From contig JAOTVS010000012.1 of assembly GCA_029863275.1 (NCBI GenBank), positions 1 to 40,681 of the forward strand: a stretch of DNA of 40,681 nt, in the 5' to 3' direction. Below, piece after piece: positions 1 to 40,681 of the stretch. How positions within the stretch are numbered: the first letter of the stretch is position 1; each line of letters starts with the position of its first letter. Origin of the DNA: Candidatus Nitrosopumilus sp. GTDB lineage: Archaea; Thermoproteota; Nitrososphaeria; Nitrososphaerales; Nitrosopumilaceae. The notes below the pieces were generated by a model. The model had not been told where the DNA came from and did no database searches. It saw only the letters and a program-made list of their open reading frames with translations. The position numbers and the translations under genes were made by a program.

Positions 1-939
1 TACACCAGTGTAGATACTAGCCTCTCTTGCTGCCACTGGCATGTTACTAGTATTTGCAACCAAAACAGTTCTATCCATTAGTGGTTTCCCAGTTCTTGGA
101 TCTTTGAGTTCTGGAAATTCAACAAGAACTTCGGTCATTTCATTTCCTCTCTCACCGCATCCGATGTAAACAACAACTTGGGAATCAGCCCACTTTGCAA
201 TTTGGTGTAGAGTTACCGTTTTCCCAGTTCCAAAAGCACCTGGTATTGAACCAGTTCCACCTTTGGCAATTGGGAAGAATGTATCAATAACACGTTGTCC
301 TGTTAAAAGAGGAACAGTAGGGTCATATCGTTTTAAGAATGGACGTGGTTTTCTAACAGGCCATTTGTGATACATCTTAAGAGGAATAGTTTGACCATCT
401 TTTTCAGTTACTGCCATTTCAGTTTCTAAATTATAATCTCCTTCACTTACGATAGTTGTAATTTTTCCACCTTTGTGATCAGGGGGAACCATAATAGAAT
501 GCTCGATCAAGTCTGTTTCTTGAACAGTGCCTATTACACTTCCAGCAGAAACTTCATCACCAACACTAACTGTTGGAACAAAGTGATAATTTTTAGTCAT
601 ATCTACGGGGGTCGTTGTAATACCTCTTCCAATGAAGGAACCTGAGGCTTTTGATAATTCTTTTAGCGGTCTTTGAATTCCGTCATAAATTTGTCCAATT
701 ATTCCTGGACCTAATAAAACACTAAGCGGATTTCCAGTGCCAATTACAGGCTCACCGGGTTTCAATCCACTTGTTGATTCATAGACTTGAATAAATGCAA
801 CATCTCCTGTAAGTCTAATAACTTCACCTACGAGTTTTGAATTTCCAACAGTGACAGTCTCATACATTTTTGCATCAGACATCCCATCTGCCCTAACAGC
901 TGGACCGCTTACCCAAACAATTCTACCTTGTGCTGCCAT
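1..939 (-). CDS. atpA: A/V-type ATP synthase catalytic subunit A, 3'-truncated by window edge
   Basis: This is the nucleotide-binding catalytic subunit of the archaeal A1A0 ATP synthase, which makes ATP on the cytoplasmic face of the membrane. I translated it by hand from the ATG at 939: 313 codons are open to the window edge, a little over half of the usual length of about 590. The N-terminal beta-barrel starts [15 protein letters not shown]. The bulge domain that separates A subunits from B subunits lies at about residues 110-200. The Walker A motif GAFGTGKT is at 234-241 and the CGERGNEM segment at 261-268. The ATG directly abuts the stop codon of the upstream subunit E gene, so the two are co-transcribed. 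Family assignment is certain; the C-terminal part is outside the window. Confidence 0.97.
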
Positions 940-1539
940 CTAGATACCTACTCCGAATTGGGTTGCAATGTCTTTCCTAATTAAAGGCTTCAATCGTTCA
1001 ATTTTAGCATCAAGAGTATTATCAAATGTCATAGCCCCATGTTTTGACTTTACTTTTACACCTCCGAGACAATCAATTGTTTCAGATGAAAGCTCAGCTC
1101 CTGGATATTGAGATAAAATAGATTGAACTGTTTCTTTATCTTTTGAATTTGTAAAAATAATGATTTCTGAAGTTCCCAAATTTTTGGTTGATTCGTCTAA
1201 AAGGGATTTTATTAAATTTGAATAATCTCCACTACGATCTTTATTTGCAATTTCTGCTACTGCCTTTGCAAACACTTTATGAATTGATTCTTCTACTGTC
1301 ATTAGCTGTTTGTTCCTGGCTTCAAGATCTGCGCTACCAATAATCTGTTTTTCAATTTTATCTGCCTCTTTCTTGCCATTAGAGATAATTTGGTCATATT
1401 CTTGACCCAATATGACATTCGAATCTTCCAGTTTTTGTTTAGATTCAGTTAGTGCTGAGTCAAGACTAGATAAAATATTTGATTCTGTTTGACCAAGAAT
1501 TTTATCGATAGTATGCTCTAGCGCAGAATCAGATACCAA
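940..1539 (-). CDS. atpE: A/V-type ATP synthase subunit E (peripheral stalk)
   Basis: Subunit E forms part of the peripheral stalk that holds the catalytic head of the A-type ATP synthase still. The 199-residue length fits the family. The N-terminal half is a long charged helix, rich in E, K and Q (about residues 1-95), which would be the coiled coil pairing with subunit H/G. The C-terminal half is a globular alpha/beta domain containing the typical LGGVKVKSKHG segment near residue 160. The reading frame opens with TTG; there is no in-frame ATG close by, so the exact start is uncertain. It is the first gene of the leftward ATP synthase operon and faces subunit I across an 82-bp gap. Confidence 0.93.
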   Translation of the reverse strand: MVSDSALEHTIDKILGQTESNILSSLDSALTESKQKLEDSNVILGQEYDQIISNGKKEADKIEKQIIGSADLEARNKQLMTVEESIHKVFAKAVAEIANKDRSGDYSNLIKSLLDESTKNLGTSEIIIFTNSKDKETVQSILSQYPGAELSSETIDCLGGVKVKSKHGAMTFDNTLDAKIERLKPLIRKDIATQFGVGI

Positions 1540-1621
1540 TGTGAGGCGTTGACTCGATAATAGATTTTAATGTTTGGGAACGATCAAATCAGAAAGATAT
1601 TAAAATCAAAGAAAAAGTCAC
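1540..1621. promoter_or_regulatory. Divergent promoter region between ATP synthase subunits E and I
   Basis: This 82-bp AT-rich gap must hold the promoters for both the leftward E-A operon and the rightward subunit I gene. Both genes appear to start with TTG. AT-rich stretches such as the one around 1561-1570 and the segment at 1597-1604 could serve as TATA boxes, but no box is clear enough to assign. Confidence 0.45.
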
Positions 1622-3730
1622 TTGATTATCTTGGCTACAGCCGATCTAAAACTTGGAACTGTTATTTTACCAAGAAGTGAATCTCCTAGAGCAATTTCCA
1701 GACTAACTGAATTTGAATGGTTTCATAAAATTGAAACAGACAATGATCTTGTAACTCCTGAAATCGATGATCTGCTTTTAGAAGCACAAAAATCCTTCCA
1801 GTCAATTGATGATGTGGTAAAGGGTCTAGGAATTCCACCAATTGTTGGAATTATGGAGATACTTTTCAAAGGCACTGTAATCAAAAAGAAAGATTATGAA
1901 GTTTATGAAATTGAAGATATGGTAAATTATCTTAAAGAGACTGCACCTTCAATTATTGACAAACCAGCTGAACTCTTAGAAGAGGCTGCAAATACTAAAT
2001 TGGCAATTGAGGAATTTACATCTCTTAAAGAAACCTTGGAAGTAGTCAAAAAAATGAAAATAGATTTGTCTGGATTTGGGTTAATGAAGTATTTTTACAC
2101 AAATCTTTTTGTTATCAATTCTTCAGACTTTGAGGAAATTAGCCGCTCCCTTGAGAATATTACCATTTACAAATATGATTTAGAGAATAAAGAAAAATCT
2201 GCTTTGTTAATAATTTCTGATTCAGAAGATTCCGAAAAAGTACTAAAGGTTCTTAGAAGTTTTAATTCAAATGTATTTACAATTCCACAAGGAATGCCTC
2301 AAATTCCAAGTGAAGCTTATGAAACAGCAACAACAAAAATAAAAGAATTAACAACAAAACAGGCTTCAATTAATAAACAAATTGCAGGAATTAAAAAAAG
2401 TCTTAGACGGGATATTTTATCGATTCACGAGAAGGCTCTTGTTGCAAAAGATGTTCTTGAAAGTTTAAGGAAACCTGGTGGAACTAAACATTTTGCAGTT
2501 ATTCAAGGATTTATCCCAAAAAAAATGGAAAACAAATTTCAGGATTCAACCAAACAATGGACATCAATTGTAGAGGAGGTAACTGATCCAAAATTAGTCA
2601 ACGAGTTACCAACCCTGTTTGATAATAAAAGATTCGTAAGAACATTTGAAGTGATTACAAAAAGTCAAGGAATTCCCAAGAAAGGAGAACCAGATCCAAC
2701 TCCGATGATTGCTCTAATGTGGCCAATCTTTTACGGATTAATGTTTGCAGATATGGGTCATGGTCTTTTGTTGATGGGATTAGGATTGTTATTCAAAGTT
2801 AAAGGAAAAGGTGATCTTTCAAGGTGGGGAATGTTAATTGCAATTTCTGGTGCATCAGCAGCTATAGCAGGTGTTGGTACCGGTGAGATGTTTGGATATC
2901 ACTTGGATCACATGGGCCCCTTTGAAGGTCTATTAGAAGAAGGAGGAGCACTTTATTCTGCAAGTTGGATTGTTGGAATTCTTTCTGTTGCAGAACTTAC
3001 ATTTGATCAAGTAATCAACATACTAAAAGTCTCATTATTCCTTGGAATTGTTCACCTAGTTTGGGCAATGGTTTTGAGGATGCAAAGATTAGCTCAAACT
3101 GGTCAAAAATTAGTGTTGTACATGGAGGCAATTCCAAATCTTACACTCTATGGAGGAATTGTTGTAATAATGATGTGTGCAATTGGTTCAAACTATGATG
3201 TGATGAATATGTATTCAAGAGTGCATACAGAAGCAGTCCCCTGGGTTACAGTTTTTCTAGGTGATTGGGCCCAAGTTTGGATTATTACGAGGATTGCAGT
3301 AGTTATTGTAATTGCATCAATGATTTTAATGATGGTAGGAGGAATTTTGCATGCAAAGAAACATCCCGAAGACGGAGGAGATCCTGCAAGTGTAGTAATG
3401 GAAGTATTTCTGGGAAAAACAGTTGAAAGTTTAGCTCATACTATTAGTTATGCTCGGTTAGGAATTATGCTGCTTGTTCACACGGCGTTATTATTGACTG
3501 TAAATAACGCATTTTCATCTTTAGGTGGTGCAGAATCTGGGGCAGCGATGGCTATGATTATTGGAGGAAACCTGGGAATAATGATGATCGAAGGATTGAT
3601 TGTGTATATCCAGTCACTCAGGTTGCATTTGTATGAATTCTTTACCAAGTGGTACGGTGATGGAGCACAACCATTTGCTCAACTTAGACAAGAATTAATT
3701 TACAATAATTTTATCTGGAAAAAAAAGTGA
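1622..3730 (+). CDS. atpI: A/V-type ATP synthase subunit I (membrane subunit a)
   Basis: Subunit I is the membrane stator subunit that provides the ion half-channels against the rotating c-ring. The 702-residue length fits the family. Residues 1-350 are a soluble, partly coiled-coil domain (many K/E-rich helices). From about residue 360 there are repeated hydrophobic helices, beginning with the conserved segment PMIALMWPIFYGLMFADMGH. The essential membrane arginine is expected in SYARLGIM (about R612), with a second conserved arginine in QSLRLHLYEFF (about R667). The frame opens with TTG at 1622; a second TTG lies nine bases downstream and no ATG is available near the conserved N-terminus, so a TTG start is likely. 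It is transcribed away from the E-A operon. Confidence 0.95.
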   Translation: MIILATADLKLGTVILPRSESPRAISRLTEFEWFHKIETDNDLVTPEIDDLLLEAQKSFQSIDDVVKGLGIPPIVGIMEILFKGTVIKKKDYEVYEIEDMVNYLKETAPSIIDKPAELLEEAANTKLAIEEFTSLKETLEVVKKMKIDLSGFGLMKYFYTNLFVINSSDFEEISRSLENITIYKYDLENKEKSALLIISDSEDSEKVLKVLRSFNSNVFTIPQGMPQIPSEAYETATTKIKELTTKQASINKQIAGIKKSLRRDILSIHEKALVAKDVLESLRKPGGTKHFAVIQGFIPKKMENKFQDSTKQWTSIVEEVTDPKLVNELPTLFDNKRFVRTFEVITKSQGIPKKGEPDPTPMIALMWPIFYGLMFADMGHGLLLMGLGLLFKVKGKGDLSRWGMLIAISGASAAIAGVGTGEMFGYHLDHMGPFEGLLEEGGALYSASWIVGILSVAELTFDQVINILKVSLFLGIVHLVWAMVLRMQRLAQTGQKLVLYMEAIPNLTLYGGIVVIMMCAIGSNYDVMNMYSRVHTEAVPWVTVFLGDWAQVWIITRIAVVIVIASMILMMVGGILHAKKHPEDGGDPASVVMEVFLGKTVESLAHTISYARLGIMLLVHTALLLTVNNAFSSLGGAESGAAMAMIIGGNLGIMMIEGLIVYIQSLRLHLYEFFTKWYGDGAQPFAQLRQELIYNNFIWKKK

Positions 3731-3798
3731 TTTTATCGCATAAAAAATCTATATCATAAAATTAAATTTAAAAAAATAATGTATAAAATTTTGAGTTT

Positions 3799-4575
3799 TT
3801 ATTTTTCAACTGGAAGATCTAAACGATTTCCCCATTCTCCCCATGAGCCAAGATATACTTGTACGTTCTCAAATCCTAATTTTTTTAATACCAAAAATGA
3901 GTTTGCAGCTCTATATGCTCCTTGACAATAAGTAACGATTTTAGAGTTCTTTGGAATATCATATAATTTTAACAATTCAGAATCATCTTTGAAAGATCCA
4001 TCTTCCTTTAGGTTGAGATTCCAATCAATGTTGATGGAATTTGGAATATGGCCACGCTGAGCTGCTCTCACTGTTGTTCCATTGTATTCTCCTTCAGATC
4101 TTGCATCAAGTATTGAAAGATTATCTATATTATCACGAATATTTTCAAATCCAGAAATAATGGAGGAATTAATTTTGCCAGAATATTGTGATGGCTCAAA
4201 GCTGTTTGGTGTGGTTTCAATTTTCATTTTATCTTGTCGCCATTTTTTCATACCGCCATTTAGCATTACAGTATCTGGATGTGAAAAATACATTAACATC
4301 CAAACTCCTCTGGCAGCTAACATTCCAGATACTTCATCATAAAAGACAATTTTTTTATCCTCAGTAACCCCAACAAATGAAAGTAGAATCTGGGTTTGTC
4401 TGTTGAAATTAGTGATACCTTCCTTTGAAGTATCAATCCAGTGGAAAGCAAATAGATCCAAATTTACTGCTCCGGGAATATGCCCTTCAGAGTATTCTTT
4501 AAATGAGCGGGTATCAATTATCAGGGTTTGTGAATCATTCAAAATTGAATTCAGTTCTGTGGTTGAAATTAGCAT
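3799..4575 (-). CDS. sseA: Sulfurtransferase with two rhodanese domains
   Basis: This enzyme moves sulfane sulfur from thiosulfate or 3-mercaptopyruvate to an acceptor such as cyanide or a protein thiol. The protein has 258 residues and two rhodanese-like halves. The first (about 5-105) carries IIDTRSFKEYSEGHIPGA with no cysteine loop. The second (about 150-255) carries ILDARSEGEYNG and the active loop TYCQGAYRAA with catalytic C217, followed by the family C-terminal signature LGSWGEWGNRLDLPVE. The gene sits alone on the minus strand, downstream of subunit I (convergent) and of the Amt gene (same strand, 69-bp gap). The loop composition does not decide between thiosulfate and mercaptopyruvate as donor. 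The gene symbol is a family-level label. Confidence 0.9.
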   Translation of the reverse strand: MLISTTELNSILNDSQTLIIDTRSFKEYSEGHIPGAVNLDLFAFHWIDTSKEGITNFNRQTQILLSFVGVTEDKKIVFYDEVSGMLAARGVWMLMYFSHPDTVMLNGGMKKWRQDKMKIETTPNSFEPSQYSGKINSSIISGFENIRDNIDNLSILDARSEGEYNGTTVRAAQRGHIPNSINIDWNLNLKEDGSFKDDSELLKLYDIPKNSKIVTYCQGAYRAANSFLVLKKLGFENVQVYLGSWGEWGNRLDLPVEK

Positions 4576-4644
4576 GTTTAGGGTAAATATTTTGAAGGTA
4601 AAATGATTTGGATTGAAAAATAAAAAGAAAAGAAAAGTGATTTT

Positions 4645-6210
4645 CTATTCGTTTACGTATGCTCTTTCTCCGTGCTGTGCCAAATCGAGACCAATCTCCT
4701 CTTCTTTTGGAGTGACTCTGATTCCGCCAGGCCAAACGGCATCCATTACTTTTAGGATTACAACGGTAACACCAAATGCATAAGCCACTGAGACAAATGC
4801 TGCGATGATGCTAATTGCTTGCTGTTCCATACCTTCTGCTGTACCAGTCCATGCGCCTATACCATCTCCGGTATCCCAGACGTGTGGGCTAGCTAATGTA
4901 CCAGTCAAAATTGCACCAGTAAGACCACCCATTCCGTGTACTCCCCATACATCTAATGCGTCGTCCCATTTACGGGCATTCTTGAATGATATACTTGCAT
5001 AACAGATAGTTCCAGCTGCAATACCGATAATTATAGCTGCCATAGGACCAACCCAACCAGAGGCTGGTGTGATTGCTACTAAGCCTGCTACTGCACCTGA
5101 AGCTGCTCCTACAACACTTGGTTTTCCTGTATGTGCCCAGGATACTAATATCCAAGTAACTGCAGCCATGCCTGTTGCGGTATTTGTAACAGTCCATGCG
5201 CTTACGGTAATGCCGTCTACCATTACTTCACTTCCTGCATTGAAACCAAACCATCCAAACCATAGTATTCCTGCTCCGAGGACAACCATTGGAATGTTGT
5301 GTGGCTCCATTGGCACTTTGCCATATCCTAATCTTCTACCTAGGATCAAGGCTCCTGCCAATGCAGAAAATCCTGAAGAAATGTGTACAACAGTACCACC
5401 TGCAAAGTCTAATGCATACGATGGTGATAGTTCTGGATCAAGGTCTAATGCACCTCCTCCTATGAAACCACCTCCCCAGACCCAGTGTGCTATTGGATCG
5501 TAAACGAAGGTTCCCCATATGAGTACGAATATGACCAATGCGCTAAACTTCATTCTGTCAATTAATCCACCAATGATTAGAACTGGTGTAATGATTGCGA
5601 ATGTAGCTTGGAACATTGCAAATAACTGATGTGGAACTGTACCAGGCCAACCTTGACTACAATAGTCGCCTTCCTTAAATTCATTCATTTGGTACGCGGC
5701 TGACCATGTGTCATGACATGGGCCTACTTCACCTAATGGTGCCCATGCTGATACCATGTTGAAGCCTGCATAATCAAGACTTCCCATGAATAAATTGGCC
5801 CCTTCATCTGCGTTTGGTGCAAATGCTAACGAATATCCCCATAGGATCCATTGTACTGACATTAACCCCATAACTACAAGGGTCATACCAAGTACGTTTA
5901 CGATATTCTTTGATCTGGCTAGACCGCCATAAAAGAATCCGACTCCTGGAGACATCAATAGTACCATTGACGTTGCGGTAAGCATCCATGCTGTATCACC
6001 TGTATCGATCATACATGGTAGATAGCCACCTTCGCCGTCATCATACCAACATTCGTTAGGGTTACCGGTGTAAATTCCACTGGTTCCTTTAACATATCCA
6101 TCCATACCATCGTCAACACTTTGGGCAAATGCTTGTGACATTGCCCCAGTTGCTGTAATGGCTACTGCGGCCACAAGTAATAGAGCATACTTGTGGTTCC
6201 TAGAATTCAT
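4645..6210 (-). CDS. amt: Ammonium transporter, Amt/MEP/Rh family
   Basis: This is an inner-membrane ammonium channel supplying substrate for ammonia oxidation and nitrogen assimilation. The 521-residue protein begins with a signal sequence ending in AFA at residue 29, then about 11 membrane helices. Typical motifs are GVGFFYGGLARSKN, the phenylalanine-gate region FAMFQATFAIITPVL, the first pore histidine in GGTVVHISSG and the second in GVHGMGGLTGAI. The extracellular N-terminus is extended, with two cysteines (ECWYDD, YLPCM), as in other thaumarchaeal Amts. Its position beside ATP synthase genes recalls the Amt2 locus of Nitrosopumilus maritimus, which is a memory-based inference. A TATA-like box at 6231-6238 lies about 25 nt upstream of the ATG, which suggests a leaderless mRNA. 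Confidence 0.97.
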   Translation of the reverse strand: MNSRNHKYALLLVAAVAITATGAMSQAFAQSVDDGMDGYVKGTSGIYTGNPNECWYDDGEGGYLPCMIDTGDTAWMLTATSMVLLMSPGVGFFYGGLARSKNIVNVLGMTLVVMGLMSVQWILWGYSLAFAPNADEGANLFMGSLDYAGFNMVSAWAPLGEVGPCHDTWSAAYQMNEFKEGDYCSQGWPGTVPHQLFAMFQATFAIITPVLIIGGLIDRMKFSALVIFVLIWGTFVYDPIAHWVWGGGFIGGGALDLDPELSPSYALDFAGGTVVHISSGFSALAGALILGRRLGYGKVPMEPHNIPMVVLGAGILWFGWFGFNAGSEVMVDGITVSAWTVTNTATGMAAVTWILVSWAHTGKPSVVGAASGAVAGLVAITPASGWVGPMAAIIIGIAAGTICYASISFKNARKWDDALDVWGVHGMGGLTGAILTGTLASPHVWDTGDGIGAWTGTAEGMEQQAISIIAAFVSVAYAFGVTVVILKVMDAVWPGGIRVTPKEEEIGLDLAQHGERAYVNE

Positions 6211-6337
6211 TGTTTTAATCGAAATTGAAAATTATATAAGGGTTAAGACAACAAAATTGGTAAAAAAGTAAATTATTATATTTTAGTATATTTTGATAGT
6301 ATCATAGAAATTGAAAATTATGTTATGGTGTGAATGA
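6211..6337. promoter_or_regulatory. Divergent promoter between amt and a putative regulator, with a 15-bp direct repeat
   Basis: A TATA-like element (ttatataa, 6231-6238 region) faces the amt start. The 15-bp sequence gaaattgaaaattat occurs twice in the same orientation, at 6221-6235 and 6307-6321. One copy overlaps the amt TATA box and the other lies just upstream of the 6338 gene. This arrangement fits a binding site for a regulator acting on both genes, but AT-rich DNA can also give such repeats by chance. Confidence 0.45.
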
Positions 6338-7006
6338 ATGAAGGTAAAATCAACCACAAAATTATCGATATTTGACACCTTCAAGACTAAGGACAATAGT
6401 CTTACCGGTGAGGCAAAGAGACAGAGATCCATCATACATATCTTATCAAGTAATGCAAATCCTGCAGAAAGGACAAGAACTGGTATATCTCAAAAAATTG
6501 CCAAAGGTCAAGGAAATATCTGGAAGAATATTTACTCTGGAATTTTCAGGGATCTTGATGAGATTTTGCTTCCCATGGGTATTGCAGAAGAAGACGGCAG
6601 ATTGCCTCTAAAACGTGGTCCCAAGGCCCTGCAGGAAATAGGGATTCCTTTTTACCATTTAACCAGAAAAGGGGTTTTAATTGCTCTTTCAATAAAGGAA
6701 GTGGAAAACAAAGAAAAATTACTAAAGGAATTTTTCTTAGAAGGAAATCCCAATGAGAAAAGTTTTGAAAAAATTTTAATTAATTTATCTCGCACTAGTC
6801 CAAATTTTACTTATTCAATTTTTCAAAAATATGTAAAGGCATTTTGTGATGATGAAATTGCAGAACTACTTCCATTTGATTTCTCAAAACTAAAAAATAT
6901 CTCAGATGAATCGTTGATTATTCAAAAAGAGATTATAGAGGCATTTTTGAAACTATCAAAGCAGGAAAAAGATGAGGCCATAAGGCTGCTCAACGAAATT
7001 ACCTGA
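6338..7006 (+). CDS. Conserved-looking protein of unknown function, possible winged-helix protein
   Basis: I do not recognise a named family. The 222-residue product is soluble and basic at its N-terminus. Residues 20-115 look like a helical DNA-binding-type domain: SNANPAERTRTGISQKIAKG resembles the lead-in helices and YHLTRKGVLIALSI (about 105-118) resembles the third helix and wing of winged-helix proteins. The remainder is helical (FEKILINLSRTSPNFTYSIF and an EIIEAFLKLSKQEKDEAIRLL C-terminus). It is divergent from the ammonium transporter gene across a 127-bp region holding a direct repeat, so a role in controlling amt is conceivable. That role is inference from position only. Confidence 0.75.
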   Translation: MKVKSTTKLSIFDTFKTKDNSLTGEAKRQRSIIHILSSNANPAERTRTGISQKIAKGQGNIWKNIYSGIFRDLDEILLPMGIAEEDGRLPLKRGPKALQEIGIPFYHLTRKGVLIALSIKEVENKEKLLKEFFLEGNPNEKSFEKILINLSRTSPNFTYSIFQKYVKAFCDDEIAELLPFDFSKLKNISDESLIIQKEIIEAFLKLSKQEKDEAIRLLNEIT

Positions 7007-7071
7007 AAATTGAGTTATTTACGAATGAATCGCCAAACATTAAAATCAGTTATGCAATAAGGCTTATCGAA

Positions 7072-8109
7072 ATGGGTTCAAAGAATGTCTATGCTTCTGT
7101 AAAGTCTTACAGCAAAAGAGGAAAACTACTAAAAAAAGCCGATTTCCAAACATTGTCTGAATCTAGGGATTTGGAGGAATTGATGACTAGAATCAAAAAT
7201 ACGATTTATGGAGATTCAATTTCTGATGTTCAAAAACCATATACTTCTCAGAAAATTGAAAATGCCCTAAGAGGGCATTTAGCTGATGTTCATTATTCCA
7301 TATCTAAAACATCTGGAGATAAAATCATCTTTAATGCATATTACATGAAATTTATTATTTCCAACCTAAAATCAGTACTAAAGGGAAAAGTTTTAGGAAA
7401 ATCTCAAGAAGAAATTGAATCTCATATCAATCTTCATGCTGAAGAACTTATCAAACAACGAGATATTGTGGTTAAGGCGTTGGTTGCAAAAGATTTGGAG
7501 GAGACAGTCGCAAGTTTAAGCTCTGGGAAATTTGGAGAAGAGATTGCCAAAGCTGCAGCACTTTATAATGATAAAAAGAATATCCAGATTTTTGACCTTT
7601 ATTTTGATAAAATTTTGTATCAACAGTTGGGACTTGCAATTAAAAATAGTCGAGAAACAGAAGTTACAAAATTGATTGGGATGGATATTGATTTTTATAA
7701 TTTACTAAGTGTAATTAGAGGAAAATTCTGGGGTCTAGAAGAAGATCAAGTCAATGATTTGATTGTATCAGCTACTCCGAGTGCATCAAAGGAATTACTT
7801 GGTAGAATGATAAGTGCGGCAACAATTAGATATGCTTTTAACGAATTAACTACCACTAGATACAAGAGTCTTATTCCAGAAGCTGAAAATGAATTGGATG
7901 CAATAGCAGAATTTGAAAGGGCTTTTGAATTAGAAATTTATCAATCCTCGTTGAGATCATTTACAAAAATGTTCAGTTTTGCAACAATCATCGGTATTAC
8001 AAAATTGACCGCTTTTGAGGTAAGAAACTTGGCAGCTATTGCTTATGCAGTGGAGCAAAAAATCCCTACTGAAATTACAATGTCCAAACTGATTCTTGAA
8101 GAAGATTAA
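7072..8109 (+). CDS. atpC: A/V-type ATP synthase subunit C (central stalk/c-ring coupling)
   Basis: Subunit C (AC39/d family) is the funnel-like protein that couples the central stalk to the membrane c-ring of the A-type ATP synthase. The 345-residue length is typical. The N-terminal YASVKSYSKRGKLLKKADFQTL segment matches the opening of the family, followed by three repeated helical bundles, with the conserved DFYNLLSVIRGKFWGL (about residues 204-219) and the C-terminal FATIIGITKLTAFEVRNLAAIAYA helix. It is separated from the other ATP synthase genes by the rhodanese, amt and 6338 genes. The gene starts with ATG 65 bp after 6338. Confidence 0.92.
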   Translation: MGSKNVYASVKSYSKRGKLLKKADFQTLSESRDLEELMTRIKNTIYGDSISDVQKPYTSQKIENALRGHLADVHYSISKTSGDKIIFNAYYMKFIISNLKSVLKGKVLGKSQEEIESHINLHAEELIKQRDIVVKALVAKDLEETVASLSSGKFGEEIAKAAALYNDKKNIQIFDLYFDKILYQQLGLAIKNSRETEVTKLIGMDIDFYNLLSVIRGKFWGLEEDQVNDLIVSATPSASKELLGRMISAATIRYAFNELTTTRYKSLIPEAENELDAIAEFERAFELEIYQSSLRSFTKMFSFATIIGITKLTAFEVRNLAAIAYAVEQKIPTEITMSKLILEED

Positions 8110-8117
8110 GCCCCAAA

Positions 8118-8351
8118 ATGGTTAACTCTCCTAACAAAAAGAAAATTCCTGCTGAAGTAATAATTAATACAATCTGGATTAGTACTTTTTTAGCAATGAT
8201 TTTCACAATTCCAGCCTTGAGTCTTTTTCTCGGAATTTATTATAGTACAGGAAATCTTGTGCTAGGTGCAGTGCTAGGATTTAGCACTCATTTTGTGACC
8301 CTAGCCTTCTCGGGCAGAATATCAAGATTTCTAACCAAAATTATGAATTAA
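8118..8351 (+). CDS. Small membrane protein, unknown function
   Basis: This 77-residue protein starts 8 bp after the ATP synthase subunit C stop codon, so it is likely co-transcribed with it. A short basic N-terminus (residues 1-12) is followed by two hydrophobic helices, at about 15-40 and 47-65, joined by a short loop with YYSTGN. The C-terminus is basic (GRISRFLTKIMN). The helices lack the conserved carboxylate in the second helix expected of a c-ring subunit, so I do not call it subunit K. Function unknown; the operon position hints at, but does not show, a link to the ATP synthase. Confidence 0.7.
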   Translation: MVNSPNKKKIPAEVIINTIWISTFLAMIFTIPALSLFLGIYYSTGNLVLGAVLGFSTHFVTLAFSGRISRFLTKIMN

Positions 8352-8384
8352 TCTATAAGGATCATCATAATTAGTTGATTTATC

Positions 8385-9032
8385 ATGATGGGTGATAGAG
8401 ATTTCAGGAACACTATTAAAAATGCAGTCGACTCGATTGGTAGAGAATTAGAAATAGAGATCGATGCAGATGATTTTAAAACCATAAATCTAACAGAGGT
8501 AGTTCAATGTTTACGACGATCTTATTATGATAGAATTGATCCAAAGGAAATTCAACGAAGGGGATTCAACGATCTTTTAAGTGGATTACTTCGAAAATTA
8601 GAATATGGCAGTAAATCAAAAAAGTTTAAAATTGATGATGTTATTTTAAAGGGCCAAGCAGACATGATGGTGGATGATAATATCATCTTGTTTAGACCAA
8701 GTCATACTACTCCCGAATCTCCACATGCAGAAGATCTACTGTATCTCAATGCCTGTTTGTGGATTTATGATAAAACTGATGGAATGATAATTTACATTAC
8801 AAGTGATAGAGAAGAGTTTACTTTTTCATTAACTCGTGATAAAAAAATGTTTGAAGAAGTAATTAGACGAGTTAGAGTTCTAAGTGATCTTCTAAGTGAA
8901 CAAAAAACTCCAATTTTAGAGCCCTCCCACAATTGTTTGGATTGCCAATATTACGAAAGATGTTTTATCAAGAAAAATACCTCAAAACAACTCTCGTTAT
9001 CTGAAATGCTAGGATTATCAAAAGAAAATTAA
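8385..9032 (+). CDS. Cas4-like (RecB/PD-(D/E)XK superfamily) Fe-S protein with degenerate active site
   Basis: The 215-residue protein has the four cysteines that bind the [4Fe-4S] cluster in Cas4/AddB-type nucleases: C42 in VVQCLRRSYYDR, and C184, C187 and C193 in CLDCQYYERC (C-x2-C-x5-C). The upstream part of the nuclease core is visible as GQAD (D93). The E-x-K step that should follow is replaced by ILFRPS (about 101-106), and the expected QLxxYxxLL helix reads DLLYLNACLWIYD. There is no CRISPR array or other cas gene in the window. It may be a structural Fe-S or DNA-end-binding protein rather than an active nuclease. The family call rests on cysteine spacing and motif order. Confidence 0.75.
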   Translation: MMGDRDFRNTIKNAVDSIGRELEIEIDADDFKTINLTEVVQCLRRSYYDRIDPKEIQRRGFNDLLSGLLRKLEYGSKSKKFKIDDVILKGQADMMVDDNIILFRPSHTTPESPHAEDLLYLNACLWIYDKTDGMIIYITSDREEFTFSLTRDKKMFEEVIRRVRVLSDLLSEQKTPILEPSHNCLDCQYYERCFIKKNTSKQLSLSEMLGLSKEN

Positions 9033-9065
9033 ATTAAAAATATTGTAAAGGAAAAATTCCTTTGG

Positions 9066-9176
9066 TTAATCTAGTGGTTCTGGATGTCCTTTACCACGTA
9101 ATGCAAAGCATACAACTGCTAATGCAATTGCAACTCCTGCTGCTGCGCCAAATGCGGCCATACCTGCTTCTGCCAT
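9066..9176 (-). CDS. 36-residue single-helix membrane micro-protein
   Basis: The frame starts ATG at 9176 and encodes 36 residues: an acidic MAEAG start, an alanine-rich hydrophobic helix (about residues 6-26, AAFGAAAGVAIALAVVCFAL) and a short tail RGKGHPEPLD. The composition (regular Ala/Gly, one Cys, a clean positive-inside RGKG flank) looks selected rather than random, and the gene has its own AT-rich upstream region. It is too short for a two-helix c-ring subunit. A small subunit of a membrane complex is the likeliest kind of role. I do not recognise it. Confidence 0.6.
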   Translation of the reverse strand: MAEAGMAAFGAAAGVAIALAVVCFALRGKGHPEPLD

Positions 9177-9240
9177 TTGATAAAAAACATCTCTAGGGGC
9201 TTTTATAACTTTGTCAATATATTTATCCTAAAAACAAATT

Positions 9241-9264
9241 ATCATAATTTTCAAATTTTATGAT
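9241..9264. repeat. Inverted repeat in the promoter region of the 36-residue membrane peptide
   Basis: atcataa at 9241-9247 and ttatgat at 9258-9264 form a 7-bp inverted repeat (8 bp with the flanking t/a) around a 10-nt spacer. It lies 65 bp upstream of the micro-protein start and 21 bp downstream of the stop codon of the next minus-strand gene. It could be an operator or a transcript-end hairpin. Confidence 0.35.
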
Positions 9265-9284
9265 ACAATATTATAATGGTTGTC

Positions 9285-9830
9285 TTACAGCGTAGATTCA
9301 AAATGAACTTCGTTTTCTTGTCCACTAGTCATCGAACTGAGATTAAAAATAACGTCCCCTTCAGCTCTCCATATTTGATCATTGTTCTCAAGAATGAGCA
9401 TTAATTCTGGATCATTTCCTGGAAATTCGAGAGTTATTTTATCTTTCAATACAATGGAATTGTTGCTAAGTAACGTATAGTAATTAGATCCATCTACCAT
9501 ACCTTCTGGCCTACTTCCAATTTGACCCGAAGCAATTTTGAGTTCTTCGGATCCATTTACTGCGTATAATGAATATTGTAAAAGCTGAGCAATTACAGAT
9601 CGAGCGTTTGGATTATCGAGTTTGAATTGAATTTCAAGGACTGCTGCTCTATCTGTAACTTGCAGAATTGAAACTTCTTCTAAATTAATCGAAATTGGTT
9701 CTACTTGATTTGGCAGTTCTTGAGAAGAACCACCATCAAAAGTATCACTTGTAGAGGTCATCGTGAAAATAACTCCTAATATTCCTGCCAAAATGACAAT
9801 TGCGGCAACCACAAAAATTTTAGGGTTCAA
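9285..9830 (-). CDS. Membrane-anchored LEA14/WHy-like domain protein
   Basis: The 181-residue protein starts with a single hydrophobic helix (about 5-25, FVVAAIVILAGILGVIF) that acts as a signal anchor, followed by a Ser/Thr-rich linker and an extracellular domain. That domain contains the pattern of the LEA14/WHy (water stress) beta-sandwich: EVSILQVTDRAAVLEIQFKL, then DNPN at about 73-76, a Tyr-containing strand, and an IASGQIG turn. These domains are found in small stress-related and surface proteins; the molecular role is not defined. The gene stands alone between two oppositely oriented regions. The domain call is by pattern only. Confidence 0.6.
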   Translation of the reverse strand: MNPKIFVVAAIVILAGILGVIFTMTSTSDTFDGGSSQELPNQVEPISINLEEVSILQVTDRAAVLEIQFKLDNPNARSVIAQLLQYSLYAVNGSEELKIASGQIGSRPEGMVDGSNYYTLLSNNSIVLKDKITLEFPGNDPELMLILENNDQIWRAEGDVIFNLSSMTSGQENEVHFESTL

Positions 9831-9900
9831 TAAAATAACATAACTCCATGATATCTTAAATGTTGAGATAGTTATTATACCATTATAAAGAAAAATTATT

Positions 9901-10257
9901 GTGCAATATTTTCAGGCAGTACAACAAGGGAAAATTCGAGCTAGTAAATCTCAAATGAAATTATTTGAAGTGGCCGGATTTGGAATGCTTACACTTACAA
10001 CAAAAAAAATAGATGGGAAATTCTTTCCTGTTGGTGAAGAAGACTTTACAGCAGTGATACAATCCGAAAGCGGGTATGTTGCAGTAATTGTAGATAAAGA
10101 TGGTTTTACCAAAGCACAATCAAAAGCAGTTGAAAAAAAAGAAGCGCTGGGAATTTTTAAAAAATTAAGAGAATCAGGAATGCCTGAATATCCAAAACCT
10201 GGTATTAAAATTTGGACTGAAGACCGTCCTGCTATTCAAAATGAATCTGAAGAATAA
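9901..10257 (+). CDS. Protein of unknown function
   Basis: This is a 118-residue soluble protein with a GTG start at 9901. No in-frame ATG lies near the N-terminus and the preceding DNA is AT-rich, so GTG is the likely start. The sequence suggests a compact alpha/beta fold: an opening helix (FQAVQQGKIRASKSQMKLFE), beta strands around FGMLTLTTKKIDGKFFPV, a strand YVAVIVDKDGF and a helix with KAVEKKEALGIFKKLRESG. There is no signal peptide, cysteine or catalytic signature. The last genes are convergent: only 4 bp separate its stop from the UMP kinase stop. I do not recognise the family. Confidence 0.75.
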   Translation: MQYFQAVQQGKIRASKSQMKLFEVAGFGMLTLTTKKIDGKFFPVGEEDFTAVIQSESGYVAVIVDKDGFTKAQSKAVEKKEALGIFKKLRESGMPEYPKPGIKIWTEDRPAIQNESEE

Positions 10258-10261
10258 TTTT

Positions 10262-10939
10262 TTAAGGTAGAGTTATTTTTGTTCCTACGTCTGCACCTTT
10301 AATAGCTTTTTCGATAATTTTGATATCTGCCTTTAAAATTCGTGTATTTATTTTTGATCTTTCAATAATTTTTAACGCAACAATATCCATCAAATCATAT
10401 CCTCCAGCGATAGAATCTTCGTGAACTAACATATTTTTTAGATTTTTTAATTCAATTCTTTTGAATTTTTTTGCTTTTTTGTATTTATTGGGATCCATAT
10501 CATATACTCCATCTACGTCCGTTGCATTAAGGAATTGTTCAGCTTTAATCTTTTCGGCAATTAATGCAGCTGTTCCATTAGTACTTTGACCAGGATGCAG
10601 ACCCCCAGTTACAACAATCAAACCATCATCAACAGCATGTTTTACTTCCTGTAAGGTCGTAGGCGGATGTGAATATGCCTTGTTTTTTAGGGCATAAATC
10701 AAAAGTTTTGCATTTAGTCTAGAAATTTCTATTCCAAGTTCATCTAAGGTTGATTCATCAGCTCCTGAAGATCTTGCGTGAGAGATATAATGTCGGGCAA
10801 TGTTTCCTCCACCTGCAACTACAATTGGTTGGCAGATCTTACTTATTTTAACTAGAAATGTAGCATAATCTTTTAGGAGTTTAACATTATCCATACCAAA
10901 AATTCGTCCGGATAGTTTTATCACAATTCTTGTTTTCAT
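10262..10939 (-). CDS. pyrH: UMP kinase (archaeal type)
   Basis: The enzyme phosphorylates UMP to UDP with ATP in pyrimidine nucleotide synthesis, in the cytoplasm. The 225-residue length matches archaeal UMP kinases of the amino acid kinase family. Visible motifs are the N-terminal IKLSGRIF lysine loop, the [10 protein letters not shown] glycine loop (about 43-52), the [20 protein letters not shown] segment (about 111-130) and [16 protein letters not shown] (about 137-152), which binds the nucleotides. It is the last gene of a three-gene leftward cluster with an HD phosphohydrolase and thymidylate kinase; its start codon shares one base with the upstream stop (TAATG). Confidence 0.93.
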
Positions 10940-12174
10940 TATTTTAAGTCATTCAAGATTGATTTTGCGGCAATTTCAACTTTTTTTCTGCTTTTTTGAG
11001 GTGTGTATATTCTTAAAATATTCATAAATCCTGATATTGCAGAAACTACAGGAAGTTTTGAGATGGGCATTTCTTGAGCCTGTGCTTTTCCATTTTCATT
11101 TGTAGTTAGAATAATTTGCTTTGACTCTTTTTTAGAGGGTGCTAATGGAATTGAAGGAGTAACAGAACTATCAACAAAGATTTCATTTTCATCAACTTTG
11201 GATTTTTTGGAAAGAGATGAACGTAATTCGTTTGTTTTAGTCTTTTCTAATAATGTCTTGCTAGTTAAAATTCTCTCATAAACACATTTTAGTAATTTTC
11301 TATTTTGGTAGTCTTTGGCAAATTGTCTTGCTCTTTTTAGTTTTGGTGACAGTGAGGAAAGAATCATGGACAATACATATTCATCGGTGAGTTTGACAAA
11401 TTCGTCAATTTTAAAGGAAGTAAACCCAAACTCATCATCCGATAATCTTAATGCTTCTAATAGCATTACTTCTGCTGATCTTACAGTTTTATGAAAATAA
11501 ACTGCTTTGAACATTTGATATCTAGAATGCATCATGGATTCAAAAGAGTAAAGTGCAGATTTTTCTAAAGCTAGCTTTTTCTTGTGAACATCAAGTGATT
11601 GTGTAAGTCTTTTGTGGTCAATCTTTGCATGTTCTGCACCAGTAAAATAACCATCACGTAACAAATAATCCATCATGTCTGCACTTAGATATCCTGAGAC
11701 AATTTCATTTAGGTATTGATATTTTGAATCACCAAAAGCTATATCGGAAATTAATTTTTTGTCATAACCGTTCTTTGTTAATATGTCGCCAATCACCGAT
11801 TTAAGAATAAGGTTTTTACCAAAATCCTCATGAGAGATTTTTTTTTTCTGAATTATTTCCTCAAAAAGATGCGAAAACGGTCCATGACCTATATCATGTA
11901 AAAGTCCTGCAACTCTAAGAACTTCTATATCGTGAGATTTTAAAACCTCTTTTTCTTTTAATGCTTGTCCAGCTTGACTTGCAATATGCATTACACCAAG
12001 AGAATGCTCAAACCTAGTATGTTGAGCCGATGGATATGTAAGATGAGCTCCGGAAAGTTGCCTAATTCTTCTTAATCTTTGAAAAATTGGATTATCTATA
12101 ATTTCAAGTTCGTGATCGTAAACTCGAATAAAATCATGAATTGGATCGATAATATCAGAATAATTTTTTTTCAT
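10939..12174 (-). CDS. HD-domain phosphohydrolase, dNTPase/SAMHD1-like
   Basis: Proteins of this family hydrolyse dNTPs or related phosphate esters. Over 411 residues, the metal-binding HD set is complete: H57 in [12 protein letters not shown]93-D94 in [12 protein letters not shown], and a later aspartate in [16 protein letters not shown] (about 160-175). This Y-x-x-R-D-like segment is characteristic of SAMHD1-type dNTP hydrolases. Residues 310-375 are a Ser/Lys-rich linker that looks disordered, and the C-terminus may be a small extra domain. It lies between thymidylate kinase (4-bp ATGA overlap) and UMP kinase (1-base overlap), which supports a role in adjusting deoxynucleotide pools. The exact substrate is not readable from the sequence. 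Confidence 0.85.
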
Positions 12175-12752
12175 AATCCTATTTTTTTAGAGAAAGATTT
12201 CAAAATTTCTTCATGAACTACTTCTTTTGATTGAGATGCATCAATAATCTCCCACCGTTGTTTCTTTGCAGTATCTCGATAAATTTTTGATATTTTCATT
12301 AAAAATGCTTTATTTTTTTCAAACTTATCACGCTTTGTTTTCTTTCTATGAAATGATTCCTTTTGTGATACATCGAGTAAAATTACCATATTGGCCTTTG
12401 GGAGACCAGAATCTAAATTTTCTAACCATTTCTGTTTCAACCCATTTGCAAGTCCATAAACTAAATTAGACTGATAGTATCTGTTCATTATTACAACAGA
12501 ATTTTTTAATTGTGCTTGTAAAATTTGGTCTAGTTTTTCCCATCTATTTGCTGCTAAAAGACAATGAATTGTTTGGGGAGGAAATTTTCTCTTCCCGCTA
12601 AGATATTTCGCAATTTCTTTGCCTAGAGGAGTGGAATAATCAGGAAAGCTAAAGGTTGTAGTCTTTATTTTTCTTTTTTTCAAGGCTCTCAGTAATAGTC
12701 CAGTCTGGGTTTTTTTTCCCGCTTGATCACCACCTTCTATTACCACAATCAT
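12171..12752 (-). CDS. tmk: Thymidylate kinase
   Basis: The enzyme phosphorylates dTMP to dTDP. The 193-residue length fits. The P-loop is at residues 6-15, EGGDQAGKKT, against the usual E-G-x-D-G-x-G-K-S/T: the third glycine is alanine and the residue before the final Thr is Lys. The DR(Y/H) region is present as VVIMNRYYQSNLVYG (about residues 87-101), with N instead of D before R. The LID region is KKTKRDKFEKN (about 138-148), rich in basic residues. It is the first gene of the leftward nucleotide cluster and overlaps the HD phosphohydrolase by 4 bp. The altered P-loop and NRY motif deserve attention but are still compatible with function. Confidence 0.9.
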   Translation of the reverse strand: MIVVIEGGDQAGKKTQTGLLLRALKKRKIKTTTFSFPDYSTPLGKEIAKYLSGKRKFPPQTIHCLLAANRWEKLDQILQAQLKNSVVIMNRYYQSNLVYGLANGLKQKWLENLDSGLPKANMVILLDVSQKESFHRKKTKRDKFEKNKAFLMKISKIYRDTAKKQRWEIIDASQSKEVVHEEILKSFSKKIGL

Positions 12753-12827
12753 AACTTAACAATCCATTGAAATTAATTGATTAAAAATCTATCAAGATAC
12801 TGACAAGTCTGTTACAAACACCGAGGC

Positions 12828-12992
12828 ATGAATATCAAAAACATGTCAGTGATGGCCAAATCAAAAAAATCAGTAAATCTTACTGAAAATATTTACCAAC
12901 GTGAAAAATGGATTGTAAAATTAATACAAACTGCAAAAAAGGAACTATCAGCTGAAAATTACGCCCTTTTTAGACCCACCCCTCATGACTAG
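12828..12992 (+). CDS. Short ORF, possible 5' fragment of a tyrosine recombinase
   Basis: This 54-codon frame starts ATG at 12828 (or ATG at 12852). The central part, ENIYQREKWIVKLIQTAKKE followed by LSAENYALF, looks like the N-terminal SAM-like helices of archaeal tyrosine integrases. It stops at 12990 just where a linker should follow, and an overlapping frame reads MTRIGAKVSQFRLL from 12985, which could be the continuation after a frameshift. No catalytic domain follows. It may be a decayed integrase 5' end or an independent small protein. The match is from memory of family patterns and is weak. Confidence 0.35.
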   Translation: MNIKNMSVMAKSKKSVNLTENIYQREKWIVKLIQTAKKELSAENYALFRPTPHD

Positions 12993-13020
12993 GATAGGCG
13001 CAAAAGTGAGCCAGTTTAGA

Positions 13021-13221
13021 TTACTTTTTGGAAATTTTACCTCTCATCCAATTAGGGTCAGATCTTCTCCTTCGCCATCTTTCTTCAGGTAAAAAATCAA
13101 ACAGGATGTCTGATTTTATGGTTGCAAAGAAAAACCACTCGCTCTCACAATGTCTGCATGCTCTATCTTCTCTGCATTTTTTTGAGAGTCTCATTGCAAA
13201 ATAATATCGCCATTCCTTCAA
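13021..13221 (-). CDS. Small basic Cys-containing protein, uncertain
   Basis: A 66-codon frame on the minus strand starts with ATG at 13221. It contains CREDRACRHC (three cysteines within about residues 16-25), an aromatic stretch EWFFFATIKSDILFDFLPEERW, and a very basic tail WRRRRSDPNWMRGKISKK. The residue mix, with clustered Trp and Arg and CxxC-like spacing, is unlike a random shadow frame, and no gene occupies the opposite strand here. A small nucleic-acid-binding or zinc protein is possible. It could also be spurious. Confidence 0.4.
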   Translation of the reverse strand: MKEWRYYFAMRLSKKCREDRACRHCESEWFFFATIKSDILFDFLPEERWRRRRSDPNWMRGKISKK

Positions 13222-13263
13222 GGAAGTTATTTCCTAGAATAGGATTTAATGAAATGGTTATTT

Positions 13264-13421
13264 TGAAATTATTTTTTTGGAAAGGATGAAAATTAAATCA
13301 AATAAAGAGCACTTTTAAGATTTATTATTATCATAAATTCATAATTTTTAATGATATTCTATTTTTATGATCATATTTTATGAATACGCGGGTTCTTATA
13401 GCCAGCAACAAACAAAGATTA
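13264..13421 (+). repeat. Duplicated promoter and leader, copy 1
   Basis: This stretch is an imperfect copy of 14094-14249. The best-conserved core is 13368-13418 against 14195-14245: tgatcatattttatgaatac, a three-base difference, then ggttcttatag and, after a few differences, aacaaacaaaga. In this copy the ATG at 13380 opens a frame that runs into the secreted-protein gene. In the other copy the same ATG opens a nine-codon frame that stops. The alignment puts the real start of the downstream gene at 13422. Confidence 0.7.
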
Positions 13422-13793
13422 ATGAATAAATCATTAACAATCACTGCAATCACATTGATTGCAGTAGCTATGGGATTTAGCGCAATAGCTCCGGCAATTG
13501 CAGTCCCAGCAACAGTTCAAGGACTCAACAGTGGTGCACTGGATCACAACGGTGCTATTGTTCCAGTTGAATGCCATGAAGTTATTGCCAACAATGCAAA
13601 AGCAAAAGGCACACTAACTTGTACTGGAACAGCAACTGAACCTTTCCCTGATAAAGCAGTGAAGATGAATACTGATGACAATTCCTTGTTCCCAGGAGTA
13701 CTTTGTGGCACAACATCACAAGGCGCAACTGCTGACTGGCAAACTGTAATCACACCAAGTGGAAACTTGAAACTCGTATGTCACTTTCCATAA
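13422..13793 (+). CDS. Small secreted protein of unknown function
   Basis: From the ATG at 13422 the product has 123 residues. Residues 1-27 are a signal peptide (MNKSLTITAITLIAVAMGFS, then AIAPAIA as the cleavage region). The mature part of about 96 residues is hydrophilic with four cysteines (one each in VECHEV, LTCTGT, VLCGTT and LVCHFP), which could form two disulfides outside the cell. The frame is open from 13380, but comparison with the duplicated leader at 14195-14250, where the upstream ATG frame stops early, favours 13422 as the start. There is no C-terminal anchor. A T-rich tract after the stop looks like a terminator. Function unknown. Confidence 0.7.
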   Translation: MNKSLTITAITLIAVAMGFSAIAPAIAVPATVQGLNSGALDHNGAIVPVECHEVIANNAKAKGTLTCTGTATEPFPDKAVKMNTDDNSLFPGVLCGTTSQGATADWQTVITPSGNLKLVCHFP

Positions 13794-13796
13794 GTG

Positions 13797-13811
13797 ATTT
13801 TTTTCTTTTTC
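13797..13811 (+). terminator. T-rich transcription terminator candidate
   Basis: A run of T interrupted by C begins three bases after the stop codon of the secreted-protein gene. Archaeal termination uses such U-tracts, which aCPSF1 (encoded at 37731-39668) is known to act on in other archaea. Confidence 0.5.
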
Positions 13812-13870
13812 TAAATCCCCACGTCACATAATCTGAGTTATAATATGGATTAGTAGGACTTTTGACCCTG

Positions 13871-13920
13871 AAAAGTGGGGGTACTCTTTTTACTGAGAGT
13901 CGATAAACTCGTTAACACTT
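13871..13920 (+). repeat. Dispersed repeat, copy 1 (about 50 bp)
   Basis: This segment matches 34580-34629 on the same strand. From 13884 to 13920 the two copies differ at three of 37 positions (ctctttttactga, then agtcgataaact, gtta and cactt). Each copy lies about 80-150 bp downstream of a secreted-protein gene. Similarity is weaker but visible for about 45 bp upstream. It is either a small mobile or repetitive element, a conserved 3' RNA element, or a fragment of a once-shared gene. Confidence 0.65.
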
Positions 13921-14040
13921 CTATGAACCCCTCAAACCAATATGATCAAATCCAGAAAACCTCTACTGTTCTAAAAATTTGAAAAATAATTTTGGAGTCT
14001 TGACCAAAACACAAAGTCCCTTTGACGGCTTTGTAATCGC

Positions 14041-14082
14041 ATTGCTGGAGTAATCTTGGTAAGGTTTAGAGCAACAGAATAA
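14041..14082 (+). other. Orphan C-terminal membrane-anchor fragment
   Basis: This frame reads IAGVILVRFRATE and then stop, matching the anchor end ([12 protein letters not shown]) of the surface protein at 31918-32799. The upstream frame has no plausible start. It is not in frame with the secreted-protein gene at 13422. It is best read as the remnant of a lost surface-protein gene. Confidence 0.5.
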
Positions 14083-14093
14083 TTCTAGTGATC

Positions 14094-14249
14094 AAAATTA
14101 TTTTTTTGAAAGGAAAAAAAGTAAATCAAGTAAAGAACACTTTTAAAATTTAAAATCGTCATAAGTTAAAAAATCTAAATATATTATTTTATTGTGATCA
14201 TATTTTATGAATACATCGGTTCTTATAGGCAAGTAACAAACAAAGACTA
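14094..14249 (+). repeat. Duplicated promoter and leader, copy 2, with a nine-codon leader ORF
   Basis: Imperfect copy of 13264-13421. Within the conserved core, ATG at 14207 opens a nine-codon frame (MNTSVLIGK) ending with TAA at 14234-14236, whereas the first copy stays open. The core ends just before the TTG at 14250, which aligns with the ATG at 13422. Confidence 0.65.
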
Positions 14250-14396
14250 TTGAAAACTCAAACAAAACCTGCAAGTAGATGGAATATGATGGTGCATGCA
14301 CCATTTAAAAAAATTATCAAGTTTGATTTGATTTGTATGGGACTTGGTCTTGTAATGGGAATTGGTATTGGCGCCTTTTTGGTTTCAGGAATCTAA
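14250..14396 (+). CDS. Small membrane protein behind a duplicated leader
   Basis: The 48-residue frame starts with TTG at 14250, the position that aligns with the start of the 13422 gene in the duplicated leader; ATGs at 14283 and 14286 are alternatives. A polar N-terminus (KTQTKPASRWNMMVHAPFKK) is followed by one hydrophobic helix at about residues 25-47 (LICMGLGLVMGIGIGAFLVS). This is the pattern of a small inner-membrane subunit or regulator. The upstream region is a copy of that of the secreted-protein gene at 13422, so the two may be expressed together. No family recognised. Confidence 0.55.
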   Translation: MKTQTKPASRWNMMVHAPFKKIIKFDLICMGLGLVMGIGIGAFLVSGI

Positions 14397-14603
14397 ACAT
14401 ATCCTCAAAATGATCTGATCATTCAAAAATAGACTAGAAATGGTTTAACATAAATGGTTCAACTAATACACATGTCAAAATTTCCATATGCTTTCTGAGG
14501 AGATTTTGACCAAACTTACAACCATATGAAATAATATTTTAAAAAAAGATCTAAAGTAAACTTTTAAAATTATTTTTAGGATTAGGTGTTATCTAAAACC
14601 CAT
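14397..14603. other. Intergenic region with no recognisable feature
   Basis: AT-rich DNA between the small membrane protein and the convergent 59-residue ORF. I see no convincing frame, repeat or structured RNA here. Confidence 0.4.
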
Positions 14604-14783
14604 CTAAGCAAAATTTTTTCTTCCGATTTGTGATTTTTCTAGTCTCCACCATCCCACGTTTCTTTTCCTTGCAAAGTCTTCATCTTCAATATCTGGGTTA
14701 GTTACATTGCTTTCTAAATTCAGCTTGTCTTTATTCAATAAGTTTACTAACACACACAATTTTTCTTCAGAGACATTTACCAT
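14604..14783 (-). CDS. 59-residue acidic/basic small protein
   Basis: A minus-strand frame of 59 residues starts with ATG at 14783. It has an N-terminal amphipathic helix (SEEKLCVLVNLLNKDKLNLE), an acidic turn (DIEDEDFARKR) and a Trp-rich end NVGWWRLEKSQIGRKNFA. The arrangement looks like a small folded protein rather than noise, and no opposing gene overlaps it. One cysteine; no signal peptide. Unknown family. Confidence 0.5.
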   Translation of the reverse strand: MVNVSEEKLCVLVNLLNKDKLNLESNVTNPDIEDEDFARKRNVGWWRLEKSQIGRKNFA

Positions 14784-14863
14784 TACATGTAATTACTTCA
14801 TTATAATATTAAAGTCTTGAATGGTGCATAGTCTATTTGGGACATTCGCTTTTCTGGTGTGTT

Positions 14864-14929
14864 TATGGTCAAATTAGAGGAGTTGCAGGTACTGTAGCAT
14901 ATCTGGTAAAGTTTAGAGTTAGAACATAG
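14864..14929 (+). other. Orphan C-terminal membrane-anchor fragment
   Basis: The frame ends GVAGTVAYLVKFRVRT and then TAG, matching the hydrophobic helix plus K-F-R tail of the surface protein at 31918-32799. The segment tatctggtaaagtttagag is also nearly identical at DNA level to 32869-32887 and 33776-33794. No start codon or complete gene precedes it. Confidence 0.5.
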
Positions 14930-15057
14930 CTCTCCTATTATTTCCAAAACTAATATTATTGAAATAAAACACCAATTTCATTTTATTTGAGATGTTTTTG
15001 GAAAAGGTTTAGGCATTGTTCAGAAATACTTAATTCTTTACCCTCTTTATTGTTAAC

Positions 15058-15198
15058 ATGATTGATGTTAAAGAATTGAAAGTTTGTTCTGATTGTGGAA
15101 CCGTTTATCTTGGAAAATTTTCAAGGGGAGTTTGTCCTAATTGTCACACCAATAATTTTGAACAAATATCAGCTGATAGTGGCCTAGGAAATTTATAA
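15058..15198 (+). CDS. 46-residue zinc-ribbon micro-protein
   Basis: ATG at 15058 opens a 46-codon frame with two cysteine knuckles: C10-S-D-C13 (KVCSDCGTVY) and C26-P-N-C29 followed by H30 (GVCPNCHTNN). This C-x2-C-x12-C-x2-C spacing is that of a one-domain zinc ribbon. Small zinc ribbons of this kind bind nucleic acid or protein partners; the specific role is unknown. It lies in the gene-poor stretch beside a Cys-rich micro-protein gene. Confidence 0.65.
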   Translation: MIDVKELKVCSDCGTVYLGKFSRGVCPNCHTNNFEQISADSGLGNL

Positions 15199-15329
15199 AA
15201 ATAACCAATTTCTGTTGCAAAAAACATAGATGAAAAAATAAACACAAAAAATCAAACCGATTGCATTCGTTTATAGGCCAAGTCCGTTAATACATAACAG
15301 AATGATTTTTTGGAATTCAATTCAATTTA

Positions 15330-15360
15330 GAGCCATAGAGACTCAAGTCTATCTGGGCTC
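15330..15360 (+). ncRNA. Stem-loop in the leader of the Cys-rich micro-protein
   Basis: gagcc (15330-15334) pairs with ggctc (15356-15360), and inside it atag...act pairs with agtctat, giving about 11 bp with two small bulges around a tcaa loop. The stem ends 5 nt before the ATG at 15366. A TATA-like tttata at 15270-15275 would start a transcript near 15300, which places the hairpin in the 5' leader where it could affect ribosome access. Confidence 0.4.
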
Positions 15361-15365
15361 AATTA

Positions 15366-15482
15366 ATGAATGATTATACCTGTACTTGTGACTGTGGATG
15401 CAAAAATTTCACATGTGAATATTTCTGCTTGTTTTGTAGGAAAGACTTGTGTAAGACTTTAACTAAAACGGTGATTGCCTAA
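15366..15482 (+). CDS. 38-residue Cys-rich, probably metal-binding micro-protein
   Basis: The frame from ATG 15366 encodes 38 residues with eight cysteines: TCTCDCGC (C6, C8, C10, C12), then C17, C21, C24 and C29 in TCEYFCLFCRKDLCK. The C-x-C-x-C-x-C run followed by C-x2-C suggests a small metallothionein-like or double zinc-knuckle protein. A chance ORF would rarely hold eight cysteines in so short a span. A hairpin sits directly upstream of the start. No family recognised. Confidence 0.6.
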   Translation: MNDYTCTCDCGCKNFTCEYFCLFCRKDLCKTLTKTVIA

Positions 15483-15553
15483 TTGAAACCTGTACACAAG
15501 ATTAGAAACTATTCAGTTTATTATTCTGGTATAGGTGCCTTAGTTGCTCTCAC

Positions 15554-16360
15554 ATGGGGGGTCTTTTTATGGAAATGAAGACTGAAACCATTTTTGATGT
15601 AGCGAATAGTCATTTTTCAGAAATTGCTCCAAAGTATAAAGCCTTGAGAACAACTGACTTGGATCCAATTGAGCACATAATTAATCACCTACGTAAAAAA
15701 TCTGGAAATACCATGTCAGATGTAGGTTGTGGTGATGGGCGATATTCCTTTGAACTTTTAAAATCATTAGATGATGATAGTTTCCTTCACTGTATTGATT
15801 ACAATGAAGATATGATCAAATATTTGAAAAGTTATTTGCAGGATAACAATATTTTGAATTTTTGTGCTAGACCTGGACATGCCAACAAATTACCTTTGGA
15901 AAGTAATTCTATGGATTGTATTGTAACGTTTAATGCCATACATCATTTTGATTTGCCAAGATTTTTGGCAGAAGTTTATGAGTGCCTAAAGGATGACGGT
16001 CATGCATTCATTTACACACGATTGCGAAATCAAAATTCTAGAAATATTTGGGGACAATACTTTCCGTTATTTGCAGAAATTGAGGATCGTTTATTTGAAT
16101 TTGATGAATTACAATATGCAGTTAAAAAAGCAGAAATGAAAATTGATCATACCCAAGTATTTGGGCATAATAGAACATCTAATTTGAACAGTCTTGTAAA
16201 CAAAGCCAAAAATAATCACTACTCCACCTTTACCTTGTATAGTAAGAATGAATTTGAAAAATCATTAGAAGTATTTGAGCAAAACATTAGGGATAATTTT
16301 GAAGATATAGATAAAATTCAATGGCAAGATGAGAATATTCTCTTGGAAATTAGCAAATAG
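15554..16360 (+). CDS. SAM-dependent methyltransferase, class I
   Basis: A cytoplasmic class I methyltransferase; substrate unknown. Motif I is DVGCGDGRYSFELL (about residues 56-69), the acidic end of strand beta-2 is CIDYNEDMIKYL (about 79-90), and the post-motif region is CIVTFNAIHHFDLPRFLAEV (about 122-141), the usual order. ATG at 15554 gives 268 residues; ATG at 15569 or 15575 would remove a non-conserved GGLFME stretch and is equally possible. The C-terminal 90 residues are helical and less typical. The Sm-like gene follows by 18 bp and is probably co-transcribed. Confidence 0.85.
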   Translation: MGGLFMEMKTETIFDVANSHFSEIAPKYKALRTTDLDPIEHIINHLRKKSGNTMSDVGCGDGRYSFELLKSLDDDSFLHCIDYNEDMIKYLKSYLQDNNILNFCARPGHANKLPLESNSMDCIVTFNAIHHFDLPRFLAEVYECLKDDGHAFIYTRLRNQNSRNIWGQYFPLFAEIEDRLFEFDELQYAVKKAEMKIDHTQVFGHNRTSNLNSLVNKAKNNHYSTFTLYSKNEFEKSLEVFEQNIRDNFEDIDKIQWQDENILLEISK

Positions 16361-16378
16361 ATTTTTGGAAATCAGGAG

Positions 16379-16639
16379 ATGTCATCTGAAATAAATGGAA
16401 TATTCAATGATTTTCTAGGTAAGGTTATCCAAATAAAACTCAGAAATAACGGTACAATACAAGGAACTCTTCAAGATTTTGACTCTGGAATGAATTTAAT
16501 TCTAACTAATTCTAGAGACATAACTGAAAAAAAGTCTAAAATTCTTGATAAAATACTTTTACGCTCAGATAACATTGTAGCAGTTTCATTTCCTGAGAAA
16601 TTCCATTCCTTGGACCCGCAGATAATGCCCCAATCTTAA
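16379..16639 (+). CDS. Sm-like archaeal RNA-binding protein (LSm)
   Basis: Archaeal Sm-like proteins form rings that bind U-rich RNA and take part in RNA processing. The 86-residue frame shows the Sm1 motif from GKVIQIKLRNNGTIQGTLQDFD (about residues 14-35) through GMNLIL, and the shorter Sm2 motif ILLRSDNIVAVS (about 58-69). The length and the two-motif layout match the family. It starts 18 bp after a methyltransferase gene. The C-terminal tail (FHSLDPQIMPQS) is not conserved. Confidence 0.9.
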   Translation: MSSEINGIFNDFLGKVIQIKLRNNGTIQGTLQDFDSGMNLILTNSRDITEKKSKILDKILLRSDNIVAVSFPEKFHSLDPQIMPQS

Positions 16640-16843
16640 CCGTTAATCATTAATGCAATTTTTCTAGAAATAGATCCTATCGTTCAAAAACAACTCTTTT
16701 CTGAAGGTTTATTTTTTAAAATTGAATTTAGGTTCAAGGATGTTTAACAAACTTAGCTAAATCCTATCAATATTTCCAACAAAGAAGGAAATAAAGTATT
16801 TTTTAAAAATTTTTAAACAAATTCATTATATTGTGAAATAGAT

Positions 16844-17632
16844 TTGGAGAGAATTGTTGCAATTTCAATAGGTTTACTGATTTTAGTTCCTCATTCTGTT
16901 TTTGGAGTTGCAGATATTGAAAACAAAAATTTGCTGGCAGAATCTTGGGATGGAGATATTGTTTTATTTTTGGATTTTGGAGAAAATATAATCTCCAAGT
17001 TTAATCGTATAATTCCCACATTGCAATCTGGAATGCTTGTCATAGGAGATCAAATTATAGAAATTGAAAACGCTAGAACGAAAATAATGGGAAATTCATT
17101 TGTTGTTCACTCTGAAAATATTTTAATTTATGCAAAAGGTTTAGAAAATAATAAATTTTTAATCAATAGTTATTTGATTGGTAGTAATCAATTAGACGCT
17201 ATTCAATTAGCAACAACTCCGATTGAACCTGATGTCTCTTCTGAAATTAAAAGTAACTTAATACCTATAGAGATGATTGTTTTAGTTCAACAAGATATCA
17301 GAACTTTTTGGAATGAAAATTATGATATTGAGGTTAAAGTTTTTGATAAATCAATAAATCCTAAGCCACAATTTTTTCAAAGTCTTGGAGCAATCAATCA
17401 AGCAGAGATTGATGTGAAATTGAGTGATATTGAAGGAATCGAATTAGCACATCTTACAGGTAAAACAAATTCAAAAGGTTTTTGGGAGGGAAATTATTTT
17501 GTTCGTCAAAATCTTGTTTCAGGAGGCAAATATTCTGTAGAAGTAGATGTAAGATATTTGGAATCAGAAAATTTACAAAAATTTGAAACTTTAATTATTG
17601 CAGATACTGCAAATGCTAAAAATTCTGGTTGA
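16844..17632 (+). CDS. Secreted or surface protein of unknown function
   Basis: The 262-residue product has an N-terminal signal sequence (MERIVAISIGLLILVPHSVF, followed by G) with likely cleavage near residue 20-24. The remainder is predicted to be beta-rich, with alternating hydrophobic residues (DIVLFLDFGENII, GMLVIGDQIIEIE) and a late immunoglobulin-like segment (YDIEVKVFDKS, GKTNSKGFWEGNYFV, GKYSVEVDVRYLES), as in archaeal surface-adhesion-like domains. There is no C-terminal anchor. The frame starts with TTG at 16844 close to an AT-rich promoter. No named family recognised. Confidence 0.7.
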   Translation: MERIVAISIGLLILVPHSVFGVADIENKNLLAESWDGDIVLFLDFGENIISKFNRIIPTLQSGMLVIGDQIIEIENARTKIMGNSFVVHSENILIYAKGLENNKFLINSYLIGSNQLDAIQLATTPIEPDVSSEIKSNLIPIEMIVLVQQDIRTFWNENYDIEVKVFDKSINPKPQFFQSLGAINQAEIDVKLSDIEGIELAHLTGKTNSKGFWEGNYFVRQNLVSGGKYSVEVDVRYLESENLQKFETLIIADTANAKNSG

Positions 17633-17744
17633 ATGTAAAATGAATTAATTTAATTGTAAAAATAAAAAAAATTATGTTTCAAGTGTAAATTATAAAATAA
17701 ATCTTATCAAGGTTTATAACCAAAAATTTAGAATATATTGCAAA

Positions 17745-18137
17745 ATGGGACTTGTTAAATCCATGGCAAAAGAAATGATGAAAGAAATTGGGAATAAATC
17801 AAGGGAATTCTATGAATTTGTTTTACCTCCAGTCGATATGCATTTAGAAGATGACAAATTGACTTTATTTATCGATATTCCAGGATTTGATAAAAAAGAC
17901 ATCAAATTATCACTAGATGAAAACATCTTATCTATTCAAGCATGTAAAGAGATTTCAGAGGAGAAAAACCGCAATATGATTTGTAACCAAAGGCCCAACA
18001 TAATTAATAAAAAAATAAGATTGCCAGTTGATGTTATGGATGATGAAAATACGGTAAGTTCTGCAAAATATTCTCAAGGAGTATTATCAATTATTATTCC
18101 CGTTCAAAAACACGGTAAAGATATTAAAATAGAATAG
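17745..18137 (+). CDS. hsp20: Small heat shock protein, Hsp20 family
   Basis: This is an ATP-independent chaperone that holds unfolding proteins. At 130 residues, the alpha-crystallin domain spans about residues 28-128: PPVDMHLEDDKLTLFIDIPGF opens it, KKDIKLSLDENILSIQA forms the middle strands and AKYSQGVLSIIIPV carries the conserved A-x-x-x-x-G-V-L signature and the I-I-I dimer/oligomer motif. The N-terminal arm is short. A TATA-like tttataa at 17712-17718 lies about 30 nt before the ATG, fitting a near-leaderless transcript. It is convergent with the UbiB-like gene, its stop abutting that gene's stop. Confidence 0.9.
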   Translation: MGLVKSMAKEMMKEIGNKSREFYEFVLPPVDMHLEDDKLTLFIDIPGFDKKDIKLSLDENILSIQACKEISEEKNRNMICNQRPNIINKKIRLPVDVMDDENTVSSAKYSQGVLSIIIPVQKHGKDIKIE

Positions 18138-19691
18138 TTATTTTTTTCTAAATACAGTAAAAATACTCATTATGATTAGCGAACCCACTAATCCAGTAAT
18201 GCCAACTACTTCATTTGAAGAGTACAAAATTGCTGATCCCAGAAAAATTGCTGCTGAAATAATACTACCAGAAAGTAGAATATTGGATTTTGGTTTTGCA
18301 TTTAAAAGTTGAATTGATCTATTTTCATCAATGAATTTTTTTAATTCAGGTGCAATAGAAATGGTAGCATCAATTGATTTTGCAAATCTTTGAAATGAAT
18401 ATTTCAATTCTTCAATATAAGCATCCTTGATTAGACTTTCTTCTTCTAAAATTTCTCGTAACACTTTGATAAATTTAAAATCTACTTTGTGTTGTTTGTA
18501 AATTCCCTCAATTATTGATGCCATTCTCATATACAAGGCAAGATTTTTTGGTAGAATAAACGGAAATTTACTCATTGTTTTATTGGCAAGTTCCATCAAA
18601 CTTTGTACTTCCATTTCATCAGGTTTTTTTCCATGCATAGCCCTGACTGTAAGCTCAATTCCCTTTTCAATAACTGAGCGATTAAATTCAGGAGTAAGCA
18701 TTCCAAGATCATTCATTGCATTGACTGTACGTGGCGGATCTTTTTCAATTAAAGCCAAATAAAGTCGAATTAGTTGCAATCTTGTTTCATTATCTAATCT
18801 GCCAACCATACCGTAGTCATAAAGAATGATTTTTCCTTCATTGGTGACTGAAATATTTCCAGGGTGAGGATCTGCATGAAATAACGAATATCGAAGTAAC
18901 ATGGTGAAAAATACCTTATGAACATCAATTACTAGCTGTTGTCTATCTATGCCTTGCTCGTCTAGAGCCTCCACATTTGTAATTTTGATTCCAGATAGAT
19001 ATTCCATAGTTAAAACATTTTTTGAGGAATAATCATCATAAACTGCAGGAATTACTACCTTGTTGTTTTTTTTCATATCATGTTTTATTTGTTTAAGGTT
19101 GGAGGATTCAATTGTATAATCCATTTCCTCATGAATTGTTTCAATGAATTGGGAAAGCATTGCATTTGCAGAAAAACGTAGGTTTGGGTCTACAAATCTT
19201 AATGCAAGAGGAAGAATTTTTTTTAAAACTTTAAGGTCTTCTGCAACTACTTTTTCAATACCTGGTCTTTTGACCTTCACAACAATTTGCTGACCTGATA
19301 TAGATCCACGATAAACTTGACCTAATGATGCACCAGAAATAGGGTTGGGATCTATTTTATCAAAATTTTTCTCAATCGGTCCAAGATCATTTTCAATTAT
19401 TGGCTTTACTTGTTCAAAAGGAGCAGATGGGACCTCGTCTTGTAGTTTAGCTAATTCTTCCAAATAAGGTTGAGGTAAAATATCTGCCCTAGAGGAAAGC
19501 CATTGTCCTAGTTTTATGTAAACAGGGCCCAAGGTAATGAAAGTGTTTAGAACCTTACGGGCATTTTTGCGATATCTTTCAGTATCAATATCATTTCCTT
19601 CTTGTTTAACCCAAGTTCTTCTATCTTTGCGTAATGCCAAAATTGATGGGAGGAGTTTAATTAAAACAGTAGCAGTACGTTTCGTTGACAT
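18138..19691 (-). CDS. ubiB: UbiB/ABC1/AarF-family atypical protein kinase
   Basis: UbiB-family proteins are membrane-associated kinase-like ATPases linked to quinone or lipid metabolism. The 517-residue protein has the KxGQ family signature KLGQWLSSRAD (60-70), the alanine-rich-loop equivalent ASLGQVYRGS (121-130), the ATP-binding lysine in IVVKVKRPG (about 136-144), the catalytic loop LFHADPHPGNI and the metal-binding DYGMVG. Two hydrophobic helices at the C-terminus (about 470-512) would anchor it in the membrane. It lies 5 bp downstream of the 19697 gene, so the two are probably one transcript. The substrate in archaea is not known. Confidence 0.9.
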   Translation of the reverse strand: MSTKRTATVLIKLLPSILALRKDRRTWVKQEGNDIDTERYRKNARKVLNTFITLGPVYIKLGQWLSSRADILPQPYLEELAKLQDEVPSAPFEQVKPIIENDLGPIEKNFDKIDPNPISGASLGQVYRGSISGQQIVVKVKRPGIEKVVAEDLKVLKKILPLALRFVDPNLRFSANAMLSQFIETIHEEMDYTIESSNLKQIKHDMKKNNKVVIPAVYDDYSSKNVLTMEYLSGIKITNVEALDEQGIDRQQLVIDVHKVFFTMLLRYSLFHADPHPGNISVTNEGKIILYDYGMVGRLDNETRLQLIRLYLALIEKDPPRTVNAMNDLGMLTPEFNRSVIEKGIELTVRAMHGKKPDEMEVQSLMELANKTMSKFPFILPKNLALYMRMASIIEGIYKQHKVDFKFIKVLREILEEESLIKDAYIEELKYSFQRFAKSIDATISIAPELKKFIDENRSIQLLNAKPKSNILLSGSIISAAIFLGSAILYSSNEVVGITGLVGSLIIMSIFTVFRKK

Positions 19692-19696
19692 CAGAA

Positions 19697-20083
19697 TTAC
19701 TCCAAATAATTTTTAATTTTTTTTGTTACAACATATCCTAAAAATCCCATGATAATTGAAGACGATATACTTGCTGATGGGTTAAATTTTTGTGATTTAT
19801 TTTTTTTGAATAATGATTTTGTTATTTGTGTGCCTCCAAAAACTGCGCATGCAATACCTGCTATGACTTCAGGTGCATCATAAAATAGATGACCCAAGGG
19901 ATCTTCTCGAGGATCAATTTTATCAGTGTGAACTAGAAATTTATCTTCATATTCTCTAATATGCAATTTACCATAGCGATATTGTTTTTTTGCACCATTT
20001 TTTTGTCCAAGAACTGTCTCTTCTGCTCCATCTATCATGAATTCCCGTAATTCTTTTGGGACTGCAATTTCATCCCCAAACAT
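19697..20083 (-). CDS. Small membrane-associated protein, unknown function
   Basis: This 128-residue protein is soluble and charged in its first 80 residues (AEETVLGQKNGAKKQYRYGK, then an EYEDKFLVHTDKIDPREDPLGHLFYDAPEV segment) and carries two weak hydrophobic helices at about residues 79-91 (EVIAGIACAVFGG) and 105-120 (ISSSIIMGFLGYVVT). It starts with ATG and ends 5 bp before the UbiB-like gene, so it is probably co-transcribed and may work with that kinase. I do not recognise a family. Confidence 0.7.
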   Translation of the reverse strand: MFGDEIAVPKELREFMIDGAEETVLGQKNGAKKQYRYGKLHIREYEDKFLVHTDKIDPREDPLGHLFYDAPEVIAGIACAVFGGTQITKSLFKKNKSQKFNPSASISSSIIMGFLGYVVTKKIKNYLE

Positions 20084-20445
20084 GATCGCAAGATCCCATA
20101 AGTGTTTATAATCTTAGTTATGAAATTCAGCCTCAAAATATTTTTCGGTAGAATACTTGATGGAAGAAAAATAGAGAGATAATTAATAATTTTAATTGTA
20201 AAAAACTTTATCAAGATTCTGAACGTCTTAAAATCTAAAATTTTGAAACAAATTTTAATTGCTTAAAAAAAAATTTAATCAAGAAAAAAACCCTAAAAAC
20301 GAAATTGTTTGGTTATGGGATGTATCTCATAAAAAAAATTAAATTTTATTAATTAAAGAAAATTTGAATACAATTAGAAAATTAACAAGTCAAATAAATT
20401 ATACATAACTTTTAAACATTTTATTTTTGTAGATAGTGTTGAAGT
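20084..20445. other. 362-bp intergenic region
   Basis: Very AT-rich, with poly-A runs. It holds the promoter of the leftward 19697 gene on the left and that of the 20446 gene on the right (a TATA-like stretch at 20408-20418, about 28-38 bp before the ATG). I see no credible ORF, hairpin or repeat. Confidence 0.5.
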
Positions 20446-20751
20446 ATGGATTATAATATAATGAATTATGACACACTCGTTAAACGAATTAGAATGTATA
20501 TGAGTAAATTTGAGGGGAACTATTCTGATTGGTATGTTGGAATTGCAAAAGACATAGATGAGGAATTATTTGAAAAACATAAAGTTGACGAAAATGGTAT
20601 TTGGATTTCATTTGGTGCAGATACAGATGAAATAGCCAAAAAGGTTGAGAAATATTTTCTTGATAAAAATTGTGATGGAAATCCGGTTAAATTAGAAGAG
20701 AATATTAGAATCATCTATGCCTATAAAAAAAATTCCAAAACAGTTCCGTAA
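20446..20751 (+). CDS. Small protein of unknown function
   Basis: The 101-residue product is soluble. The motif SDWYVGIAKDIDEELFEKH at about 26-45 resembles the YVGIT-D-x-R-L-F-H start of a family of small proteins that also has a middle segment like EIAKKVEKYFLDKNCDG and a closing strand IRIIYAYKK; all three appear here in order. That layout is known from conserved hypothetical proteins and recalls, but does not equal, the GIY-YIG fold (no catalytic Arg-Glu pair is evident). The neighbours on both sides are far away, so this is a stand-alone gene. Confidence 0.65.
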   Translation: MDYNIMNYDTLVKRIRMYMSKFEGNYSDWYVGIAKDIDEELFEKHKVDENGIWISFGADTDEIAKKVEKYFLDKNCDGNPVKLEENIRIIYAYKKNSKTVP

Positions 20752-20834
20752 AATTAATTTTATTTTTAATAAATTTTTTATTAATTTTTGATTTTATCAT
20801 TTTTTAATATTTTTTGAATTACCAATTAAAATTA

Positions 20835-21029
20835 TTATTTAGTATTTCCAAGTTTGTCTTTATTAAATAAAATAAAACTAATCGAAAAAACTAGGAGCAT
20901 GGCTATGCCAGTTACATATGCATAGTTGAATCCTACTCCAGGATGGTTTTGTTCATGAAAAGTATGAATAACAAATGTAAAAATCAATAAAACTATGCCT
21001 AATATTGTCAGTTTTTGATGTAGTTCCAT
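20835..21029 (-). CDS. Small two-helix membrane protein
   Basis: A 64-residue frame with ATG at 21029 shows two clear hydrophobic helices, at about residues 7-24 (LTILGIVLLIFTFVIHTF) and 36-55 (YAYVTGIAMLLVFSISFILF), separated by HEQNHPGVGFN and followed by a basic tail NKDKLGNTK. The composition and the clean flanks support a real gene. The unusual histidine-rich loop (HTFHEQNHPG) could bind metal or a proton. No family recognised. Confidence 0.65.
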   Translation of the reverse strand: MELHQKLTILGIVLLIFTFVIHTFHEQNHPGVGFNYAYVTGIAMLLVFSISFILFNKDKLGNTK

Positions 21030-21133
21030 GAATTTGGATTTGTTGATATGTATATTAATTTAGAAAATTTTGAATTATAAAATTTCACATGATTCATTTT
21101 TTATTTTGAATAATTTGGTTTTTTTAATCTTGT

Positions 21134-22441
21134 TTAATTAGTTTGAATTTCTTCTTTTTTGCGCCTACGCATTAGAAAAATTACTACTGCAATTACAATA
21201 ACAATTGGAATAAGGATCATCATTGTATAATCTTCAGACTGATCATCATTTGCTGGCTCTTCAATCATTATTGTAGTTTCATAGGGAATGAAAACTTCAT
21301 CTCTCACATTATCCTTGTATCGTACAGTAATTTTGATATCATGTTCTCCATATTTTGGCTCACCATCAAATTCTAAAGGTATGTTAAATGGTACAGGAGA
21401 ATCTATTTCAATCTCATCGATAAATTGTGATTGTTTTTTTATGTTTGATTCACCCATGGGTTCTAGAGAAACAAAACTAAATAATGCATCTTCATTTCCT
21501 TCATTAATAATTTCTCCAATTATCATTTGTGTGCTTGATAATTCAATTACCCCAATTCCATAAATTGTAAGATCAATTAGTCCTTTAATGTAAAAATCAA
21601 CTATTTTTTCAACTGTTTGTAAATCACCATGTGCATTATAATAGGAAATTAATAATGGAATTCGTAAAGTGTCACCCTTTAGATTTTCAGGTACGTATAC
21701 TGTTGCAGTAAGTTGTCGTGAAGACATTGCATCAATATTTCCAACATCCCAATTAGACTCTAAAATAACAACATTTTCTATATTTGTAGTAGAAGAAGCG
21801 GTTGATGCCATTTCTGTTTGAGTGTTAGATGCAACAATATCTACACTAGAAATTGGTGCCGTTCCATCATTTGAAATTTCAATAATTACATCATTTGTTT
21901 TTAGAGATGTTAAGAAAGGATTCATAGCCTTCACATTGATTACACTATCTCCTGTGACTTTGAAATTAAATTCAGAAAAAGATGTCCTTACACCAGATTC
22001 TCTTAATCTTGAATAATCCACCTTGACTGTAGCTGGATATTGTTGAATTTGGGCATTGTTGCCAATATTTACAAAAAATGTCAAGGCAAAATTATTCCCT
22101 GCAAGAGAATTAGAGTCACTATCAGCAAAAACAGCTGATCCTGGACCATCTGAGCCTGAAAAGTCAAGTGGTAAGGCTAATTGGCCTCTAATTCCAGTGA
22201 TATCTTGTGTGCCTACATTTGCAAATACAACTGTAAATGGTACGTTTGAATCACCTGGTCCAACTTCAATTTTTTTGTCTAAGGTTCCAAAATATGCATC
22301 AAGAAATTTTACATCTCCAAAATCTCGCTCAAAAGGTGAATTACCAAATCCACCAGAACTAATTTGTGCAAAAGAATTATCGATTGCAAATGAAGTTAAC
22401 ATTAAAACTGTAATTGAAAAAATTATTTTTGAATTAATCAT
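21134..22441 (-). CDS. COG1361-type surface protein partner of the ABC transporter
   Basis: The 435-residue protein begins with a signal peptide (about 1-26) and has immunoglobulin-like NEW3-type repeats, with strands such as VPFTVVFANVGTQDITGIRG, VINVKAMNPFLTSLKTND and LTIYGIGVIELSSTQMIIGE, and ends in a single membrane helix (about 410-427) plus the basic tail RRRKKEE. This matches COG1361-like surface proteins encoded beside MacB-type ABC systems, where it may take the place of the MacA adaptor. Its ATG overlaps the ATPase stop by 4 bp (ATGA). The substrate is not readable. Confidence 0.8.
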   Translation of the reverse strand: MINSKIIFSITVLMLTSFAIDNSFAQISSGGFGNSPFERDFGDVKFLDAYFGTLDKKIEVGPGDSNVPFTVVFANVGTQDITGIRGQLALPLDFSGSDGPGSAVFADSDSNSLAGNNFALTFFVNIGNNAQIQQYPATVKVDYSRLRESGVRTSFSEFNFKVTGDSVINVKAMNPFLTSLKTNDVIIEISNDGTAPISSVDIVASNTQTEMASTASSTTNIENVVILESNWDVGNIDAMSSRQLTATVYVPENLKGDTLRIPLLISYYNAHGDLQTVEKIVDFYIKGLIDLTIYGIGVIELSSTQMIIGEIINEGNEDALFSFVSLEPMGESNIKKQSQFIDEIEIDSPVPFNIPLEFDGEPKYGEHDIKITVRYKDNVRDEVFIPYETTIMIEEPANDDQSEDYTMMILIPIVIVIAVVIFLMRRRKKEEIQTN

Positions 22442-23142
22442 GCCATTACCTCCAGTTCTGAAGGCTGATTTCCCTCAAATGCTTTCCCATCTTTGATTGT
22501 AATTATTTTATCTACCTTACCAAAATTATCTGGTTCGTGTGTTACAATAACAAAAGTTTGATTAAGTTTTTTTGCCATTGATTTCATCAATTCAACCACT
22601 TTATCAGAGGTTACTGAATCTAAATTTCCCGTTGGTTCATCTGCTAAAACAATGGATGGGTTATTGATCAATCCCCTAGCGATAGCCACTCTTTGCGCCT
22701 GTCCTCCAGAAATTTTATTTGCCCTTTTATTCATTTGAGACTCTAATCCTACTGTTTTTAATAGTTCACGAGCATCCTTTTCAGCAGTTCCATTTGTTCC
22801 TGCTATCTGCCTTGGCAGTAAAACATTTTCTAAAACGGTAAGATCAGTAAGTAAATTTGAAAATTGAAAAATAAACCCTAATTTCTTGTTCCTGAATGAT
22901 GATATTTGATTCTCACTAAGTTTCGTAGTATCAACTCCATCGATGAAAACTTTACCATTTGTTGGACGATCTAAAAGTCCAATCATGTTAAGAAGTGTAG
23001 ACTTGCCTGAACCTGAACTTCCTACAATTAATACAAATTGTCCTTTTTCAATGGAAAATGATGCATTATCCAATGCTTTTACTTGATTTTCTCCTGATCC
23101 ATAGATTTTAGATAAATCATGAACCTCAAGAACCTTAGACAG
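22438..23142 (-). CDS. ABC transporter ATP-binding protein, MacB/LolD type
   Basis: This ATPase drives the MacB-like permease. Motifs in order: Walker A GSSGSGKST, Q-loop FQFSNLLTDLTVLENV, signature ISGGQAQRVAIARGL, Walker B VLADEPTGNLDS and the H-loop VTHEP. The frame is open to an ATG at 23202, which would add 20 residues overlapping the permease by 68 bp. The conserved family start (LEVHDLSKIYG) begins right after a CTG codon at 23140-23142, which has GGAGG nine bases upstream at 23152-23156. I therefore give CTG as the likely start; if it is not used, the start is 23202. The last four bases overlap the COG1361 gene. Confidence 0.85.
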   Translation of the reverse strand: MSKVLEVHDLSKIYGSGENQVKALDNASFSIEKGQFVLIVGSSGSGKSTLLNMIGLLDRPTNGKVFIDGVDTTKLSENQISSFRNKKLGFIFQFSNLLTDLTVLENVLLPRQIAGTNGTAEKDARELLKTVGLESQMNKRANKISGGQAQRVAIARGLINNPSIVLADEPTGNLDSVTSDKVVELMKSMAKKLNQTFVIVTHEPDNFGKVDKIITIKDGKAFEGNQPSELEVMA

Positions 23143-24322
23143 TTCGCATCGCCTCCACTGGTAATAGCTTGGTAGCTCTATAAGATGGATACAAGGATGC
23201 AATAATAGCTAACGAAAATGACAACAGGGCAGTTTGAATTATTTTCTCCCAGTTGTAATTTACTTCTAATGGAATGCTGTTCATGAAGGACATGTTGGTT
23301 TCTTTAGCATAAATTGTATATCCTAAACCGGCAGCTGTACCTACTCCTGCACCGATTGCGCCAATAATCATTCCTTGAAAAATAAAGATAATTAGTATAT
23401 CCTTTCGTTTTGCACCAATAGACCTCATAACTCCAATCTCTCGTGTTTTTCCGTTTACTAGCATCATTTGTATTGTAACTATTGCAAATGCTGATGACAT
23501 CATACCAAAGTAACCTATCAAATTTATCATTGCAATTCCAGATCTAAAACCAGCTAATTGTTCCTCTGCTGATTCTTCTATTGTTTCAGCAATAAAATCA
23601 TCATTAGGGAAAGCAGATAAAAAGAATTCTTTAACTTCAGTTGCTTTGGTAGGATCATTTAGTTTCACCATAAAAGATCCAGACTCACCTGATCTACCCA
23701 TCATATCACGTAGGGTATCAATATGCATAACTACACTATAATCCAAACCTTGACCACCAGGAGACCTTACAATCCCAGCAACGTTAAATCTCCTAACTTG
23801 ATCTTCACCAGTTCTATCAACTATAAGCAGTTTTAGACTATCTCCAACTTGCGCATCTCCAAGATCCTCTGCAACATTTTTTCCTAAAACTACTGAATTT
23901 CGATTAATAACATATGTTCCTTCAGCTACTGTTTCATGTGCTGTAGATGCTTTTACATCTCGGATTGGATCAACTCCCACAACGGGAACTCTAGTTTCTT
24001 CAATTAGTTTTCCGTTTTTTGTCATGTTAATTTCAGCTGAAGAAGACAACCTCGGTGTTGCCCCTTGAACAAATGGAATTCGCTCAAACCAATTTACCAA
24101 AGCTAAATCAGACTTGTCAATGTAATCTGCTTCATCTGTTACAAGAACATCTCCGTTTCGATAATTGCTGATATCGCGAACAATAGCATCAAACAAACCC
24201 TGAAAAATTACAAAATTGACATGGATAACTAAGATTCCAATCGTTACAGCTAAAACTGCTCCAATAAGACTACCTTTTTTATTAAATAGCATCCTTTTAG
24301 CTAGACGTAGTCTATATTCCAT
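23135..24322 (-). CDS. ABC transporter permease, MacB/FtsX family
   Basis: The 395-residue permease has the MacB/FtsX layout: a first membrane helix (about 19-41, IGAVLAVTIGILVIHVNFVIF), a large periplasmic MacB-type domain (about 45-265), then three helices at about 266-300, 310-345 and 360-382. The AVTIGILVI start, the segment MINLIGYFGMMSSAFAIVTI and GKTREIGVMRSIGAKRKDIL, typical of FtsX-like domains, are visible. Such systems export peptides, lipids or lipoproteins or act as mechanosensors; the substrate is unknown. It is the first gene of the leftward operon (permease, ATPase, COG1361 protein). A TATA-like stretch about 22-31 nt upstream suggests a leaderless mRNA. Confidence 0.88.
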   Translation of the reverse strand: MEYRLRLAKRMLFNKKGSLIGAVLAVTIGILVIHVNFVIFQGLFDAIVRDISNYRNGDVLVTDEADYIDKSDLALVNWFERIPFVQGATPRLSSSAEINMTKNGKLIEETRVPVVGVDPIRDVKASTAHETVAEGTYVINRNSVVLGKNVAEDLGDAQVGDSLKLLIVDRTGEDQVRRFNVAGIVRSPGGQGLDYSVVMHIDTLRDMMGRSGESGSFMVKLNDPTKATEVKEFFLSAFPNDDFIAETIEESAEEQLAGFRSGIAMINLIGYFGMMSSAFAIVTIQMMLVNGKTREIGVMRSIGAKRKDILIIFIFQGMIIGAIGAGVGTAAGLGYTIYAKETNMSFMNSIPLEVNYNWEKIIQTALLSFSLAIIASLYPSYRATKLLPVEAMRTV

Positions 24323-24438
24323 GAAAAATCTATTTTTGTCGGATATTTAACGTATTTGTTGTCTAGTGCCAATATAACAGACATTTTTATATGGAATTAT
24401 CTGTTTCTTAATAATTAAAAATGGAGTAAGATACTAAA
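24323..24438. promoter_or_regulatory. Divergent promoter region: ABC exporter operon and Lrp-like regulator
   Basis: The leftward operon has a TATA-like stretch at about 24344-24353, 22-31 nt from the permease ATG. The rightward regulator has a TATA-like tttttatat at 24384-24392, 47-55 nt before its TTG start at 24439. The shared 116-bp gap places both promoters side by side, which is where a regulator of this operon would bind. Confidence 0.5.
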
Positions 24439-25341
24439 TTGGACAATTCTGACATTAAAATTCTAAGTAGATTATTGAATAATTGTAGAGAATCAGATAG
24501 ACAAATTGGAAAATATCTCGGGATTTCTGGTGGATCAGTTAGAGCACGAATTCGAAAAATGGAGGATTTGAAAATTATCGAGAATTTTACCATTAAAGTT
24601 GATCCACCTGTTTTAGGATTAGGAGTGTTGTACATTGTTGTATCTGGTCAAAACATTCAAGAAATTTTAGAGCAAATTAGACTTGTTGGTAAACCATGTT
24701 TTATTGTTACTTGTATTGGTGGTGTTACTGTTTGTGGAATTGTTGCAAAAGGAAACTTGGAGGAAAAAATTGAACTTGCAAATAAATTAATGAAAGGTGT
24801 TAGAGTCTTATCGATTTTTGAATCAGAAAATCCTGAATATGATTCTAATCTAACCAAGACTGATTTAGAGATTCTAGAACAATTGATGAAAGATCCTAGA
24901 CAAAAAATTGAAAGCTTATCCAAAAAAACTAATTTTTCAACCAAAACAGTTGCCAGGTGTATAGAAAAATTAAATCAAACTGAAGGAATTCAATTTACTT
25001 TAACATATAACCCCACAAAAATTAAAGGATTTATTCCACATGCAATACTTACATGGATTGAAGGAGATATTAAAGAAACTTTAAAAATATTAGAAAAAAA
25101 GTTTTCAGATTCATTTTTACAGATTCCATTTATTGCAAAAAATCAGATTGTATTATTTATGTTCAGTAAGGATATTTATGATATGGATGAATTAACTCAA
25201 AAAGTAAGAAACATAGAATATGTTAAAACAGCTGACTTGTTTATTCCAAAAAAGATGAAATTTCTCCATGATTGGTTAGAATCAGCTATTACTGAATTAA
25301 AAAATTCACCGACACTTCATCTTCTTTATCAAACGAATTAA
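24439..25341 (+). CDS. Lrp/AsnC-like transcriptional regulator with two HTH domains
   Basis: The 300-residue protein contains an N-terminal Lrp-type helix-turn-helix (about 3-48, DIKILSRLLNNCRESDRQIGKYLGISGGSVRARIRK in pattern) and a second HTH in the middle (about 137-180, LTKTDLEILEQLMKDP, then LSKKTNFSTKTVARCIEKL). Each is followed by an alpha/beta region. Such proteins bind DNA and often sense amino acids or other ligands. The frame begins with TTG; no in-frame ATG precedes the HTH. It is divergent from the ABC exporter operon, so regulating that operon is the simplest guess. A Nudix gene follows after 25 bp. Confidence 0.8.
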   Translation: MDNSDIKILSRLLNNCRESDRQIGKYLGISGGSVRARIRKMEDLKIIENFTIKVDPPVLGLGVLYIVVSGQNIQEILEQIRLVGKPCFIVTCIGGVTVCGIVAKGNLEEKIELANKLMKGVRVLSIFESENPEYDSNLTKTDLEILEQLMKDPRQKIESLSKKTNFSTKTVARCIEKLNQTEGIQFTLTYNPTKIKGFIPHAILTWIEGDIKETLKILEKKFSDSFLQIPFIAKNQIVLFMFSKDIYDMDELTQKVRNIEYVKTADLFIPKKMKFLHDWLESAITELKNSPTLHLLYQTN

Positions 25342-25366
25342 ATATTATCAAAATTTTAGTTTTTAC

Positions 25367-25882
25367 ATGAAAAAGAAAAAAATCTATGAAGGTAAAATTT
25401 TAGGGCTAAGTGTTTATGACGGAATAATTGAAGGACGAAAAGTAAAAAGAGAGATGATTGAGCATAGGGGTGCAGCTGCTATGCTTGCTTTTGATGAAGA
25501 CAAAAAAGTAATTCTTGTTAAACAACATAGATTCCCTCATGGGTATGTTTTAGAAATACCTGCAGGGACCATGGAAAAACGAGAAAATCCGATAAAATGT
25601 GCCTTTAGAGAATTAGAAGAGGAGACTGGATATAAGGCAAAAAAGATGACGCCATTGATTACCTATTACCCTTCAATAGGTTACAATACTGAGGTAATTC
25701 ACTGTTTTTTAGCCTCTGGACTAAAAAAAAATGCAGAGTTGAAACTAGATGAGGATGAGATTTTATCAGTGGTGAAAATAGATTTGAAGAAATTATTGGG
25801 AATGATTAAAACTGGTAAGATTCAAGATTCAAAAACTATTTGTGCTGTCCTAACCTATGCTGCCAAGAAAAAATTATCCTAA
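25367..25882 (+). CDS. Nudix hydrolase, ADP-ribose pyrophosphatase type
   Basis: Nudix enzymes cleave nucleoside diphosphates linked to another group. The 171-residue protein has the full Nudix box from GTMEKRENPIKCAFRELEEE to TGY (about residues 67-89): G-x5-E-x7-R-E-x2-E-E-x-G. Upstream, EHRGAAAMLAFDEDKKVILVKQHRFPHGYVLEIPAG fits the ADP-ribose pyrophosphatase subfamily. It starts ATG 25 bp after the Lrp-like gene and its stop abuts the stop of the convergent PhoU-like gene. Substrate is not certain. Confidence 0.92.
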   Translation: MKKKKIYEGKILGLSVYDGIIEGRKVKREMIEHRGAAAMLAFDEDKKVILVKQHRFPHGYVLEIPAGTMEKRENPIKCAFRELEEETGYKAKKMTPLITYYPSIGYNTEVIHCFLASGLKKNAELKLDEDEILSVVKIDLKKLLGMIKTGKIQDSKTICAVLTYAAKKKLS

Positions 25883-26863
25883 TTATTTATGGTAAATAGG
25901 CTGAATGAGATCTACTACATCTGCCCATGATTTGGCTATTCGTTCAAACATATATACAAGATCCAAAAAATCAATTGGAATTTGTTTTTTATTTCCTATT
26001 GCAATTCGAAGTTTTGAAAGGTCTTCTTGAAATTTTATATGCGAAGCAATAGCCTCTATTGCAATTCCCCTATCAGGTTTGGTAAATGCATCAATTGATT
26101 TTTCAGCTAAACTATTAAAATTTCGAACAGTTAGGTGTATTTTTTTTAAGAGTTCCTTAGGTAAAGAAGAATCATAAATAAAATTTGCAAGTTCAACTAT
26201 AGTATCACCTGCATTTTCTAAAAGATTTGCAGCTACTCTGTAATCTAATACGTCTATATTTTCAAGATTAAATATATTTGCTAATCGTTTATCAACAAGT
26301 GTACTTCTAATTAATCGGACAAGAAGAAAATATTGACGATTAACTTCAACATCTCTTTTAGATAATGTTTTCAGATTTGATTTATCATCAGAAATTAAAC
26401 CATTTGATACATCATCATACATTCCAAGTGCAATAGAACTCATTCTTTTGAGAATTTTTTCTGGATTTAATGTAGCAGTATCTAAAAGAAATTGCATGTT
26501 AATTTTTGAGGCATCTTCCTCTATGATTTCCATTCCTACCAATCCCCTCATAGAATTTCGAATTTTTTCTCGGTCTCCACCAGGAATAATCGATTGTGAG
26601 TTAATTTGAATAATATCATATCCTAAAAGATAAGCCCCTGTGATGTTTGCGACAATATTTTCCTCCATAGGTAAGGGATATGAAATCACAAGTTCTTTTG
26701 CAGAACGGGTCTCTTTATTTGCGGAAATTGAAAGGCTATCTTGTCCTGTTTCGATTTCCACCTGACTCCCTTTAGAAAGATTGGAAGCATCGATCCATTC
26801 TTTTGGAAGTGAAACTAGAATGCTGCTACCAATTTTTTGTAGGCGTCGAATAAATTTAGTCAA
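25883..26863 (-). CDS. phoU: AbrB-PhoU fusion regulator (phosphate uptake regulator-like)
   Basis: The 326-residue protein has an N-terminal AbrB/SpoVT swapped-hairpin DNA-binding domain (about 1-45: FIRRLQKIGSSILVSLPKEW, then SKGSQVEIE), followed by two PhoU-like three-helix bundles (about 110-210 and 225-320, with MYDDVSN and ENAGDTIVELANFIYDSS). In archaea this combination is a phosphate-uptake type regulator. It starts with TTG and is divergent from the pantoate kinase gene across a 65-bp gap. Two tttaaactaa boxes flank the divergent promoter (26864-26873 and 26914-26923), so autoregulation is plausible. Confidence 0.85.
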   Translation of the reverse strand: MTKFIRRLQKIGSSILVSLPKEWIDASNLSKGSQVEIETGQDSLSISANKETRSAKELVISYPLPMEENIVANITGAYLLGYDIIQINSQSIIPGGDREKIRNSMRGLVGMEIIEEDASKINMQFLLDTATLNPEKILKRMSSIALGMYDDVSNGLISDDKSNLKTLSKRDVEVNRQYFLLVRLIRSTLVDKRLANIFNLENIDVLDYRVAANLLENAGDTIVELANFIYDSSLPKELLKKIHLTVRNFNSLAEKSIDAFTKPDRGIAIEAIASHIKFQEDLSKLRIAIGNKKQIPIDFLDLVYMFERIAKSWADVVDLIQPIYHK

Positions 26864-26928
26864 TTTAAACTAATTTAGTTAATTTAAGCCATATTCTTAT
26901 ATTTTGTGTACAGTTTAAACTAAGATCG
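26864..26928. promoter_or_regulatory. Divergent promoter with two tttaaactaa boxes
   Basis: The 10-bp sequence tttaaactaa is present at 26864-26873, directly next to the start of the PhoU-like gene, and at 26914-26923, just before the pantoate kinase ATG. The copies are 50 bp apart, near five helical turns, so both lie on the same face of the DNA. A TATA-like stretch at 26894-26903 sits between. Related tttagt-aattta sequence extends into and past the first box. This looks like an operator pair for an AbrB-type protein. Confidence 0.5.
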
Positions 26929-27840
26929 ATGGAAGCAGTAGCATTTTGTCCTGCACATGTGACTGGATTCTTTAAAGCACATTTAGAGCAAAACAATGAG
27001 GCAAAAGAAAAATTTGGTTCCATGGGTGCTGGGTTTTCTATTAAAGAAGGTGTTACTACCAAGGTAATTATCTCACCTAGAATTAATCAAAATTCTCAAT
27101 TCCAAATTTCAACAAAGGGATTTCAATCAGACAAAACAAATGTTTCTGAATTTGTATTAAATGAATTTTTAAAATTGGGAAATTTTGATGAAATTTTCTT
27201 TGATATCGAACATATGATTTCAATTCCTGTTGGATATGGTTTAGGATCCAGTGGTGCAGTTGCATTATCTCTTTCATATGCATTAGATCAAGTTTTAGAT
27301 ACAAAATTAGATAAATTTGAAATCGGTAGAATTGCACACAACGCAGAAGTAAATTGCAAGACTGGCTTGGGTGATGTTTTAGCATCTTATTATGGCGGAT
27401 TTGAAATTAGAGTTAAACCAGGTGCACCAGGAATTGGAAAAGTTAAGAAAATAAAAACTGAAAATATCTCAATTATTATGATATGTTTTTCACCAATTTC
27501 TACACAAAAATTTATTCAAGAAAAACTTTCTAAAATTAATGGCCTTGGAGGAAAAATGGTTAGAAAATTGCTTGAATCAAAAGACTATAACAATTTTCAA
27601 GATATGTCATTAGAATTTGCAAAGTATGTCGATGTAATGACTCCAAGAATGGAGAACCTAATTGAAGAGTTATCACAAAACGGAATCAAAAGTGGTATTG
27701 CACTTTTTGGAGAAACTGTATTTTCAATGGTACCTAATGAATTAGAAGATAAAGTTATAGAGATTTTCAAAAAATATCCTCAAGGAAAAATAATTAAATC
27801 ACAGTTAGATGTACAGGGTGCAAGAATTCTTAAAAATTAA
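26929..27840 (+). CDS. Pantoate kinase (GHMP superfamily)
   Basis: Pantoate kinase phosphorylates pantoate to 4-phosphopantoate in the archaeal CoA route, replacing bacterial PanC. The 303-residue protein has the GHMP kinase P-loop-like VGYGLGSSGAVALS (101-114) and N-terminal AVAFCPAHVTGFFKAH, typical for this family. The C-terminal GHMP motif is in SGIALFGETVFSMVPN. It heads an operon with phosphopantothenate synthetase, PanB and CoaBC. It has an ATG start 30 nt from a TATA-like stretch (leaderless). Family assignment is strong because of neighbours and motifs. Confidence 0.92.
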   Translation: MEAVAFCPAHVTGFFKAHLEQNNEAKEKFGSMGAGFSIKEGVTTKVIISPRINQNSQFQISTKGFQSDKTNVSEFVLNEFLKLGNFDEIFFDIEHMISIPVGYGLGSSGAVALSLSYALDQVLDTKLDKFEIGRIAHNAEVNCKTGLGDVLASYYGGFEIRVKPGAPGIGKVKKIKTENISIIMICFSPISTQKFIQEKLSKINGLGGKMVRKLLESKDYNNFQDMSLEFAKYVDVMTPRMENLIEELSQNGIKSGIALFGETVFSMVPNELEDKVIEIFKKYPQGKIIKSQLDVQGARILKN

Positions 27841-27850
27841 TTGAATCTTA

Positions 27851-28615
27851 ATGGCTTTAATTCCTAAATCTCATCCCAGAGTAAAATCACTATTAATTCG
27901 TGAAAAATTAGTATCTGGTTTTGATAATGGATTGGTTGCAAAAGAGGGACTCCTTGCTCAAGGAAGAGGTGAGGCTTTTGATTATTTACTAGGAGAAAGA
28001 ACAGGAAAATCTGCAAAATCTGCAATTAAAGCAGCGGCTGCACAAATTTTATTGGCAAAATTATCCGTAATTTCAGTAAATGGAAATGTTGCAGCCTTGT
28101 GTCCAAAGGAAATAGTAAAACTTGCCAAACAAACAGCATCAAAGATAGAAGTAAATCTCTTTTATTCTAACGAAAAAAGAAAGGACAATATTGTAAAAAC
28201 ATTGAAAAAAAATGGAGCCAAGGAAATTTTAGGCACAAATCCTGCAACAAAAGCCACTTTGTCTGGTATTGACTCTGCAAGAAGAATTGTTGATAAAAAT
28301 GGGATATATGCAGCAGATGTTGTAATTGTTCCTCTTGAAGATGGAGATAGAACTTTGGCTTTAAGAAAATCTGGAAAAACCGTTATTACTTTTGATCTAA
28401 ATCCCCTTTCAAGAACATCTCAAACTGCCAATATTACAATAGTTGATAATGTAACTCGCTCAATGGATTTGTTAATTGAAAATTGCAAAAATTTATCTAA
28501 AAAAAATAATAAAACCCTAGAGGGGATTTTAAAAAAATTTGATAACAAAAAAAATCTCTCTAATAGTATAAAGGATATTAAAAATAATTTGACAAAGAGG
28601 TCTCGTTTTGCATAA
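27851..28615 (+). CDS. 4-phosphopantoate--beta-alanine ligase (phosphopantothenate synthetase)
   Basis: The enzyme joins 4-phosphopantoate and beta-alanine, forming 4'-phosphopantothenate in the archaeal CoA pathway. The N-terminal segment PKSHPRVKSLLIREKLVSGF, followed by NGLVAKEGLLAQGRGEAFDYLLGERT, is characteristic of the archaeal PPS family. The central part has INGNVA-type and ATP-handling strands (VIVPLEDGDRTLALRKSGKTV). The protein has 254 residues, as expected. The gene starts with ATG 10 bp after pantoate kinase and overlaps panB by 8 bp at its end. Confidence 0.93.
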   Translation: MALIPKSHPRVKSLLIREKLVSGFDNGLVAKEGLLAQGRGEAFDYLLGERTGKSAKSAIKAAAAQILLAKLSVISVNGNVAALCPKEIVKLAKQTASKIEVNLFYSNEKRKDNIVKTLKKNGAKEILGTNPATKATLSGIDSARRIVDKNGIYAADVVIVPLEDGDRTLALRKSGKTVITFDLNPLSRTSQTANITIVDNVTRSMDLLIENCKNLSKKNNKTLEGILKKFDNKKNLSNSIKDIKNNLTKRSRFA

Positions 28616-29447
28616 AACTGTTCAAGATATCATTAACATGAAAAGAGATGAAAAAAAGATATCAGTAATTACTAGTTATGATTATACAATTGGATCACTT
28701 TGTGACAAAGCTGGAATCGACATATTACTTGTAGGGGATAGTGCAGGTATGGTAATGCTTGGTTATGACACTACTATTCCAGTAACGATGGATCAAATGT
28801 GTATGTTTACAGAAGCAGTTAGTCGAGCAAGAGAAAAATCATTGCTTGTTGCTGATTTACCCTTTATGTCATATCAAGTAAGTATTGATGATGCTATTAG
28901 AAATTCTGGAAGATTAATTAAGGCAGGAGCTGATGCTGTCAAACTTGAAGGGGGTACCACGATGGCTGAAACAATTAGTGCTATTGTAGATGTTGGAATA
29001 CCTGTAATGGGTCACATTGGCCTACAACCACAAACAACAATTTTATCACAGGGATATAAAGTCCAAGGAAAAACAAAAGATGCTGCATTAAAATTAATTG
29101 AGGATGCAAAAGAGCTTGAAGAAGCTGGTGTGTTCAGTATCGCATTAGAAATGGTGAGCCATGAGGTAGCTGAGATAATTTCTGAAACAATTAGAGTTCC
29201 AACCATTGGAATTGGATCTGGAGTTGGATGTAATGGACAGGTTCTGGTAGTTCAAGATTTACTTGGAATGTATGATAAAATAAAACCAAAATTTGCAAAA
29301 CGATATCTGAATTTATCTGAAGATATTGTAAATGCTGTTGAAAATTACAAAAAAGATATTGAAATAGGCACATTTCCAGCCAAGGAAAACTGGTTTTCAA
29401 TGGATGATAATGAGTTGAAAAAATTACGTGAAGAAATTGGTAGATAA
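28608..29447 (+). CDS. panB: 3-methyl-2-oxobutanoate hydroxymethyltransferase
   Basis: PanB adds a hydroxymethyl group to 3-methyl-2-oxobutanoate, giving ketopantoate, the first step of the pantothenate/CoA pathway. The 279-residue protein has the metal-binding DSAGMV (about 43-48), conserved SYDYTIGSLCDKAGID, the EGG segment VKLEGGTTMAET (about 112-123), GHIGLQPQT and GIGSGVGCNGQVLVVQDLLG. It starts with TTG at 28608, inside the end of the PPS gene, and overlaps coaBC by 20 bp, so expression is coupled. No panE (ketopantoate reductase) is in the window. Confidence 0.95.
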   Translation: MHKTVQDIINMKRDEKKISVITSYDYTIGSLCDKAGIDILLVGDSAGMVMLGYDTTIPVTMDQMCMFTEAVSRAREKSLLVADLPFMSYQVSIDDAIRNSGRLIKAGADAVKLEGGTTMAETISAIVDVGIPVMGHIGLQPQTTILSQGYKVQGKTKDAALKLIEDAKELEEAGVFSIALEMVSHEVAEIISETIRVPTIGIGSGVGCNGQVLVVQDLLGMYDKIKPKFAKRYLNLSEDIVNAVENYKKDIEIGTFPAKENWFSMDDNELKKLREEIGR

Positions 29448-30693
29448 AACTAAAGTCACAAAAAAATCAGACCACCCGTCTTTAGATATTGTAAATTCTT
29501 CAGGGTATGAATTATCTGGAAAAAAAATTGTCCTATGTGTTGCAGGAAGTGTTGCAGCATACAAAGCAATAGAATTGGCAAGATTGTTGATGCGACATGG
29601 TGCAGAAGTAACATGTGTTGCAAGTAATGCTGTAACTAAATTGGTACAACCAGACTACTTCAAGTGGGCAACAGGAAATAAAGTAATTACAAAGCTAACA
29701 GGGGAACTCGAGCATATTAGATTAGCAGATTATAATCAAGCAGATTTGATTGTGGTTTATCCTGCAACTGCAAATACTCTTGGTAAATTAGCTAATGGAA
29801 TTGATGATACTCCAGTGTCGACCGTTCTTACAGTAGGGTTTGGTTCTAAAATTCCTATTTTGATGTGTCTTGCCATGCATGCATCAATGTATGATAATGT
29901 AGCAGTTAAAAAAAATATTGATTTTTTAAAAAACAAGATTGAATTTCTGGCTCCTTTAATGATTGAAGGAAAAGCTAAAGCATCAGAACCTGAAGATGTT
30001 TTAGAATATGTTAAAAGAAAATTTGGATCCTCATCAATTTTGAAAAACAAAAAAATTCTAATTACTGCTGGGCCTACAATTGAATATATTGATCCAATAC
30101 GAGTAATTACAAATCAAAGCTCTGGAAGAACAGGAGTTTTACTAGCTTCGGAATTTATTTCTGCTGGATCCAAAGTAACACTAGTTTATGGTCCAGGAAT
30201 CGAAAAAGCACCCAAGGGAGCTAAAGTGATCAAAGTCCTTACCACAAAAGAAATGCATGATGTAGTAAAAAAAGAATTGAAAAAAAAATTTGATGTAGCA
30301 ATAATGGCTGCTGCAGCTGCAGACTATACTCCAGAAAATCCTAGTAAAAAAAAGATAAAAAGTTCACAAAATAAAATCAAAATTAGCCTCAAAAAAGCAC
30401 CTAAAATTATCGATCAGATTAAAAAATATCAAAAAAATATAATTTTAGTTGGATTTAAGGCAGAAGTAAATCTCTCAAAAAAAGATTTGATATTATCTGC
30501 TAGGAGGAAATTAGAAGAATCAAACGCAGATATGATTATTGCAAACGACATAGGATCACCACGATATAAAAAAAATCCTGAAAATAATGAAGTGTTTATT
30601 GTTGATTCAGGAAAAATAAGATCTTCAGGATGGAGAGAGAAACAAAAGATTGTAAAATTTATCAGACAAGAAATTGAAAATAAATTGAAATGA
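29428..30693 (+). CDS. coaBC: Bifunctional phosphopantothenoylcysteine decarboxylase/phosphopantothenate--cysteine ligase
   Basis: CoaBC joins cysteine to phosphopantothenate and then decarboxylates it, giving 4'-phosphopantetheine. The 421-residue length fits. The CoaC part (about 28-195) shows VCVAGSVAAYKAIELARLLM, the FMN-binding YPATANTLGKLANGIDD (about 111-127) and CLAMHASMYDN, equivalent to the substrate clamp region. The CoaB part (about 205-420) shows ILITAGPTIEYIDPIRVITN, SSGRTG and AAAAADYTP. The start is GTG at 29428, within panB. The stop overlaps the 55-residue downstream ORF by 4 bp (ATGA). Confidence 0.95.
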   Translation: MKKLVDKTKVTKKSDHPSLDIVNSSGYELSGKKIVLCVAGSVAAYKAIELARLLMRHGAEVTCVASNAVTKLVQPDYFKWATGNKVITKLTGELEHIRLADYNQADLIVVYPATANTLGKLANGIDDTPVSTVLTVGFGSKIPILMCLAMHASMYDNVAVKKNIDFLKNKIEFLAPLMIEGKAKASEPEDVLEYVKRKFGSSSILKNKKILITAGPTIEYIDPIRVITNQSSGRTGVLLASEFISAGSKVTLVYGPGIEKAPKGAKVIKVLTTKEMHDVVKKELKKKFDVAIMAAAAADYTPENPSKKKIKSSQNKIKISLKKAPKIIDQIKKYQKNIILVGFKAEVNLSKKDLILSARRKLEESNADMIIANDIGSPRYKKNPENNEVFIVDSGKIRSSGWREKQKIVKFIRQEIENKLK

Positions 30694-30857
30694 AAAACTC
30701 AGAACTTCGAAGGCTTGTTGCTGAATATAATGAAATTAAGATAAAATTAGTTAAAGCTCAAAATAACAAATTTAAAGAAAAATTAAAAGAAATAGAACAT
30801 AGATATTTTCATGAGACAGGAAAGATTCTAAAATCCGATATCAAAGAGTTTACATAA
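30690..30857 (+). CDS. 55-residue charged helical micro-protein
   Basis: ATG at 30690 overlaps the coaBC stop codon (ATGA), so this frame is translated in the same operon. The 55 residues are highly charged and helical with a heptad-like pattern (SELRRLVAEYNEIKIKLVKA, KFKEKLKEIEHRYFHETGKI), and there is no membrane segment. It probably forms a helical hairpin or binds a partner. The overlap with coaBC is strong evidence that it is real; no function can be stated. Next is a methyltransferase gene 29 bp downstream. Confidence 0.75.
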   Translation: MKNSELRRLVAEYNEIKIKLVKAQNNKFKEKLKEIEHRYFHETGKILKSDIKEFT

Positions 30858-30886
30858 AATAGATCAAAAATAAGAGAAAACTAAAA

Positions 30887-31729
30887 TTGAAATTTAATCA
30901 TATAGAATACAAGCAAAGAAATATTTCAATCTGGAACGAAGTTGCTCCTCGCTATCATAAAAGATGGGCAAGTATTAATCAAGGGCCTTTTCAAAGTACT
31001 TCAAAATTAGTCCAACTTTTAAATGTCAATAAGGGAGATAAAGTACTTGATCTTGCTTGTGGTACAGGCGTAGTTACAAAAAAAATTAGAAGTGAGATAG
31101 GTAGTTTAGGATATGTTATAGGTGGAGATTCATCAGTTACTGCAATTAAAACTGCAAAAAAATGGATTGGAATAAAACCCAATTTAGATTTTGTAAATAT
31201 TGATGCTGAAAATTTTTATTTTTCAGAAAAATTTGATATTATTACTTGTCAGTATGCACTTTTCTTTTTTCCAAATGCCCAAAGAGTCTTAAAAAATATT
31301 AAAAAAAATCTAAAAAAAAAGGGTAAATTAGGAATAACAGTACATGGAGCTGCAAACAAAGTTCCTTTTTTTAGCAGTATTTTTGATGAAGTTACTAAAT
31401 TTATTCCCGATTATGTTCCTCCCGGATCTCCTGATTTAGATAGATTTGGAACAAAGTCATCTCTTAAGGACGAGGTAAGAAAGGCAGGATTTGATAAAAT
31501 TAGTGTAAAAAATTTTGTTTTCAAGTTCAATCCTGGAACATTTGATGATTATTGGAAAAATTATCTCAGATATGTAGCCACACCTTTAAAAGAAAAAATA
31601 GATGCACTTGGTAGATCACAAAAATTAAAATTGAAAAACTCGGTTCGGGAAAATGTAATACCTTACACTTTGAAAAATCAAACAATTGAATTTCCTTGGG
31701 AAGTTTTAATTTTAACTGCAAATTCTTAG
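30887..31729 (+). CDS. SAM-dependent methyltransferase, UbiE/MenG-like
   Basis: This is a class I methyltransferase of the UbiE/MenG-like group, which acts on quinones or other lipids; the substrate here is not known. The 280-residue protein shows motif I VLDLACGTGVVTKKI (about 53-67), motif II YVIGGDSSVTAIKTAKKWI (about 77-95) and FDIITCQYALFFFPNAQRVL (about 116-135). The start is TTG at 30887; no ATG is nearby. It is the last gene of the CoA operon region, 29 bp after the micro-protein. A quinone-linked role would fit the UbiB-like gene elsewhere in the window but is speculative. Confidence 0.87.
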   Translation: MKFNHIEYKQRNISIWNEVAPRYHKRWASINQGPFQSTSKLVQLLNVNKGDKVLDLACGTGVVTKKIRSEIGSLGYVIGGDSSVTAIKTAKKWIGIKPNLDFVNIDAENFYFSEKFDIITCQYALFFFPNAQRVLKNIKKNLKKKGKLGITVHGAANKVPFFSSIFDEVTKFIPDYVPPGSPDLDRFGTKSSLKDEVRKAGFDKISVKNFVFKFNPGTFDDYWKNYLRYVATPLKEKIDALGRSQKLKLKNSVRENVIPYTLKNQTIEFPWEVLILTANS

Positions 31730-31917
31730 GAATTTCAGAGGCATGTGAAAATTCATCAAGTATCAAAAACTAGTGCAATGAGGTTAGAGTAGCTAAAAAA
31801 TCATAATTTATCTTACAAAAAATAAATTTAAACCTAGAATATGTCTCAAACATGGGACATGTAATCTATACTATCTCTTTCATAAATCTATTAATGTATT
31901 AATTTTGATGATACATA
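31730..31917. promoter_or_regulatory. Promoter of the anchored surface protein, with a 20-bp palindromic element
   Basis: A TATA-like ttcataaat at 31880-31888 lies about 30 nt before the ATG at 31918. Upstream, atgtctcaaacatgggacat at 31841-31860 can fold as TGTCTC/GGGACA (one wobble pair) around aaacat. The 14-bp part TGTYTCAAACATGG (31842-31855) recurs at 33843-33856 upstream of another secreted-protein gene. Confidence 0.45.
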
Positions 31918-32799
31918 ATGACTTTAAATAATTTGCCGAAACTTCTAGCAGGAGCTTTATCACTAGTTCTTGTTTTAGGACTAGCATCTCCCGCATATGC
32001 AGGTGGTGGATGTTTTACTGGACAGGTAACACTTGAACAGTTAGATGAACAATGCATGATAGTTGGTGACAAAATGTTTGATAACTTTGATGTGACTGAA
32101 AACTTAATTGAAGGAGATTTAACTCAAAGAACTGAAGTAAATCTTGCCAATATCTTAGTGGTTCCTTGGAATGATGATCCATTAAATCCAGGACTAGAGT
32201 TTGTATCGCTAAAAAACGAGCTTAACGTAACTCAAGCAGCAGTTACACCTACAGGGGGACTTGATTTGGATATAGTATTTCGAGTAAGCACACTAGATAA
32301 TGAGCCAAAAATTAAAGATAATTCTTTGGTAGCATACTTTGATAGTACTCCACTACAAACGAATCCCTTCAATAGTGATAACTTTGCAGAAGTTAGAGAA
32401 AGACTATACGAAGATGCAGCCTTGACTATTCCAGTTGAAGATTTGACTGGCATTGTGATTGAAAAAGACCGTCACAGAATTGTTGATACACCTGATGTGT
32501 TTGTAGATCAAACTGGAATTACAGTGAACAGAGAATTTGCACCACGTTCAGAAATTTGGGTTTTAAAAGATCTTAGAATCTTTACTGCAAGTCAAGGTGA
32601 AACTGCTGAAATTCAGTCCTTTGAGCAACACTTCTCACAAGTTCCACCAACAGTAGTAGCAGGAGAATTACTCTCACTTGACTCATCAGCTCTTGTAATT
32701 GCAGGACTAACTGGCAGTGCAGTATGGATGATTCCAACAGTTGCAGGAATTGCAAGTGCTGGAGTGTATCTAATTAAATTCAGAACAAACAAAGAGTAA
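31918..32799 (+). CDS. Secreted surface protein with C-terminal membrane anchor
   Basis: The 293-residue protein has a signal peptide (1-28, with ASPAYA before cleavage) and an extracellular domain starting [18 protein letters not shown] and then [13 protein letters not shown]. That C-x-G...L...C..GD..F.NF pattern resembles the domain found in bacterial PEP-CTERM surface proteins. At the C-terminus, a hydrophobic helix (about 269-286, [18 protein letters not shown]) is followed by the basic tail KFRTNKE, the usual tripartite sorting/anchor shape, but no PEFG motif is present. A second, in-frame copy of this anchor follows the stop at 32830-32901. Likely a cell-surface protein; function unknown. 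Confidence 0.8.
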
Positions 32800-32829
32800 A
32801 ACCTCTTTTTTCTATTTTGTTTTCTTAGT

Positions 32830-32901
32830 ATGGTATCAGCAGTAGCTGGTATTTTTGGTGGTGGAGTATATCTGGTAAAGTTTAGAGCCAAGAAGAAATA
32901 A
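32830..32901 (+). other. In-frame second copy of the C-terminal anchor after the stop
   Basis: The sequence encodes MVSAVAGIFGGGVYLVKFRA, then KKK and a stop. It lies 30 bp beyond the stop codon of the surface-protein gene, in the same reading frame, with no stop between them. It aligns with the gene's own anchor ([19 protein letters not shown]). It is a tandem duplication of the 3' end, or the trace of an exchanged anchor. Readthrough of one stop would give a protein with two anchors. Confidence 0.6.
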
Positions 32902-33079
32902 TTCTCTTGTTTTTGATTATTTTTCTTTTGGACGTATTTTTTCCAAATTTTCGAAGTCAAAATTGGCAAAACAAGAAATTCCTACCTGAAACATATTGTT
33001 AATCTAGAATTTAACTAAAATTGTAACATTTTGAAATTTCAAGCTCATCTTTAATTAAATCATGAAATTGTGAAATGTA

Positions 33080-33712
33080 ATGACTAGAACGACAAATCTA
33101 CTAATGATTAGTGGTTTTTCAGTGATGTTTGCACTCGTAAGTGCAAGTGCCGAAGCTGATGCAGCAATTTATGTAAAAATTCCAGGTATTGAAGGTGATG
33201 TTACAACTGAAGGGTATGATAATGGAGAATGGTTTGTTGCAGATTCTTTCTCATTTGGCGTTGAGCGAGAAATGAAAGAATCCGTAGGAAAAGGTGGAAC
33301 ACAAGACATCAACATTGGAATAGGTGAACTTCAAGATGTTTCCATTTCAAAGAGCATGGATTCTGCTAGTGCACAACTTGCCCAACTTGCAATAAATGGA
33401 AATTCATGCGGAACTGCTGAAATTGACTTTGTAGAAATTGAAGAAAGTTCAGGTGAAGCAGTACCGTATCTAAAATACAAATTAGATCGATGCTTTGTTA
33501 AAAGCTGGAGTATATCAGGGGATGCAGATGATAGGCCCACTGAAGAGGTAGCATTTTACTACAACAAGATTGCATTTGCATACACTCCTCAGGGTGAAGA
33601 AAAACCAAAACCAACTAACATAATGTCTTGGGACAATGTAAAGAATATTCCTTGGGATACAGTATTTGATCCCATAAGGGATTTGATATTCCCACAAGAA
33701 AAATCAAAATAA
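33080..33712 (+). CDS. Secreted Hcp-like (type VI secretion tube fold) protein
   Basis: The 210-residue product has a signal peptide (about 1-28, ending ASAEADA) and then a domain with the Hcp pattern: AIYVKIPGIEGDVTTEGYDN (29-48), ADSFSFGVER (54-63), LQDVSISKSMDSASAQL (84-100), YLKYKLDRCFVKSWSISGDA (130-149) and PTEEVAFYYNKIAFAYTPQ (153-171). These correspond to the beta strands of Hcp, the hexameric ring protein of type VI secretion tubes. There is no type VI apparatus in the window and export here would be through Sec. A tail of about 40 residues follows. In-frame remnants of a membrane anchor lie downstream. Probably a surface or extracellular ring-forming protein. Confidence 0.75.
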   Translation: MTRTTNLLMISGFSVMFALVSASAEADAAIYVKIPGIEGDVTTEGYDNGEWFVADSFSFGVEREMKESVGKGGTQDINIGIGELQDVSISKSMDSASAQLAQLAINGNSCGTAEIDFVEIEESSGEAVPYLKYKLDRCFVKSWSISGDADDRPTEEVAFYYNKIAFAYTPQGEEKPKPTNIMSWDNVKNIPWDTVFDPIRDLIFPQEKSK

Positions 33713-33733
33713 CTTTCATTGATTCCAACAAAT

Positions 33734-33749
33734 CTTTTTTTATTTTTTT
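33734..33749 (+). terminator. T-rich terminator candidate
   Basis: Two T-runs (ctttttttattttttt) occur about 22-37 nt after the Hcp-like gene's stop, before the anchor remnant. This fits an archaeal U-tract terminator. Confidence 0.45.
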
Positions 33750-33754
33750 AAAAA

Positions 33755-33808
33755 GACCATGTCGGTATTGGAGTATATATGGTAAAGTTTAGAGTAAATG
33801 GAAATTAA
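33755..33808 (+). other. Anchor remnant in frame downstream of the Hcp-like gene
   Basis: The frame reads DHVGIGVYMVKFRVNGN and stops at 33806-33808. It is in frame with the Hcp-like gene, separated from it by two stop codons (33710-33712 and 33749-33751). In between, the Hcp frame reads LSLIPT, recalling the IPTVAG lead-in of the intact anchor. This looks like a membrane anchor that the Hcp-like gene lost. Confidence 0.55.
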
Positions 33809-33842
33809 TTCATCTTTTGAAATTTTTAGATTTTAAATTACG

Positions 33843-33856
33843 TGTTTCAAACATGG
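33843..33856 (+). promoter_or_regulatory. Motif TGTYTCAAACATGG upstream of a secreted-protein gene
   Basis: This 14-bp sequence, tgtttcaaacatgg, is one base different from tgtctcaaacatgg at 31842-31855. Its first base is 74 bp upstream of the ATG at 33917, and that of the other copy is 76 bp upstream of the ATG at 31918. Both lie upstream of TATA-like boxes, so a shared activator or repressor site is possible. Confidence 0.45.
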
Positions 33857-33916
33857 TTTAGATAATGGTAGTAATGCTACTCTATTGTTATAAGTTTAAA
33901 AAAAACCCTAAATTTA

Positions 33917-34480
33917 ATGAATAAAACAACCAAAGTCCTTTCAATGGCAGTTGTAATGTTTGCACTTGTTGGGATGATTGGTGGAATTGGATCTCAAGTC
34001 TTTGCAGATCCAGCTCCCGACGGTACAAAAAAAGTATACCAATTCAACATGATTGCTAAACCAAACAGCTTTGAAGGAAATTGTGGAAACGGAGATAGAA
34101 TCTTCATCGATACAGATGATAGAAGTTCTAGACTACAAATTACTGAAAATGGTGAGTGGGATGTTCTGGATTGTAACGCCACAAGTGACCGAACAGCAAA
34201 GCTAGGTATTGACGGTGCAGGAGACTACATTCTTTATGCTATTGCTCACGGCAAACCAGGAACAGGAATTGACGTCTGTGCAGACTATATCTCCGAGTAT
34301 GATGGTGATGGTGATCTTTGTGAGGTCGGTACATTTAGCATTAAAAGAGATGGCGGAAAATCACAAATGAACCTAGTACCAAGTGAACTATTCGATATTT
34401 CCTTGGAAGATGTTATTTGGGATATTGATTCCACAGGTGCACCAAAAATCCAGTTTAGAGTTTATCAAGTCCTAAACTAG
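33917..34480 (+). CDS. Secreted protein with cysteine-rich calcium-loop-like domain
   Basis: The 187-residue product has a signal peptide (about 1-31, TTKVLSMAVVMFALVGMIGG, then IGSQVFA). The mature part has four cysteines (one each in GNCGNG, LDCNAT, DVCADY and LCEV), probably two disulfides, and an acidic loop EYDGDGDLCE with a calcium-binding look. The remaining strands (KKVYQFNMIAKPNSF, KIQFRVYQVLN) suggest a beta-sandwich. There is no membrane anchor. A TATA-like ttataagttta lies about 24-30 nt before the ATG, so the mRNA is likely leaderless. A T-rich tract and a dispersed-repeat copy follow. No family recognised. Confidence 0.75.
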   Translation: MNKTTKVLSMAVVMFALVGMIGGIGSQVFADPAPDGTKKVYQFNMIAKPNSFEGNCGNGDRIFIDTDDRSSRLQITENGEWDVLDCNATSDRTAKLGIDGAGDYILYAIAHGKPGTGIDVCADYISEYDGDGDLCEVGTFSIKRDGGKSQMNLVPSELFDISLEDVIWDIDSTGAPKIQFRVYQVLN

Positions 34481-34487
34481 GCCCTAT

Positions 34488-34503
34488 CTTTTTCTTTTTT
34501 TTT
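34488..34503 (+). terminator. T-rich terminator candidate
   Basis: A T-rich tract (ctttttcttttttttt) begins 8 bp after the stop codon of the secreted-protein gene, matching archaeal U-tract termination. Confidence 0.5.
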
Positions 34504-34579
34504 CACAAATTCCGTTTAACTTCTTTCCAACAAACAAACTCACGTTATGTCTTAGGTTATGGCGCAGTTTTCACGCCTG

Positions 34580-34629
34580 ATGAGGAGGGGTTCTCTTTTT
34601 ACTGACAGTCGATAAACTTGTTAGCACTT
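34580..34629 (+). repeat. Dispersed repeat, copy 2
   Basis: This is the second copy of the sequence at 13871-13920, on the same strand and 100 bp downstream of a secreted-protein gene. In the best 37 bp only three positions differ. It sits in a 260-bp gap that otherwise shows no gene. Confidence 0.65.
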
Positions 34630-34740
34630 TACGAAGAAATTCAACCTAGGACCAAGTTATACTCAACAGTCACTCTAACAGAAATAAAGAGTTAAGATTT
34701 AAGTCAACTTTAACTGTATAAAATTAGGAATGAAGAAAAT

Positions 34741-35226
34741 ATGGTAAAAGATTCAAAAAAGAAAGAAGAAAAACCAAAAGAATCTCAATTTAAAAAATTT
34801 CTAATAAAGCGTGCCCCATTTTATTTAGCAGCAATAGCAATTTTGATTATTTTTATTGTTCCTGGATTAACAAAAGGTGATTTACAAAGTAGCTATCGAG
34901 AAACTTTAACTGAAGAAGAAATTCTAGTTGTAGATTCTTTAATGTCATATAATGGTCCTGATAAGGAAGGTTATAGTATCAAAGATGCAATATCAAATGA
35001 GATAAGTGAAGAATATCCCAATGAGGAAATTTATGAAAATAAAAAAACTAAGGTAATTACTAATGTTTCTAGTTTAGGGGAGAAAATCTATCAAGTTGTT
35101 TTTAATTTTGAATCACACAAGAAAGATTTTCATTATAATTGGAATATTGATATGAAAACAGGAGATGTTAAAGGAAATGATGAAGAGTCACAATACATTG
35201 TTGATTTAATAGATTTTTATGATTAA
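34741..35226 (+). CDS. Single-pass membrane protein with PepSY-like external domain
   Basis: The 161-residue protein has a very basic, lysine-rich N-terminus (residues 1-28), one membrane helix (about 29-46, FYLAAIAILIIFIVPGL) and an acidic outer domain. The outer domain contains a pattern like PepSY proteins: YSIKDAISNEISEEYPN, strand-forming TKVITNVSSLGEKIYQVVFNF and HYNWNIDMKTGDVKGND. PepSY domains are linked to peptidase inhibition or regulation. The similarity is only suggestive. It is a single gene, convergent with the M24 peptidase 18 bp away. Its context is a possible peptidase partner, which is inference. Confidence 0.65.
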   Translation: MVKDSKKKEEKPKESQFKKFLIKRAPFYLAAIAILIIFIVPGLTKGDLQSSYRETLTEEEILVVDSLMSYNGPDKEGYSIKDAISNEISEEYPNEEIYENKKTKVITNVSSLGEKIYQVVFNFESHKKDFHYNWNIDMKTGDVKGNDEESQYIVDLIDFYD

Positions 35227-35244
35227 TTTTCCTAAAAACTAGCC

Positions 35245-36324
35245 TTAAATTGTGACTAGATCTTTTGTAAATTTATGCATAACAATTGGTTTTTGTTTTA
35301 CGATTAAAGAGTCTTCAATTCTTATTCCAAACTTATTTGGAATGTAAATTCCAGGCTCTACTGTAATTGCCATGTTTTCTTTGAGCTGAGTATTACTTCG
35401 ATAAGAAATATTTGGTAGTTCATGAACCTCTAGTCCAATACCATGTCCAGTTGAATGTATAAAATATTTACCGTATTTTTTATCTTCAATGTATTTTCGA
35501 CATGCAAGATCAATGTCTTTAGTATTTACAGTAGGTTTTACAGCTTTTAATCCAAGCCTTTGTGATTCTTTAACAATTTCATAAGCTTCTGCTGCATCGT
35601 GGGAAATTTTTCCTATTGCAAATGTCCTAGTCGAGTCAGAAACATATCCTTTGTATCGTAATGTTAAATCCACAACAACAAGATCTCCTCTTCTAAATTT
35701 TCTCTGAGTAACCTGGGCGTGTGGTAAAGCCCCGTTTGGTCCCCCTGCAATAATAAGGGGATTAAGAGTAGATTTGTAACCAGTATCAAACATTTGTTGT
35801 TCCATGGCATATCCCATCAAGATTGATTGGAGTTCAGATTCTTTTTGACCAATTTTCATCTTTTTTGAACAAATATCAAACATGTTATCGATTATTTTTG
35901 AGCCTTTTTTGAGAATTTTTATCTCATTTTCATCTTTTATTATTCGAGAATTATAAAATGGTTCAGTAGATGATTTGATTTTTGGAATCGATTTTTTCAG
36001 TGATGTCATTATGGAAAAATCATTACAGTCAGTACATACTTTGTTTTTTTTTATTTTTTTAATTAAGGATGAAATTAATCCAACTCCCCTTTCTCCTGTA
36101 AGGACATTGCAATTCTTGGATTCTTCTTGAGCCCGTCCAACCTCAAGTTCTGGAGCAATAATTGTAGTATTTCCCCCTTTTTCTAATACTCCAATTGCTT
36201 CTCCCCAAAATCCAGTCATGTAGAACAGATTTTCAGGCTCAAATGCGACTAGGGTATCGCATCCGATCTTATTGGCAAATTTTAGTAGATTTCTTCTGCG
36301 TTCCTTCATTAAAAAATAACTCAC
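35245..36324 (-). CDS. pepQ: Xaa-Pro aminopeptidase/dipeptidase, M24 family
   Basis: The enzyme removes residues next to proline from short peptides. At 359 residues, the N-terminal creatinase-like domain covers about 1-125. The C-terminal pita-bread domain has the metal ligands of the M24 family: D and D in VVDLTLRYKGYVSDSTRTF (about 217-235), H in HSTGHGIGLEVHE (about 290-302), E in TVEPGIY (about 321-327) and E in GIRIEDSL (about 333-340). This is the normal ligand set. It starts with ATG at 36324, divergent from the PP-loop gene. The gene symbol is by family, since aminopeptidase and dipeptidase forms are not separable here. Confidence 0.93.
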   Translation of the reverse strand: MSYFLMKERRRNLLKFANKIGCDTLVAFEPENLFYMTGFWGEAIGVLEKGGNTTIIAPELEVGRAQEESKNCNVLTGERGVGLISSLIKKIKKNKVCTDCNDFSIMTSLKKSIPKIKSSTEPFYNSRIIKDENEIKILKKGSKIIDNMFDICSKKMKIGQKESELQSILMGYAMEQQMFDTGYKSTLNPLIIAGGPNGALPHAQVTQRKFRRGDLVVVDLTLRYKGYVSDSTRTFAIGKISHDAAEAYEIVKESQRLGLKAVKPTVNTKDIDLACRKYIEDKKYGKYFIHSTGHGIGLEVHELPNISYRSNTQLKENMAITVEPGIYIPNKFGIRIEDSLIVKQKPIVMHKFTKDLVTI

Positions 36325-36382
36325 TTTTCTTAATTTATGTATGATGCAAAGTTTGTATATACGAATTTGAGGTTTGATAACT

Positions 36383-37387
36383 ATGACAGAGAAGAAGAAA
36401 GTAGTTGCTTTGCTTTCCGGTGGACTTGATAGTCAGCTTGCTGTCAGAATGATGCAAGAACAAGGTTTTGATGTTTCTGCTGTTGCGATAAAAACACCCT
36501 TTTGTGATTTTGATTGTGGACGAGGGTGTGGTTTTGAGATTAGAGAACGTGCAGATGATCTAAATGTAAATCTAAAAACAGTTTATCTTGGAGATGAATA
36601 TATTGAAATGCTAAAGCATCCTAAATATGGGAGAGGGGCAGGTTTCAATCCTTGTGTTGATTGCAGATCTATGATGTTCAAAGCTGCAGAAAAACATATG
36701 AAAGAAATTGGGGCAGAATTTATTATTTCAGGAGAAGTTTTAGGTCAAAGACCTATGAGTCAACATGCTCCAGCATTAAGAACCATTGAAAAAGAGACTG
36801 GACTCTTAGGGAAGATTGTAAGACCATTATCTGCAGCATTACTTCCCCCAACAGATCCTGAAAAAGATGGTTTAATCAAACGAGAAAATCTTGGAATGAT
36901 TAAGGGTAGAACTAGACGAGCACAATTAGAGATGGCAAAAAAATATGGCATTGAAAACCCACCTAATGCAGGTGGAGGTTGTTTACTAACTGATCCGGCC
37001 TTTGGATTACGTGCAAAGGATTTGTTTAGTCATACTAAAACACCGACAATAAATGATGTTGACTTGTTAAAAATAGGAAGACAATTCAGATTAGATGAGC
37101 AAACAAAACTTGTTGTCGGAAGAAACAAAGATGAAAATGAAATGATAAAGGCCATTGCATTGCCGAATGATATTTTGTTAGAATCACGAGATCATATGGG
37201 TCCTGTTTCGATTTTACGTGGAAAAAATGCCGAGAAATTTATTGAATTGGGATCTTCAGTTACTTTGAGATATTCAGATGCTCCAAGAGAAGAGAAAAGC
37301 TATGTGTCAATTAGTAAAGACCAAGAAAAAAATGAGGTAATCTCAGAATGTGCAAAAGAAGAATCTTACATTAAATATAGAATCTAG
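36383..37387 (+). CDS. PP-loop ATPase, MnmA/ThiI-like tRNA thiolation enzyme
   Basis: PP-loop enzymes of this type activate RNA uridines with ATP for thiolation. The pyrophosphatase loop is LLSGGLDSQLA near residue 10, and a cysteine-rich part follows (CDFDCGRGC, then FNPCVDCRSMMF, with C-x2-C) that could hold zinc or an Fe-S cluster. The conserved ISGEVLGQRPMSQ segment follows, as in 2-thiouridylase-like proteins, and the last 80 residues resemble the NFACT-R-like extension seen in archaeal versions. The open frame begins with TTG at 36374, but ATG at 36383 is preferred, since a TATA-like tttgtatata at 36352-36361 lies 22-31 nt upstream. Exact substrate unknown. Confidence 0.85.
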   Translation: MTEKKKVVALLSGGLDSQLAVRMMQEQGFDVSAVAIKTPFCDFDCGRGCGFEIRERADDLNVNLKTVYLGDEYIEMLKHPKYGRGAGFNPCVDCRSMMFKAAEKHMKEIGAEFIISGEVLGQRPMSQHAPALRTIEKETGLLGKIVRPLSAALLPPTDPEKDGLIKRENLGMIKGRTRRAQLEMAKKYGIENPPNAGGGCLLTDPAFGLRAKDLFSHTKTPTINDVDLLKIGRQFRLDEQTKLVVGRNKDENEMIKAIALPNDILLESRDHMGPVSILRGKNAEKFIELGSSVTLRYSDAPREEKSYVSISKDQEKNEVISECAKEESYIKYRI

Positions 37388-37460
37388 GCGTGAAATTTTA
37401 GCACTGTTCATTAAAACTAAAGAAGAGTTTTTGAAGGAGTAGATCGCATTTTCTTCAAGG

Positions 37461-37739
37461 ATGCAAAAACAAGAAAACCCCACTTATTTGAAGGCAATTA
37501 CTATACGTGATGCTAGTGATGTTCATTCTATCAAGGAAGACATCAAAAAGGGGATGATTTTGATTTTAAGGGTTACTCCATTGGCTCAAAAAGATGTAGA
37601 ACAACTAAGAAAGGTGGTAGAGGATTTGTATTCAATAGCAAAGACTGCCGATGCAGACATTGCAAGGTTAGGAGAGGAGAGAATAATTGTAGCTCCATCT
37701 AGCATTAAAATTTGGAAGCCTGAATACGATCTAAAATAA
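37461..37739 (+). CDS. sepF: SepF-like cell division protein, lacking the N-terminal membrane helix
   Basis: SepF links FtsZ to the membrane in archaea and many bacteria. The 92-residue protein is a nearly pure SepF core: KAITIRDASDVHSIKEDIKKGMILILRVTPLA (about 10-41), then a long helix (KDVEQLRKVVEDLYSIAKTA) and the closing ADIARLGEERIIVAPSSIKIW (about 64-84). The amphipathic N-terminal membrane helix expected of SepF is absent. The ATG is preceded in frame by a TAG at 37440-37442, so there is no longer start. Its stop and the end of aCPSF1 overlap by 9 bp on opposite strands. A different role or a separate anchor protein is possible. Confidence 0.85.
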   Translation: MQKQENPTYLKAITIRDASDVHSIKEDIKKGMILILRVTPLAQKDVEQLRKVVEDLYSIAKTADADIARLGEERIIVAPSSIKIWKPEYDLK

Positions 37740-39668
37740 TTTTATTGCTTCTTGAATTTGAGGATAATGAGCAGGTACTCTATACATTCTCCTTATATTC
37801 ATTGCAAGATTTTCAGACTTTTTTCTTTCTCCATGGTTTACAAGTACTCTACGAAGTTTTGGTCTTAATCTTTGGACAAATGACATTAATTGATTATAAT
37901 CACTGTGACCACTAAAACCATCTAATTTTTCAACACCACAATTTATGGTTACAACTTCAACTTTGCCTTCTTTGCCAAGCATTGAAACTTGTTTTGATCC
38001 ATCCAAAACTCTTCGTCCTAATGTTCCATTTACTTGATAAGAGACAAACAAAACCTTATTCTTTTTGTCAGGGGCAATATTTTTGAAATATTCCAAAACA
38101 GGACCACCCTCTAACATTCCAGAGGTTGCAAGAATTATGCATGGAGAATCGTCTCTAAGTGGTTCTTCTCTTGCATCAGCATGTTCAATATTTGTAAAAT
38201 ACTCTGAATCAAATGGATTATCATCTGTCTCTAAGATTTTTTGTTTTAATTCTCTTGCTAAATATTCAGGGTATGATTCATGTATTGCAGAAGCTTCTGA
38301 AATCATTCCTTCTGTAAAAACAGGTGCTTCAACCATTTCTCCAGATTTCATATAATGATCGATTACCATCATTATTTCTTGTGCACGGCCCACAGCAGGA
38401 ATTGGAATGAGAATTTTTCCTCCATCTGCAAGGGTATTATTTACTGCATTAATGAATGAGGATTCAACTTCTTGTCTAGTTGGTTGAATGTCTTCTTTAA
38501 GTCCATAGGTGCTTTCAATTAACAAAGTTTCAACTCTAGGGAAATTCCAGCTAGCAGCTTCAAACAATATACTTTTTCCAAATTTTATATCTCCAGAATA
38601 AACAAAGTTATGATCACCATTTCCAATGTGAAAATGGCATAACGCAGAACCTAGAATATGCCCGGCATTTGCAAGTACTAGTTTTATGTCAGGGGAAATA
38701 TCAGTTACCGTTCCATAAGGCAGAGTTATGGTTTGTTTCATAATTTGTTTTACATCTCGTTCAGAATAAATTGGAACTCGGCCTTGAGCTGCTGCAACTT
38801 TGATAGCATCTAGTTGAATTAGATTCATCATAGGAAGTGTAGGTTCAGTGCAATAAATGGGACCTTTATAGCCATATTTGCATAGCGTGGGAAGGAAACC
38901 AGTATGGTCTAAATGGGCATGCCCTATTACCACTGCATCAAGTTCATCCAAGGTGATATTGAGTGAATCTAGTCTTGGATAGGCATCCATTGGAGATCTA
39001 GCGCCTGGATTAATTCCACAGTCAATTAAGATTTTACTTTCGGGAGTTGATAAAAGCATAGAAGACCTACCTACTTGACCAAATCCTCCAAGAGTAAATA
39101 GAGAAACTTCTGACCTTTGAGATAACCTGGGTCTGAAAATTTCATCTCCAATTTCTTTTAGTTGTCTATTCCTATCTGCTGAGGATTGTTTGAGAGTTGC
39201 ATTGATTGTCTGAATGGTGCGAGAGGGAATAGTCGTAGCTTTTCTAATACGTATTTTCCAGCCTGTTTTTTCAGTTACATCTGCATGATTGAATTCTTTT
39301 GCATTTCTTTGAAGTAACCATGGCCTTTTAGCTTCAATTGAAACCTCACCAGATGCAGTATCAAAAAGGGTCCCTTGAAGTTTTGCGTCTTCTGGAACAC
39401 ATTCATTAATTATCCGCCTAGCTTCGGCTTCGGATTTTCTGATTGACTCATCAGTTCTAATTACAATACGTTTTTTGATTATATTTACAAGATTTGAAAT
39501 TGTTTCATTATGTTCCAAAAGATAACGAGGTGAATTTGTATAAAGAGCAATCCTAGGTCCCTCATATTCTATTTTTGTGAGACTAGCTTCTTTGGGAATA
39601 CTTTGCAGTATGGTTGCCATTATATTTTGGCTTTCTGGTATTTCTTTTTCTTGTAGTTTCCTTTGCAT
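37731..39668 (-). CDS. aCPSF1: KH-domain beta-CASP ribonuclease
   Basis: aCPSF1 is the archaeal homologue of CPSF73; in other archaea it cleaves RNA at U-rich sites and terminates transcription. The 645 residues are arranged as KH-type domains (about 1-150), the metallo-beta-lactamase core with HAHLDHTG at 250-257, then the beta-CASP region (SRLH-like features, IPAVGRAQEIMMVIDHYM) and the closing motif VNHGERKKSE. The family's usual length is about 640. It starts with ATG at 39668. It overlaps the convergent sepF gene by 9 bp. The T-rich tracts after several genes in this window are likely targets. Confidence 0.97.
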   Translation of the reverse strand: MQRKLQEKEIPESQNIMATILQSIPKEASLTKIEYEGPRIALYTNSPRYLLEHNETISNLVNIIKKRIVIRTDESIRKSEAEARRIINECVPEDAKLQGTLFDTASGEVSIEAKRPWLLQRNAKEFNHADVTEKTGWKIRIRKATTIPSRTIQTINATLKQSSADRNRQLKEIGDEIFRPRLSQRSEVSLFTLGGFGQVGRSSMLLSTPESKILIDCGINPGARSPMDAYPRLDSLNITLDELDAVVIGHAHLDHTGFLPTLCKYGYKGPIYCTEPTLPMMNLIQLDAIKVAAAQGRVPIYSERDVKQIMKQTITLPYGTVTDISPDIKLVLANAGHILGSALCHFHIGNGDHNFVYSGDIKFGKSILFEAASWNFPRVETLLIESTYGLKEDIQPTRQEVESSFINAVNNTLADGGKILIPIPAVGRAQEIMMVIDHYMKSGEMVEAPVFTEGMISEASAIHESYPEYLARELKQKILETDDNPFDSEYFTNIEHADAREEPLRDDSPCIILATSGMLEGGPVLEYFKNIAPDKKNKVLFVSYQVNGTLGRRVLDGSKQVSMLGKEGKVEVVTINCGVEKLDGFSGHSDYNQLMSFVQRLRPKLRRVLVNHGERKKSENLAMNIRRMYRVPAHYPQIQEAIKLF

Positions 39669-39711
39669 TAAATCACTATAGTATGACGGGAATAGTTAGT
39701 TTGTTAAATTT

Positions 39712-40377
39712 CTAAAGTTCAATGACTGCTTTCTTTTGTTCATCTGTCAAAAGACGGAATCCATCTTTATCCATAACTGCAATATTGATTCCATCACCTG
39801 TGCCAATATTTCTTACAATGGCAGCCTTTACTGCTCTCAAAGCAACTTTTTTTGCTTCTTCAACAGACATATCTGCTCTATATTCTTCTTCAAGTAAACC
39901 ATATGCAACTGGAGAACCACTTCCAGTGGTAACATAGATTTTTTCTTCAACTGAACCAAACATGTCAACATTAAACAATGCTGGACCATTTGCATCGAAT
40001 CCTCCAATTAAGATGTCAGCCATAAATGGATAACCACGATTTTGATGAAATATGAGTGAACAGAGTCTACTAAGAGAGTGAATTGAGATGGGTCCATGTT
40101 TTTCTACTCTATGGAGATTTGAATGATAACGTAAAATGTCAACTATATTTTGAGCATCAGCCACGCCTCCTGCCAAAGTCAAGCCTGCATGCTCATCAAT
40201 TTTTTGTATTTTCATCGTGTTATTATTTGCTATAAAATAACCGGCACTGGCTCTCATATCGGCACACAACACAACGCCATCTTTGGCCTTGATACCTACT
40301 GTGGTTGTTCCGTGCAGAATTTTTTCTTGGACATTATTTGACAAAAGATACACCTTTAGAGATAATGTAGGTGTCAT
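39712..40377 (-). CDS. psmB: Proteasome beta subunit
   Basis: This is the catalytic subunit of the 20S proteasome, which degrades proteins with an N-terminal threonine. The motif HG-TTTVG puts the nucleophile at T24; counting from it, D17 (CADMRAS) and K33 (NNTMKI) of the active site are present. The ATG frame gives a 23-residue propeptide. A GTG at 40353 (residue 9) would give a 15-residue propeptide and fits better with the TATA-like box at 40384-40393, whose expected transcript start lies between the two. The divergent egsA gene shares the region. Confidence 0.95.
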   Translation of the reverse strand: MTPTLSLKVYLLSNNVQEKILHGTTTVGIKAKDGVVLCADMRASAGYFIANNNTMKIQKIDEHAGLTLAGGVADAQNIVDILRYHSNLHRVEKHGPISIHSLSRLCSLIFHQNRGYPFMADILIGGFDANGPALFNVDMFGSVEEKIYVTTGSGSPVAYGLLEEEYRADMSVEEAKKVALRAVKAAIVRNIGTGDGINIAVMDKDGFRLLTDEQKKAVIEL

Positions 40378-40383
40378 TCACCC

Positions 40384-40393
40384 TTTTAAATAA
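40384..40393. promoter_or_regulatory. Shared bidirectional TATA-like box between psmB and egsA
   Basis: The sequence ttttaaataa reads as a TATA box on both strands. In the rightward direction it would start transcription near 40414, just before the egsA GTG at 40421; in the leftward direction near 40363, just before a GTG at 40353 within the psmB frame. Confidence 0.45.
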
Positions 40394-40420
40394 CCTTCTG
40401 ATTTCTTCAAATGACAAGCA

Positions 40421-40681
40421 GTGACAAAAAAGGAAGCACATGTACGTTCACACACAATGGAATTGCCAAGGCTAATTGTGATCGGTGAAAATAATATTAA
40501 TGAATTTGGAGAATTTCTTTTTTCATTGAGCAAGCCTAAAAAAATTTCATTGATTTCAGGAGTTAATGTAAAAAAGATTCTTAGAAATAAAATTGAAAAA
40601 GCGTTAGAATTAAAAAAAATCAAATTTATTTGGCATATTTCAAAAGATAATCAAATTCATACACTAAATCAAATTCAAAAA
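40421..40681 (+). CDS. egsA: Glycerol-1-phosphate dehydrogenase, 5' part, truncated by window edge
   Basis: This enzyme makes sn-glycerol-1-phosphate, the backbone of archaeal membrane lipids, from dihydroxyacetone phosphate with NAD(P)H. I read 87 codons open to the window edge. Near the start, HTMELPRLIVIGENNINEFGEF matches the opening strand of the family (M-E-L-P-R-x-V-x-G), and KKISLISGVNVKKILRNKI matches the next NAD-binding strand and loop. The frame starts with GTG at 40421, with TGA upstream; ATG at 40457 is another possible start. The zinc ligands lie beyond the window. Confidence 0.85.
   Translation, partial: MTKKEAHVRSHTMELPRLIVIGENNINEFGEFLFSLSKPKKISLISGVNVKKILRNKIEKALELKKIKFIWHISKDNQIHTLNQIQK

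Follow-up and report, generated by a model that had tools for sequence, protein, structure and literature searches.

Two small genes behind homologous upstream segments

The window, the whole 40,681-nucleotide stretch of DNA analysed, contains two mutually unrelated small genes, gene 1 and gene 2, each preceded by a copy of the same segment (Table 1). In whole-genome searches with each copy as the query, positions 13266-13440 and 14095-14265 were 81% identical (E values 8.7e-37 and 8.8e-37), and a repeat search placed copies 1 and 2 in the same register with a spacing of 827-828. The homology spans about 158 bp, from approximately 13264 and 14092 up to the start codons, in agreement with the original prediction, which had recognised about 155 bp of homology upstream of two unrelated small genes and had set the two starts at equal positions; counted from the start of the core, ATG 13422 lies at 54 and TTG 14250 at 55, so that the starts align within one base, and the core of copy 2 has one G more than that of copy 1. 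Identity between the copies is uneven, with identical columns numbering 32 of 36 over the core (13368-13402), 16 of 19 over 13403-13421 and 28 of 42 in the spacer. The 20-base core sequence, TGATCATATTTTATGAATAC, had exactly two exact matches in the 1.76-Mb genome; a third core-like place (C57:4198), with three mismatches, is at chance level for this genome, as a backwards control also gave one match.

Table 1. Positions of the genes and of the putative regulatory features in the window
Feature	Position	Strand	Basis or remark
Putative promoter copy 1, before the secreted-protein gene	13264..13421	+	81% identical to copy 2; taken as the derived copy, absent at the gene 1 paralogue on C49
Upstream conserved box, TAAAGAGCACTTTTAAGATT	13303..13322	+	Over 13303-13325, 16 of 23 columns are the same in both window copies and G095
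Dyad TCATA-TTT-TATGA, putative operator; right arm contains the leader ATG	13371..13383	+	Read from the sequence
Leader frame of copy 1, in frame with gene 1; judged not translated	13380..13421	+	No conserved residues in relatives; ATG lost in G095
TATA-like box, TTCTTATA, with TTATA at -26 of ATG 13422	13393..13400	+	Position as in the 48-residue family
Gene 1; its 123-residue protein begins with a stretch resembling a signal peptide (judged by eye)	13422..13793	+	Paralogue C49:48978-49337
Putative promoter copy 2, before the 48-residue gene; taken as the ancestral place	14092..14249	+	Homologous to the upstream region of the orthologous gene in G095
Upstream conserved box of copy 2, TAAAGAACACTTTTAAAATT	14131..14150	+	Repeat and three-copy comparison
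Dyad TCATA-TTT-TATGA of copy 2	14198..14210	+	Sequence identical to that of copy 1
Nine-codon leader frame of copy 2; judged spurious	14207..14236	+	ATG 14207, TAA 14234-14236
TATA-like box, TTCTTATA, with TTATA at -27 of TTG 14250	14220..14227	+	Position as in the 48-residue family
Gene 2, 48-residue single-helix protein (helix judged by eye), TTG start	14250..14396	+	Matches in family genomes; ATG in the G095 orthologue

The protein of gene 1 shares 64% identity over residues 1-123 with its paralogue in the same genome (E 2.3e-46). Of the other 249 genomes searched, 5, belonging to two other genera, gave weaker matches that cover residues 1-38 only. All of these alignments start at Met 13422 except one, which starts at residue 4. 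A search of protein families with gene 1 gave sub-threshold matches only. The DNA homology between gene 1 and the paralogue begins at 13422 (13422-13810 in blastn), and upstream of its gene the paralogue has DNA unrelated to copy 1. The equal start of the two genes is therefore the point at which the homology of copies 1 and 2 ends and that of gene 1 and its paralogue begins. The original prediction had moved the start of gene 1 to 13422 and had named conserved residues encoded by 13380-13421 in its orthologues as grounds for rejecting this; no such residues were found in the paralogue or in the relatives from the five genomes, whose upstream translations share nothing, and we adopt the new start. 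A separate observation concerns the signal-peptide region, which is nearly the same in secreted proteins with unrelated mature parts (L073-L079 and window 13422-13530), and in two of them also at the DNA level (75-76% over 96-114 nt, E 4e-11 and 1e-16).

Gene 2 belongs to a family of 48-residue proteins with matches in 99 of the 250 family genomes (E<=0.01), and its TTG start at 14250, as first proposed, stands: the orthologue in a genome of the same genus, G095, has ATG at exactly this position. Searches of Pfam and NCBIfam, and of PDB up to an E value of 1, gave no match to the 48-residue protein, and two of its relatives had no match above the Pfam cut-off. Members of the family cluster elsewhere, for example with three matches within 1.2 kb in genome G032, suggesting that local duplication is not unusual for this family. 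One shortened member (G000:C94:7579-7662, L131), 39 residues long by the start rule and with part of the helix missing, sits behind an intact Shine-Dalgarno sequence. In other genera, an 18-base palindrome, GTMAGCTN4AGCTKAC, precedes 48-residue genes (L046, L048, L060, L189-L194 and others); among the 20 genomes searched, 13 contain exact sites, 31 in all, of which 24 are located no more than 130 nt ahead of a gene of this family, and at several sites an ORF starts 34 nt away on the opposite side. The palindrome looks like the operator of a small regulon, with ORFs nearby that resemble a universal stress protein and an HTH regulator; G000, G063 and G095 contain no exact or one-mismatch site.

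The surroundings of the two copies are rich in other elements. The left edge of copy 1 (13265-13289) is formed by an element, GAAATTATTTTTTTGGRAAGGATGA, which is also present in same-genus genomes and in one or more other genera, several times just 3' of an ORF stop, and resembles a terminator or 3' element. On the minus strand, divergent from copy 1, a Cys- and Arg-rich 66-residue ORF (13021-13221; CREDRACRHCESEW) could encode a small zinc-binding protein and could share its upstream region with copy 1. A repeat, GGAGTATATCTGGTAAAGTTTAGAG, is present at 14041-14085, 14888-14929, 32857-32901 and 33764-33808; the genome has 14 copies of it with up to three mismatches, against none in the control. 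It encodes GAGVYLVKFRA, a tail resembling a C-terminal anchor; elsewhere it ends long ORFs, open for 186-319 residues upstream at L152, L155, L157, L168 and L171, and in the window it stands alone between genes, as if its copies were the remaining 3' ends of lost surface-protein genes. In addition, a dispersed intergenic element around TTTTTACTGAGAGTCGATAAACTCGTTAACACTT lies at 13867-13920 and 34576-34629, with 13 matches in the same genome and up to 17 in same-genus genomes.

Further copies and conserved elements

The original prediction had called for a search for further copies of the core in related genomes. We located a single homologous copy, in G095, which precedes the orthologue of gene 2 (80% identity by blastn with 14132-14400). 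A search of a wider contig collection for the core gave two matches, the G095 contig and an Oscillospiraceae contig without wider similarity. In viral contigs, 18 matches to a 17-base AT-rich pattern were judged to be due to chance: they scored 36-46 in wider alignments, in which the G095 contig reached 79 and the two window copies, aligned with each other, 100. A search for a related motif in the 250 family genomes matched 12 genomes, five of the matches being upstream regions of genes resembling gene 1. The sequence AATACAGCGGTGATTTTATGA before such genes in two other genera was considered as a distant homologue of the core; it may be merely a TATA box at an equal distance, and its likeness to the core was not used as evidence of homology.

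Among the three copies compared, two of which are from one genome, conservation peaks over the dyad and the TATA-like box (27 of 36 columns), whereas 21 of 42 columns are conserved in the spacer. The box at -26/-27 is the only match to TTATA, TATAA, TTTAAA or TTTATA within 100 nt before either start; G095 has GATATAAC in place of TTCTTATA. Inspection of the sequence revealed no Shine-Dalgarno sequence before 13422 or 14250, so that two features of a leaderless promoter are present, namely a TATA-like box some 26 nt ahead of the gene start and the lack of a Shine-Dalgarno sequence. The copy 1 region contains two 5-3-5 dyads compared with a shuffled mean of 0.57, and such dyads arise by chance in AT-rich DNA.

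The position of the TATA-like box was compared with that in the 48-residue family. Gene starts were accepted if an in-frame ATG lay nine or more residues ahead of HAPF, if the upstream DNA extended for at least 130 nt and if a short conserved motif had at most five substitutions, leaving 56 distinct upstream regions; seven of these carry GAGGTG(A) before the ATG and form a separate promoter class. The other 49, which lack this sequence, together with the window TTG gene, which was added by hand, gave 50 regions, reduced to 36 after dropping those at least 75% identical over the last 60 nt. Start codons were assigned by a fixed rule, which probably placed at least one of them (L068) too far downstream. 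With the pattern [CT]TAT, picked after the family sequences had been viewed, a match starting at -31..-24 was found in 26 of these 36 non-redundant promoters, the window included, against a mean of 5.9 and a maximum of 15 in 2000 shuffles. TATA-like words also peaked at -30..-25 (19, compared with 3-9 in the other 6-nt bins) when 194 upstream regions of a general set were examined; the count at -31..-24 in this set, 22, was not above mononucleotide shuffles (mean 18.2, sd 4.1), which makes the support from the general set weak, and an EM search for a TATA motif in the 194 regions did not converge on a clear motif.

The original prediction had also described an ATG in the segment whose frame enters the gene in copy 1 and ends after nine codons in copy 2. 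These frames are as described, and the ATG lies at -42/-43 from the gene starts. From the conservation of the core before differing genes, the segment had been proposed to be a selected regulatory leader, possibly translated. Our comparison retains the conserved regulatory segment, and neither the leader nor its translation. Specifically, the homologous stretch in G095, TTTTAGGAATAC, has AGG in place of the leader ATG with the surrounding bases kept, and four of nine codons differ between the two frames of the window, with three of the four differences being non-synonymous; start codon and frame are not conserved among the homologues as control by a leader peptide or upstream ORF would lead one to expect. 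Folding of the putative leader RNAs of the three copies was no better than that of shuffles (z -0.53, 0.96 and 0.29), an Rfam scan of the window at gathering thresholds gave no match, and the sole TTATA-type box within 100 nt of either start is downstream of the leader ATG. The short frame is probably an accident of promoter sequence and not translated, and these comparisons give no sign that a peptide or an RNA is under selection in the leader.

Interpretation of the duplicated segment

We consider it likely, judging from sequence comparisons, that the two stretches represent a single core promoter, present twice together with the regulatory DNA upstream of it, and not an mRNA leader. TBP and TFB would bind TTCTTATA; because TTATA lies at -26/-27, the usual spacing of an archaeal TATA box from the transcript start, transcription would start no more than a few bases from ATG 13422 and TTG 14250 and yield leaderless mRNAs. 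The dyad, the box at -119..-100, or both may bind a regulator, and the leader ATG would be a part of the dyad that is never transcribed. As to its origin, the promoter of the 48-residue gene may have been duplicated and a secreted-protein gene related to that on C49 joined, at its start codon, to one of the copies, which would place the two genes under common control today. Copy 2 is taken as the ancestral place because the single copy in G095 precedes the same gene, and duplication with capture would explain both the switch of homology at the start codon, where the similarity of copies 1 and 2 fades and that of gene 1 and its paralogue starts, and the unrelated region upstream of the paralogue. 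Counting against this interpretation, a TTG start on a leaderless mRNA is expected to be weak, G095 has a sequence other than TTCTTATA, the known copies number three, two of them from one genome, and the box at 13303-13322 is also conserved; this box is possibly a regulator site and possibly a second TATA box.

Were it a second TATA box, a leader of 80 nt would exist and the earlier leader idea would be revived. This alternative, which we regard as unlikely, supposes that a TATA box at 13311-13318 (CTTTTAAG/A) gives rise to a genuine 5' leader some 80 nt long, whose short ORF would influence how the following gene is translated: in copy 1 the two would be fused, and in copy 2 termination would be followed by reinitiation. 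It is consistent with the conservation of the CACTTTTAARATT box in all three copies and with the presence of ATG 13380 and its frame in both window copies, but is opposed by the AGG in G095, the predominantly non-synonymous codon changes, the lack of a Shine-Dalgarno sequence before either start and of an RNA fold signal, and a TATA-like box at -26/-27 as in the 48-residue family. Alternatively, the similarity may be neutral, the result of a recent tandem duplication in a rearranging region whose second copy has not yet decayed; gene 1 would then be silent or under the control of another site. The segment does lie among dispersed repeats and gene remnants, and copy 1 is known from one genome only, but the identity of the window copies is highest over the putative promoter core and gene 1 is intact beside copy 1, and we find this distinctly unlikely. 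A structured regulatory RNA common to the two genes, riboswitch-like or cis-acting, would account for a conserved segment before two different genes, but the Rfam and folding results make it highly improbable.

If the duplicated-promoter interpretation is right, two annotations would be corrected (the start of gene 1 at 13422 and the easily missed TTG start of the 48-residue gene) and a false leader peptide would be removed; the locus would also provide a small natural experiment, with one promoter before two unrelated genes and a relative without the duplication to set beside them. It further draws attention to an unnamed family of small membrane proteins with a common promoter architecture in many related archaeal genomes. 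A further idea, which we hold to be doubtful, is that in these archaea, many of whose genes seem to lack a leader, genes for secreted and small membrane proteins have interchangeable 5' cassettes, a promoter cassette ending at the start codon and a signal-peptide cassette starting there. In that case, the promoter of the 48-residue gene would have been joined to a signal-peptide module common, at the DNA level, to secreted proteins of other genera that are otherwise unrelated, and a cell-surface gene would have been put under the control of the regulator of the 48-residue gene.

Comparison with known systems

Control by an upstream ORF or leader peptide works by attenuation or reinitiation. 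The segment resembles such systems in having a short ATG frame before the gene, but differs in that the ATG and frame are unconserved and lie upstream of the TATA-like box. Duplication of a promoter and its capture by an unrelated gene is a general mechanism, and the proposed event in the window is alike in that one promoter would have been copied before a second gene and joined at the start codon; it differs in that no intermediate genome reveals the breakpoints or the donor of gene 1. Among the titles listed in a literature search, none pointed to an archaeal case of promoter duplication or capture, and in the literature searched there was no start-site or transcript map for Nitrososphaeria.

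Leaderless mRNAs make up 72% of the protein-coding transcripts in Haloferax volcanii (PMC4983044) and, as cited in the same paper, 69% in Sulfolobus solfataricus. Compared with archaeal TATA/BRE leaderless promoters as mapped in Haloferax volcanii (PMC4983044) and Saccharolobus solfataricus (PMC11698992), the window segments are alike in having a TATA-like box at a fixed short distance and no Shine-Dalgarno sequence; unlike those mapped promoters, their transcript start is deduced from the sequence. The original observation is confirmed and its interpretation is half right, as the kept regulatory segment and the corrected starts stand, with a promoter rather than a leader, and the locus is a new instance of known things, ordinary in kind.

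What the first reader, a model, noticed from the sequence alone, without database searches (positions are those of the whole stretch)
33080..33808. Hcp-like tube protein with a signal peptide but no type VI secretion system, followed by a lost membrane anchor
The mature part follows the Hcp strand order almost throughout, but the protein carries a Sec signal peptide and is encoded among archaeal surface proteins, with no type VI genes nearby. Hcp forms hexameric rings and tubes, so an exported archaeal version could be a surface tube, sheath or adhesin. Downstream, in the same frame but after two stops, lies a remnant of the neighbouring surface-protein anchor, suggesting that this protein was once membrane-bound and became free.
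Basis: partly seen in the sequence, partly recalled or inferred. Interest (0 to 1): 0.7.

Follow-up and report, generated by a model that had tools for sequence, protein, structure and literature searches.

The report
Secreted archaeal Hcp protein without T6SS
An ammonia-oxidising-type archaeon exports a protein that in bacteria forms the inner tube of the type VI toxin-injection machine, yet it has no such machine; related archaea often pair this exported protein with a second, larger one, suggesting a reused cell-surface building block, while the 'lost anchor' next to it turned out to be one copy of a repeated scrap of DNA.

Summary
The Hcp call is right. ORF 33080-33712 carries a full Hcp domain (Pfam PF05638, E 5e-25) behind a Sec-type signal peptide. 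Its predicted fold matches solved Hcp structures (best EvpC 3eaa, E 1e-11). TssC sheath and VgrG are absent from its genome and from 12 other Hcp-bearing archaeal genomes. It is under purifying selection (dN/dS about 0.19).

The lost-anchor story is not supported. The downstream 'GVYMVKFR' remnant is real, but none of 24 other archaeal Hcp genes has one, and no archaeal Hcp examined has a C-terminal membrane segment. It is one of 15 detached copies of a tail motif scattered through this genome, often 90-220 bp upstream of another secreted-protein gene. The Hcp gene sits in a 3-kb, three-gene insert (31734-34731) that nine relatives lack at this site.

New here: 22 of 250 family genomes encode Hcp above cut-off, and 13 carry a neighbouring pair, a short secreted Hcp plus a secreted Hcp fused to other domains (Ig/HYR, NHL propeller, W-W repeats). 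The archaeal Hcps are intermixed with bacterial T6SS Hcps, so acquisition was probably repeated. Best reading: exported Hcp rings repurposed as an extracellular assembly; rings and tubes are inferred, not shown.

The parts
33080..33712 (+). secreted Hcp gene (210 aa plus stop)
33080..33163 (+). predicted Sec signal peptide, residues 1-28, cleavage after ADA
   Evidence: sequence and hydropathy; bacterial matches start at residue 30; no SignalP available
33170..33583 (+). Hcp domain (PF05638), residues 31-168
33584..33709 (+). C-terminal extension after the Hcp barrel, mostly low confidence in the model, no membrane segment
33764..33811 (+). detached tail motif (GVYMVKFR), one of 15 detached copies in the genome; not a lost Hcp anchor
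32857..32904 (+). second detached tail motif (GVYLVKFR), 217 bp upstream of the Hcp start codon (measured from its GGAGTA core)
31918..32799 (+). surface protein with signal peptide and a genuine C-terminal hydrophobic tail (the same motif at 32755-32799)
33917..34480 (+). secreted protein of unknown family, last gene of the insert
31734..34731 (+). about 3-kb insert with three secreted-protein genes, absent at this site in nine genus relatives; TTAGGAAT at both ends (31726-31733 and 34724-34731)

Best explanation
This is a true Hcp-domain protein that has left the type VI secretion system. It is exported through Sec, folds outside the membrane into the Hcp barrel and most likely forms hexameric rings there. 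The rings would act as a structural or scaffolding surface protein, possibly as short stacks nucleated or anchored by larger Hcp-headed proteins where a partner gene exists. Shown: domain, fold prediction, absence of T6SS parts, purifying selection, recurrent pairing with an Hcp-headed partner in relatives, accessory insertion site. By inspection only: the signal peptide. Inferred: export, rings, stacking and the surface role. The detached tail beside it is a separate dispersed repeat.
For: Pfam E 5e-25 over the full profile. Alignment-based model: mean pLDDT 74.6, pTM 0.73; the listed PDB matches are nearly all Hcp, the rest mostly constructs that contain an Hcp (best 3eaa E 1.2e-11, TM 0.69/0.76). 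TssC and VgrG absent in 13 of 13 Hcp-bearing genomes with a working control. All 44 archaeal Hcp ORFs listed (39 genes, five listed twice) begin with a hydrophobic leader. 22 of 250 family genomes have Hcp above cut-off; 13 have a pair within 1.5 kb. Long partners carry Ig/HYR, thrombospondin-3, NHL or W-W repeats. dN 0.26, dS 1.38 against the nearest orthologue. Bacterial relatives whose annotated neighbourhood was read lie in T6SS operons and are leaderless. Hcp hexamers are very stable, while ring-ring contact is weak (KD 7.2 uM; PMC3925092).
Against: No multimer prediction or experiment shows rings. In this genome both Hcp genes are singletons without the long partner, so the cap/anchor idea cannot apply in its simple form here. 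EAEC Hcp1 does not form tubes alone in vitro (PMC3925092). The extended loop is low-confidence in the model. A surface location rests on the signal peptide alone.
Confidence: 0.6

Rival explanations
1. The protein is an ordinary monomeric or small-oligomer secreted beta-barrel adhesin domain; the Hcp fold is kept but ring formation has been lost.
For: The Hcp domain is found fused to adhesin-like repeats in partners; no T6SS partner constrains ring geometry; archaeal Hcps outside the nearest clade share only about 20-30% identity with the window protein.
Against: Conserved Hcp core and dN/dS of about 0.19; at least one archaeal copy keeps 45-50% identity to bacterial tube proteins.
Confidence: 0.25
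2. One reading: a formerly membrane-anchored Hcp that lost its C-terminal anchor by two stop codons.
For: The remnant is real and in frame.
Against: No other archaeal Hcp has an anchor in or after the gene; 15 detached tails exist genome-wide, nine of them upstream of signal-peptide genes, four of those with no same-strand gene close before them; another detached tail follows a gene that still has its own tail (32863). Being in the same frame has a one in three chance.
Confidence: 0.04
3. The exported Hcp is cargo or tube of an unrecognised contractile injection system whose other parts are too divergent to detect.
For: One Hcp-bearing relative (G046) has a phage-sheath-like and a PAAR protein, on a contig without Hcp.
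Against: Tubes of known contractile systems assemble in the cytoplasm and need no signal peptide (general knowledge); sheath and PAAR are absent in 11 of 12 genomes including this one, VgrG in all 13; no conserved neighbours other than the Hcp partner.
Confidence: 0.04

Closest known systems
[quoted passage not shown] EvpC 3eaa, P. aeruginosa Hcp1 1y12)
   Same: Domain, predicted fold, sequence (45-50% for one archaeal paralogue tested); the bacterial protein starts where the mature archaeal one starts.
   Different: Carries a Sec signal peptide, is encoded with secreted proteins, no sheath or spike genes in the genome, C-terminal extension.
Evolved (fused) Hcp of bacterial T6SS, Hcp with C-terminal extension domains (from general knowledge)
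   Same: The long archaeal partner also has an N-terminal Hcp domain followed by extra domains.
   Different: Extra domains are adhesin/Ig/propeller-like rather than toxins, and both proteins carry signal peptides.
Archaeal phage-like protein translocation structures (PLTS; PMC9012536)
   Same: Archaeal machines related to T6SS and phage tails.
   Different: Those are contractile gene clusters with PAAR spikes; no sheath or PAAR is found in this genome.

Membership tests
Hcp domain family (PF05638) | full-length profile match over the curated cut-off | tested here: met
   88.6 bits against 23.5, 1-129/129
Hcp domain family (PF05638) | Hcp beta-barrel fold | tested here: met
   AF2 with a 10-sequence alignment, best Foldseek match 3eaa E 1.2e-11, prob 1.00; the model is moderate, low confidence at 36-54 and after 167
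Hcp domain family (PF05638) | hexameric ring | not testable with these tools
   only monomer prediction available
T6SS tube protein TssD (TIGR03344) | score over NCBIfam cut-off | tested here: not met
   29.2 against 58.9 bits
T6SS tube protein TssD | sheath (TssC) and spike (VgrG) in the same genome | tested here: not met
   0 of 13 genomes, control positive in E. coli
T6SS tube protein TssD | cytoplasmic, no Sec signal peptide | tested here: not met
   hydrophobic leader with an ADA site in front of the position where bacterial Hcp starts; by inspection, no SignalP run

The most novel reading that the evidence does not exclude
Ammonia-oxidising-type archaea have repeatedly taken T6SS tube proteins from bacteria, added signal peptides and built a new kind of extracellular ring or tube: a Sec-exported Hcp shaft with an Hcp-headed adhesive cap or base.
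Probability: 0.25. Interest if true: 0.75.

Novelty: new variant of a known kind. Interest (0 to 1): 0.5.

Why it matters
Hcp is treated as a marker of type VI secretion, so automatic annotation would call this archaeon a carrier of a weapon it does not have. If the exported protein forms rings or tubes, it would be an example of a phage-tail/T6SS tube protein turned into a surface structure, in an abundant group of archaea whose cell-surface structures are poorly known. The recurring short-plus-long pair gives a directly testable two-protein system. I found no description of it in nine searches of the held paper library, which lacks most subscription papers.

Tried and rejected
Single-sequence structure prediction was useless (pLDDT 35.5). 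A ten-sequence divergent alignment gave no searchable stretch for the collection scan. A conserved neighbour gene beyond the Hcp partner was sought and not found (part of that output was cut). Viral origin: the phage collection gave only one weak hit, to a Salmonella record annotated as Hcp1, and viral fold matches are weak, tail-tube-like ones. Lost anchor: rejected. A loop-deleted partner as a general 'cap' signature was considered from the sequences and dropped: it holds for G006, not for G088 or G224. Papers with 'Hcp' near archaeal terms concern other things, e.g. hydroxylamine reductase.

Full report
What is there. ORF 33080-33712 (+, 210 aa) has a predicted Sec signal peptide (residues 1-28) and a complete Hcp domain at residues 31-168 (Pfam PF05638, E 5e-25). 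It is below the NCBIfam cut-off for the T6SS tube protein model. Sequence search of the PDB gives EvpC at 4e-13. A model from an alignment of ten sequences (mean pLDDT 74.6, pTM 0.73) is confident in the core; Foldseek returns Hcp structures at the top (3eaa E 1.2e-11, TM 0.69/0.76). A single-sequence model was useless. The mature protein is under purifying selection against its nearest orthologue in G006 (dN 0.26, dS 1.38).

No type VI system. TssC (PF05943) and VgrG (PF05954) were sought in 13 Hcp-bearing genomes, two of them single-contig; none was found while the E. coli control was positive. Phage sheath and PAAR were sought in 12 and found only in G046, on a contig other than those of its Hcp genes. 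The bacterial relatives whose annotated neighbourhood I read sit in tss operons and have no leader. Bacterial matches start at residue 30 of the window protein, just after the leader.

Relatives. In the family, 28 of 250 genomes match at E 0.001 and 22 exceed the cut-off. In 13 genomes there are two Hcp genes within 1.5 kb: a short secreted one and a longer secreted one with an N-terminal Hcp domain followed by W-W repeats, Ig-like, HYR, thrombospondin-3 or NHL propeller domains. Most pairs are tandem; in G046 and G048 they are divergent. All 44 listed Hcp ORFs (39 genes, five listed twice) have a hydrophobic leader and none has a strong C-terminal hydrophobic segment. No other neighbour is conserved in the part of the output I could read, apart from shared chromosomal backbone at a few sites. 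Across the phylum 11 of 398 sampled genomes match. In a tree of 40 Hcp domains the archaeal rows are mixed with bacterial ones (6 changes, at least 2 forced by well-supported branches), so more than one transfer is likely, though the alignment is short and some branches are long. The window protein, G006_S, G088_S and G088_L form one supported clade; the second Hcp of this genome lies in another.

The 'lost anchor'. The remnant at 33764-33811 is real (0 of 2000 shuffles) and in frame. It is not the Hcp's own. The tail motif occurs 26 times in this genome against 0 for the reversed control pattern: 11 copies end intact surface-protein genes, 15 are detached. Nine of the 15 have a signal-peptide gene starting within 250 bp downstream on the same strand (three at 94 bp and one at 91 bp, taking the internal start for one of them), and in four of those nine no same-strand gene ends within 280 bp upstream. 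In the window itself another detached tail (32857-32904) follows a gene that keeps its own tail. The motif is absent from seven of nine genus relatives, including G006 with the Hcp orthologue. None of 24 other archaeal Hcp genes has it downstream. The conserved block is about 35-40 bp. Whether it is a duplicated gene end, a recombination scar or an upstream regulatory element is open.

The insert. In eight of nine genus relatives the methyltransferase gene (window 30887-31729) is followed directly by the gene at 34741; the ninth lacks the methyltransferase there, and none has Hcp there. The window has about 3 kb more, holding three secreted-protein genes, with TTAGGAAT at both ends. This looks like a single insertion with a short target duplication or microhomology; I see no transposase in it.

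Mechanism. Shown: domain, predicted fold, no T6SS parts, selection, recurring pair. By inspection: signal peptide. Inferred: Sec export, ring assembly, surface role. In EAEC Hcp1 the hexamer is stable but ring-ring contact is weak (KD 7.2 uM) and tubes do not form alone (PMC3925092); so free rings are more likely than long tubes unless something nucleates stacking. In relatives the Hcp-headed partner is a natural candidate for that; this genome has no such partner, so here a ring or a scaffold is the safer guess.

Limits. No multimer prediction, no SignalP, no expression data. The genome is a 103-contig draft (98.95% complete). The literature search covers open-licence papers only.

Noticed in passing
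window 32857-32904 and 33764-33811; genome loci L055-L058, L063-L066, L072, L074-L079: A dispersed 35-40 bp tail motif (GxGVYLVKFR frame, DNA GGTAAAGTTTAGA), 15 detached copies, often 90-220 bp upstream of secreted-protein genes; three share CTAGA...GTAAT downstream. Possible recombination or promoter element.
   Followed up: partly
window 31726-34731: 3-kb island of three secreted-protein genes inserted between a methyltransferase gene and a small membrane protein gene, flanked by TTAGGAAT, absent in nine relatives.
   Followed up: partly
G000:C101:22741-23286 (L034:10742-11287): A second secreted Hcp gene in the same genome, from a different Hcp clade, also without a long partner and with detached tails nearby on the other strand.
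   Followed up: partly
G046:C3:21898-22233 and 80611-80796: Phage-sheath-like and PAAR proteins in one Nitrosopumilaceae relative, possibly a contractile injection system.
   Followed up: no
L026-L031 (six genomes of genus g13): Weak sub-threshold Hcp-profile matches with two or three TAG codons inside, in small genomes; perhaps decayed genes or chance.
   Followed up: no
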